Shown: one piece after another, positions 1 to 32,945 of the stretch | Numbering within the stretch: position 1 is the first letter of the stretch | How the letters are laid out: each line of letters starts with the position of its first letter | NCBI GenBank assembly: GCA_003604995.1 | Contig: QZJD01000050.1 | Location: 1 to 32,945, forward strand | DNA: 32,945 bases | Source of the DNA: Desulfobulbus sp. | Lineage (GTDB): Bacteria > Desulfobacterota > Desulfobulbia > Desulfobulbales > Desulfobulbaceae | Reading direction: 5' to 3' | The notes under the pieces: model-generated | Database searches by the model: none | The model's input: the letters and a program-made list of their open reading frames with translations, nothing else | Told to the model about the DNA's origin: nothing | Program-made: the position numbers and the translations under genes

Positions 1-29
1 CGGAGGTTCGAATCCTCTCTTCCCGACCA
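1..29 (+). tRNA. tRNA 3' end, probably tRNA-Pro (partial)
   Basis: Only the T arm and the 3' acceptor strand are inside the window. The T stem GGAGG (2-6), T loop TTCGAAT (7-13) and returning CCTCT (14-18) are followed by the acceptor strand, discriminator A26 and an encoded CCA at 27-29. The acceptor strand would pair with a 5' end reading CGGGAAG. The T arm and the initial C-G acceptor pair resemble bacterial tRNA-Pro genes. The anticodon is outside the window, so the amino acid is an inference. Confidence 0.8.
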
Positions 30-56
30 TGTTTTTTTCGTTGGTCCATTTCGATG

Positions 57-82
57 AGCCCCTGTTCCGGGGCTTTTTTTTT
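57..82 (+). terminator. Rho-independent terminator after the tRNA
   Basis: AGCCCC (57-62) and GGGGCT (69-74) form a six-pair stem around a six-base loop, followed directly by eight T residues. It lies 28 nt after the tRNA CCA end and would terminate the tRNA transcript. Confidence 0.85.
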
Positions 83-355
83 GGTGAACCCCGCCATTTT
101 TCAGGTCGTTCGTTTGAGCGGCCGCCTCCTTCTCTCGCTGAACAGGCAACTGCTGGGACATAAGCTTGTCGCCGCCGAGAATTTTTCTTTTGATTCCCAT
201 CAGCTCCATGTTAAGATGATCATGTCGGCTGTAACGTATTGAAATCACAGTGGCGGATGCTCAGGATTGTGACTTTTTTCGAGCGTATCAACCAGCTCCC
301 TTGTTGTCGCCAGGCCCGGACCCGCTCGGTGTATGGCATGAGCCCAGGGTGATCA
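83..355. other. Intergenic stretch without a recognised gene
   Basis: This stretch lies between the tRNA terminator and the phosphatidyltransferase gene. I see no convincing coding frame, RNA motif or strong promoter pair. The only useful signal is AGGGTG at about 347-352, just before the ATG at 356. Confidence 0.5.
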
Positions 356-895
356 ATGACTCTCCTCCGCATGATACCCAACCTGCTCTCCACTTTCCGC
401 TTGCTGCTGGCGCTGGTTTTTCCCTTCTGTCCGCAGTCTGAGTGGATATGGCTGGTTCTGGCCGGTGGTGCCAGTGATGTTCTGGATGGCTGGATCGCAC
501 GGCGCTGGCACCTGGAAAGCTGGCAGGGCAGCCTGCTGGACGCGGTAGCTGACAAGCTCTTTGTTCTGTCCGTTCTGGTCACCTTTGTTCTGTCAGGCAG
601 GTTTTCGCCCTGGTGGGTGCCTGGTCTGATTGTCCGCGACCTGACCGTAGCCTTGATAGCCCTTTATGCATTTTGCCGAAGGGAATGGGAATCCTTTCGC
701 CAAATGAAGGCCAGCATCTCGGGTAAGCTGGCCACGGCCGGCCAGTTCCTCTTTTTTGCTACGGTCGTTCTGGCGCCCGCCTTCATCGACACGATCTTTG
801 CCGTCGCGGTCCTCTTCAGTATCCTGGCCGCCCTGGATTACGGTCGCCGTTTTATCCTGGCTCTGCGGCAACGCGCTGTGGAAAAGTCGATCTAA
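356..895 (+). CDS. CDP-alcohol phosphatidyltransferase family protein
   Basis: A 179-residue integral membrane enzyme expected to transfer a phosphoalcohol from a CDP-linked lipid to an acceptor alcohol in phospholipid synthesis. The family signature is complete: D41, D44, G45, A48, R49, G58, D62 and D66 in the order D-x2-D-G-x2-A-R-x8-G-x3-D-x3-D. These Asp residues bind the metal and CDP. Several hydrophobic membrane segments follow. The start at 356 has an AGGGTG ribosome site. An alternative ATG at 371 would give the family-like MIPNLLS N-terminus. It could be a PgsA-like phosphatidylglycerophosphate synthase, but the acceptor cannot be read from sequence. It stands alone, with a foreign-looking regulatory region downstream. 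Confidence 0.88.
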   Translation: MTLLRMIPNLLSTFRLLLALVFPFCPQSEWIWLVLAGGASDVLDGWIARRWHLESWQGSLLDAVADKLFVLSVLVTFVLSGRFSPWWVPGLIVRDLTVALIALYAFCRREWESFRQMKASISGKLATAGQFLFFATVVLAPAFIDTIFAVAVLFSILAALDYGRRFILALRQRAVEKSI

Positions 896-943
896 GGTCT
901 GAAATAAGATCAGTCCGTCGGGAAGAAAGGCGTCCTCCGCGCG

Positions 944-973
944 TTGACTTTCCTTTTGTCGATTCGCTATACT
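944..973 (+). promoter_or_regulatory. Sigma-70-type promoter
   Basis: TTGACT (944-949) and TATACT (968-973) are separated by 18 nt, a good match to a housekeeping promoter. A transcript from here would begin near 980 and run through the fold-back repeat and the riboswitch into the beta-helix gene. Confidence 0.6.
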
Positions 974-984
974 TATTCATAGAG

Positions 985-1155
985 CCTCTTTCAAAAAGAG
1001 CGTCGTTGTGAGATCGAGAGAAAAATACGCCGGGCAAGGATGAGATGGGAAATCGCCCGGAAGCCTAGCTGCGCTACGCTGAGGACGGTTTCCTATTGAA
1101 GGCGCAGCCCGGGGTATTTTTAGCCGATCGGAATAGATGTTCATTTTGAAAGGGG
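985..1155. repeat. Fold-back (inverted-repeat) element, about 171 bp
   Basis: The ends are complementary: CCTCTTTCAAAA (985-996) pairs with TTTTGAAAGGGG (1144-1155) through 12 positions with one G-U. An inner pair follows: 1021-1035 and 1107-1121 match in 14 of 15 positions (AAAAATACGCCGGGC against GCCCGGGGTATTTTT). A small TAGC-TGC-GCTA hairpin sits in the core. This nested structure looks like a non-autonomous repeat or a highly structured leader. There is no coding capacity. The right terminal repeat also contains TTGAAA (1146-1151), which with CAATAT (1169-1174, 17-nt spacing) could form a weak promoter just before the riboswitch. Confidence 0.65.
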
Positions 1156-1174
1156 TTTCATGTACAGTCAATAT

Positions 1175-1278
1175 CCTGGGTGGGGAAAAGCGAACCGGTC
1201 GGAAGGTCGGCAGGCAAAGCCGCCGATCGAGCCATGGACAGCCTGGTCGCCGAACAGAAGAGAGACTGACCGGTTTTT
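1175..1278 (+). promoter_or_regulatory. GEMM-I cyclic-dinucleotide riboswitch with terminator-like expression platform
   Basis: The region carries the GEMM-I hallmarks in order. GCGAACC (1190-1196) leads into a stem (1195-1200 with 1205-1210) capped by a GNRA tetraloop GGAA (1201-1204). The conserved GGCAAAGCC follows (1213-1221), then a variable arm, then AGCCTGGTCGCCGA (1240-1253), close to the family's AGCCGGGTTGCCGA. Downstream GACCGGTT (1268-1275), running into a short T tract, is perfectly complementary to AACCGGTC (1193-1200) inside the aptamer. Ligand binding could therefore control an alternative, terminator-like pairing. By hand alignment, A1189 occupies the position of Vc2 G20. A there is associated with cGAMP-responsive members. 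It probably controls the beta-helix gene and perhaps the next secreted-protein gene. Confidence 0.72.
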
Positions 1279-1335
1279 GCTGATTTTGTCGGAATGAAGC
1301 CCGCGGCTGCGACAGGCAAGGGGAGGGGATTGCTT

Positions 1336-2568
1336 ATGAAAAGGGAGGTCTGGTTGACCGGAGGGCTGCTCTTCTTCATGATGGGCTTGTCTTCCATCGC
1401 GGGCGGCACCGTCCTGGTCGGCAGCGTCGGCGCCTTGCTGGATGCCGTTGAGAGCGCCAACAACGGCGGGGACAAGACGATCCTCATTGCCGATGGCACC
1501 TATGACCTGAGCGGCGTGGCCCTGTTCATCACCGTTGACGGGGTGACGGTGCGCAGCGCCAGCGGCAACCGCAGCGGCGTTGTTCTGGACAGTCATTATG
1601 TCGAGGCCGGCACCACCGGGATATTCCGCATCGTCTCCTCCTCCGTCACCATCGCCGATCTGACCCTGAAGCGCCCCTATTACCATGCCATCCATATCAG
1701 CCCGGCCGCGGGCAGGAGCACGGAAAATATCCTGATCCAAAACGTCCACATCATCGACCCGGGCGAGCAGGCGATCAAGATCAATCCGGACGACCCCTAT
1801 GCCGCCACCTATACCGTCAACAACAGCACGATCAAAAACTGCCTGATCGAACTGACCGATACGGGCCGGACCCAGCTGACCAGCGACTATCCCTGCTACA
1901 CCGGCGGGATCGACGGTCACTGGGCCGGCAACTGGACGGTGCAGGATAACGTCATCCGGGGCTTCTGGTGCAGCGACGCACTCTCCGAGCACGGCATCCA
2001 TTTCTGGAACAATTCCAGTAATATTGTGGTAGAGCGGAACCGGATCATCGACTGCGACCGGGGCATCGGTTTCGGCCTCGGGGAGCAGGGGAATTCCGGC
2101 GGCATTATCCGCAACAACATGATCTATCACGGGCCGGACCACGGTTACAGCGATGTCGGGATCAGCCTGGAATCAACGCCCGATGCCCAGGTATACAACA
2201 ACACCGTTTTTCACGTGCATGCCTACCCGGCCATCGAATATCGGTTTGCCGCCACCACCGGGGCCTTGATCGCCAACAATCTGACCAACCGGGACATCTG
2301 GCAGCGGGACGGGGCCTCGGGAACGGAGAGCCGTAACCTGACCGCGGCCCAGGCCTCCTGGTTCGTGAACGCCGTGGCCGGCGATCTGCATCTGGCCTCC
2401 GCGGTCAGCGGCGTGATTGACCAGGGAATGGCTCTTACCGGCCTCACCGACGATTTTGATAAGGAGAAGCGACCCCAGGGCCGTGGAATTGAACTCGGCG
2501 CCGATGAAGTACTGTCCGGCGCATTTCCGGGAACCCTTTCCTGGCTCATGCTGTTGCTTGGGAAATAA
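1336..2568 (+). CDS. Exported right-handed parallel beta-helix protein (NosD/pectate-lyase-like)
   Basis: A 410-residue secreted protein. I chose the ATG at 1336 over 1294 because GAGG (1323-1326) lies 9 nt upstream and the resulting N-terminus is a clean Sec signal (charged MKR, hydrophobic core to about residue 20, then small residues). The body has many short strands with turn motifs such as NNSTIKN, NNMIYHG and YNNTVFHV, typical of PbH1 repeats. The ending RPQGRGIELGADE matches the C-terminal cap (RP..G..IGA.E) seen in polysaccharide-active or surface beta-helix proteins. No catalytic assignment is possible. It sits directly behind the GEMM-I riboswitch, which suggests control by a cyclic dinucleotide. 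The last residues (LSWLMLLLGK) are unusually hydrophobic. Confidence 0.82.
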   Translation: MKREVWLTGGLLFFMMGLSSIAGGTVLVGSVGALLDAVESANNGGDKTILIADGTYDLSGVALFITVDGVTVRSASGNRSGVVLDSHYVEAGTTGIFRIVSSSVTIADLTLKRPYYHAIHISPAAGRSTENILIQNVHIIDPGEQAIKINPDDPYAATYTVNNSTIKNCLIELTDTGRTQLTSDYPCYTGGIDGHWAGNWTVQDNVIRGFWCSDALSEHGIHFWNNSSNIVVERNRIIDCDRGIGFGLGEQGNSGGIIRNNMIYHGPDHGYSDVGISLESTPDAQVYNNTVFHVHAYPAIEYRFAATTGALIANNLTNRDIWQRDGASGTESRNLTAAQASWFVNAVAGDLHLASAVSGVIDQGMALTGLTDDFDKEKRPQGRGIELGADEVLSGAFPGTLSWLMLLLGK

Positions 2569-2626
2569 AAGATTTTCCGCGGAGGAAATAAAAGCGCACG
2601 TCCTGACCATGGACAAGGAGGGATCT

Positions 2627-3991
2627 ATGAACTGGTTTGCCGTCGTCGCCGCCGGAATGGCCTGGGGATTGATCACCGCTGCACCATGCCTGGCCGAGAG
2701 CAAGTCATCCGGCCCCGCGCCGGCCGATATCGCCCAGCCCGTGATCCGGGCGACCACCCTGATTCAGCCGGCCGACCTTGTGTATGTGGGTGCGTTCAGG
2801 CTGCCCGATTCCCCGGCCACCCCGGAGAATGTCGGCTGGGAGTGGAGCAACTGGGCGGGGGCGGCGACCTACTACCCCGGGGGCGACCCCGGCGGGTCCG
2901 GTGACGGCTATCCAGGTTCTCTGTTCGGCGTGGGCCACGATCAGACCCAGTACGTATCGGAGATTTCCATCCCGATGCCTCGCAAATCCGCGGCCAAGAA
3001 CGTCAATGAGTTGAACACCGCCGGTGTTCTGCAGGACTTCAGGGACATCAAGGGCGGGTTGTACGGCTACCTGGAGATGGCCCGGGTCGGTCTGGCCTAC
3101 CTGCCGGCCCAGGGCGCGCAGACGAGCGGCAAGCTCTATTTTTCCTGGGCCCAGCATCTGGACGAGATGAACACCGGACCGACCCACGGCTGGTGTGAAC
3201 TCAACCTCGCAAATCCCCAGCCGCAGGGAACCTGGCGGATCGGCGGTTACCGCAACTATGTGACCGCCGACTATCTGTTTGAAATTCCTTCAGCCTGGGC
3301 CGCCGCCTACACCCCAGGCTACCGGCTGGTCACCGGCCGCTACCGCGATGGCGGCCAGGCCGCCCAAGGGCCCGCCCTTTTTACCTTCGGTCCCTGGAAC
3401 CAGGGAAATCCGCCTGCCGCCGGCACGACCCTGACTACGAAGCCCCTGCTCCTCTACAACAGTATCCTGGATGCCGAACAGTATATCCTGTACAACTATA
3501 CCCATGCTGACGAATGGAACGGCGGGGCCTGGCTGACGACGGACAGCAAGTCAGCGGTCATCTTCGTCGGCAACAAGGGGCTTGGCTACTACTGGTACGG
3601 GTGCAGCAATGGATTGGAGTGCGTCAACCCCGAGGATCCGGGCTGTTTTTGCGAAGATCGCGGCTGGTGGGCTGATACGTTCATCGCCCAGATCCTTTTT
3701 TATGATCCCGCCGACCTGGCCAGGGTCGCTCAGGGGAGCCTGGCGCCCAACAGACCCCAGCCTTACGCAACCCTGAATATCGATCCCTACCTTTATCATA
3801 TCACCTCAACCCGGCAGAAATATCATGTGAGCGCGGTGGCCTATGATCGGAGCCGCGGCCTGCTCTTTATTTTCGAGCCGTTTGCCGACGGCGACAAGCC
3901 CATCGTCCATGTCTGGTCTCTTTTGGGAACATCGGCCGGCGCACCAGCCGTCAGTGGGCCGCTACATCTCCTTCTGTCTGGCGAGGAATAA
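2627..3991 (+). CDS. Secreted protein of unknown function
   Basis: A 454-residue protein that I do not recognise. The start is the ATG at 2627, preceded by AAGGAGGGATCT, with a signal peptide MNWFAVVAAGMAWGLITAAP and likely cleavage near CLA-ES. The frame is open further upstream but overlaps the previous gene and lacks a ribosome site. The mature protein is rich in Trp, Tyr and Gly and opens with PADLVYVGAFRLP. It holds a Cys cluster (C326, C332, C340, C342) that could form disulfides or bind a metal. The style (many aromatic-turn-strand segments) suggests a beta-propeller or other all-beta exoprotein, but that is only an impression. It follows the beta-helix gene by 58 nt on the same strand, so the two are probably co-transcribed and share riboswitch control. 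Confidence 0.7.
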   Translation: MNWFAVVAAGMAWGLITAAPCLAESKSSGPAPADIAQPVIRATTLIQPADLVYVGAFRLPDSPATPENVGWEWSNWAGAATYYPGGDPGGSGDGYPGSLFGVGHDQTQYVSEISIPMPRKSAAKNVNELNTAGVLQDFRDIKGGLYGYLEMARVGLAYLPAQGAQTSGKLYFSWAQHLDEMNTGPTHGWCELNLANPQPQGTWRIGGYRNYVTADYLFEIPSAWAAAYTPGYRLVTGRYRDGGQAAQGPALFTFGPWNQGNPPAAGTTLTTKPLLLYNSILDAEQYILYNYTHADEWNGGAWLTTDSKSAVIFVGNKGLGYYWYGCSNGLECVNPEDPGCFCEDRGWWADTFIAQILFYDPADLARVAQGSLAPNRPQPYATLNIDPYLYHITSTRQKYHVSAVAYDRSRGLLFIFEPFADGDKPIVHVWSLLGTSAGAPAVSGPLHLLLSGEE

Positions 3992-4062
3992 CGCAGCGCC
4001 GGAGGAGCCTACTAACCTAACTTCAGGTATACGGGGAGCGAGCCTATCCGCACGACCTGCTG

Positions 4063-4629
4063 TCAGATGATCTGGTTGTTCCTCTCCGTTTCCTCCGGCC
4101 CTTTCCGGTAGCGGCTCAACACGCCGTAAAGCATGTCCGGCAGGTCGTTTTTCTGACGGGAAGAGCGTTGGATCTGTTTCAGGCATTTGTCCAGGGTCAG
4201 GGGTTCGTACAGGAAGATATGCCGGAGGATCAGGGAAATGAGCCGGGTGATGGTGGTTAGGTTGGATATCCGCGATTGCAGCTCATGATTGCGGTCAAAG
4301 GCCGTGGAAGCAAAGACCTCCACCGGGTTGCCGTCCACTTCGCTGACCGAGAGGTACCATTTATTCTGTTCCCGGTCCACGGCGCGGTACCGTTTGCCGT
4401 CAACCACATCGGGCAGTTCGATGGTTTCTCTGGGTTCAGAGCCGCCCGGCTGGGGCAGGATCGGTTCGTCATGATAGAGGCGCCAGGCGTTTTTGATCAC
4501 CTCCGGATGGCTTTTGACGGTGGTCATGACCGTCTTGCAGGATGTGCAGACGGAAATATTGTCCAGATTATGGGTTTTTTTTGTCGCGCCGCATAACTGG
4601 CAGCGGGAATCTTCTCTTTCTTCCGTCAC
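4063..4629 (-). CDS. Zinc-ribbon + TSCPD-domain protein (class II ribonucleotide reductase tail-like)
   Basis: A 188-residue protein with a GTG start at 4629, supported by GGAGG seven nt upstream (minus strand). Residues 10-31 form a zinc ribbon (C10, C13, C28, C31). Residues about 75-175 (GKRYRAVDREQNKWYLSVSE, then PVEVFAST, then TRLISLILRH, then CLKQIQRS) resemble the TSCPD domain found at the C-terminus of adenosylcobalamin-dependent (class II) ribonucleotide reductases. No reductase catalytic barrel is present, so this is a stand-alone tail, reminiscent of the split NrdJb subunit or of TSCPD regulators. A function in nucleotide reduction is inferred. It is convergent with the secreted-protein gene (71-nt gap, no obvious terminator) and divergent from the corrinoid adenosyltransferase gene that makes the cofactor of class II enzymes. 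Confidence 0.7.
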   Translation of the reverse strand: MTEEREDSRCQLCGATKKTHNLDNISVCTSCKTVMTTVKSHPEVIKNAWRLYHDEPILPQPGGSEPRETIELPDVVDGKRYRAVDREQNKWYLSVSEVDGNPVEVFASTAFDRNHELQSRISNLTTITRLISLILRHIFLYEPLTLDKCLKQIQRSSRQKNDLPDMLYGVLSRYRKGPEETERNNQII

Positions 4630-4753
4630 GTTTGCGCCTCCGATTTCCTTTCCTCGTTAAGCTCGTTGCTGCCGCGCCAGGGAAAGGCAACGCGTTTCGT
4701 TCCATGCAGGTGGTTGTAATTCTTGTCCTGACAGGGTACAAGCTGTTGCGAGG

Positions 4754-4783
4754 AACATACCCCGAGCACGGGGGGAAAGTCAA
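4754..4783 (-). promoter_or_regulatory. Sigma-70-type promoter for the TSCPD gene, with a palindrome in the spacer
   Basis: On the minus strand, TTGACT (4783-4778) and TATGTT (4759-4754) are 18 nt apart. The spacer contains the inverted repeat CCCCG-AGCA-CGGGG (4760-4773). Its placement between the -35 and -10 elements fits a repressor operator or a MerR-type activator site. The leader to the GTG start would be about 115 nt. Confidence 0.55.
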
Positions 4784-4844
4784 TGTGATCGGTTCCGGTT
4801 AGCCGGGTTGGCGCAAGCTGATCCCAACAGGGGCGGGAAGGTAT

Positions 4845-5008
4845 GATGGCGTTGCAAAAAGTCCGATCTACTGCGTTGTGGCGGGTTCGGCCAATGCTCG
4901 GCGTACCTTTTGTACGCCAGCGCGTGGCCGACACCACCACGCCTTGTATTTCGAACTTTTGTGCTTAGCCATCGGCTGCGTATTTTTATGTTTCTGCGGG
5001 TTCATCAA
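4845..5008 (+). repeat. Dispersed structured repeat, copy A
   Basis: This segment matches, in opposite orientation, 21912-22101, from GATGGCGT to TCATCAA. It is strongly conserved over the core (from GTCCGATCTACTGCGTTGTG to the GTATTTTTATGTTT end). A long imperfect hairpin forms around GGCGTAC...GTACGCC, with flanking CGGCC/GGCCG and GTGG/CCAC arms. Copy A lacks about 24 nt that copy B has after the hairpin. It ends three bases before the start codon of the corrinoid adenosyltransferase. Short reading frames inside it are products of the repeat, not genes. Confidence 0.9.
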
Positions 5009-5011
5009 GGT

Positions 5012-5551
5012 ATGGACAACAAAAAAATCAGAAAAAAGAGCCTGCTGCTCCTGTTCACCGGCAACGGCAAGGGGAAGACCACCTCGGCCCTCGGCCTTGC
5101 GTTCCGGGCCATGGGACACGGTTTCCCGGTCTGCATGATCCAGTTCATCAAGGGGAGCTGGCGGTACGGGGAGTTGGAGACGGCCAAGCTCTTTCCGACT
5201 CTTTTTGAGCTCCGGGTCATGGGCCGCGGTTTTACCTGGCAATCAGAGGATCTGGACAAGGATGTCGCCGCCGCCCGGGAGGCTTGGGCATTTGCCGAAA
5301 AGACCATCCGGGAGGGGCACTGCCGTCTCCTTATCCTGGACGAGTTGACCTATCTCCTGTCCTACGGGATGCTCGACGAGCAGGCTGTACTCACCGTACT
5401 GGCCTCAAGGCCCGAAAACATGCATATCGTGGTTACCGGCCGGGCGGCGACGCCGGGCCTGATTGCCGCCGCGGATCTGGTGACTGAAATGCTCGATATC
5501 AAGCATCCCTATGCCAAAGGGGTCATGGCCCAGCAGGGAATCGAGTTCTGA
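5012..5551 (+). CDS. cobO: Corrinoid (cob(I)alamin) adenosyltransferase, CobA/BtuR family
   Basis: A 179-residue enzyme that adenosylates cob(I)alamin or cobinamide with ATP to form adenosylcobalamin. The CobA-type P-loop TGNGKGKTTS is at residues 16-25, followed by the family's MIQFIKG, an LILDELTYL strand (Walker B region) and the VVTGR motif near the C-terminus. The length is normal for CobA/BtuR. The ATG at 5012 is the right start because upstream codons belong to the dispersed repeat. The ribosome site AAGG straddles the repeat border (5007-5010). No cobalamin riboswitch is visible upstream. The divergent TSCPD protein suggests B12-dependent ribonucleotide reductase as one user of the product. 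Confidence 0.93.
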   Translation: MDNKKIRKKSLLLLFTGNGKGKTTSALGLAFRAMGHGFPVCMIQFIKGSWRYGELETAKLFPTLFELRVMGRGFTWQSEDLDKDVAAAREAWAFAEKTIREGHCRLLILDELTYLLSYGMLDEQAVLTVLASRPENMHIVVTGRAATPGLIAAADLVTEMLDIKHPYAKGVMAQQGIEF

Positions 5552-5653
5552 TTCGAAAGGTGCCGGTACCCCTGGATTGATATGCTTTAATCTTGCAACT
5601 TTCCAGCCGCTTGGTATTATTTCAAGTTTCGCCGGCCAACGTCGTAACGAAAT

Positions 5654-5710
5654 GAGGCGCTGTGGGAATCACTGAAAAAGTGATTCGGCCTCGCTATTTT
5701 TTTTGTTTTT
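5654..5710 (+). terminator. Rho-independent terminator
   Basis: AATCACT (5667-5673) and AGTGATT (5679-5685) form a perfect seven-pair stem around GAAAA. GAGGC (5654-5658) and GCCTC (5688-5692) extend the stem through an internal loop, and a long T-rich tract follows to about 5710. It closes the adenosyltransferase transcript about 50 nt before ileS. I saw no T-box elements that would make it an ileS attenuator. Confidence 0.8.
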
Positions 5711-5760
5711 AAGGGTAAACCAGCAATCAATTATCAGTGGAGTGTTCCGGAGAGCGAGTC

Positions 5761-8577
5761 ATGGAGTACCGTGATACCTTAAACCTGCCGCAGACAAAAT
5801 TCAAGATGAAGGCCAATCTGGCCCAGAAGGAGCCGGAATTCCTCAAGCGCTGGGATGCGGAAGGTCTTTATCAGCGGTTGCAGGAATTTACCGCCGACCG
5901 ACCCCTCTTTGTCCTTCACGACGGTCCTCCCTACGCCAACGGCCACATTCATCTGGGCACCGCTTTTAACAAGATTCTCAAGGACATTATTCTTAAGTCC
6001 AGGCGGCTGGCCGGTTTCAATGCCCCGTATATCCCCGGCTGGGACTGTCACGGCCTGCCCATCGAGCATAACGTGGACAAGGAACTGGGCGCGAAAAAGG
6101 AGCAGATCTCCATTCTGGCCAAGCGGGGCGCCTGCCGCAAGTACGCGGAAAAGTGGGTCAAAACCCAGAAGGCGGAGTTCCGGCGCCTGGGCGTGCTCGG
6201 TGACTGGGATACGCCGTACCTGACCATGAACTATGCCTATGAAGCGGCCATTGCCAGGGAGTTCAACCGCTTCCTCCTTTCCGGATCCGTGGTCCATTCA
6301 AAAAAACCGGTCTACTGGTGCGCCACCTGCGGCACCGCCTTGGCCGAGGCCGAGGTGGAATATCATGACCATACCTCACCCTCCATCTATGTCAAATTTC
6401 CGGTGGCCGGGGATCTGGGCGATGTCATTCCGGAGCTTGCCGGGCGGTCGGTGAGCGTCCTGATCTGGACGACCACCCCCTGGACCCTGCCCGCCAACCT
6501 GGCCATTGCCTTTCATCCGGATTTCGTTTACGCGGCGGTGGAGACCGGCGGTGAGGTCTGGATCATGGCCCGCGACCTGGTCGAGAAGTGCTTCCGGGAA
6601 TTCGGCATCAGCGACTACCGCCAGCTTGCCAACTTTTCCGCCTCGGTGCTCGAGGGGCGCAAGTGCCGCCATCCCTTCCTGGAGCGGGATTCGCTCCTGG
6701 TGCTGGCCGATTACGTCACCGCCGACAGCGGCACCGGCTGCGTACATACCGCGCCCGGCCACGGCACCGACGACTACCTCACCGGCCTGCGCTACGGCCT
6801 GGAGATCCTGTCGCCGGTGGACGACCAGGGCCGCTACACTCGGGAGGCTGGCCCTTATGCCGGCCAGCAGATCCCGGCGGTGAACAAGGTGATCAACGAG
6901 GACATGCGCGCCGCCGGTTCCCTTGTGCATCAGGCTGCCCTGCAGCACAGCTATCCCCACTGCTGGCGATGCAAAAAGCCGGTGATGTACCGGGCCACCG
7001 AGCAGTGGTTCATTTCCATGCAGGAAAACGGTCTGCGGGACAAGGCCCTGGCCGAGATCAGCCATGTCAGCTGGACTCCGGCCTGGGGTATGCAGCGGAT
7101 CTACAGCATGGTGGAAAACCGGCCGGACTGGTGTCTGTCCCGTCAGCGTTCCTGGGGTGTGCCGCTGACCGTGCTCACCTGCGAGGAGTGCGGGCAGATC
7201 CTCCGCGATTCCGCCGTCTGCACCCGCATCGAAGAGATGTTTGCCAAGGAGGGCGCCGACGCCTGGTTCCGGCATGAGGCCGAGGCGTTCGCCGGGCCGG
7301 CTGCAACCTGCGCCGGCTGCGGATCCCACCGCTTCCGCAAGGAGACGGATATCCTCGATGTCTGGTTCGATTCCGGGGTCAGCTATGCCGCGGTCTGCGA
7401 GGAGCGGCCCGAGCTTTCCTCACCGGCCGACCTCTACCTGGAGGGCAGCGACCAGCACCGGGGCTGGTTCCAGAGTTCTCTGCTCTGCTCGGTGGGCACC
7501 AGGGGAACGGCCCCCTACAGCGGCGTCCTCACCCACGGCTATGTGGTGGACGGCCAGGGCAAGAAGATGTCCAAGAGCGTGGGCAACGTGGTCGCGCCCC
7601 AGGAGGTCATCGACAAATACGGCGCGGAGATCCTGCGGCTCTGGGTGGCCAGCGAAGACTACCGCGACGATGTCAAAGTGTCCGACGAGATCCTCCGCCA
7701 CGTCTCGGACGCCTACCGCAAGATGCGCAACACCGTGCGCTTCATGCTGAGCAACCTCTATGATTTCGAGCCGGGCAAGGATGCGGTCGGCGCGGTGCAC
7801 CTGACCGAACTGGACCGATGGGTCCTGGCCGAATACGCCCGGCTGGTCAGGAGGGTGACCGGCGCCTACCTGAAGTACGAATTCCACACCGTTTATCATA
7901 GCCTGCACAACTTTTGCGTGACCACCATGTCCAGCCTGTACCTGGACATCTGCAAGGACCGCCTCTATGCCTCGGCGCCGGCGTCGTCCGGGCGGAGGGC
8001 CGCCCAGACAGTGATCCATCGGATCCTGGACGGCCTGCTCAGGCTGATAACCCCGATCTTGAGCTTCACCGCGGCCGAGGCCTGGGAGCATCTTTACGCC
8101 GACGGTGTGCAGCTGCCCGCGGACAGGTCGATTTTCTTCGTTGATTTTCCTCAGGTTGAAGACCTGGAGCCTGATCCGGAGTTCATGGCCGTCTGGGACC
8201 GGCTGCTGGCGATTCGCGGTGAGATCACCCGGGTGCTGGAGGCCGCCCGCCGCGACAAGGTCATCGGACTGGCCCTGGATGCCGAAGTTCAGGTGCAGGT
8301 CGAGGGCGAGGCTGCCGATTTCCTGGCGGATCGCTGGGCCCTGCTGCAGGAAATCTGCATCGTCTCAAGCTTGATCAGGGTGGATAAGTTCGACGATGAT
8401 CTGGCAAAAACCGCGGTTGACGCGGAAGAGGTTGTCGGTCTGCGGGTCGCGGTCCGGCCTGCGCCCGGCGCAAAATGTGAGCGATGCTGGACCATATCCA
8501 CCTCGGTGGGCCGGGCGACCGATCATCCGTCCCTTTGCCGCCGCTGCGCCGAAGTGGTCCGCACTCTCGCCGCTTGA
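5761..8577 (+). CDS. ileS: Isoleucine--tRNA ligase
   Basis: A 938-residue cytoplasmic class I synthetase that charges tRNA-Ile, with an editing domain that removes misactivated valine. The start is the ATG at 5761 (MEYRDTLNLPQTKF, the family's usual N-terminus), with GGAG at 5750-5753. The in-frame ATG at 5737 has no such support. The HIGH motif reads HIHLG at 62-66 after PPYANG, and KMSKS is at 602-606. The C-terminal zinc finger has C906, C909, C926 and C929. The editing domain (about 190-400) includes the conserved LIWTTTPWTLPAN and DSGTGCVHTAPGHG stretches. The length is normal and no key residue is missing. It is followed by lspA 8 nt downstream, a pairing common in bacteria. Confidence 0.98.
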   Translation: MEYRDTLNLPQTKFKMKANLAQKEPEFLKRWDAEGLYQRLQEFTADRPLFVLHDGPPYANGHIHLGTAFNKILKDIILKSRRLAGFNAPYIPGWDCHGLPIEHNVDKELGAKKEQISILAKRGACRKYAEKWVKTQKAEFRRLGVLGDWDTPYLTMNYAYEAAIAREFNRFLLSGSVVHSKKPVYWCATCGTALAEAEVEYHDHTSPSIYVKFPVAGDLGDVIPELAGRSVSVLIWTTTPWTLPANLAIAFHPDFVYAAVETGGEVWIMARDLVEKCFREFGISDYRQLANFSASVLEGRKCRHPFLERDSLLVLADYVTADSGTGCVHTAPGHGTDDYLTGLRYGLEILSPVDDQGRYTREAGPYAGQQIPAVNKVINEDMRAAGSLVHQAALQHSYPHCWRCKKPVMYRATEQWFISMQENGLRDKALAEISHVSWTPAWGMQRIYSMVENRPDWCLSRQRSWGVPLTVLTCEECGQILRDSAVCTRIEEMFAKEGADAWFRHEAEAFAGPAATCAGCGSHRFRKETDILDVWFDSGVSYAAVCEERPELSSPADLYLEGSDQHRGWFQSSLLCSVGTRGTAPYSGVLTHGYVVDGQGKKMSKSVGNVVAPQEVIDKYGAEILRLWVASEDYRDDVKVSDEILRHVSDAYRKMRNTVRFMLSNLYDFEPGKDAVGAVHLTELDRWVLAEYARLVRRVTGAYLKYEFHTVYHSLHNFCVTTMSSLYLDICKDRLYASAPASSGRRAAQTVIHRILDGLLRLITPILSFTAAEAWEHLYADGVQLPADRSIFFVDFPQVEDLEPDPEFMAVWDRLLAIRGEITRVLEAARRDKVIGLALDAEVQVQVEGEAADFLADRWALLQEICIVSSLIRVDKFDDDLAKTAVDAEEVVGLRVAVRPAPGAKCERCWTISTSVGRATDHPSLCRRCAEVVRTLAA

Positions 8578-8585
8578 GGGATTTC

Positions 8586-9077
8586 GTGCTTTTTGTCTCC
8601 CTTATTTTCCTGGTCGTTTTCCTGGATCAGGCCAGCAAGCTCTGGATCGTCGGCAATTTCACTTTGTACGAGTCCCTGCCGGTGATTCCCGGTTTGTTCA
8701 GCCTGACCTATCTGACCAATACCGGGGCCGCCTTCGGCCTGCTGGCCGGGGAACAGGGAGTGTGGCGCCAGATTTTTTTCGTGGGTGTCGCGGTGGTGGC
8801 CCTGACCGCCATTGTTTTTCTTTACCGGAAGCTGCGGAGCGTCTCGGCCTGGTACGTAATCGCGCTTGGCCTCATAGCCGGAGGGGCAATCGGCAATCTC
8901 ATCGACCGGGTGCGCTTGGGGTCGGTGATCGACTTCCTGGATCTCTACCTCGGTACCCGTCACTGGCCCGCGTTCAACATTGCTGATTCGGCGATCACCG
9001 TGGGGGTCGCCATTTTCCTGATAATGAATTTGTTCTTCGATAAATCAGCAGGATCGGGGAGCAGCCCGAACAGGTGA
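8586..9077 (+). CDS. lspA: Lipoprotein signal peptidase (signal peptidase II)
   Basis: A 163-residue inner-membrane aspartyl protease that removes the signal peptide from diacylglyceryl-prolipoproteins. I place the start at GTG 8586: GAGG (8576-8579) is 6 nt upstream, and the N-terminus then opens with the first membrane helix. The ATG at 8484 would add a non-conserved tail that overlaps ileS. Four hydrophobic helices are visible. Conserved motifs are LDQASK (13-18), NTGAAF (45-50), GNLIDR (103-108), VIDFLD with catalytic D116, and FNIADS with catalytic D134. The substrates may include the two lipoproteins encoded at 17456-19998. Confidence 0.95.
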   Translation: MLFVSLIFLVVFLDQASKLWIVGNFTLYESLPVIPGLFSLTYLTNTGAAFGLLAGEQGVWRQIFFVGVAVVALTAIVFLYRKLRSVSAWYVIALGLIAGGAIGNLIDRVRLGSVIDFLDLYLGTRHWPAFNIADSAITVGVAIFLIMNLFFDKSAGSGSSPNR

Positions 9078-9081
9078 GACC

Positions 9082-10023
9082 ATGAAGAAGACGGCAATAA
9101 TTTTTCCCGGGCAGGGTTCGCAGTTCATCGGCATGGGCAAGGAGTTTCTTGAAGGAGGCGGCGGGGCCGGCGAGCTGATGGCTTTGGCCGAGCGCCGGAG
9201 CGGCTTTTCCCTCAGGCGGTTATGTCTGGAAGGACCCATGGAAGAGTTGACCAGGGTTCTGCACCTCCAGCCGGCGGTCACCGCGATCAACCTGATCTGC
9301 TGGCAGGCCTTGCAGCGGGCGCTGCCGGACCTTAACCCCCTCTTTTTCGCCGGGCACAGCCTTGGAGAGTACAGTGCCCTCTGCGCCGCCGGCGTGGTCA
9401 GCGCCGAGGATTGCCTGTCTCTGGTCACCCGGCGCGGCGAGTTTATGGAACGGGAAGGAGCCCGGAATCCCGGCGGCATGCGGGCGGTGCTCGGCTTGAC
9501 CGTCGAAGAGGTGGATCAGCTGCTGGCCGGATACGATGGTGAAGGGGTGGTCGTTGTTGCCAACCACAACGCAGAGAAACAGGTGGTGGTTTCCGGCGAT
9601 CTGGCCGGACTGGAAGGGTTCAGCGCACTGTGCGGAGACAGGGGAGCCAAAGTCATCCCCCTGAACGTCAGCGTGGCTAACCACAGCCCCCTGGTTGCCG
9701 GTGCGGTCGAGGATTTTGCCGCCTTCATGGCCGGCATCGAGTTCCGTTCCCCACGGGTGCCGGTACTGTTTAATGTCACCGCCACCCCCGAGGACGAGCC
9801 GGCGGCCATCCGCACGATTATGGCGGAGCAGATCGCCGCCCGGGTTCGCTGGTTTGAGCTGATCAACCGGATGGTTGAAGCGGGTGTGGAGGTGATCGTC
9901 GAGGTTGGCCCGAAAAGCGTCCTCACCGGATTGGTCAAAAAAATCGTACCCAAGGGAGCGATCACCTGCCTGCAATTCGATACGCCGGATGGCCTCGCCA
10001 GGGTCGTTACCGAACTCGGCTAG
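9082..10023 (+). CDS. fabD: Malonyl-CoA:ACP transacylase
   Basis: A 313-residue cytoplasmic enzyme that loads malonyl groups from CoA onto acyl carrier protein for type II fatty-acid synthesis. The opening IFPGQGSQ is diagnostic. The nucleophile elbow GHSLGEYSA is at residues 91-99 (S93), and the catalytic His is H201 in ANHSPL. The length is standard. AGGTGAG lies just upstream of the ATG, and the gap from lspA is only 4 nt, so it is likely part of the ileS-lspA transcript. Other fab genes are not in the window. Confidence 0.96.
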   Translation: MKKTAIIFPGQGSQFIGMGKEFLEGGGGAGELMALAERRSGFSLRRLCLEGPMEELTRVLHLQPAVTAINLICWQALQRALPDLNPLFFAGHSLGEYSALCAAGVVSAEDCLSLVTRRGEFMEREGARNPGGMRAVLGLTVEEVDQLLAGYDGEGVVVVANHNAEKQVVVSGDLAGLEGFSALCGDRGAKVIPLNVSVANHSPLVAGAVEDFAAFMAGIEFRSPRVPVLFNVTATPEDEPAAIRTIMAEQIAARVRWFELINRMVEAGVEVIVEVGPKSVLTGLVKKIVPKGAITCLQFDTPDGLARVVTELG

Positions 10024-10135
10024 CTGCTGTTTCCGTCAGGGGGCGGGATCTTAATCGGAATCGATTCTGTAATGCTATCCTGCGTTTTGGCCGGGAATAA
10101 TGGTTTTTTTCGAATCATCCGTTTTGCCTAACTTT

Positions 10136-10171
10136 CGATTCCGATTCCGATAGCGATCCCGACCCCGATTT
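10136..10171. repeat. Degenerate hexanucleotide array (CGATNC)6 with an upstream inverted partner
   Basis: Six in-phase units start at 10136: CGATTC, CGATTC, CGATAG, CGATCC, CGACCC, CGATTT. They run into a T tract (10169-10179). TCGATTCCGATT (10135-10146) is the exact reverse complement of 10053-10064, so the 3' flank of fabD can fold into a 70-nt-loop hairpin followed by T residues. It may act as a weak terminator for fabD. Confidence 0.6.
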
Positions 10172-10231
10172 TTTTTTTTCGCCGTAATGAGGAAGGGGGG
10201 ACACGGTTACCCCCATATTTCCGCTTCCTGC

Positions 10232-10260
10232 TTGACATTCCCTTTCGCTTCGATTAAAAA
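10232..10260 (+). promoter_or_regulatory. Probable promoter of the ffh operon
   Basis: TTGACA (10232-10237) is a perfect -35. TAAAAA (10255-10260) follows after 17 nt as a moderate -10 in an A/T-rich stretch. The leader to the ffh ATG is about 80 nt and contains a TTCCTTGC/GCAAAGGAA hairpin (about 10294-10316) of unknown role. Confidence 0.55.
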
Positions 10261-10347
10261 ATAAATTTTTGTCCATATATCAATGAGACGGCTTTCCTTG
10301 CCGCCGGAGCAAAGGAATCTCTCCTTATTATTTTGTAACAGATTGGA

Positions 10348-11697
10348 ATGTTTGAGAATCTGACAGACCGCCTTGAGGGCGTTTTTAAAAAACTGCGCGG
10401 GCACGGCAAACTGACCGAGGAGAATATCCAGGAGGCCATGCAGGAGGTGCGCCGCGCTCTTCTGGAGGCGGACGTCAATTTCCAGGTCGTTAAGGATTTC
10501 GTTGCCAGGGTGACCGAGAAGGCCATCGGCCAGGAGGTCCTGGCCAGTCTTTCGCCCGGTCAGCAGGTCATCAAGGTGGTCCATGATGAGCTGGTGGAGC
10601 TTCTGGGCAGTAAGACCTCCGGCCTGAGTCTGGACGGCCGGCAGCCGGTAACGATCATGCTGGCAGGTCTGCAGGGTTCAGGCAAGACGACCACCGCCGC
10701 CAAGCTGGCGCTCCGTCTGAAAAATCAGGGGCGCCGGCCGTTTCTGGTTCCGGCCGACGTGTACCGGCCGGCGGCCATTGAGCAGCTGCATGTCTTGGGC
10801 GCACAGGTCGATGTCCCGGTCTTTGCCTCCACCCCGGAGGACAAACCGGTGGAGATCAGCCGCCGGGCCCTCGCCGAGGCGACCGACAAGAATTATGATA
10901 CGGTGATCATCGACACGGCGGGTCGCCTGCATGTCGACGAGGCCTTGATGGAAGAGCTCAAGGCGATCAGCCGGGCGGTTTCCCTCACCGAGGTCCTGTT
11001 CGTTGCAGACGCGATGACCGGCCAGGACGCGGTCACCGTGGCCGAGAAGTTCAACGCCGACCTGGAGATCACCGGGGTCATCCTTACCAAGATGGAAGGC
11101 GATGCCCGCGGCGGTGCGGCCCTGTCGGTGAAAAAGGTGACCGGCCGGCCGATCAAGTTCGTCGGCATGGGCGAGGGGATGGATGCCCTGGAAATCTTCC
11201 ATCCGGACCGGGCTGCGTCCCGCATCCTGGGGATGGGCGACATGCTGTCGCTCATCGAGAAGGCCGAGGCGGTCGTAGACGAGAAAAAGGCCCGGAAGCT
11301 TGCGACCAAGATCCAGAAGAATGCCTTTTCCCTGGAGGATTTTCTCGATCAGATTCAGCAGATCAAGAAGATGGGCAACCTGGAACAGCTGATGTCGATG
11401 ATTCCCGGCATCAACAAACTCCGCCAGCTGAAAGAGGCACCCAAGCCCGACGAGCGGGAGCTGACCAAGACCGAGGCCATTATCCGGTCCATGACCATCA
11501 AGGAGCGGCAGAATTACCTGATCATCAATGCCAGCCGCCGAGTCAGGATCGCTAAGGGGTCCGGAACCTCGGTCAATGAGGTCAACCGCGTGCTCAAGAG
11601 CTACGCGATGATGTTGAAAATGATGAAGAAGTTGAAAGGCAAGCCTGCCCTGCAGGGCGGCAAGCGGCGCAAACTGCCCAAGGGGCTTGTCCGCTAA
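10348..11697 (+). CDS. ffh: Signal recognition particle protein Ffh (SRP54)
   Basis: A 449-residue GTPase that with 4.5S RNA delivers nascent membrane proteins to FtsY and the translocon. The N domain (MFENLTDRLEGVFKKLRG) is followed by the G domain with P-loop GLQGSGKTT (107-115), DTAGR (189-193) and TKMEGDARGGA (247-257). The Met-rich M domain from about 330 has the conserved SMIPG and NASRRVRIAKGSG, where RNA and signal peptides bind. The ribosome site (TTGGA) is weak but the start matches the family. It leads the translation operon and is followed by rpsP after 53 nt. Confidence 0.98.
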   Translation: MFENLTDRLEGVFKKLRGHGKLTEENIQEAMQEVRRALLEADVNFQVVKDFVARVTEKAIGQEVLASLSPGQQVIKVVHDELVELLGSKTSGLSLDGRQPVTIMLAGLQGSGKTTTAAKLALRLKNQGRRPFLVPADVYRPAAIEQLHVLGAQVDVPVFASTPEDKPVEISRRALAEATDKNYDTVIIDTAGRLHVDEALMEELKAISRAVSLTEVLFVADAMTGQDAVTVAEKFNADLEITGVILTKMEGDARGGAALSVKKVTGRPIKFVGMGEGMDALEIFHPDRAASRILGMGDMLSLIEKAEAVVDEKKARKLATKIQKNAFSLEDFLDQIQQIKKMGNLEQLMSMIPGINKLRQLKEAPKPDERELTKTEAIIRSMTIKERQNYLIINASRRVRIAKGSGTSVNEVNRVLKSYAMMLKMMKKLKGKPALQGGKRRKLPKGLVR

Positions 11698-11750
11698 GAG
11701 CAAATAATGCACCGGGAGCTTCCGGTGATCACAGGAGGAAAAGAAAAGGA

Positions 11751-12008
11751 ATGGCTGTTCGAATTCGTTTGACCAGGATGGGCAGGAAAAAGAAACCGTA
11801 TTACCGGATTGTGGTCTCCAACAGCGAGGCCAAACGGGACGGCAAATTTCTCGACGTGGTGGGCACCTATGACCCCATGCAGAAGCCGGCCGTGGTAAAT
11901 TTTGACGCGGCAAAGCTGAACCACTGGCTCGGCCAGGGCGCTGAACCGACGGTCACGGTTCGCAGCCTGCTCAAGAAGCATGGAGCCGCACCGGTCGAGA
12001 ACGCCTGA
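11751..12008 (+). CDS. rpsP: 30S ribosomal protein S16
   Basis: An 85-residue ribosomal protein needed for 30S assembly. The N-terminus MAVRIRLTRMGRKKKPYYRIVVSNS is characteristic of S16, followed by FLDVVGTYDP and NFDAAKLNHWLGQGAEPT. A strong AGGAGG site precedes the ATG. Its stop codon shares one base with the start of khpA, which suggests translational coupling. Confidence 0.98.
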   Translation: MAVRIRLTRMGRKKKPYYRIVVSNSEAKRDGKFLDVVGTYDPMQKPAVVNFDAAKLNHWLGQGAEPTVTVRSLLKKHGAAPVENA

Positions 12009-12238
12009 TGAAGGATCTGGTCAGCTTTATTGCCGGCAGGCTGGTGGACAACCCTGACGCCGTGACTTTGAGTGAGCGGGAGGAAGGCGATACCATCGTT
12101 GTCGAATTGCGGGTGGCCAAGGAGGATCTGGGCAAGGTGATCGGTAAACAGGGCCGCACCGCCAAGGCGATGCGCGCAGTCCTTGCCGCCGCTTCCGCCA
12201 GGCTGGACAAGCGTTCGCGTCTGGAGATCGTGGAATAG
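12008..12238 (+). CDS. khpA: KH-domain RNA-binding protein KhpA (YlqC family)
   Basis: A 76-residue single type II KH domain. The RNA-binding loop is VIGKQGRTAK with GKQG at 46-49. KhpA forms homodimers or pairs with KhpB in other bacteria and binds many RNAs. No KhpB gene is in the window. The ATG overlaps the rpsP stop (TGATG). The position between rpsP and rimM is the standard one. Confidence 0.95.
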   Translation: MKDLVSFIAGRLVDNPDAVTLSEREEGDTIVVELRVAKEDLGKVIGKQGRTAKAMRAVLAAASARLDKRSRLEIVE

Positions 12239-12240
12239 GC

Positions 12241-12780
12241 ATGAGCCGGACCGGTGACCGAACCGGCGAATACATCCTGCTGGGCAAGGTAACCCGCCCC
12301 CATGGTATCCGGGGCGAGATCAGGGTTCACCCCTTTTCGGGCCAGCCGGAGAATTTTCTGGGCTATCGGGAAATCTTTTTGGCGCCCGTCGACCAGGAAG
12401 AACGGATACCATACAGGATTGAGCAGAGCCGGGTGCAGGGCCGCCAGGTGATCCTCCGCCTGGCCGGCTGCGAGAGCCGCACCGTCGCTGAGTTGCTCGC
12501 CGGCCGTGAGGTCTGGCTCCGGCGCAGCGACCTTCCCGAACCCGGTGAAGATGAGTTTTATCTGGCGGACCTGGAAGGCAGGGAGGCGGTCATGACGGAC
12601 GGTCTGCCGCTGGGCCGGATTACCGCTATCCTGGACAGCCCGGCCCACCCGATTCTGGTGGTGACCGGCAGAGACCGGGAATATCTGGTGCCGGTTCATC
12701 GGGGAATCGTGGTCAGCATTGATGAGGAGCAGGTGGTGCTGAGTCCTCCGCCCGGGCTTCTTGACATAAACGATCGTTGA
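12241..12780 (+). CDS. rimM: 16S rRNA processing/ribosome maturation factor RimM
   Basis: A 179-residue assembly factor that binds S19 and helps mature the 30S head. The N-terminal domain has YILLGKVTRPHGIRGEIRV. The C-terminal PRC-barrel starts near residue 100 with DEFYLADLEG and contains HPILVV and YLVPVHRGIVVSID. The start is 2 nt after the khpA stop. Length and order are typical. Confidence 0.96.
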   Translation: MSRTGDRTGEYILLGKVTRPHGIRGEIRVHPFSGQPENFLGYREIFLAPVDQEERIPYRIEQSRVQGRQVILRLAGCESRTVAELLAGREVWLRRSDLPEPGEDEFYLADLEGREAVMTDGLPLGRITAILDSPAHPILVVTGRDREYLVPVHRGIVVSIDEEQVVLSPPPGLLDINDR

Positions 12781-12798
12781 CAAGAGGGTGGTCAGGCC

Positions 12799-13563
12799 AT
12801 GCAGTTTGACATTCTGACCATCTTTCCGGAACTCTTCACATCTCCCTTTGGCGAGGGGATTGTGCGGAGGGCCGTCGCCGGCGGACATATCCGGATCAAC
12901 CTGCATAATATCCGCGACTATGCCACGGATAAGCACCGGATGACCGATGACCGCCCTTTCGGCGGCGGTGAGGGCATGGTGATGAAGCCGGAGCCCCTGG
13001 TGGCCGCGCTGGATGCGGTGCGCGATGATGACGGGCCGGGCAGGATAATCCTGCTTTCTCCCCGGGGGGTGCGCTACTGTCAGCGGACAGCTGAACGCCT
13101 CGCCGGCTATCCGCGCCTGATCCTGGTCTGCGGCCGCTATGAGGGTGTTGATGAGCGGGTTGCCCGCTGCTGCATCGACGAAGAGATTTCCCTAGGGGAT
13201 TATATCCTGACCGGCGGCGAACTGGGCGCAATGGTGATTGTCGATTCCGTCACCAGATTGCTTCCCGGCGTGCTCGGCTCTGAAGAGTCGGCGAAAAACG
13301 ATACCTTCAGCCGGGGATTATTGAAATATCCGCAGTACACCCGGCCGCGGGTCTTCCAGGGAATGGAAATTCCCGAGGTGCTCCTGTCCGGTGACCATGC
13401 GGCCATAGAGCAGTACCGGTTTGTGGAATCGGTTCGGGAAACGCTCAGCAGGCGGCCTGAACTTCTGCGCGGCATGCATTTTAGTCGGCAGGAAAAAAAA
13501 CTGCTGCAGCAGTCGGGACTGCTCGCTGAGGCCGTCGCCGCCGCGGAAGAGCATGGCAGCTGA
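12799..13563 (+). CDS. trmD: tRNA (guanine-37-N1)-methyltransferase TrmD
   Basis: A 254-residue SPOUT methyltransferase that makes m1G37 and so prevents +1 frameshifting. The N-terminus MQFDILTIFPELF, DDRPFGGGEGMVMKPEPL, and the knot region CGRYEGVDERV (from about residue 111) with SLGDYILTGGE are all present. The C-terminal helical domain is complete. AGAGGGTGG precedes the ATG. The last 11 nt overlap the next methyltransferase gene. Confidence 0.97.
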   Translation: MQFDILTIFPELFTSPFGEGIVRRAVAGGHIRINLHNIRDYATDKHRMTDDRPFGGGEGMVMKPEPLVAALDAVRDDDGPGRIILLSPRGVRYCQRTAERLAGYPRLILVCGRYEGVDERVARCCIDEEISLGDYILTGGELGAMVIVDSVTRLLPGVLGSEESAKNDTFSRGLLKYPQYTRPRVFQGMEIPEVLLSGDHAAIEQYRFVESVRETLSRRPELLRGMHFSRQEKKLLQQSGLLAEAVAAAEEHGS

Positions 13564-14125
13564 AAAGCCGCTGAGAATTGATATTGCACTGCTCCACTAT
13601 CCGGTGGTCAACAGGTGCTGCGAGATCATCGGTTCGGCGGTCACCAACCTGGATCTCCATGATTTGGCAAGGGCAGGCCGGACCTATGGAATTGATACCT
13701 GCTGGATCGTCACTCCGTACGAGGATCAACAGGAACTTGCCGGCCAGATTGTGCGACACTGGACGGACGGCCACGGCGGTACGGTCAACCCTGATCGGAA
13801 AGAGGCACTGTCTCTGCTGGCAATCCGCGCCGACCTGGCGATGGTCCTGGCGGAGGCAACAGCAAAATGGGGTGAGCAGCCACTGGTCCTTGCCACCTGC
13901 GCCCGCCCCAGGGAGAATACCTTGGGATATGAGAAGGTTCGCGGGCTGATTCGGCAAGACCGACCGCTCCTTCTGCTGTTCGGCACCGCCTGGGGCCTTG
14001 CTCCCGAGGTGCTGGCCGGGGTGGACGCGACCCTGCCGCCGCTGCGAGGCCAGGGGGATTTTAATCATCTGTCGGTGCGTTCGGCAGTGGCCATTATCCT
14101 GGATCGCCTGCTGGGCCTTAGATGA
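13553..14125 (+). CDS. Predicted SPOUT-fold RNA methyltransferase (TrmD/RplS-linked family)
   Basis: A 190-residue protein that resembles the SAM-dependent RNA methyltransferase family commonly found between trmD and rplS in Desulfobacterota and some thermophilic lineages. The start is ATG 13553 (MAAEKPLRIDIALLHYPVVN), overlapping the end of trmD by 11 nt. Conserved features are the LLHYPVV-N opening, the DLARAGRTYG segment, LATCARP, and the knot-like LLLLFGTAWGLAPE and NHLSVRSAVAIILDRLLG at the C-terminus. The target RNA is unknown to me. The in-frame ATG at 13421 lies deep inside trmD and is rejected. Confidence 0.85.
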   Translation: MAAEKPLRIDIALLHYPVVNRCCEIIGSAVTNLDLHDLARAGRTYGIDTCWIVTPYEDQQELAGQIVRHWTDGHGGTVNPDRKEALSLLAIRADLAMVLAEATAKWGEQPLVLATCARPRENTLGYEKVRGLIRQDRPLLLLFGTAWGLAPEVLAGVDATLPPLRGQGDFNHLSVRSAVAIILDRLLGLR

Positions 14126-14287
14126 CAGTGGCCAGAGGACAGAAAGCTGAAGACAGTGATGGATGGGAATGCGTTGCGAGACCAGACAGCACGTATTGTT
14201 GATAATATGTAACTGATACCTGACGTTGAGTTAGTGGATGGTGTGGAGGCATCCTTCGGGACAACCCGAAAAACAAGGAACATGACT

Positions 14288-14635
14288 ATGAATATTATTC
14301 AGAAGATTGATCGGGAACAGATGCGGTTTGACCACCCTGATTTTCGCCCGGGTGACACCGTCAAAGTGCATATCCGCATTATTGAAGGCGACAAGGAGAG
14401 GGTGCAGGTATTCCAGGGCGTGGTGACCAAGCGCAAGCGCGGTGACATGAACGCGACCTTTACCGTGCGCAAGATTTCCAACGGAGTGGGTGTGGAAAAG
14501 ACCTTTGCCATGCACTCGCCTCGGCTGGAAAAAGTTGAGATTGTTTCCCGCGGCAAGGTGCGCCGGTCCCGTCTGTTCTATCTGCGTGAGCGACGCGGTA
14601 AGGCCGCCCGCATCAAGGAACTCGGTATCAGCTAA
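14288..14635 (+). CDS. rplS: 50S ribosomal protein L19
   Basis: A 115-residue ribosomal protein at the 30S-50S interface. I chose ATG 14288 ([11 protein letters not shown]) over ATG 14282 because AAGGA (14275-14279) is 8 nt from the former but only 2 nt from the latter, and the family usually begins here. [21 protein letters not shown] and [14 protein letters not shown] are characteristic. A small hairpin TTCGGG-ACAA-CCCGAA (14255-14270) precedes the ribosome site. The 162-nt gap after the methyltransferase is the largest in this operon, so an internal promoter is possible, though I could not identify one. Confidence 0.97.
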
Positions 14636-14644
14636 CACCGTTTC

Positions 14645-14693
14645 GGGCGCAACGAGTCCATCCTTCGGATGCAACACGTTGCGCCCTTTTTTT
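14645..14693 (+). terminator. Strong intrinsic terminator after rplS
   Basis: GGGCGCAACG (14645-14654) pairs perfectly with CGTTGCGCCC (14677-14686), enclosing a nested CATCC-TTC-GGATG hairpin, and is followed by seven T residues (14687-14693). It should end the ribosomal part of the operon. The 3' arm overlaps the likely start of rnhB, so readthrough or an internal start would be needed for downstream expression. Confidence 0.85.
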
Positions 14694-15371
14694 CCTGCCA
14701 TTAATACCGACATCGACACATTCCATTTCGAACGGACCCTGACCGCCGAGGGGTACGGATGCGTGGCCGGGCTTGATGAAGCTGGGCGCGGTCCCTTGGC
14801 CGGCCCGGTGGTTGCCGGCTGTGTGGTGTTGCCTTCTGAAAGCCCTTACCACCGGTTCAGGGATTCCAAAAAGCTCTCGGCCGCCGCCCGCTCCGCTCTT
14901 TTTGCCGAACTGCACGAGTGCGGGGCAGAGATCGCCTTTGCCGTGGTTTCGCCCCAGGAAATCGACCGGATCAATATTCTTCAAGCATCCCTCATGGCCA
15001 TGGCCAGGGCGGTGGCAAAGCTTGCCGAACAGCGCGCAACTGGTCCAGATTTCCTGCTCGTTGACGGAACCTTTACCGCTCCGGTCGCTCTGCCGCAGAA
15101 GACACTGATCAAAGGGGAGTCGAAGAGCGCCTCCATTGCCGCCGCCTCCATCATTGCCAAGGTCATTCGCGACCGGCTGATGGAGGAATTTCACGCGCAG
15201 TATCCCGAATACAATTTTCAGCGGAACAAGGGCTATCCGACCGCGGATCACCGCCGGGCCATCGAGCGCTTCGGCCCCTGTTCCATTCATCGCCGTACCT
15301 TCAAAGGGGTCCGCGAATTTGTGAACGAAGGCCTCCCAAACAGGACACCCTGTCAGCAGGGCCTCTGGTGA
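14679..15371 (+). CDS. rnhB: Ribonuclease HII
   Basis: About 230 residues. It cleaves RNA in RNA/DNA hybrids and starts repair of single ribonucleotides in DNA. Catalytic elements are GLDEAGRGPLAGPVVAG (Asp-Glu pair), the LLVDGTF strand with a third Asp, and KGESKSASIAAASIIAKVIRDRLM. No ATG exists between the terminator and the DEAGRG motif. The most likely start is TTG 14679 (giving MRPFFPAINTDIDTFHFER). ATT 14700 and GTG 14763 are alternatives, and GTG would leave only two residues before GLDEAGRG. The uncertain start is the only defect. YraN follows after 6 nt. Confidence 0.9.
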   Translation: MRPFFPAINTDIDTFHFERTLTAEGYGCVAGLDEAGRGPLAGPVVAGCVVLPSESPYHRFRDSKKLSAAARSALFAELHECGAEIAFAVVSPQEIDRINILQASLMAMARAVAKLAEQRATGPDFLLVDGTFTAPVALPQKTLIKGESKSASIAAASIIAKVIRDRLMEEFHAQYPEYNFQRNKGYPTADHRRAIERFGPCSIHRRTFKGVREFVNEGLPNRTPCQQGLW

Positions 15372-15377
15372 GCGGGC

Positions 15378-15806
15378 ATGGCTAACGGCCGGAAATTCTC
15401 TCTGCCCTCCCTGTTTGGCCGGAAAGCCGCGGCGACAGAGGGTGAGCGGCGTCAGATCGGCGCGAGCGGAGAGGATATTGCCGCCGCTTTTCTCAAAGGT
15501 ATCGGCTATGTCATCCTGACCCGCAACTACCGCAAACGATTCGGCGAGATTGACATCATTGCCGAGGACGATACGACTCTGGTCTTTGTCGAGGTCAAAA
15601 CCAGAAGCACGACCGCCTTCGGTAACCCATTGGAGGCCGTGGATGGTCGCAAACAGCGGCGAATGGTCAGGGCGGCTCTGGCGTATCTGAGCAGCCAGGG
15701 ACGGCATGACCAGCCGGCCCGGTTCGATGTAATCGCCGTACAGCTTCAGGCGCAGGGGCCGCCGCGGATCGAGCATGTGCGCAACGCCTTTGACCTGACA
15801 GCATGA
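15378..15806 (+). CDS. yraN: YraN/UPF0102 family predicted nuclease
   Basis: A 142-residue protein with a restriction-endonuclease-like fold. The N-terminal RRQIGASGEDIAAAFL and NYRKRFGEIDIIAEDD lead into VFVEVKTRS, together giving the GEID-x(n)-EVK catalytic signature. The C-terminal FDVIAV is also typical. An about 25-residue basic N-terminal extension precedes the domain. It is often next to rnhB. The molecular role is not established in general. Confidence 0.93.
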   Translation: MANGRKFSLPSLFGRKAAATEGERRQIGASGEDIAAAFLKGIGYVILTRNYRKRFGEIDIIAEDDTTLVFVEVKTRSTTAFGNPLEAVDGRKQRRMVRAALAYLSSQGRHDQPARFDVIAVQLQAQGPPRIEHVRNAFDLTA

Positions 15807-15819
15807 GGTGCAACAGACG

Positions 15820-16818
15820 ATGAAACGGTTGCTCGGCATTACCATGGGCTGTCCGGTGGGGATAGGGCCGGAGATCATCCTCCGCTTTTTCGCGACCGGC
15901 TGGTCCCTTCCCGGATATGCGCCCGTAGTTCTTGGTGATATCGGCGTGCTTCGGCATACGGCCGCAATGCTCGGTCTGCCGGGAGAGTTGGTCGCCTGGC
16001 AGCCCGGAATGGCGGTTGGGTCGGACACGATCCCGGTTTACAGCCTGTCGGACCTGCCCCAGCAGGAACTGGTCTGGGGGCGCCCTGACGCCATGACCGG
16101 CAAGGCGATGGCAAGCTATGTCGAGGCGGCGGTCAGGCTGACCATGCAAGGCGTACTCGCCGGGATCGTCACCTGTCCGATCAGCAAGAAGGCATTGCAA
16201 CTGGCCGGTTATTCCTATCCCGGCCATACAGAGATGCTGGCCGAGCTTTCCGGCGGGCACCGGTACCTGATGATGATGGTCGGCAGCCGGCTCCGGGTCG
16301 TGCTGGCGACCATCCACGAACCCCTGCGCCGGGTTTCCGAGCTGCTCACCCGGGAACGGGTGAGCGAATGCCTGCGGATCACTGCCGCTGCCCTGCGATC
16401 GGATTTCGGCGTGGCTCGGCCGCGAATCGCGGTGGCCGCGTTGAATCCCCATGGCGGCGAGCAGGGGATGTTCGGCAGCGAGGAAGAGGAGATCATCGGA
16501 CCGGCCATCCACTCCTGCGCCGTTGAGGGGGAGGTCAGCGGGCCCTGGCCGCCGGACACCGTGTTTTACCGGGCCGCGACGGGGGATTTTGACGCGGTGG
16601 TCGCCATGTACCATGATCAGGGACTGATTCCCTTCAAGCTGCTGCATTTCAAGGACGGGGTCAACGTCACCTTGGGCCTGCCGCTGGTCAGAACGTCGGT
16701 GGATCACGGCACCGCCTATGATATCGCCGGGCAGGGCAGGGCGGATTGTGCAAGTCTTGCCGCCGCCGCCAGCCTTGCCGCGGAAATTGTCGACCACAGA
16801 ACGCAACGAGGAAGTTGA
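15820..16818 (+). CDS. pdxA: 4-hydroxythreonine-4-phosphate dehydrogenase (PdxA family)
   Basis: A 332-residue metal- and NAD-dependent dehydrogenase of the DXP-dependent pyridoxal-phosphate route. The ATG at 15820 is preceded by TGAGGTG (9-nt spacing). The GTG at 15808 lies inside that site and is less likely. Conserved parts are GIGPEI at the N-terminus, VTCPISKKALQLAG, PGHTEMLAEL, LNPHGGEQGMFGSEE, MYHDQGLIPFK and RTSVDHGTAYDIAG, which include the metal-binding His residues. The N-terminal motif reads TMGCPVGIGPE, whereas most PdxA proteins have TMGDPAG. The Cys replaces a usually conserved Asp, which leaves room for a PdxA2-like paralogue with another hydroxyacid substrate. It overlaps tmk by one base. 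Confidence 0.88.
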   Translation: MKRLLGITMGCPVGIGPEIILRFFATGWSLPGYAPVVLGDIGVLRHTAAMLGLPGELVAWQPGMAVGSDTIPVYSLSDLPQQELVWGRPDAMTGKAMASYVEAAVRLTMQGVLAGIVTCPISKKALQLAGYSYPGHTEMLAELSGGHRYLMMMVGSRLRVVLATIHEPLRRVSELLTRERVSECLRITAAALRSDFGVARPRIAVAALNPHGGEQGMFGSEEEEIIGPAIHSCAVEGEVSGPWPPDTVFYRAATGDFDAVVAMYHDQGLIPFKLLHFKDGVNVTLGLPLVRTSVDHGTAYDIAGQGRADCASLAAAASLAAEIVDHRTQRGS

Positions 16819-17459
16819 TGAACGCCGCGAACAAGGGTATTCTGATTGCCATAGAGGGCATTGACGGCACAGGCAAGTCGACCCAGGTGGGATTGCTGGC
16901 TCGGTATCTGCGCGGCAAGGGCTGCGAGGTCATCGAAACCAGGGAGCCGACGGGTGGTCCCTATGGCCGACGGATCCGCGAGCTGTTTGTGGATAGGGGC
17001 AGCTGTACTCTGGAAGAAGAGTTGAATCTGTTCATCGAGGACCGGCGCCAGCATGTGCGCGAGGTGATTGCCCCGGCCCTGGAACGCGGACTGATCGTCC
17101 TGACCGATCGCTATTATTTTTCCACGGCGGCCTACCAGGGGGCGGCCGGCATGAATCCGGCGGAGGTCTTTGCCAGAAATAGTTTCGCCCCGAGGCCTGA
17201 TCTGGTGATCCTGCTGACTATGTCGCCGGAGATAAGCCTGGTCCGTATCCGCGAGTCCAGGGGCGAGGAGTTGAATGATTTCGAACAGGAGGATCAATTG
17301 CGCCGGGTCGCCGAACTCTTCAGCTCGTTTGATGATCCCTGTATCAGGAGCATTGATGCCGACGCCTCCCTTGAACACGTTGCCCGGGAAATTCAAAAGG
17401 CCGTGGATCGCCTCCTCCTGGACAACAACTATGTATGCACCGGTCGAAGAACGGTATGA
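16818..17459 (+). CDS. tmk: Thymidylate kinase
   Basis: A 213-residue enzyme that phosphorylates dTMP to dTDP. The P-loop EGIDGTGKST is at residues 13-22, and DRYYFST begins near 97. The LID carries RIRESRGEELNDFE. GAGGAAG precedes the ATG, and the start overlaps the pdxA stop. Its own stop overlaps the next ATG (ATGA). Confidence 0.95.
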   Translation: MNAANKGILIAIEGIDGTGKSTQVGLLARYLRGKGCEVIETREPTGGPYGRRIRELFVDRGSCTLEEELNLFIEDRRQHVREVIAPALERGLIVLTDRYYFSTAAYQGAAGMNPAEVFARNSFAPRPDLVILLTMSPEISLVRIRESRGEELNDFEQEDQLRRVAELFSSFDDPCIRSIDADASLEHVAREIQKAVDRLLLDNNYVCTGRRTV

Positions 17460-19195
17460 GATATTTTCCCACCCTGCTGATTCTCCTGCTTGTCTTTAAC
17501 TTTATCGGCTGCCAGCCCAAGGTCCGGCAGGCGCCTGCCCTTCCTCTTCCCCCGCCGGCAGTGTCCGACGAAACCGCTGAAGATCCGGATTTCAGCTGCG
17601 CCTATTTTTATTTTCTCTGGGGACGGCAGGCGGAATTGGCCATGCGCTTGCCCGAGGCGCTGGAAGCCTACGAAAAAGCCCTTATCTGCGACCCGGATGC
17701 CGATTACATCGTCCGCAAGATTCCGGTGATCCTCCTTCGGATGAATCGCGGGGAAGAGGCGGTGGCCCTCCTCCGATCCTATCTGGAGAGGAAACCGCAG
17801 GATACCGGGATCAGAATGCTTCTCGCCCGGGTGTATATCGGGCTCGCCAGATATGATGAGGCCGCCGAACAGTACCAGGTCATCCATCGGCAGGACCGGA
17901 CGGACATCACCTCCCTGCTCCTCTTGAGCGAACTGTATCTGAACCAGAATAAGCTGGCGGCGGCCGAAGAAACGCTGCTTGAGGTGCTGCGGGTTGACAG
18001 CGAGGCCTACCCGGCGCATGTCCTCCTGGGGCGGATTTACCTGAGCAGCAAACGGCTCGATCTTTCGCTGGCCGCCTATGAAAAAGCCCTGGCCCTCAAC
18101 TGGTCTCCGGAACTGCTGCTGGAAAAAGCGGACGTCTACCGTCTGCAGGAGCGCTATGAGGAGCTGAATGCGATCTATCGCAAAATCCTTGAGGATGATC
18201 CCGGCAACGAGCCGGTGGCACTTGCGTTGATACATTCACTTTTGCTGGACGACAAGGAGGACGAGGCCCTGGCCGAGCTTGAACGGCTCAAGGCCAGGGT
18301 TGACCATTCCGACAAGGCGGACCAGAGCATGGCCCGTTTTTACGTCAGAATGAAAAAATACGAGGAAGCCATTGAGCTTCTGCGGTCCTCGCTGAGCAAA
18401 AACAGCGATTCGGAAACCCGGTTCCTCCTGGCGGTGGTCCTTACCCAGACGGAACAGTATGACAAGGCGCTGGCTCAACTGCGGCTGATCGGCAAGGATG
18501 ACGAAGAATACGAGAATGCGGTGAGCCTGCAGGTGCGGATCCTGCGTTTTATGAACAAGGAGGAGCAGGCCATAGAACTTCTGGAGCGGGTCGTACAGGA
18601 TACGGAAACCCGCAGTCCGGACATGTTTGTTATGCTGGCGGCCCTTTACCAGTTGCAGAACCAGACCGAACTCGGCCGCAGCGCCTTTGATCGCGCCATG
18701 GTTGCCTTTCCGGAGGACGAGGACCTGCTGTACGAATTCGGTCTTTTTCTGGATACGGCAGGTCGGCAGGACGAGGCCATGAGCGTCATGCAGCAGGTAA
18801 TCGAACGCCAGCCGGAACACGGCGAAGCTCTGAACTATGTCGGCTATTCCTGGGCCGACAAAAGCATCAACCTGGACAAGGCCCTGGCGTACATCCGTCG
18901 GGCCGTGGAACTGCGACCGGAAAACGGTTATGTCCGCGACAGCCTGGGCTGGGTCTATTACCGGCTGGGCCGCTATGAGGAGGCCCTCGCGGCGATGGAA
19001 GAGGCGGTCCGTCTTGCCGAGGAGGAGGACCCTACCATTTTTGAGCACCTCGGGGATGTCTATTTTGCCCTCGGTCGTCAGGAAGAGGGGCTGGTCAGCT
19101 ATCGCAAGGCCCTTTCCCTTCTGGATGAGGGAAGCGTGGCAAGATCGAATCTGGCGGAAAAGATCAAATACCTGGAAAGCCGGGAGAAGAAATGA
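17456..19195 (+). CDS. TPR-repeat outer-envelope lipoprotein
   Basis: A 579-residue protein with a lipoprotein signal: MRYFPTLLILLLVFNFIGC, lipobox FIGC with C19. Starting at ATG 17456 puts the signal at the N-terminus; the upstream ATG at 17435 does not. The rest is almost entirely tetratricopeptide repeats (for example EALEAYEKALICDPDADY, LAAYEKALALNWSPE, DSLGWVYYRLGRYEEALAAM), giving a superhelical protein-binding scaffold. The partner is unknown. It overlaps tmk (ATGA) and the next lipoprotein gene (ATGA), so the two lipoproteins are probably made together. Its lipidation would use LspA, encoded in the same window. Confidence 0.88.
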   Translation: MRYFPTLLILLLVFNFIGCQPKVRQAPALPLPPPAVSDETAEDPDFSCAYFYFLWGRQAELAMRLPEALEAYEKALICDPDADYIVRKIPVILLRMNRGEEAVALLRSYLERKPQDTGIRMLLARVYIGLARYDEAAEQYQVIHRQDRTDITSLLLLSELYLNQNKLAAAEETLLEVLRVDSEAYPAHVLLGRIYLSSKRLDLSLAAYEKALALNWSPELLLEKADVYRLQERYEELNAIYRKILEDDPGNEPVALALIHSLLLDDKEDEALAELERLKARVDHSDKADQSMARFYVRMKKYEEAIELLRSSLSKNSDSETRFLLAVVLTQTEQYDKALAQLRLIGKDDEEYENAVSLQVRILRFMNKEEQAIELLERVVQDTETRSPDMFVMLAALYQLQNQTELGRSAFDRAMVAFPEDEDLLYEFGLFLDTAGRQDEAMSVMQQVIERQPEHGEALNYVGYSWADKSINLDKALAYIRRAVELRPENGYVRDSLGWVYYRLGRYEEALAAMEEAVRLAEEEDPTIFEHLGDVYFALGRQEEGLVSYRKALSLLDEGSVARSNLAEKIKYLESREKK

Positions 19196-19998
19196 CATCT
19201 GCTTTCCCCAGCGGCATTCATTGCCGGATACTGCTCCTGGTGTTGCTCCTCCTGGCAGGTTGCGCAGGCAAGCATCCTCGCACCGTTCCTCTCGACGGGG
19301 ATGAACAGGCCCGGATCCTGGCCGGTTTCTCCGCATTTGCCCAACGAGACTGCCCTCTTTCCCTGGACGCCGATATCACTCTGGAAATGCGGCTTCTCGG
19401 GAAGACCGAAAAATCGGCGGGCATACTGCAGTACCAAGGGCCGTCCTCTTTCCGCTACGCCATGGTCGATCCCCTGGGGCGGTCCATGTTTATCATGGCG
19501 ACCGATGGATATACCTTTACCATGGTGTACAATCGCGATGCCAAGGCCGTCACCGGGTCCACGGCATCCCGTTTCTGGCATGATTATGTGCCGTCCGGGG
19601 TAAGCGCTGCGGATATGCTTCTGCTGCTGGCAGGCCGGTCTCCCGAAAACCTCCGGCTCATGGAGGTTTTCGGCAACCAGGAGGGGTCCGGTTTCTGGTT
19701 GTATGGGGTGGGAGCAGAAGGAATCAGGCACGAAATCCTTTTTGAACACGAATCCTCGCTTGTTCGCAGACATATCATCAAAAACGGCGATGACGCCGTG
19801 CTCTTCGATGTGGTCTATAACGAGTTTTCGGAAGATGACCCCTTCTGTCCCAGACCCCGTGTCATGCAGGTGGAAGGAAAAAATATCACCGGGACCATTC
19901 TGCTCCGCGTTGACCAAGTGTATTCGGGTCAGCCAATTCCCGCCCAAAACTTCCGCGTTATCCCTCCCCCCCACTTCCTTGTGCAGGAGGTGGATTGA
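19192..19998 (+). CDS. LolB-like outer-membrane lipoprotein
   Basis: A 268-residue lipoprotein with lipobox LAGC (C24) after a Leu-rich signal helix. The following domain (DADITLEMRLLGKTEKSAGILQY, RYAMVDPLGRSMFIMATDGYTF) has the pattern of the half-barrel LolB/LolA-like fold that binds lipoprotein acyl chains. A role in outer-membrane lipoprotein insertion is inferred from this resemblance and from its coupling to the TPR lipoprotein gene (4-nt overlap). It is longer than E. coli LolB (about 207 residues). Confidence 0.7.
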   Translation: MTSAFPSGIHCRILLLVLLLLAGCAGKHPRTVPLDGDEQARILAGFSAFAQRDCPLSLDADITLEMRLLGKTEKSAGILQYQGPSSFRYAMVDPLGRSMFIMATDGYTFTMVYNRDAKAVTGSTASRFWHDYVPSGVSAADMLLLLAGRSPENLRLMEVFGNQEGSGFWLYGVGAEGIRHEILFEHESSLVRRHIIKNGDDAVLFDVVYNEFSEDDPFCPRPRVMQVEGKNITGTILLRVDQVYSGQPIPAQNFRVIPPPHFLVQEVD

Positions 19999-20065
19999 AT
20001 ATATAGCGCCGCTGGGGCAAACTGACGGAGCAGATAAATTTTATCCATAAGAATGAATTGTTTTG

Positions 20066-20093
20066 TTGACATGGTTATGAACTACGGCATATT
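20066..20093 (+). promoter_or_regulatory. Promoter of the WecA-type gene
   Basis: TTGACA (20066-20071) is a perfect -35. CATATT (20088-20093) follows after 16 nt as a 4/6 -10 in an A/T-rich stretch. It precedes the ATG at 20130 by 36 nt. Confidence 0.6.
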
Positions 20094-20129
20094 TAAACAA
20101 ATATTGATTATTAGCTCAGGCCGGAGTCG

Positions 20130-21665
20130 ATGACCTCAATAATTTTCATATTTTTCCTGTCCCTGTTATCGGCCTTTTTTCTGACGCCCCTCGTCGGCAA
20201 ACTGGCCAGACGCCTGGGCATCGTTGACCAGCCGTCAAGCCGCAAGGTACATTCGGTGCCGATTCCCCGGATTGGCGGGATAGCCCTGTTTTCAGCATTC
20301 TTCATCTCCCTGATTCTCTTCTCCCTGAATAAAATAATGCTCAGGGACATGTTGGAGCAGGAGCCCCGGGTGCCGTTCTTTCTTGTCGGGGCACTCCTGA
20401 TTTTTGGGTTGGGGCTGTGGGACGACCTGCGTCGACTTCCTTCCTCGGTCAAATTCGGCGGCCAGGTAGCGGTGGCTGCTCTTCTCTATTTCGGCGGCTT
20501 TCAGATCCATGCAGTATCGTTGCCTTTTGTCAGCGCGGTTCAGTTGGGAATATTCTCCCTTCCAATAACGGTTTTCTGGTTTGTCCTGGTGATCAACGCC
20601 ATTAATCTCATCGATGGACTGGACGGCCTGGCCGCTGGAATTTCACTTTTTGTGTCCATCACCATGATGGTCACCTGCCTGGCCAACAATCGTCTGCTGG
20701 AGGCTCTGTGTTTTGCCTCGCTGAGCGGGGCCTTGCTCGGTTTTCTGCGCTATAACTTCAACCCTGCCTCCATTTTCATGGGAGACTGCGGGAGCTATTT
20801 TCTCGGGTATGTCCTGGCTGCGCTTAGCCTGCTCGGCTCAATCAAGGGACAGTTTGCCACGGCCATGCTGATTCCGGTGATTGCCTTGGGCATCCCGCTT
20901 ATGGATACCCTTTGGGCCCCGGTGCGGCGCTTCATCCTGGGCCGCAAAATGTTTCAGCCTGACAGCGGCCACTTGCACCATCAGCTGCTCCGCCTCGGCT
21001 ATTCGCACCGGCGGGCAGTACTCATCCTCTATGCCGTTACCATCGTGCTCGGATTTGTCGCCATCGTCCTGGTTCATGCCAAGGATGAAATGGCAGCCCT
21101 TATCTTGCTGGTGATCGGCACCGGAGCCATCTTTGCCGGCCGTTTTATCGGACTGAAGGTCTTTGTCGGTCCGGGTCAGTTTGGCGGCTGGCTACAAGAG
21201 GTGGGGGAAGCCTCCGGATTGACCTATGAACGGCGCAGCTTTCTCAACCATCAGCTTGCCATCACGGAAGCCGCACACTTTGACGAGTTGTGGGAGGCAC
21301 TCTGCGGGGCTTTTGCTGCTCTTGACATGGATCTGGCTGAAGTGGTTCTTTATTCGCCTCCGGTTGTGACATCCGGGTGGGAATCTCAGCCAGATAACGG
21401 TTATGGTTCTGATGAGCTGCAATTGAATACAATCACCAAAACCTGGAGGAAAGAAGGGCTTGCTTCTCCAGGATGGTTAAACCGCAAAGGGCTTATGAAA
21501 ATAGAACAACCACTTCTGGCCCAAAACGATGGGCAGCTGTGCTACTACGGATTGCTCGTTCTGGTTAAGGACATACAGGGATCAACAGCCAGCCATTTTA
21601 TGCTGACCCGTATCGAGCACTTGCGTCGCGCCCTCGTTACGGCTTTGGTGAAAATACAGGGTTAG
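20130..21665 (+). CDS. Undecaprenyl-phosphate glycosyl-1-phosphate transferase, WecA/MraY family, with C-terminal extension
   Basis: A 511-residue polytopic membrane enzyme expected to transfer GlcNAc-1-phosphate (or a related sugar) from UDP to undecaprenyl phosphate, starting a surface polysaccharide. Motifs: HSVPIPRIGG (41-50), WDDL (97-100), INLIDGLDGLAAG (158-170), FMGDCGS (216-222) and HLHHQLLRLG (281-290), which distinguishes WecA-type from MraY. Hydrophobic segments continue to about residue 345. Residues 345-511 form a soluble domain absent from E. coli WecA (367 residues), of unknown role. GGAG precedes the ATG. Confidence 0.88.
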   Translation: MTSIIFIFFLSLLSAFFLTPLVGKLARRLGIVDQPSSRKVHSVPIPRIGGIALFSAFFISLILFSLNKIMLRDMLEQEPRVPFFLVGALLIFGLGLWDDLRRLPSSVKFGGQVAVAALLYFGGFQIHAVSLPFVSAVQLGIFSLPITVFWFVLVINAINLIDGLDGLAAGISLFVSITMMVTCLANNRLLEALCFASLSGALLGFLRYNFNPASIFMGDCGSYFLGYVLAALSLLGSIKGQFATAMLIPVIALGIPLMDTLWAPVRRFILGRKMFQPDSGHLHHQLLRLGYSHRRAVLILYAVTIVLGFVAIVLVHAKDEMAALILLVIGTGAIFAGRFIGLKVFVGPGQFGGWLQEVGEASGLTYERRSFLNHQLAITEAAHFDELWEALCGAFAALDMDLAEVVLYSPPVVTSGWESQPDNGYGSDELQLNTITKTWRKEGLASPGWLNRKGLMKIEQPLLAQNDGQLCYYGLLVLVKDIQGSTASHFMLTRIEHLRRALVTALVKIQG

Positions 21666-21718
21666 TTGCCGCAGTCATTGTGGGCAGAGGAATCAAGTGA
21701 GGCCGCGATTCCCGGTTG

Positions 21719-21745
21719 CCATGCCGTCCCGGCATGGGATTTTGT
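21719..21745 (+). terminator. Probable intrinsic terminator
   Basis: CCATGCC (21719-21725) pairs with GGCATGG (21731-21737) around GTCCC. GATTTTGTTT follows, a modest T-rich tail. It lies 54 nt after the WecA-type gene. Confidence 0.6.
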
Positions 21746-21911
21746 TTCACGCTCCGTGTCAAGCATTTCCATCCCGGCGGGAGGCGGCTAACGAACTTGT
21801 GCCTTGTATCTGATTTCTCATTTGATTGTATCGCACCGAGCCGAATGAATGGTATTGACTCGGACAGGATTGCAGCCCCACAAAAAAATATGGGATTGAC
21901 GCGGGCAAATA

Positions 21912-22101
21912 TTGATGACCCCGCAAAAACATAAAAATACGCCGCCGATGGCTCAGCACACAAGTTCGATATACAGGTAAGCGAACGGAGTGAGACTTCG
22001 AGGCGTGGTGGTGTCGGCCATGCGCAGGCGTACCCAGGGTACGCCGAGCATTGGCCGAACCCGCCACAACGCAGTAGATCGGACTTTTTTACGACGCCAT
22101 C
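21912..22101 (-). repeat. Dispersed structured repeat, copy B
   Basis: The inverted partner of 4845-5008. Read on the minus strand it has the same core and ends, with a longer version that includes about 24 nt (around 21975-22002) missing in copy A. The central palindrome is GGCGTACC-CT-GGGTACGCC, and the arms keep pairing where the sequence differs from copy A. It occupies the gap before pyrF. The remainder of 21746-22214 shows no gene that I can support. Confidence 0.9.
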
Positions 22102-22214
22102 AATGTAGGTTCTGCAAATAGGGCTGAGCTGATGCCTGCATACCTTGTAACATGTCGAAATTACAGTGTTGGGTGTCAGTGTTTTGAGTTTTTGCTCTCG
22201 TACTTGGATCTAAT

Positions 22215-22946
22215 ATGAAAAATATTGCGTTGAACGAACGGATCATCTTTGCTTTGGATTTCGCCGAACCCGAGCTGGCCTCGCAATGGGTAAGGAAGCT
22301 GGACAGCCATGTTCGATTTTTCAAGGTGGGACTTCAGCTTTTTCTTGCCGGTGGCTGGCCGGTGGTGGAGGACATCCTCCATCGCGGCAACAAGGTCATG
22401 CTCGACCTGAAATTTTTCGATATTCCGGAAACCGTGCATCTGGCGGTGCAACAGCTGCAGGACCGCGGGGTCAGTTTTGCCACCATCCACGGCAATCGGC
22501 CGATCATCGAGGCGGCAGTCATCGAAAAGAGGGACATGAAAATCCTGGCGGTGACCGTTTTGACCAGTTTCGACGAGTCAGATATGGTCGAGATGGGATT
22601 CACCGGTTCGGTTCGCGACCTGGTCCTGATCCGCGCCCGCAAGGCCCTGGAATTGGGTTGTGACGGAGTGGTCTCCTCAGCGCTTGAGGCGGAACCGCTT
22701 CGCAACGAATTGGGAGAGAATTTTCTGGTGGTAACCCCCGGGATCCGGCCGGGCCTGAACCGTGATCTGGAAAAGGATGATCAGAAGCGGGTGGCAACGG
22801 CCATGCGGGCGATCGTGAACGGTGCGGACCATGTGGTCATCGGTCGGCCGATCAGCACGGCGCCGGACCCCGTGGCCGCGGTGGCCGCTATTCAGGAGGA
22901 GATCGCCAGGGGGATTGAAAGTTTATCAAGTTCATCAAGTTTATAA
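22215..22946 (+). CDS. pyrF: Orotidine 5'-phosphate decarboxylase
   Basis: A 243-residue TIM-barrel enzyme that converts OMP to UMP, the last step of de novo pyrimidine synthesis. Motifs: IFALDF (11-16), FKVGLQLF (36-43), the catalytic DLKFFDIP (64-71, with D64, K66, D69), VTPGIRP and GADHVVIGRPI. The C-terminus runs into a 9-bp tandem repeat that encodes part of SLSSSSSL and supplies the stop codon, so the last residues are probably not conserved. The ribosome site (TTGGA) is weak. Confidence 0.96.
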   Translation: MKNIALNERIIFALDFAEPELASQWVRKLDSHVRFFKVGLQLFLAGGWPVVEDILHRGNKVMLDLKFFDIPETVHLAVQQLQDRGVSFATIHGNRPIIEAAVIEKRDMKILAVTVLTSFDESDMVEMGFTGSVRDLVLIRARKALELGCDGVVSSALEAEPLRNELGENFLVVTPGIRPGLNRDLEKDDQKRVATAMRAIVNGADHVVIGRPISTAPDPVAAVAAIQEEIARGIESLSSSSSL

Positions 22947-22956
22947 AGTTTATCAA
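22921..22956. repeat. Four 9-bp tandem repeats at the pyrF 3' end
   Basis: The units are GTTTATCAA, GTTCATCAA, GTTTATAAA and GTTTATCAA. The third unit has C changed to A, which creates the TAA stop of pyrF (22944-22946). Slippage here would change the protein's C-terminus or its stop. Confidence 0.85.
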
Positions 22957-22966
22957 GTTGTTTCCT

Positions 22967-23902
22967 TCAACCTGACGTCTTCAATTCTTTCTCCAGGTTC
23001 ACTCCTCGCTGGACAACGACCATGGCCAGGACAATGACCGGCACGCCGATGATGCCCTGCACGGGCGGCAGGCCGTGGCCGTACAGCCACTCGATGGCCA
23101 GCACCAGCGGCGGATAGAGATAGCTGTAGGCCATAACCCTGGTCGGCCCCAGGCGCATGGTTGCCACCTGAGTCAGGAAAAAGGTGATAATGGTGCAGAA
23201 GATCGCCAGGTAGAGGATGCCCCACCAGATCCGGGGCGCAACTTCGTGCCACTGGACCTCGGCCAGGCGGTCCAGGGCGGGAACGGCAAGCCAGAGGCTG
23301 CCGGTAGCCAGTATCCAGAAGGTCATCACCGCCATGGCTTCGCCCCGGTGCAGGAGCTTGATCAGCGGCGTGTAGGCGGCCATGAACAGGCAACCGATGA
23401 AGAAGATGATGTCCCCCCTGCCCAGTTCCAGGGCAAAAAGCCTCCCGATATCTCCTTGAAAGATGACCCAGAGCGCGCCGGCCATGGCCAGGGCCAGTGC
23501 GATCAGGCGGTACCTGCCCAGCCGTTCCCGCAGCAGCACGGCACTGTACATCCCGGAAATGCCGGGGACCAGGGTGAAGATGACGCTGGTGTTGAAGGCG
23601 CTGGTGAAACGCAGGGATTCGAACATCAGCCAGAAGAACATGACCAGGGCGCCGCTGATTACACTGTAGCGGCCAAGAGCGGCCCAGCCCGGCCATGGTA
23701 GGCCGAAGCGCCTTTGGACGTAGGGTAGAAAGAGCAGGGCGGCGAGGATAAAGCGGACCAGGGTGAGGATGATCGGGTCGAGACCATTGGCAATGGCCTT
23801 GCCCACGGTGAAGGAGGTGGAGACCAGGATGGCCGCCAACAGCATCAGCAGGTGGAGGGACCACAGCGGCGGGGCGGCGGTGGCGCCGTGGGCCAGCTTC
23901 AT
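22967..23902 (-). CDS. EamA/DMT-family membrane transporter
   Basis: A 311-residue inner-membrane protein with about ten hydrophobic helices in two EamA halves (first about 15-150, second about 165-305). Typical family phrases are LVSTSFTVGKAIA, LVRFILAALLFLP, FTSAFNTSVIFTLVPG and YSYLYPPLVLAIEWL. The substrate cannot be inferred; relatives export amino acids or small metabolites. It is convergent with pyrF (20-nt gap). Its ATG overlaps the stop of the upstream phosphatase gene (ATGA), so the two are co-translated. Confidence 0.9.
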   Translation of the reverse strand: MKLAHGATAAPPLWSLHLLMLLAAILVSTSFTVGKAIANGLDPIILTLVRFILAALLFLPYVQRRFGLPWPGWAALGRYSVISGALVMFFWLMFESLRFTSAFNTSVIFTLVPGISGMYSAVLLRERLGRYRLIALALAMAGALWVIFQGDIGRLFALELGRGDIIFFIGCLFMAAYTPLIKLLHRGEAMAVMTFWILATGSLWLAVPALDRLAEVQWHEVAPRIWWGILYLAIFCTIITFFLTQVATMRLGPTRVMAYSYLYPPLVLAIEWLYGHGLPPVQGIIGVPVIVLAMVVVQRGVNLEKELKTSG

Positions 23903-24714
23903 GCGAGGGCGTCGATGAGCAGCGGGTGCAGCATTGTATTGCTGGCCAGGATTTCGCCCCGGAAGGGAGAGTAGGCCTGGCCGGAAAAGCCGGTGACCTT
24001 GCCGCCGGCCTCTTCGACCAGCAGCCAGCCCGCGGCGGTGTCCCAGGGCTTGAGCGCGGATTCCCAGAAGCCGTCCAGCCGGCCGCAGGCAACATAGGCG
24101 AGATCCACAGCCGCCGCGCCCATGCGGCGGATGTCCCGAACTTTAGGCAACACGCTCCTGGTCTGGGCAATCACCTGGTCGAGATGCTTGCGGATGTCGT
24201 AGGGGAAGCCGGTGGCCACCAGAGCCTGTACCAGAAAGTCTGTGGTGGTGACCTCGATCCGCCCGTCATTGAGCCAGGCGCCGCCCCCCCTGCTTGTGCA
24301 GAACAGTTCGTCCTGCATCGGGCAATAGATCACCCCGACCAGGGGTTGCCCTTGCTCCAGCAGGCCGATGGATACGGCAAAGATGGGGACCCCGTGGGCG
24401 AAATTGGTGGTGCCGTCCAGCGGGTCGATGATCCAGGTCCGTTCCTCGCCGGCCGGCTCCCCCCGGTAGGATTCCTCGGCCATGATGGCGATACCTGGCG
24501 CATCCTCGGCCAGCGAGGCGATGATCGCGCTCTCCGCGGCCACATCGGCCTCGGTCACCAGATCGATCTCACCCTTCATCCTGATGTCGTGCGGCCTGGC
24601 GTACAGTTCCCGGATGATGGCGCCGGCGGTCAGCGCCGCCCGGGCGGCTGCCCACAGCAGTCGCTGCGGATCGGGGGAAGGGCAGCTGTTGATGGCGTTA
24701 TCGAGACGATGCAT
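23899..24714 (-). CDS. Inositol-1-monophosphatase family protein (SuhB-like)
   Basis: A 271-residue Mg-dependent phosphatase. Metal-binding motifs are complete: EES (80-82), WIIDPLDGTTNF (94-105) and WDTAAG (224-229). The likely substrate is inositol monophosphate or a related sugar phosphate. A SuhB-like RNA-related role is also possible. The ribosome site is weak. It is the first gene of a two-gene unit with the EamA transporter. Confidence 0.92.
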   Translation of the reverse strand: MHRLDNAINSCPSPDPQRLLWAAARAALTAGAIIRELYARPHDIRMKGEIDLVTEADVAAESAIIASLAEDAPGIAIMAEESYRGEPAGEERTWIIDPLDGTTNFAHGVPIFAVSIGLLEQGQPLVGVIYCPMQDELFCTSRGGGAWLNDGRIEVTTTDFLVQALVATGFPYDIRKHLDQVIAQTRSVLPKVRDIRRMGAAAVDLAYVACGRLDGFWESALKPWDTAAGWLLVEEAGGKVTGFSGQAYSPFRGEILASNTMLHPLLIDALA

Positions 24715-24772
24715 TTGATTTTTTGACCTCTATTTCGATGGTTATAGCCTTGTCCAATTCAGTCGGCAGTCA

Positions 24773-24842
24773 GTAGCCCGGATGAAACGAAGTGGAATCC
24801 GGGAACGGCGTACCCGGATTTCGCATGCTTCATCCGGGCTAC
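24773..24842. repeat. REP-like double palindrome
   Basis: Outer arms GTAGCCCGGATGAA (24773-24786) and TTCATCCGGGCTAC (24829-24842) are perfect complements. Inner arms AATCCGGG (24796-24803) and CCCGGATT (24813-24820) form a second hairpin. This GTAGCCCGGATGAA type is a widespread bacterial intergenic element. It sits between the phosphatase gene and rsmI and could act as an RNA stabiliser or terminator for rsmI. Confidence 0.85.
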
Positions 24843-24857
24843 GTGGGGTAGCGCGAG

Positions 24858-25694
24858 TCAGCGCTTGTCCTGCCACACGGCCAGGGCTTCGCGGTAGACC
24901 ATGTTGCGCGCAAGGCCGAGATCTTCGCTGATACGGTGGACCGCCTCCTTCAGGGTCATGTCCGGCTGGTCGTGATACCAGGCCAGGAGCTCGGTCAGGT
25001 TGTCAGGCTGTTCTTCCGCAATCGGTGCCGGGGGATGGACGATAAGGACCAGTTCGCCCTTGATCCCGTCGGTGACCCTGGCGAGCACGGTGGTCACCGA
25101 TCCCGGGATGCACTCCTCGTACAGTTTGGTCAGTTCCCGGCACAAAAGCACCTGCCGGTTGCCCAGGGTCGCCAGGCAATCTTCCAGGCAGGCCCTGATG
25201 CGGTGGGGCGACTCATAGAAGATCAGCGGCCAGGGCAGGGCGGCCAGCCCCTTGAACAGAGTGCGGCGCGCCGCCTTTCGGGAGGGGGGAAAGCCGCCGA
25301 AGAAAAAGGAGTTTTCCGTAAGCCCGGCCACGGAGATGGCCACCGCCAGGGCCGAAGGCCCGGGAATCGGCACGATTTTGATCCCGGCGCCCCTGGCCTG
25401 GCGGACCAGGACGGCGCCGGGGTCCGAAAGGCCGGGGGTTCCAGCATCGGAAACCAGGGCAAGGTCCTGGCCGGCAATGAGCTTTTCCAGCAGGACTTCA
25501 GCCTTGTACTGCTCCTTTTCCCGGTAATAACTGGTCAGCGGCGTGGAAAGCCCCAGGTGACTCAGCAGTTTGCGGGTATGGCGGGTATCCTCGCAGGCAA
25601 TGAGGGCCACGTCCGCCAGGATCCTCTTGGTTCGCGGCGAGATGTCTTCCAGGTTGCCGATGGGCGTGGCGACGATGTACAGGGTGCCGGGCAT
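24858..25694 (-). CDS. rsmI: 16S rRNA (cytidine-1402-2'-O)-methyltransferase RsmI
   Basis: A 278-residue tetrapyrrole-methylase-fold enzyme that 2'-O-methylates C1402 in the 30S decoding centre. Motifs: YIVATPIGNLEDI (6-18), ACEDTRHTRKLLSHLG (33-48), VSDAGTPGLSDPG (81-93) and FYESPHRI. A small C-terminal domain (about 230-278) is present. No clear ribosome site precedes the ATG. Confidence 0.95.
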   Translation of the reverse strand: MPGTLYIVATPIGNLEDISPRTKRILADVALIACEDTRHTRKLLSHLGLSTPLTSYYREKEQYKAEVLLEKLIAGQDLALVSDAGTPGLSDPGAVLVRQARGAGIKIVPIPGPSALAVAISVAGLTENSFFFGGFPPSRKAARRTLFKGLAALPWPLIFYESPHRIRACLEDCLATLGNRQVLLCRELTKLYEECIPGSVTTVLARVTDGIKGELVLIVHPPAPIAEEQPDNLTELLAWYHDQPDMTLKEAVHRISEDLGLARNMVYREALAVWQDKR

Positions 25695-25713
25695 TTTAGG
25701 GGATCAGGGTTTT

Positions 25714-25836
25714 AGGGGTTTAGGTGTTTGAGGTTGGAGGTGTTGTGAGGGTATTAGGTGTATAGGATTTTGCTCTTTGGGTGCATTTCTGACACGTTAA
25801 CCCTAGCCCCCTAAATCCCTAATAACCTAAACCCCT
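25714..25836. repeat. Inverted repeat of TTTAGGGG-like units between rsmI and the cyclase gene
   Basis: AGGGGTTTAGGT (25714-25725) is the exact reverse complement of ACCTAAACCCCT (25825-25836), and several imperfect TTAGGGG/CCCCTAA units lie inside each arm. The gap between the two minus-strand genes (25695-25841) holds nothing else that I recognise. It could fold as a terminator-like stem after the cyclase gene. Confidence 0.7.
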
Positions 25837-25841
25837 ATCTC

Positions 25842-27326
25842 TCAATAGTCTTCCGTTTCCCACATGGAGGATTCGAAGCGGATCACCTGGTTTCTGCCTT
25901 TTTCCTTGGCCTGATACAGTGCCACGTCGGCAAATTTGACCGCTTCCCAGAAGGCTGCCGTATCGCTGGGAAACTGGCTGATGCCGATGCTCAGGGTCTT
26001 GCGCAGCACGCCGCCCTCGATGCGGAACTGCTGATCCTCAACTTTCTTGCGTATTTTTTCGGCAACCTGCAAGGCTAATCCGTCAGGGTTGCAGTCCACC
26101 AAAAGGATGAGGAACTCTTCGCCGCCGTAGCGGATGACCAGATCCGAGGTCCTGACGGAATTCTGCAGGATGTGCGCAAGGGTTTTCAGGACCATGTCGC
26201 CGGCCTCATGGCCGTATTCGTCGTTGACTCGTTTGAAGAAATCCATGTCGCACATGAGAATGGCCATGCTGGATTCACGACGCTGGATACCGGATAGAAT
26301 CGGATTGATGTTTCCCTCAAGGAAACGTCGGTTGTACAGGCCGGTCAGTGTATCACGTACCGCCATCTGGTGGAGGTTCTGCGCCAGCCGCTTGGCATGG
26401 AGGACGGGAAGTGCCTCGTTCAGGTATTGCCGGGCCCGTCGCAGGCTGCTCTTAAAATGTTCTTCCCGTTCGGCGCTGTTGACATAGAGGAAGAGGAACT
26501 GGACCACGCCGAGGATTTGGCCGCCTACGATCATGGGAACACAGGAGTGGGTCATCACGTCAGGCAGGGGGAAGATGGGACAGATACCGGGATAGCCGCT
26601 GGAAGAAACAATATCTCCGGTCCGGACCGCCCGGCAGAGATAAGGGGTGCTCATTTGACAGATTTCTTCCTCAAAGTCCGGGGGCGAGGTGTACACCGCT
26701 TCGATGGAATCGTCTCCCTTGTTGACCTCCCAGATGACAAAGGTGTTCAGGCCCAACCGCTCCTTGAACACGTACGCCAGTCGTTTGTAGACATCAGTGG
26801 TCGTTTCGTCCCCTTCGATGATTCGCCGGAAACGCTGAATATTCTGGATATCATTGATTATCCCATTAACCTCGCGGGCAACCAGGCCGATTTCGTCGTC
26901 GGAGATGATCGGCACGGATTCCAGGACTTGACAGCTGAGGGACTCGCCGGTGCTGTTGCGCACGGCCCGCAGATTGTTGCTCATGTCTTGGAGCAGGCCG
27001 ACCATCATCCGTACGCAGAGAAAGCTGGTGATGATCAAAAAAACCATGATTGCTGCGACCAGAAAAGCACCATTCTGCAGGTACAGGTCAGCTGCATGGA
27101 TGGCCTCGCGGATCGTCGTTTCGGTCGGGCTGGCCTGGAGTTGCGCCAGCCTGATTTTGAGGGTGTTGACAAAATAGAGGTTGTGCAGGCCGACCAGGAT
27201 GAAACCGGCGAGAAAGCTCGTGAGGACCAGAACAAATTTGCCATACACGGAAAGATTGAGAAAGGGCTGCCACATGCGGAGCCACAGGGACGGCGGCTGC
27301 TGGGAATTGTGTTGTTCCGCTGTCAT
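25842..27326 (-). CDS. Membrane-bound HAMP-GAF-GGDEF diguanylate cyclase
   Basis: A 494-residue sensor enzyme that makes c-di-GMP from two GTP. Membrane helices at about 31-53 and 86-108 bracket a short periplasmic loop. A HAMP-like segment (109-165, with PIISDDEIGLVAREVN) and a GAF-like domain (about 175-310) follow. The catalytic domain has GGEEF at 401-405 and an inhibitory RxxD site RTSD at 392-395. The guanine-recognition Asp in GHEAGD (D377) is kept, so this is not a Hypr (cGAMP-making) variant. The GAF region has C223, C231, C249 and C262, suggesting redox or metal sensing. It lies 68 nt downstream of the peptide cassette on the same strand. Confidence 0.93.
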   Translation of the reverse strand: MTAEQHNSQQPPSLWLRMWQPFLNLSVYGKFVLVLTSFLAGFILVGLHNLYFVNTLKIRLAQLQASPTETTIREAIHAADLYLQNGAFLVAAIMVFLIITSFLCVRMMVGLLQDMSNNLRAVRNSTGESLSCQVLESVPIISDDEIGLVAREVNGIINDIQNIQRFRRIIEGDETTTDVYKRLAYVFKERLGLNTFVIWEVNKGDDSIEAVYTSPPDFEEEICQMSTPYLCRAVRTGDIVSSSGYPGICPIFPLPDVMTHSCVPMIVGGQILGVVQFLFLYVNSAEREEHFKSSLRRARQYLNEALPVLHAKRLAQNLHQMAVRDTLTGLYNRRFLEGNINPILSGIQRRESSMAILMCDMDFFKRVNDEYGHEAGDMVLKTLAHILQNSVRTSDLVIRYGGEEFLILLVDCNPDGLALQVAEKIRKKVEDQQFRIEGGVLRKTLSIGISQFPSDTAAFWEAVKFADVALYQAKEKGRNQVIRFESSMWETEDY

Positions 27327-27394
27327 GATTCTCTCAGGGTAAAAGGCTTATGTTCACAACGATAGAAGGTTTATTTTTCTTAGTATATCCAAAA

Positions 27395-29011
27395 TTATAC
27401 GGGAATCGAAGTGTTTTTTTGTCCGCCATGGGCCGGCGATCGGGCCGGATCCGGCAGTTGAGATACATCGATTATGAGTCGCCAGGGGGGGGTAATCTCC
27501 CAGAGTTTTTGTAAAGAATCGTATCGGCCAATGACCCGACCGTTGACCATGAGTTTGAGTTTAGACGGGAAATTACCCTGTTTGAATTCGTAAATTCGTG
27601 GTTGGAGGGAAGCCGGCAATAGGGCGTTCAGAAAACCGCTTTTCGCCAGAGCGTGATATATCTTATGCAGTGGCGCCCGGGCGAACTTGTACAGTTCGTT
27701 GGCGGCCCATGTCCTGTAAACAGAGCAGATGCCGGCTATACCTCCGGCGATTTCGCGGCGTTTTTCATATCGCCAGGCGGCGATTACCTGGCCGATGACA
27801 TCACGGGGTTGCAGGAGGAGGGGATCCTCAGGGCAATTGTTATCGCCCCGCGTCGCTATCCCATTTGCCGTAATCCGGACGACCCGGTGGATAACCTTTT
27901 GTCCGCCGGTAGCAGGCTGGTAATATATCACGTCTCCGGGGCGGATGGGTCTGTCATTATAGGGAACGACTTCCACGAGGTCCGGGTGACGGAAGGTCGG
28001 TTTCATGCTGGAGCCGGAATACGCTGCAACCAGAGTGCCCTGATCGAAGAGGCTCGGAGAGGGAGAGGCAGGTTGTTTGCCTTTCCGGATGGCGTTCGGG
28101 AGGGGTATAGGCTCTGGCCCTGAAAATTCCCTGATTTCCATCCCGTTCAGGGTTTCAGCAATCAGATTCCAAAAGGATCCGGTTAAACTGAGGCGGAGAG
28201 TGAAGGCAGGGATGGCGCGTACAAGTTGTTCAGCTGCGGCAAGCTGTTTATGATGCAGTAATCGAGCCTGATCATCCGGGAGGCCATGGGGCATCAAAAA
28301 GGAGACCTGCTGAACGGTTTCTTTCAGAAAAGCCATCGCAGAAGCGACAGGCAATGGCGTGATCTGGTCCTCCCGTCCACGAGCGAGAAAGAAAATGGCT
28401 TTTAGGGGGAGCCCGTTCCGCACATCCCATTTGCCGCCCGGCCCCGGCTTGCCGTCAGGGTCACGGAAGAAACGGCTCCAGGTAGGCCATGGATGGGCCA
28501 TAAAACCTCCGGATCGACAGTAATCCACGAAAGATGTGTCATCACACAGTGACCTCCATGGCGGAGGGAGCCGATTGCTGGCAGTAGTCTTGCCTACGGT
28601 GCCCGGACCGGCCAGGATAACGCCGTACTGGCGAGGGCCTGGTGCGGAAATAAGGGCTCCGTGGATCAGGAGCGCTCCCCGCGACAACTCTGCCCGGGCA
28701 AGGGCCTGGGTGATCACCGACATACCGACGACCAGCTTGTCGTGATCTGCAAGGGGAGGGAGAAGGCAGAAAACAGCTCCGATATCGTCACAGTGTATTC
28801 GCGGTTCGGGTACGCCGGGGTCAACAAAGACCCATAACTCTCGCCTCTGTTTGAGTGGCTCTGATGTTATCGGGCGGCATGAGAGGGCAAGGGACATGGC
28901 GTCCGCAAGCATGGTGACAACGCGGGCCGCGTCCGCATTGCCGGCATGAATTTGCCAATTGTGCTCGGTAAGGGGCAGGCTTACAAAGGCAAGGGTGGAA
29001 GAACAGGGCAT
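27395..29011 (-). CDS. Fusion of HPr-kinase-like domain (ScmC-like) and S26 signal-peptidase-like domain
   Basis: A 538-residue protein, last gene of the cassette. GAGG lies 7 nt before the ATG at 29011. The N-terminal half (about 1-290) resembles HPr-kinase-related cassette proteins: GALLIHGALIS (112-122), a P-loop LAGPGTVGKTTAS (133-145; G140, K141, T142), and LCDDTSFVD (155-163) like the Mg-binding LxDD strand. The second half has the S26 signature: YSGSSMKPTFRHPDLVEV with probable nucleophile S335, RPGDVIYYQP, KVIHRVVRI with H375 as candidate general base (the SipW/SEC11-type Ser/His arrangement), and TRGDNNCPEDP (D390). Residues about 420-520 are an extra domain that I do not recognise. 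No Sec signal or clear membrane helix is visible. The likely role, by inference, is to process or activate the precursor peptide encoded just upstream. Confidence 0.8.
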   Translation of the reverse strand: MPCSSTLAFVSLPLTEHNWQIHAGNADAARVVTMLADAMSLALSCRPITSEPLKQRRELWVFVDPGVPEPRIHCDDIGAVFCLLPPLADHDKLVVGMSVITQALARAELSRGALLIHGALISAPGPRQYGVILAGPGTVGKTTASNRLPPPWRSLCDDTSFVDYCRSGGFMAHPWPTWSRFFRDPDGKPGPGGKWDVRNGLPLKAIFFLARGREDQITPLPVASAMAFLKETVQQVSFLMPHGLPDDQARLLHHKQLAAAEQLVRAIPAFTLRLSLTGSFWNLIAETLNGMEIREFSGPEPIPLPNAIRKGKQPASPSPSLFDQGTLVAAYSGSSMKPTFRHPDLVEVVPYNDRPIRPGDVIYYQPATGGQKVIHRVVRITANGIATRGDNNCPEDPLLLQPRDVIGQVIAAWRYEKRREIAGGIAGICSVYRTWAANELYKFARAPLHKIYHALAKSGFLNALLPASLQPRIYEFKQGNFPSKLKLMVNGRVIGRYDSLQKLWEITPPWRLIIDVSQLPDPARSPAHGGQKNTSIPV

Positions 29012-29079
29012 GAGGCGTCCTCGATAACAAGCTTAAGCTGCTTGCTGATTATAATGCGACCCTCGCCAACCTGGCCCAG

Positions 29080-29307
29080 TTATTTTGGTGTCGGCGCCTG
29101 TAAGGGGCCGCTTCGAGCGCCATTGCCGGTTGGATCACAAACGCCTTGGCTGGCACCGTTGCCGGTTGGTCGGCAACTGCCGGATGTAGGAGCGCTCCCC
29201 CCGGGACAATTCGCGCCGGCGCCGGTGGAAACGCTGTCCAGGCGAATGACCTGCGGGGCAGTATACGCCGGACGAGTAACGTCCTTTTTGTTGTTGCTGC
29301 TGCTCAT
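29080..29307 (-). CDS. Candidate RiPP precursor peptide with repeated CxPTGNGA units
   Basis: 75 residues, with a strong GGAGG six nt before the ATG. The first ~28 residues (Lys/Asn/Ser-rich, then YTAPQVIRLDS) look like a recognition leader for PqqD-type chaperones. The rest is a core of Gly, Pro, Thr, Ser, Asn with only three Cys (C34, C45, C57). The units C45-RPTGNGASQG and C57-DPTGNGARSG repeat every 12 residues, and C34-PGGSAPTSGS is a weaker first unit. The repeats are also visible in the DNA (GCCGTTGCCGGTTGG-like segments). Its position between the radical SAM genes and the kinase/protease fusion, and its composition, support a modification substrate. The modification itself is unknown. 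Confidence 0.82.
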   Translation of the reverse strand: MSSSNNKKDVTRPAYTAPQVIRLDSVSTGAGANCPGGSAPTSGSCRPTGNGASQGVCDPTGNGARSGPLQAPTPK

Positions 29308-29400
29308 TTTTTTCCTCCTGATAAATTAGATGGTCTCGCAAAAAGGTAAACCACTGAGCATTCGCCAGTGTGATTTCAACAAGTTATAAGGTCTGCCGGC

Positions 29401-29428
29401 GTCGTAGTCGCTTTTTTGCGAGTACGAC
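29401..29428 (-). promoter_or_regulatory. Hairpin between the radical SAM gene and the precursor gene
   Basis: GTCGTAGTCGC (29401-29411) and GCGAGTACGAC (29418-29428) pair in 10 of 11 positions around a six-base homopolymer loop. It lies immediately upstream (in genome order) of the radical SAM stop codon and about 95 nt before the precursor ATG in transcription order. Without a T tract on the minus strand, an RNA-stability or processing element is more likely than a terminator. Confidence 0.55.
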
Positions 29429-29431
29429 AAA

Positions 29432-30625
29432 TTAAGGGGACATGACTGTCGCTCCGGAAAGCATTCTCTTTTTCCTGGTTGCCGGAAAGAGGCCCTGTCG
29501 GCATGCCGAGTCGCATAGGGGATCCGGCCAGACCAGTTGTTTGCCATTGATGAAATTCTGAGCCACGCAACCGGTTCGACAGCGCCTGGCCAGGGTGCAT
29601 TCCCGGCAGAGGGCGGGATAGCTGTCAACGTCATTCAATACTCGACGCAGTTTGTCGAGGACCGGATGATCAAGCCATACTGTGCGGATGGAATCCTTTC
29701 CCAATCGCCCGTAAACCAGTTCCGGGACATTTCGGCCGATCCCGCACATGGCGATTTCGCCGCTTCCCAGAATTCCGAGGATGCCCAGGACTCCACAATC
29801 CCCGGTTGCCCCTTGCTGTCGCATAATCTCGCTGATGGGCATCAGGGCGAGGGGGCTGTTGAGGATGAGGTCAGGAGCTGTCCCCTCGCTTCGAAGAAGC
29901 GGGCTCAGTTCTTTGAAAATGTATTGATCCAGGCTGAGTCGATCGGCAAAGTCGAGGGTCTCGCCGCGCTGGTTCATGCCGGCCCCACGGCCACAGCTGG
30001 TCACCGGGTTCAGCTTGACCGATGCTGCACCATGTCTTTCCGCCAGGCGTACCACGTCTTCAATTTCGTTGCTGTTGCCGCGATGGACGGACATGATTAC
30101 TTGGACATTTTCATAACCCGCGGCGACCAAGTGGTCAAGACCTTGCAGCGTCGCAAGAAAAGCACCCTTTGTCCCACGGAAGGCATCATGCTTGGATTCA
30201 ACAGCACTATCGATACTCACCGAGACAAAGGTCATGCTGGTTTCATTTTTCAGGAAAAGGGCCAACTCAGCGGTGAGCAAGGTGCCGTTGGTTTCCATGA
30301 GCAGGTCCATTTTTTCATTGGTCGCCATGGCACAAATCTCACGGAAACGAGGATGGAGCAGGGGTTCGCCGCCAGTGAGTTTGATGGTGGTCAGACCCAT
30401 CGGTTTTGCTTCGGTAATAGCCCCCCGCAATGCCTCGACATCAATTATATCACCGGGGTCCGGCTGTCCGCTGGTGAAGCGGGGCGAGATCCAGCAGTGA
30501 CGGCAGGACAGGTTGCAACTGTTTGAGAGATAGAGGTAAAAGGAGCGCAGTGGCGGCACGCCTTCCGGTAAATCCAGAGATTCGCGGTCATTGTGCGGTG
30601 GTTCTTTATACTCACAGGCGGTCAT
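29432..30625 (-). CDS. Radical SAM/SPASM peptide maturase (ScmF/ScmE-like), second of two
   Basis: A 397-residue enzyme. I start it at ATG 30625 (MTACEYKEPPHND), with GGGAGA upstream, overlapping the preceding maturase gene by 14 nt. The upstream in-frame ATG at 30682 lies inside that gene. The radical SAM cluster ligands are C37, C41 and C44 (CNLSCRHC), and the SAM-binding GGEP is at 85-88. The C-terminal SPASM region has CGVLGILGILGSGEIAMC, then CRECTLARRCRTGC, then a final Cys pair in LCDSAC, enough to bind two auxiliary Fe-S clusters. Such enzymes install C-C, C-S or other bonds in precursor peptides delivered by PqqD domains. The target is likely the 75-residue peptide encoded next. Confidence 0.9.
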   Translation of the reverse strand: MTACEYKEPPHNDRESLDLPEGVPPLRSFYLYLSNSCNLSCRHCWISPRFTSGQPDPGDIIDVEALRGAITEAKPMGLTTIKLTGGEPLLHPRFREICAMATNEKMDLLMETNGTLLTAELALFLKNETSMTFVSVSIDSAVESKHDAFRGTKGAFLATLQGLDHLVAAGYENVQVIMSVHRGNSNEIEDVVRLAERHGAASVKLNPVTSCGRGAGMNQRGETLDFADRLSLDQYIFKELSPLLRSEGTAPDLILNSPLALMPISEIMRQQGATGDCGVLGILGILGSGEIAMCGIGRNVPELVYGRLGKDSIRTVWLDHPVLDKLRRVLNDVDSYPALCRECTLARRCRTGCVAQNFINGKQLVWPDPLCDSACRQGLFPATRKKRMLSGATVMSP

Positions 30626-31763
30626 GATATTTCTCCCTGTGCTGCCGGTACAGACGGTAACATACGTCCGGGTCAGCCGCATCCAGTTTTCCGAATTTTG
30701 CCATTACGGCGGCCGGGCAACCGCCGGCGCAAAGCCCAGTGTAGGCGCATTCTCGGCAGTTTGCCAGTGAGCTCAGTGGTATCCCGGTGAGATTGCGGAC
30801 AGAATTAATTGCGGAATGATGCAGCCACGCTTTCTGCAGGGGATCGATGCCGATCTTACCCATGATCATTGACGGCAAGAGATTACAGGGAACCATGGTC
30901 CCGTCATGCAAGACGGCCATCTTGCTGAATACGCCTCCGCAGGAACTCAGGGTTCCGCGTCCGGACATTTGGATTTCGCCACGGGCCAGCCGATCATCCA
31001 GATCGGCAAAATGATTCGCCAGGGCCAGCGGGCCGGCCGTGGCACTGATGCGATTATCGTAGCGTCTGTTCAGCTTGGCAAGGGTTGAGCTGGCCAGCCG
31101 GCGTTCTTCCTCGGTTATGAGCACGTCCTGACCTGTACAGCGGGCTGTGCCCATCTGCTCGGCCTCGTTGGTGCTGAACCCTGGGAGGCCCAGGTCATCG
31201 AGGAGGAGTTTGGCAATATTTTCAAGGTCATGCACGTTGTGGTGATTGACGGTTACCCGTACCGTCACCGGAATCCCTGCATCCCGGAGCAGGAGCAAGC
31301 CGCGCATGGCACGGCCGAAACTGTTCGGAGGCCTGCTTTTGTTATGGACATCGGCATTTGAGCCATCTATGGAAACCTGGATTGAATCGAGGCGAAGACG
31401 ACGCTTGCTGATGGACAAAGCGACAATAGTCTTCTCGGTGATCAGCGTGCCATTGGTCAGCAGACTGTAGCGCATTCTGTTTTCGATAATGGCGTCTATC
31501 AGTTCAAACAGATCGGGCCTGGTAAACACTTCGCCGCCGCTGAGGGTGACCCGCTGGACAGCGAGTTCTCCTAATTCCGCAAAAAAAATCAGCCAGCGAT
31601 CCGTGGGCAGGTCGGACAACGAAACCATTTCATTGTTATAATAACAGTAACGGCAGCGAAGGTTGCACCTTCCGGTAAGTGAAATATCAACACTTTGCGG
31701 GCGAGATACGGTTCTCCGCGGCTGAAGAATTGGGTCAGACATTGCCCTGTGATCAGTTGCCAT
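30612..31763 (-). CDS. Radical SAM/SPASM peptide maturase, first of two
   Basis: A 383-residue enzyme with ligands C33, C37 and C40 (CNLRCRYC) and SAM-binding GGEV at 76-79. Its SPASM region has CGGVFSKMAVLHDGTMVPC, then CRECAYTGLCAGGC, then a final Cys (DVCYRL). The start at ATG 31763 overlaps the preceding PqqD-like gene by 11 nt, indicating translational coupling. ATG 31742 (MSDPILQPRR) is an alternative. It differs clearly from the second maturase outside the motifs, so the two probably carry out different steps on the same substrate. Confidence 0.9.
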   Translation of the reverse strand: MATDHRAMSDPILQPRRTVSRPQSVDISLTGRCNLRCRYCYYNNEMVSLSDLPTDRWLIFFAELGELAVQRVTLSGGEVFTRPDLFELIDAIIENRMRYSLLTNGTLITEKTIVALSISKRRLRLDSIQVSIDGSNADVHNKSRPPNSFGRAMRGLLLLRDAGIPVTVRVTVNHHNVHDLENIAKLLLDDLGLPGFSTNEAEQMGTARCTGQDVLITEEERRLASSTLAKLNRRYDNRISATAGPLALANHFADLDDRLARGEIQMSGRGTLSSCGGVFSKMAVLHDGTMVPCNLLPSMIMGKIGIDPLQKAWLHHSAINSVRNLTGIPLSSLANCRECAYTGLCAGGCPAAVMAKFGKLDAADPDVCYRLYRQHREKYHDRL

Positions 31764-32037
31764 CGAATATTTCCAGCAGGAAATCCGGTGCCAGTGATTC
31801 AATAAAAAGTTTTGTATCCGCCGATGCCTGCTCTATAGATACATCCCTGTAATTCCCGACCAGATATGCAATAATCTCGTCTGCGGTACGGGAGGTTGAG
31901 AGAAAAAGCCAGAGTTCGAGGCCAGTCAGGTTGACCACCGATGTCTTGTCCGTGTCCGGATTGTATAATACCGCACCGTCCTCTTCAATTCCGCAAGAGA
32001 CGACCGGATTTGCCTGATAACGCTTGGGTAGGTTCAT
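31753..32037 (-). CDS. PqqD-like peptide-binding chaperone (second in order)
   Basis: 94 residues. The start is ATG 32037 (MNLPKRYQANPVV), with AAAGG close upstream. The in-frame ATG at 32118 would overlap the other PqqD gene and lacks support. NPVVSCGIEEDGAVLYNPDTDKTSVVNLTGLELWLFL and TADEIIAYLVGNY have the strand-turn-helix layout of the PqqD/RRE domain, which binds leader peptides and presents them to radical SAM maturases. It overlaps the first maturase gene by 11 nt, so the two proteins are probably partners. Confidence 0.85.
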   Translation of the reverse strand: MNLPKRYQANPVVSCGIEEDGAVLYNPDTDKTSVVNLTGLELWLFLSTSRTADEIIAYLVGNYRDVSIEQASADTKLFIESLAPDFLLEIFDGN

Positions 32038-32080
32038 GAAACCTTTTGTTGTTCCGTATGATGGAGGTGAATATGCGCAT

Positions 32081-32374
32081 TCATCGCCGGTCGTTCCATT
32101 CGAAACCAATAAAACCATCGAGAGCCAGCAGGTTCAGCAGGTCAAAAACATCATTTGCCACCGTATCAGGAACATCGTGAAATTGTTCGGTTACTTGCGC
32201 GATGATATCCTGAATACTGTTTTTACCATCAGCCTTTTCCCATATTAGCACGGCGGTTCTGTTGGTCAAGGCCAAGGCAGTAGCGTTGTCAGCGTTCACC
32301 AGTACCATTTCGCCTTCAATAATTTTCCGGGCAAGGACAGACGGGTTATGCAGGGGCTTTGCTGATAATTCCAT
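32081..32374 (-). CDS. PqqD-like peptide-binding chaperone (first in order)
   Basis: 97 residues with a textbook PqqD pattern: EGEMVLVNADNATALALTNRTAVLIWEKADGKNSIQDIIAQV, then VANDVFDLLNLLALDGFIG. It should bind the precursor leader (RRE function). It is the first gene of the cassette, 43 nt before the second PqqD-like gene. The ribosome site is poor. Having two different PqqD proteins and two maturases suggests one chaperone per maturase, which is an inference. Confidence 0.88.
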   Translation of the reverse strand: MELSAKPLHNPSVLARKIIEGEMVLVNADNATALALTNRTAVLIWEKADGKNSIQDIIAQVTEQFHDVPDTVANDVFDLLNLLALDGFIGFEWNDRR

Positions 32375-32439
32375 GACGCTTTGCTGGTGTCTTTTCAGAT
32401 GCTTGGCGGAAAATCGTTCTTAACGCATTTTCGTTATTA

Positions 32440-32468
32440 TTTTTAATGATGAAAGATGGTTGTTGCAA
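32440..32468 (-). promoter_or_regulatory. Weak candidate promoter for the peptide cassette
   Basis: On the minus strand, TTGCAA (32468-32463) and TAAAAA (32445-32440) are 17 nt apart in an A/T-rich stretch. The 32375-32589 gap holds no gene that I can support and is clearly more A/T-rich than its surroundings. Confidence 0.4.
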
Positions 32469-32590
32469 GGTAAATGAGAAAGCAGTGAATTCGTAATGAG
32501 GAAAAATGAATATTGCAAATGATTGCAACTGACGGGCATCATAACAAAAAAACTCATACGGAAAAACGTAAGGGACTTTGGTATAAGAAT

Positions 32591-32706
32591 TCGGCGGCGA
32601 CCTACTCTCCCACCCAGTCACCCGTGCAGTACCATCGGCGCTGGAGAGATTGACTTCCGTGCTCGGCAATGAGAGCGGGTGGGGCCTCTCCGCAATGGTG
32701 ACGGAG
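32591..32706 (-). pseudogene. Diverged, probably non-functional 5S rRNA copy
   Basis: The 3' two thirds match the neighbouring 5S copy closely (GGGAGAGTAGGTCGCCGCCGA end). The conserved loop region reads CATTGCCGAGCACGG with an inserted base, where normal 5S, including the copy at 32860, has CATTCCGAACACGG. GAAGTTAAG has become GAAGTCAAT. The 5' end does not pair with the 3' strand of helix I (expected near TTCGGCGG). The 5' limit is approximate. It lies after the rRNA terminator. Confidence 0.75.
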
Positions 32707-32813
32707 GCTGAAGCTGTTGAGGCTGAAGACTGTTAGGGGTCGGCTGCGCCGGAAGTCAGGTGCTTTGGGGTGCGCCTGCGAACCCCAACAGTCATGCTTG
32801 TTTTCGTTACCAT

Positions 32814-32848
32814 AAAAAAACCCCCGAGCCCGTGAGGGCAGGGGGGTT
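32814..32848 (-). terminator. Intrinsic terminator of the rRNA operon
   Basis: On the minus strand an AACCCCC stem pairs with GGGGGTT (plus-strand arms 32821-32825 and 32842-32846) around an inner GCCC-TCAC-GGGC hairpin and ends in seven T residues (plus-strand A run 32814-32820). It follows the 5S gene by about 12 nt. A second small hairpin (TTGGGGT/AACCCCAA, 32765-32788) lies just beyond. Confidence 0.85.
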
Positions 32849-32859
32849 GGTATAAGAAT

Positions 32860-32945
32860 TCGGCGGCGACCTACTCTCCCACACAGTCACCCGTGCAGTA
32901 CCATCGGCGCTGGAGAGCTTAACTTCCGTGTTCGGAATGGGAACG
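32860..32945 (-). rRNA. rrf: 5S ribosomal RNA (partial, cut by the window end)
   Basis: The 3' part of a normal 5S rRNA. It keeps the conserved CGTTCCCATTCCGAACACGG, GAAGTTAAGC, GCGCCGATGGTACTGC and GTGGGAGAGTAGGTCGCCGCC stretches (minus strand). The 5' end lies outside the window. It is probably the last gene of an rRNA operon transcribed into the window. Confidence 0.95.

Follow-up and report, generated by a model that had tools for sequence, protein, structure and literature searches.

The closest described counterpart of the protein reported here is the tail, or cysteine-rich domain (CRD), of the class II, B12-dependent ribonucleotide reductase NrdJ. In the enzyme of Stackebrandtia, Loderer et al. 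report a CRD that drives both electron transfer, for which its six-cysteine array is needed, and the dATP/dGTP-dependent formation of tetramers and hexamers (PMC5704485). The first half of the CRD is IscU-like, and its dimerisation has been proposed to explain the higher oligomers; according to this 2022 analysis, no role had been reported for the IscU-like half (PMC9669993). The tail can also be a polypeptide of its own, as in Pseudomonas aeruginosa, where NrdJb is separate and is reported to be required for activity (PMC4520616). A second point of reference is the regulator NrdR, which carries its ATP-cone behind the DNA-binding part, forms zinc-ribbon dimers and binds DNA as ATP- or dATP-loaded tetramers (PMC12051234).

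The window (the whole stretch of DNA analysed, 32,945 nucleotides) encodes a small protein that joins an N-terminal zinc site to a domain of the NrdJ-tail kind. The features of the locus are as follows.

4063 to 4629, minus strand: coding sequence of the stand-alone TSCPD protein, 188 amino acids with a GTG start, placed by the open reading frame and its relatives
4108 to 4416, minus strand: TSCPD / IscU-like domain, residues 72–174, placed by PF12637, the domain model and identity to NrdJ
4537 to 4602, minus strand: N-terminal zinc site C10-x2-C13-x14-C28-x2-C31, with four invariant cysteines
4713 to 4741, minus strand: 29-nt leader element TTGTACYCT-N10-RAA-N2-ACAAC, just downstream of the promoter
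4754 to 4783, minus strand: sigma-70-like promoter, with −35 TTGACT (4783–4778) and −10 TATGTT (4759–4754)
4760 to 4773, no strand assigned: palindrome CCCCG-AGCA-CGGGG in the promoter spacer, the single site in the window within two mismatches
5012 to 5551, plus strand: cobA, corrinoid adenosyltransferase and divergent neighbour (TIGR00708, 196 bits with a cut-off of 167.75; PF02572, 213.7 bits)
5761 to 8577, plus strand: ileS, the steady neighbour in the f1-like lineage (TIGR00392, 942 bits with a cut-off of 621)

An earlier note on this DNA had described a separate zinc-ribbon/TSCPD gene divergent from cobA, and this description holds in each of its parts. The reading frame stands alone on the minus strand, and CobA scores above the cut-offs of both its profiles. 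In the profile search, PF12637 (TSCPD) matches residues 87–174 (4108–4371) with 31.6 to 32.5 bits, against a curated cut-off of 22.8, and every one of the 74 aligned members of the family matches it at E ≤ 0.1. The zinc-site cysteines C10, C13, C28 and C31 are likewise invariant in 74/74 members, the predicted model places a helix (residues 29–40) after the second cysteine pair, and the A2L zinc ribbon profile (PF08792) is matched at E ≤ 0.1 by 16 of the 74. Among solved structures, a PDB profile search returns only weak matches to the ribosomal zinc ribbon eL43/L37a, at E 0.31 and above. Outside the N-terminal site none of the cysteines is invariant in the 74 aligned members; a second C..C-C..C ribbon follows the first in none of them (0/74), and a lone CxxC near the C-terminal end is found in three. 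The alignment (A1) holds 50 invariant columns and omits 7 of the 81 family proteins, which are cut short or have a short N-terminus. The domain itself is predicted to consist of three strands followed by three helices (pLDDT 84.9, pTM 0.73).

The bacterial and archaeal species genomes scanned contain at least 80 relatives, at 80 distinct loci; among the matches listed, most are records of Desulfobulbaceae, Desulfobulbus, Desulfocapsa or Desulfocapsaceae and Desulfofustis, and some are other or vaguer. In literature on TSCPD and on Desulfobulbaceae or IscU-like ribonucleotide reductase, a search of open-access papers returned no description of the family, which is apparently undescribed.

The nearest relative of the stand-alone protein is found in the same genomes. 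The only large-subunit reductase match in the window's genome is an NrdJ encoded by a 752-aa reading frame on another contig, C43 (TIGR02504, 712 bits), and its C-terminus comprises a TSCPD domain and a six-cysteine array; the tail whose possible absence the earlier note had wanted checked is thus present, an intact tail being one of the two findings that the note named as counting against its proposal. A class III reductase was considered as a partner and set aside, since NrdD is found in only 7 of 35 genomes tried and has no match in the window's 74%-complete assembly. Of 28 NrdJ tails of the order, five are of type A, in which the domain contains cysteines, eight are of type B, fourteen of type C, and one is different again (L111); the type C tails come from families f1 (the window's own, including genus g255) and f4, both of one order, of sulfur-metabolising bacteria. 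The C-terminal cysteine array is retained in 28/28; the pattern used for extraction required most of the array, and no locus failed it.

A domain tree unites 72 stand-alone copies with the 14 type C tails in a single clade (86 tips, support 0.88), to which none of the remaining NrdJ tail types of the order belongs, so that the suggested homology to the tail of the B12-dependent reductase is borne out. The tree is a single FastTree run over about 100 columns, with 9 of the 81 stand-alone proteins left out; under its midpoint rooting, the stand-alone group alone has a support of 0.27 and type C one of 0.99. The domain alignment A3 used 50 of 71 references. Within the window's genome, the stand-alone and NrdJ TSCPD domains are 44% identical. 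Across ten genomes that have both, 29 of 100 ungapped columns hold one unvarying residue shared by the two proteins, and 22 hold a residue that is invariant within each protein but differs between them; these 22 columns, fixed differently, point to a strong constraint on the stand-alone protein that is separate from that on the NrdJ tail. The mean identity between f1 and f4 in the same ten genomes is 73% for the stand-alone domain and 84% for the NrdJ tail. It is close to certain that the stand-alone protein is a paralogue of the IscU-like (TSCPD) half of the NrdJ tail. Separately, we note that an NrdJ frame of genus g255 (L150 in G459, positions 226–3873) is interrupted by an intein-like insertion, with the reductase residues NPC on one side of it and GEQW on the other, and that NrdJ of G463, from the same genus, likewise has an over-long frame.

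The stand-alone protein is nearly confined to f1 and f4, two bacterial families with a particular type of NrdJ. In a phylum-wide draw, the family profile matches 10 of 395 genomes, all of them in f1 and f4, and gives no match at E ≤ 1e-5 in the other 385. In each of the ten, the profile also matches, less strongly, the tail region of a long NrdJ-like frame; on NrdJ tails it scores 64–75 bits. Among 257 genomes of the order, with presence called at a best E < 1e-30, the gene is found in 61/73 f1 and 87/93 f4 genomes (148/166 together) and in 1 of the 91 outside these families (G607, a 70%-complete assembly, with the gene on a contig of 4.5 kb). The 18 f1 and f4 genomes that lack it include the whole of genus g255 (0/5 with the protein); among the remaining 13, completeness is no higher than 84% in eleven and above 90% in two (G419 and G568). 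Three of the five g255 genomes have a TSCPD-bearing NrdJ of the same tail type and a fourth has an NrdJ core fragment. The stand-alone protein is dispensable in at least this genus.

The reverse pattern, gene present and no NrdJ tail match, occurs in 19 f1 and f4 genomes. A search for the NrdJ core in 18 of them (G421 was left out) finds a core or fragment with no tail in 4 and no core match in 14. Within this group of 14, completeness reaches 90% or more in four, and part of a class III NrdD is present in two (G420 and G523). Most of the 14 yield neither of the two reductase classes looked for, which makes assembly gaps the likely explanation; nevertheless, genomes with the stand-alone gene and no class II reductase may exist. 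Four f4 genomes (G515, G526, G527 and G547) have extra family-profile matches, giving 3 to 5 matches, and G515 and G527 apparently hold second stand-alone copies. Carriage by phages or plasmids was considered and rejected: tblastn against a phage and a plasmid collection found nothing, and no match in viral contigs was confirmed.

The neighbourhood of the gene follows lineage. We refer to loci as f1-like or f4-like by identity order and synteny, labels that presumably coincide with families f1 and f4, and count a neighbour if it lies anywhere in the locus, with loci cut by contig ends included; in the first neighbour survey four loci (L003, L013, L050 and L058) had no anchor. By tblastn, cobA is found in 12/29 f1-like and 0/52 f4-like loci, and ileS in 27/29 and 0/52. 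The gene for leucyl/phenylalanyl-tRNA-protein transferase, aat, has the opposite distribution (49/52 f4-like and 0/29 f1-like loci), and the three f4-like loci without it all start at the stand-alone gene itself. With start codons picked by rule, the distance from the end of aat to the stand-alone gene lies between −32 and +18 nt in 45 of 47 loci measured and between −32 and +31 nt in 46, and is 170 nt in one. A RelA/SpoT-family gene is present in 45/52 f4-like loci. The window's genome has aat on contig C43, about 10 kb from nrdJ. The proximity to cobA, to which the earlier note had drawn attention, is therefore not a trait of the family, and carries little weight beside the steady neighbours ileS and aat.

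Three further elements of the window are recorded here. A dispersed inverted repeat of about 102 bp occurs at 4844–4944, between the promoter of the stand-alone gene and cobA, and at 22001–22102, the copies being 92% identical; it is REP- or MITE-like and forms a strong predicted hairpin (−44.7 kcal/mol). Upstream of ileS, 5584–5649 shares 77% identity over 66 bp with L003 and precedes an inverted repeat and a T-run, a possible ileS leader or attenuator. The window ends in two tandem 5S rRNA matches on the minus strand (32589–32706 and 32858–32945), 269 bp apart.

The promoter TTGACT-18-TATGTT has 9 of 12 matching positions. One such promoter was found where shuffles give 0.7, a scan result that has no weight of its own; the recurrence of TTGACTTT in 7 of 10 aligned leaders supports the promoter. 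The earlier note had also drawn attention to the palindrome between the −35 and −10 boxes. Its letters are indeed there, at 4760–4773, and arms of 5 bp are reached in only 2.4% of mononucleotide shuffles of the 19-nt spacer, but the palindrome is not conserved: the arms in seven relatives are 3–4 bp long, which 14–79% of shuffles reach, and none has 5 bp.

The 29-nt leader element is better conserved within its lineage. With up to two mismatches it is found in 12/29 f1-like loci (the window and L003, L004, L005, L006, L007, L008, L009, L010, L013, L014 and L016), 51–247 nt upstream of the start codon, against 0/1160 shuffles; it is absent from 16/29 f1-like loci and, allowing four mismatches, from all 51 f4-like regions. 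Seven genomes of the window's genus contain six matches with at most one mismatch, five upstream of the stand-alone gene and one elsewhere. Eleven loci have both the element and cobA (12 loci each), which indicates that the two mark the same sub-lineage, and the element may belong to the cobA gene arrangement. It lies on the side of the stand-alone gene even where cobA is at least 690 nt away (L010, L013, L014 and L016), and we read it as a candidate gene-specific operator or leader. Upstream of nrdJ, no exact-core copy is found (0/14). A conserved RNA hairpin in the leader was considered; a strong one folds in only two of seven segments (L005 and L008), weaker or absent in the rest, and the element is therefore treated as a sequence element only. 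A B12 riboswitch was also rejected, as an Rfam scan of the window at the gathering threshold gave only the two 5S rRNA matches.

Upstream of nrdJ, box pairs scored against what we take to be the NrdR-box consensus reach at least 21 of 32 in 11 of 14 regions, as compared with 18 of 700 shuffles; the same score is reached in 0/81 upstream regions of the stand-alone gene and 1/47 of aat. The two genes are therefore not visibly co-regulated. The 15–16-bp spacer of the NrdR-box pairs follows the published account of NrdR (PMC12051234). NrdR is present in 238/257 genomes of the order, on which ground replacement of NrdR by the stand-alone protein was rejected, and in 6/7 of the window's genus; it has no match in the window's own 74%-complete assembly, probably because of an assembly gap. 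The nrdJ of the window's genome has NrdR-box-like pairs although NrdR is unmatched in this assembly.

What might such a protein do? It is probably a helper or regulator and not a missing part of the reductase. The reading we prefer, to which we give a probability of about 40%, is that this tail paralogue acts in trans as a modulator of NrdJ assembly or activity, as suggested by the homology taken together with the oligomerisation data on the studied enzymes. The stand-alone IscU-like domain would pair with the IscU-like domain of NrdJ, and the pairing would alter the higher-order assembly of NrdJ. In the enzyme studied, it is in this assembled state that one subunit hands electrons to another, and the state responds to dATP and dGTP. 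The stand-alone protein would be unable to reduce the NrdJ active site itself. Against trans-acting modulation stand genus g255, which keeps an NrdJ of the same tail type without the protein, the lack of visible co-regulation with nrdJ, the 14 gene-positive genomes with no NrdJ core match, and the position of the gene, which does not adjoin nrdJ and has ileS or aat as its steady neighbours.

The earlier note had offered a detached reductase subunit or a disulfide-reducing tail, an arrangement for which the split NrdJa/NrdJb enzyme would be the model. Such splitting does happen, since NrdJb of P. aeruginosa is reported to be separate and needed for activity (PMC4520616), but both suggestions fail here on sequence grounds: the NrdJ of the window's genome is unsplit and ends in a TSCPD domain and six-cysteine tail of its own, all 28 NrdJ tails keep the array that the stand-alone protein lacks, and g255 retains NrdJ without the gene. 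With NrdJ complete and the cysteine array absent, the protein fits neither role, that of an essential subunit split off from NrdJ or that of a reducing tail, and we regard this explanation as highly improbable. Recruitment of the domain away from ribonucleotide reduction, into translation, the N-degron pathway (through Aat) or tRNA charging, is rather unlikely, although it accounts for the tight abutment with aat in the f4-like loci, the presence of ileS in nearly all f1-like loci and the absence of co-regulation with nrdJ. The aat link is lineage-specific, given that aat is missing from every f1-like locus and in the window's genome lies on the contig that carries nrdJ, and the nearest relative of the protein is still the NrdJ tail of the same genomes.

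The third suggestion of the earlier note was a regulator. A nucleic-acid-binding protein following the logic of NrdR, with at least its own gene under its control by way of the 29-nt element, is an unlikely reading made by analogy. A zinc site joined to a reductase-derived domain recalls the zinc ribbon and ATP-cone of NrdR (PMC12051234), 16 members match the A2L zinc ribbon, and the element exceeds shuffles and is nearly unique to the stand-alone gene within the genus genomes. However, its absence from the sister lineage and from 16/29 loci of the window's own means that it is hardly an ancestral target; its loci are nearly those of cobA, none of the 14 nrdJ upstream regions has its exact core, and NrdR itself is present in most genomes of the order. 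A broader proposal, to which we give little credence, would make the protein a second, independently built NrdR-type regulator, with a zinc ribbon and a copied TSCPD domain, that senses the purine dNTP level, acts on the assembly of NrdJ and, through the single 29-nt site, also acts on its own gene.

If the preferred reading, modulation of NrdJ in trans, is correct, the family would supply a B12-dependent reductase with a protein that regulates it; if NrdJ is not modulated, a reductase domain has been taken over for another job. In either case, a conserved natural copy of the IscU-like half without the electron-transfer cysteines is a reagent for finding out the function of that half and its ability, if any, to work in trans.

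Set beside known systems, the stand-alone protein is a new family on a known kind of domain. Another set of stand-alone TSCPD proteins, those of TIGR03905, is found in a few of the same genomes; the two that were translated are 106 and 111 aa long, with several cysteines in the domain and no N-terminal zinc ribbon. These true members score 109 and 112 bits to the TIGR03905 model (NCBIfam), to which the window protein has no match at E ≤ 1. Two loci, L146 (G445) and L147 (G452), hold short TIGR03905 proteins with four cysteines alongside the window's family. To IscU and SufU the domain may bear a weak resemblance in fold, as has been published for the NrdJ tail (PMC9669993): of the best 50 Foldseek rows for the domain model, 21 carry an IscU, SufU or NifU label, each with E > 0.1, and VIA gives IscU-type folds a Z of about 3, where unrelated rows reach 3–4.7. 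Several fold families are absent from the VIA rows, which says nothing against them. These matches of a predicted model are consistent with the published IscU-like fold and are no proof of it; the PDB profile search returns no IscU or SufU sequence match. Unlike IscU and SufU, the stand-alone domain has no invariant cysteine and therefore no conserved iron-sulfur site.

NrdR would be comparable in how it works: it too is a small protein that places a zinc ribbon before a regulatory domain of ribonucleotide reductase. The second domain is an ATP-cone in NrdR and TSCPD in the stand-alone protein, which at E ≤ 1 matches neither TIGR00244 (NrdR) nor the Pfam ATP-cone. The closest comparison remains the CRD of class II reductases, whether fused in NrdJ or separate as NrdJb, which shares the homologous TSCPD / IscU-like domain. 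Unlike the CRD, the stand-alone protein lacks the C-terminal six-cysteine zinc/redox array, and has an extra five-residue stretch (the HIFLYE region) and a zinc site of its own at the N-terminus; and unlike NrdJb, it coexists with a complete NrdJ.

Follow-up and report, generated by a model that had tools for sequence, protein, structure and literature searches.

Why would one gene of a radical SAM peptide cassette encode a kinase-like domain and a signal-peptidase-like domain in the same chain? The gene lies on the minus strand of the window (the whole stretch of Desulfobulbus sp. DNA analysed here, 32,945 nt). It runs from an ATG at 29011 to a stop at 27395 with no internal stop and encodes 538 aa; a ribosome-binding-like GAGG precedes the ATG by 7 nt. 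The gene closes a compact cassette, after two PqqD/RRE genes, the ScmE-like and ScmF-like genes and the gene of a 75-aa precursor. The initial annotation, made from the sequence, had described one uninterrupted frame, and both this frame and the residues it named (P-loop, DD pair, S335, H375 and D390) are exact. The fused gene and its parts are:

27395-29011, minus strand: fused ScmC (HprK/PEPCK-like kinase), S26B peptidase and C-terminal domain, 538 aa
28142-29011, minus strand: ScmC/HprK-like kinase half, residues 1-290 (TIGR04249, HprK profile matches, AlphaFold2 model)
28661-28663, minus strand: H117, invariant
28583-28609, minus strand: P-loop GPGTVGKTT, residues 135-143; G140, K141 and T143 invariant
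28538-28543, minus strand: DD 157-158, HprK-type Mg/catalytic acid pair, invariant
28037-28141, minus strand: flexible linker between the halves, residues 291-325 (low pLDDT)
27779-28036, minus strand: S26B (Sec11/SipW-type) serine peptidase domain without membrane anchor, residues 326-411
28007-28009, minus strand: catalytic Ser335, invariant
27887-27889, minus strand: catalytic His375, invariant
27842-27844, minus strand: D390, likewise conserved
27824-27826, minus strand: probable catalytic Asp396 (conservation, Sec11 alignment, D93 of LppS)
27434-27778, minus strand: C-terminal domain, residues 412-526 (~115 aa), a long helix and about four strands

The same kinase-peptidase fusion is found in three further genomes of the host's phylum (L043, L044 and L045) and in many other phyla; it is therefore neither due to chance nor to a frame or assembly artefact joining two genes, which we rejected. 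Methanospirillum stamsii, a cultured archaeon, bears it too. The two halves are recognised separately by NCBIfam models (TIGR04249 and TIGR02228).

For the first half, residues 90-286 match the NCBIfam ScmC model TIGR04249 with 127.1 bits for the whole protein and 129.2 for the half alone (curated cut-off, 125 bits), in agreement with the HprK-like half proposed initially. A profile of this half matches the HprK structures 1knx, 1ko7 and 1jb1 (E about 3e-4 to 1e-3), and 16 of 18 relatives match HprK-related kinase A. Across an 18-sequence set there is little or no variation in H117, G140, K141, T143, D157, D158, an HPxPT(W/F)S motif and a C-terminal FW, and the marks of the HprK fold, i.e. the P-loop, the downstream DD pair and the upstream His, are all present. 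HprK and PEPCK share one fold. The AlphaFold2 model (pLDDT 88.8, pTM 0.82, mostly above 90 in the kinase half) gives PEPCK as the top structural matches by Foldseek when submitted at full length; PEPCK dominates this search and leaves the S26 half out of view. A chance resemblance to HprK was rejected on the profile matches, the fold and the HprK-related kinase A matches. The ScmC half has no match to Pfam Hpr_kinase_C (PF07475), nor can a counterpart of HprK's C-terminal, HPr-binding part be made out in it. We read ScmC as a remote relative of HprK, and presumably as a kinase.

For the second half, residues 332-410 match the archaeal signal peptidase model TIGR02228 at 51.8 bits, at the edge of its cut-off (51.85), and the relative L031 scores 71. 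Its profile matches SEC11C (E=9e-14), and a separate model of the peptidase and C-terminal domain (S26-CT; pLDDT 91) has SEC11C and SEC11A as best PDB matches by Foldseek, so that the signal-peptidase-like assignment holds by profile and by fold; the support for the Ser/His geometry is this fold match only. The Ser-His-Asp residues of S26B boxes B, D and E are present, and S335, M336, P338, H375, R376, G389-D390 and D396 are invariant in a 15-sequence set. Of the triad S335/H375/D390 proposed initially, the Ser and the His are retained, but the catalytic Asp is most likely D396, since this residue lines up with the second Asp in the Sec11 motif GDNNxxxD and would be equivalent to D93 of LppS, the SipW-like peptidase of the LPP pathway, which requires S29, H68 and D93 (PMC13381572).

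The peptidase part contains no hydrophobic 19-mer that could anchor it in a membrane (the 19-residue hydropathy maximum of the whole window protein is 0.95). Hydropathy reveals hardly any candidate anchor among the relatives, and some stand-alone S26 copies begin only a few residues ahead of the catalytic motif. The C-terminal domain, unassigned in the initial annotation, has no Pfam family and no PDB match among the Foldseek hits listed, and the idea that it is a separate known family was rejected on these grounds. It is a regular part of the peptidase, because in the surveyed family it always follows the S26 domain, including in the cassette's stand-alone S26 genes.

The genes upstream of the fusion confirm that it belongs to a radical SAM peptide cassette:

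29080-29307, minus strand: ScmA-like precursor, 75 aa (leader Y15xxP18....L23, GxG at 29-31, Cys 34, Ser38, Cys repeats)
29212-29223, minus strand: predicted leader cleavage region, precursor G29-A32 (conserved small residues and analogy with LPP)
29432-30682, minus strand: ScmF-like radical SAM/SPASM enzyme (TIGR04251, 306 bits; cut-off 400)
30612-31802, minus strand: ScmE-like radical SAM/SPASM enzyme (TIGR04250, 389.8 bits; cut-off 400)
31753-32118, minus strand: second PqqD/RRE protein (PF05402, 34.8 bits, over cut-off)
32081-32374, minus strand: first PqqD/RRE (ScmD-like) protein (PF05402, 42.4 bits)

The true starts are probably the ATGs at 30625 (ScmF-like) and 31763 (ScmE-like), and that at 32037 is the more likely one for the second PqqD/RRE gene. 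By these matches the cassette is of the SynChlorMet (Scm) type described by NCBIfam models (ScmA TIGR04252, ScmC TIGR04249, ScmD TIGR04248, ScmE TIGR04250, ScmF TIGR04251), with ScmC, ScmE-like, ScmF-like and PqqD-like proteins and a Cys-repeat precursor encoded together. We call it an Scm-like or variant RiPP cassette because ScmE and ScmF score below the curated cut-offs, although TIGR04250 and TIGR04251 are still their best-matching NCBIfam models. The first and second PqqDs likewise reach 38 and 24 bits with the ScmD model (cut-off 100), while both pass Pfam PqqD. The cassette differs further from the SynChlorMet set by having two PqqDs instead of one and an ScmC fused to an S26B peptidase; the S26 genes of Scm cassettes match general signal peptidase models only. 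No exporter gene is among the ORFs listed beside the cassette within the window. Two 5S rRNA genes lie directly upstream of it (32589-32706 and 32858-32945, minus strand, one of them cut by the contig end), and a GAF/GGDEF diguanylate cyclase gene (25842-27326, minus strand) lies immediately downstream of the fused gene.

ScmC was surveyed in 395 genomes of the same phylum and then in 84,980 species genomes. It exceeds the cut-off in 18 of the 395, and in none of the sampled members of the host's family or order: its distribution is patchy. The larger scan gave 80 further loci in many bacterial phyla and in methanogenic archaea, some on contigs already encountered, and 94 ScmC copies were kept once duplicate contigs were removed. 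The kinase-to-peptidase fusion seen in the window accounts for 14 of these copies and the reverse, peptidase-to-kinase fusion for 11. For 44 the locus contains S26 as a gene of its own, again with this C-terminal domain, and no S26 gene is seen near the other 25, many of which are at contig ends. The fusion is not peculiar to this locus. A run-on of ScmF and S26 (L061:4003-5808) was left out of the fusion count, being probably a frameshift in a MAG assembly.

In a quick maximum-likelihood tree of ScmC (weak supports; copies without a visible S26 gene left out) the kinase-to-peptidase order amounts to one change. The reverse order falls in a different part of the tree and takes three changes or more, possibly a single gain and two losses. 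Wherever upstream sequence is available, a kinase-to-peptidase locus carries at least two PqqDs (counted within 1.5 kb; the second PqqD of L043 is just beyond and was seen in a separate inspection). A single PqqD accompanies each of the 8 reverse fusions counted and 26 of 29 separate copies; among the three exceptions, L065 and L098 belong to the fused clade and are truncated. Other modules are joined as well: the S26-CT peptidase to NTP_transf_5 in an Aminicenantes MAG (L109:9117-11171) and a Lentisphaerae MAG (L126:8459-10525), and PqqD/RRE to the ScmC kinase in L092:7554-8864, L093:1081-2418 and L116:2514-4247. Of 99 Scm loci (a number including some duplicate contigs), 48 carry NTP_transf_5, the type of nucleotidyltransferase that LPP and paeninodin-like clusters contain; its model PF14907 has no match in the host genome, which is 74% complete. 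A dedicated exporter was rejected, an ABC-ATPase motif pair being seen in just 2 of 42 well-flanked loci. The parts of the cassette and their association are well established.

Most of these parts have counterparts in the LPP pathway of Paenibacillus alginolyticus (LppA/B/K/S/N; Popov et al. 2026, PMC13381572). There an RRE holds a YxxPxV leader, the HprK-like kinase LppK phosphorylates Ser3 of the core, and LppS depends on the RRE for removing the leader and, in vivo, hardly does so when the kinase is missing (PMC13381572). Scm cassettes, that of the window included, share with it the RRE, the HprK-like kinase, the SipW-like S26 leader peptidase and the YxxPxV leader and, in many loci, an NTP transferase partner; judging by the names, NTP_transf_5 is presumably the family of the LPP paper's transferase. 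Kinase and S26 peptidase are a standing pair in both. In contrast to LPP, Scm cassettes have two radical SAM/SPASM enzymes and a Cys-Gly repeat core, most of them have no linked exporter (LPP has an MsbA-like one), and in some lineages their kinase and peptidase are fused, while the LPP enzymes described are separate and mostly from Bacillota. By analogy with this close precedent, we regard the system as the equivalent of LPP among radical SAM pathways, its kinase and peptidase being joined in a single chain. In the paeninodin-type lasso pathways, too, an HprK-related kinase acts on a RiPP precursor whose leader has Y/WxxP, but there the partners are a B2 cysteine peptidase and a cyclase, with no radical SAM enzyme. 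Sec11/SipW peptidases (S26B) share the Ser-His-Asp motif set and the fold, whereas the window peptidase is soluble, carries an extra C-terminal domain and is fused to a kinase.

A precursor with a conserved leader is found beside most ScmC genes. A leader profile built from 14 seeds, the window precursor among them (it matches at 37.6 bits), retrieved 70 candidates with Y/WxxP. The Tyr is present in 64 of 70 and a Leu at Y+8 in 63; the Pro was part of the search pattern and its conservation is not independent. The family consensus is YExPxVVxLGxxAKGxGxC, and the window precursor reads YTAPQVIRLDSVSTGAGANC. It has no NCBIfam match (ScmA TIGR04252), its relatives reaching 23-29 of the 35 bits required, and the LPP precursor motif YxxPxVLxHQxIxFETxxS is absent from it. 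Gly or another small residue occupies Y+14 in 88% and Y+16 in 94% of 69 precursors. The first Cys is at Y+18/19 in 51 of 70 and is followed by C-x-x-G repeats spaced by 10-12 residues. A Ser at C+4 is found in 43 of 70 first repeats (about 61%; S38 in the window) against 31 of 268 later ones (Fisher p=1e-16, indicative only as the sequences are related). LPP cleavage falls at Y+15, as counted here from the residue numbers (PMC13381572), a position within the Scm GxG, and in Sec11 small pockets accommodate Ala at P3 and P1 (PMC13385932). The GxG would fit this small-x-small rule, and we infer from the pattern and from the analogy with LPP and Sec11 that the leader is cut there.

We lean towards the view that the fused protein is a two-headed maturation enzyme of an Scm-type RiPP cassette, phosphorylating the core and trimming the leader. 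The parts, their conservation, the two fusion orders, the repeated adjacency and the precursor family are read from the sequences; the activities, the sites and the order of steps are proposed by analogy. The PqqD/RRE proteins would bind the YxxPxVxxL leader of the ScmA-like precursor, and ScmE and ScmF would modify the Cys-Gly repeat core. The ScmC half would phosphorylate a core Ser, with S38 at C+4 of the first repeat as best candidate, and the soluble S26B half (S335/H375/D396) would remove the leader at GxG, just before the first Cys. The fusion would keep both activities on the same RRE-presented substrate, and leader removal would follow phosphorylation and probably depend on it. Among these roles, leader removal by the peptidase half is the one we consider probable, and phosphorylation of the precursor by ScmC is reasonably likely. 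That phosphorylation gates cleavage we suggest only tentatively; the coupling of the two steps by fusion, raised in the initial annotation, has the LPP system as its biochemical precedent. The catalytic residues of both halves, invariant across phyla, speak for the two-headed enzyme, and the opposite fusion orders together with the separate genes of the same locus suggest a task shared by kinase and peptidase. The RRE-kinase fusions, the precursor beside most ScmC genes, the enrichment of Ser at C+4 of the first repeat, the LPP precedent and the frequent NTP_transf_5 also count in favour of this enzyme. Against it stand the absence of NTP_transf_5 from the 74%-complete host genome, a first-repeat Ser in only about 61% of precursors, the remoteness of ScmC from HprK and the Scm loci with no S26 gene nearby.

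Could the ScmC half rather be a P-loop ATPase or adaptor that helps in handing the precursor over to the peptidase or the radical SAM enzymes? Its similarity to HprK is only remote outside the P-loop region, the PF07475 match and a recognisable HPr-binding part are lacking, and the PEPCK-like fold that it matches has more than one activity. This seems unlikely in view of the invariant HprK-type DD pair and His, the HprK-related kinase A matches, the HprK-like kinase acting on the core peptide in a homologous pathway (PMC13381572) and the co-occurrence of NTP_transf_5, typical of phosphorylated lasso and LPP clusters. It is also less than likely, to a smaller degree, that the two domains are fused for co-expression or stoichiometry only and act on the precursor independently, in any order, a gating-free variant whose probability overlaps that of the two-headed enzyme. 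In most relatives the two genes are neighbours without being joined, and physical linkage is therefore not required; but fusion arose in both orders, RRE-kinase fusions exist as well, and LppS cuts poorly without its kinase (PMC13381572).

The kinship with the Sec11/SipW family might instead point to a secretory signal peptidase, processing an exported peptide at the membrane rather than a leader in the cytosol. We hold this to be very improbable: the window protein has no transmembrane segment and its relatives hardly any candidate, some stand-alone copies start too close to the catalytic motif to leave more than a few residues before it, the domain is fused to a cytosolic-type kinase, ABC-ATPase-like ORFs are rare in the loci (2 of 42), the precursor leader is not a signal peptide, and the host has its own type I signal peptidase. 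Least credible is that the protein takes the place of an HPr kinase in the host. An HPr-like protein is encoded in the genome (G000:C11:6492-6695; 54.7 bits), where no canonical HprK was detected by PF07475; being 74% complete, however, the genome may miss a true HprK. Moreover, ScmC tracks precursor, RRE and radical SAM genes in many phyla including methanogens, and the cassette contains no PTS genes.

The preferred two-headed enzyme extends to a more speculative proposal, which we consider possible though doubtful: a single-chain kinase-peptidase would gate leader removal on phosphorylation of the Ser of the first Cys repeat within a radical SAM pathway. It would define a class of phosphorylated, radical-SAM-modified RiPPs common to bacteria and methanogenic archaea, the order of steps being imposed through varied fusions of RRE, kinase, peptidase and nucleotidyltransferase modules. 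The Scm cassette was known from its NCBIfam models, and the literature searched (most subscription papers being outside the search) yielded no paper on its product or enzymes under SynChlorMet, TIGR04249 or ScmC, nor anything on HPr kinase with PqqD and radical SAM. The survey adds to it a soluble S26B peptidase with its own C-terminal domain, putatively the leader peptidase, and the shared parts link it to the LPP pathway. That fusion occurs in two opposite orders is good evidence of a substrate shared by kinase and peptidase. The fusion offers a one-gene reagent for asking whether phosphorylation gates leader removal, the precursor alignment names concrete residues for mutation, and M. stamsii is a tractable source.

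Several loci depart from the usual arrangement. L063:6240-8777, L066:709-2124 and L082:4223-6639 contain precursor(s) and ScmC, but neither a radical SAM nor an S26 gene within the stretch examined. Some 50 kb from L063 its contig bears the complete cassette L106, which suggests satellite precursor-kinase pairs. Since no radical SAM gene is near, these loci argue that ScmC acts on the precursor itself; and several Scm loci without a nearby S26 gene imply that the two activities can exist apart or be provided in trans. In L119:1498-12272 three ScmC copies and several divergent precursors stand beside one ScmE/ScmF/S26 set, and in L099:11378-13465 a radical SAM domain shares one frame of 696 aa with a weak ScmC-like match (46 bits).
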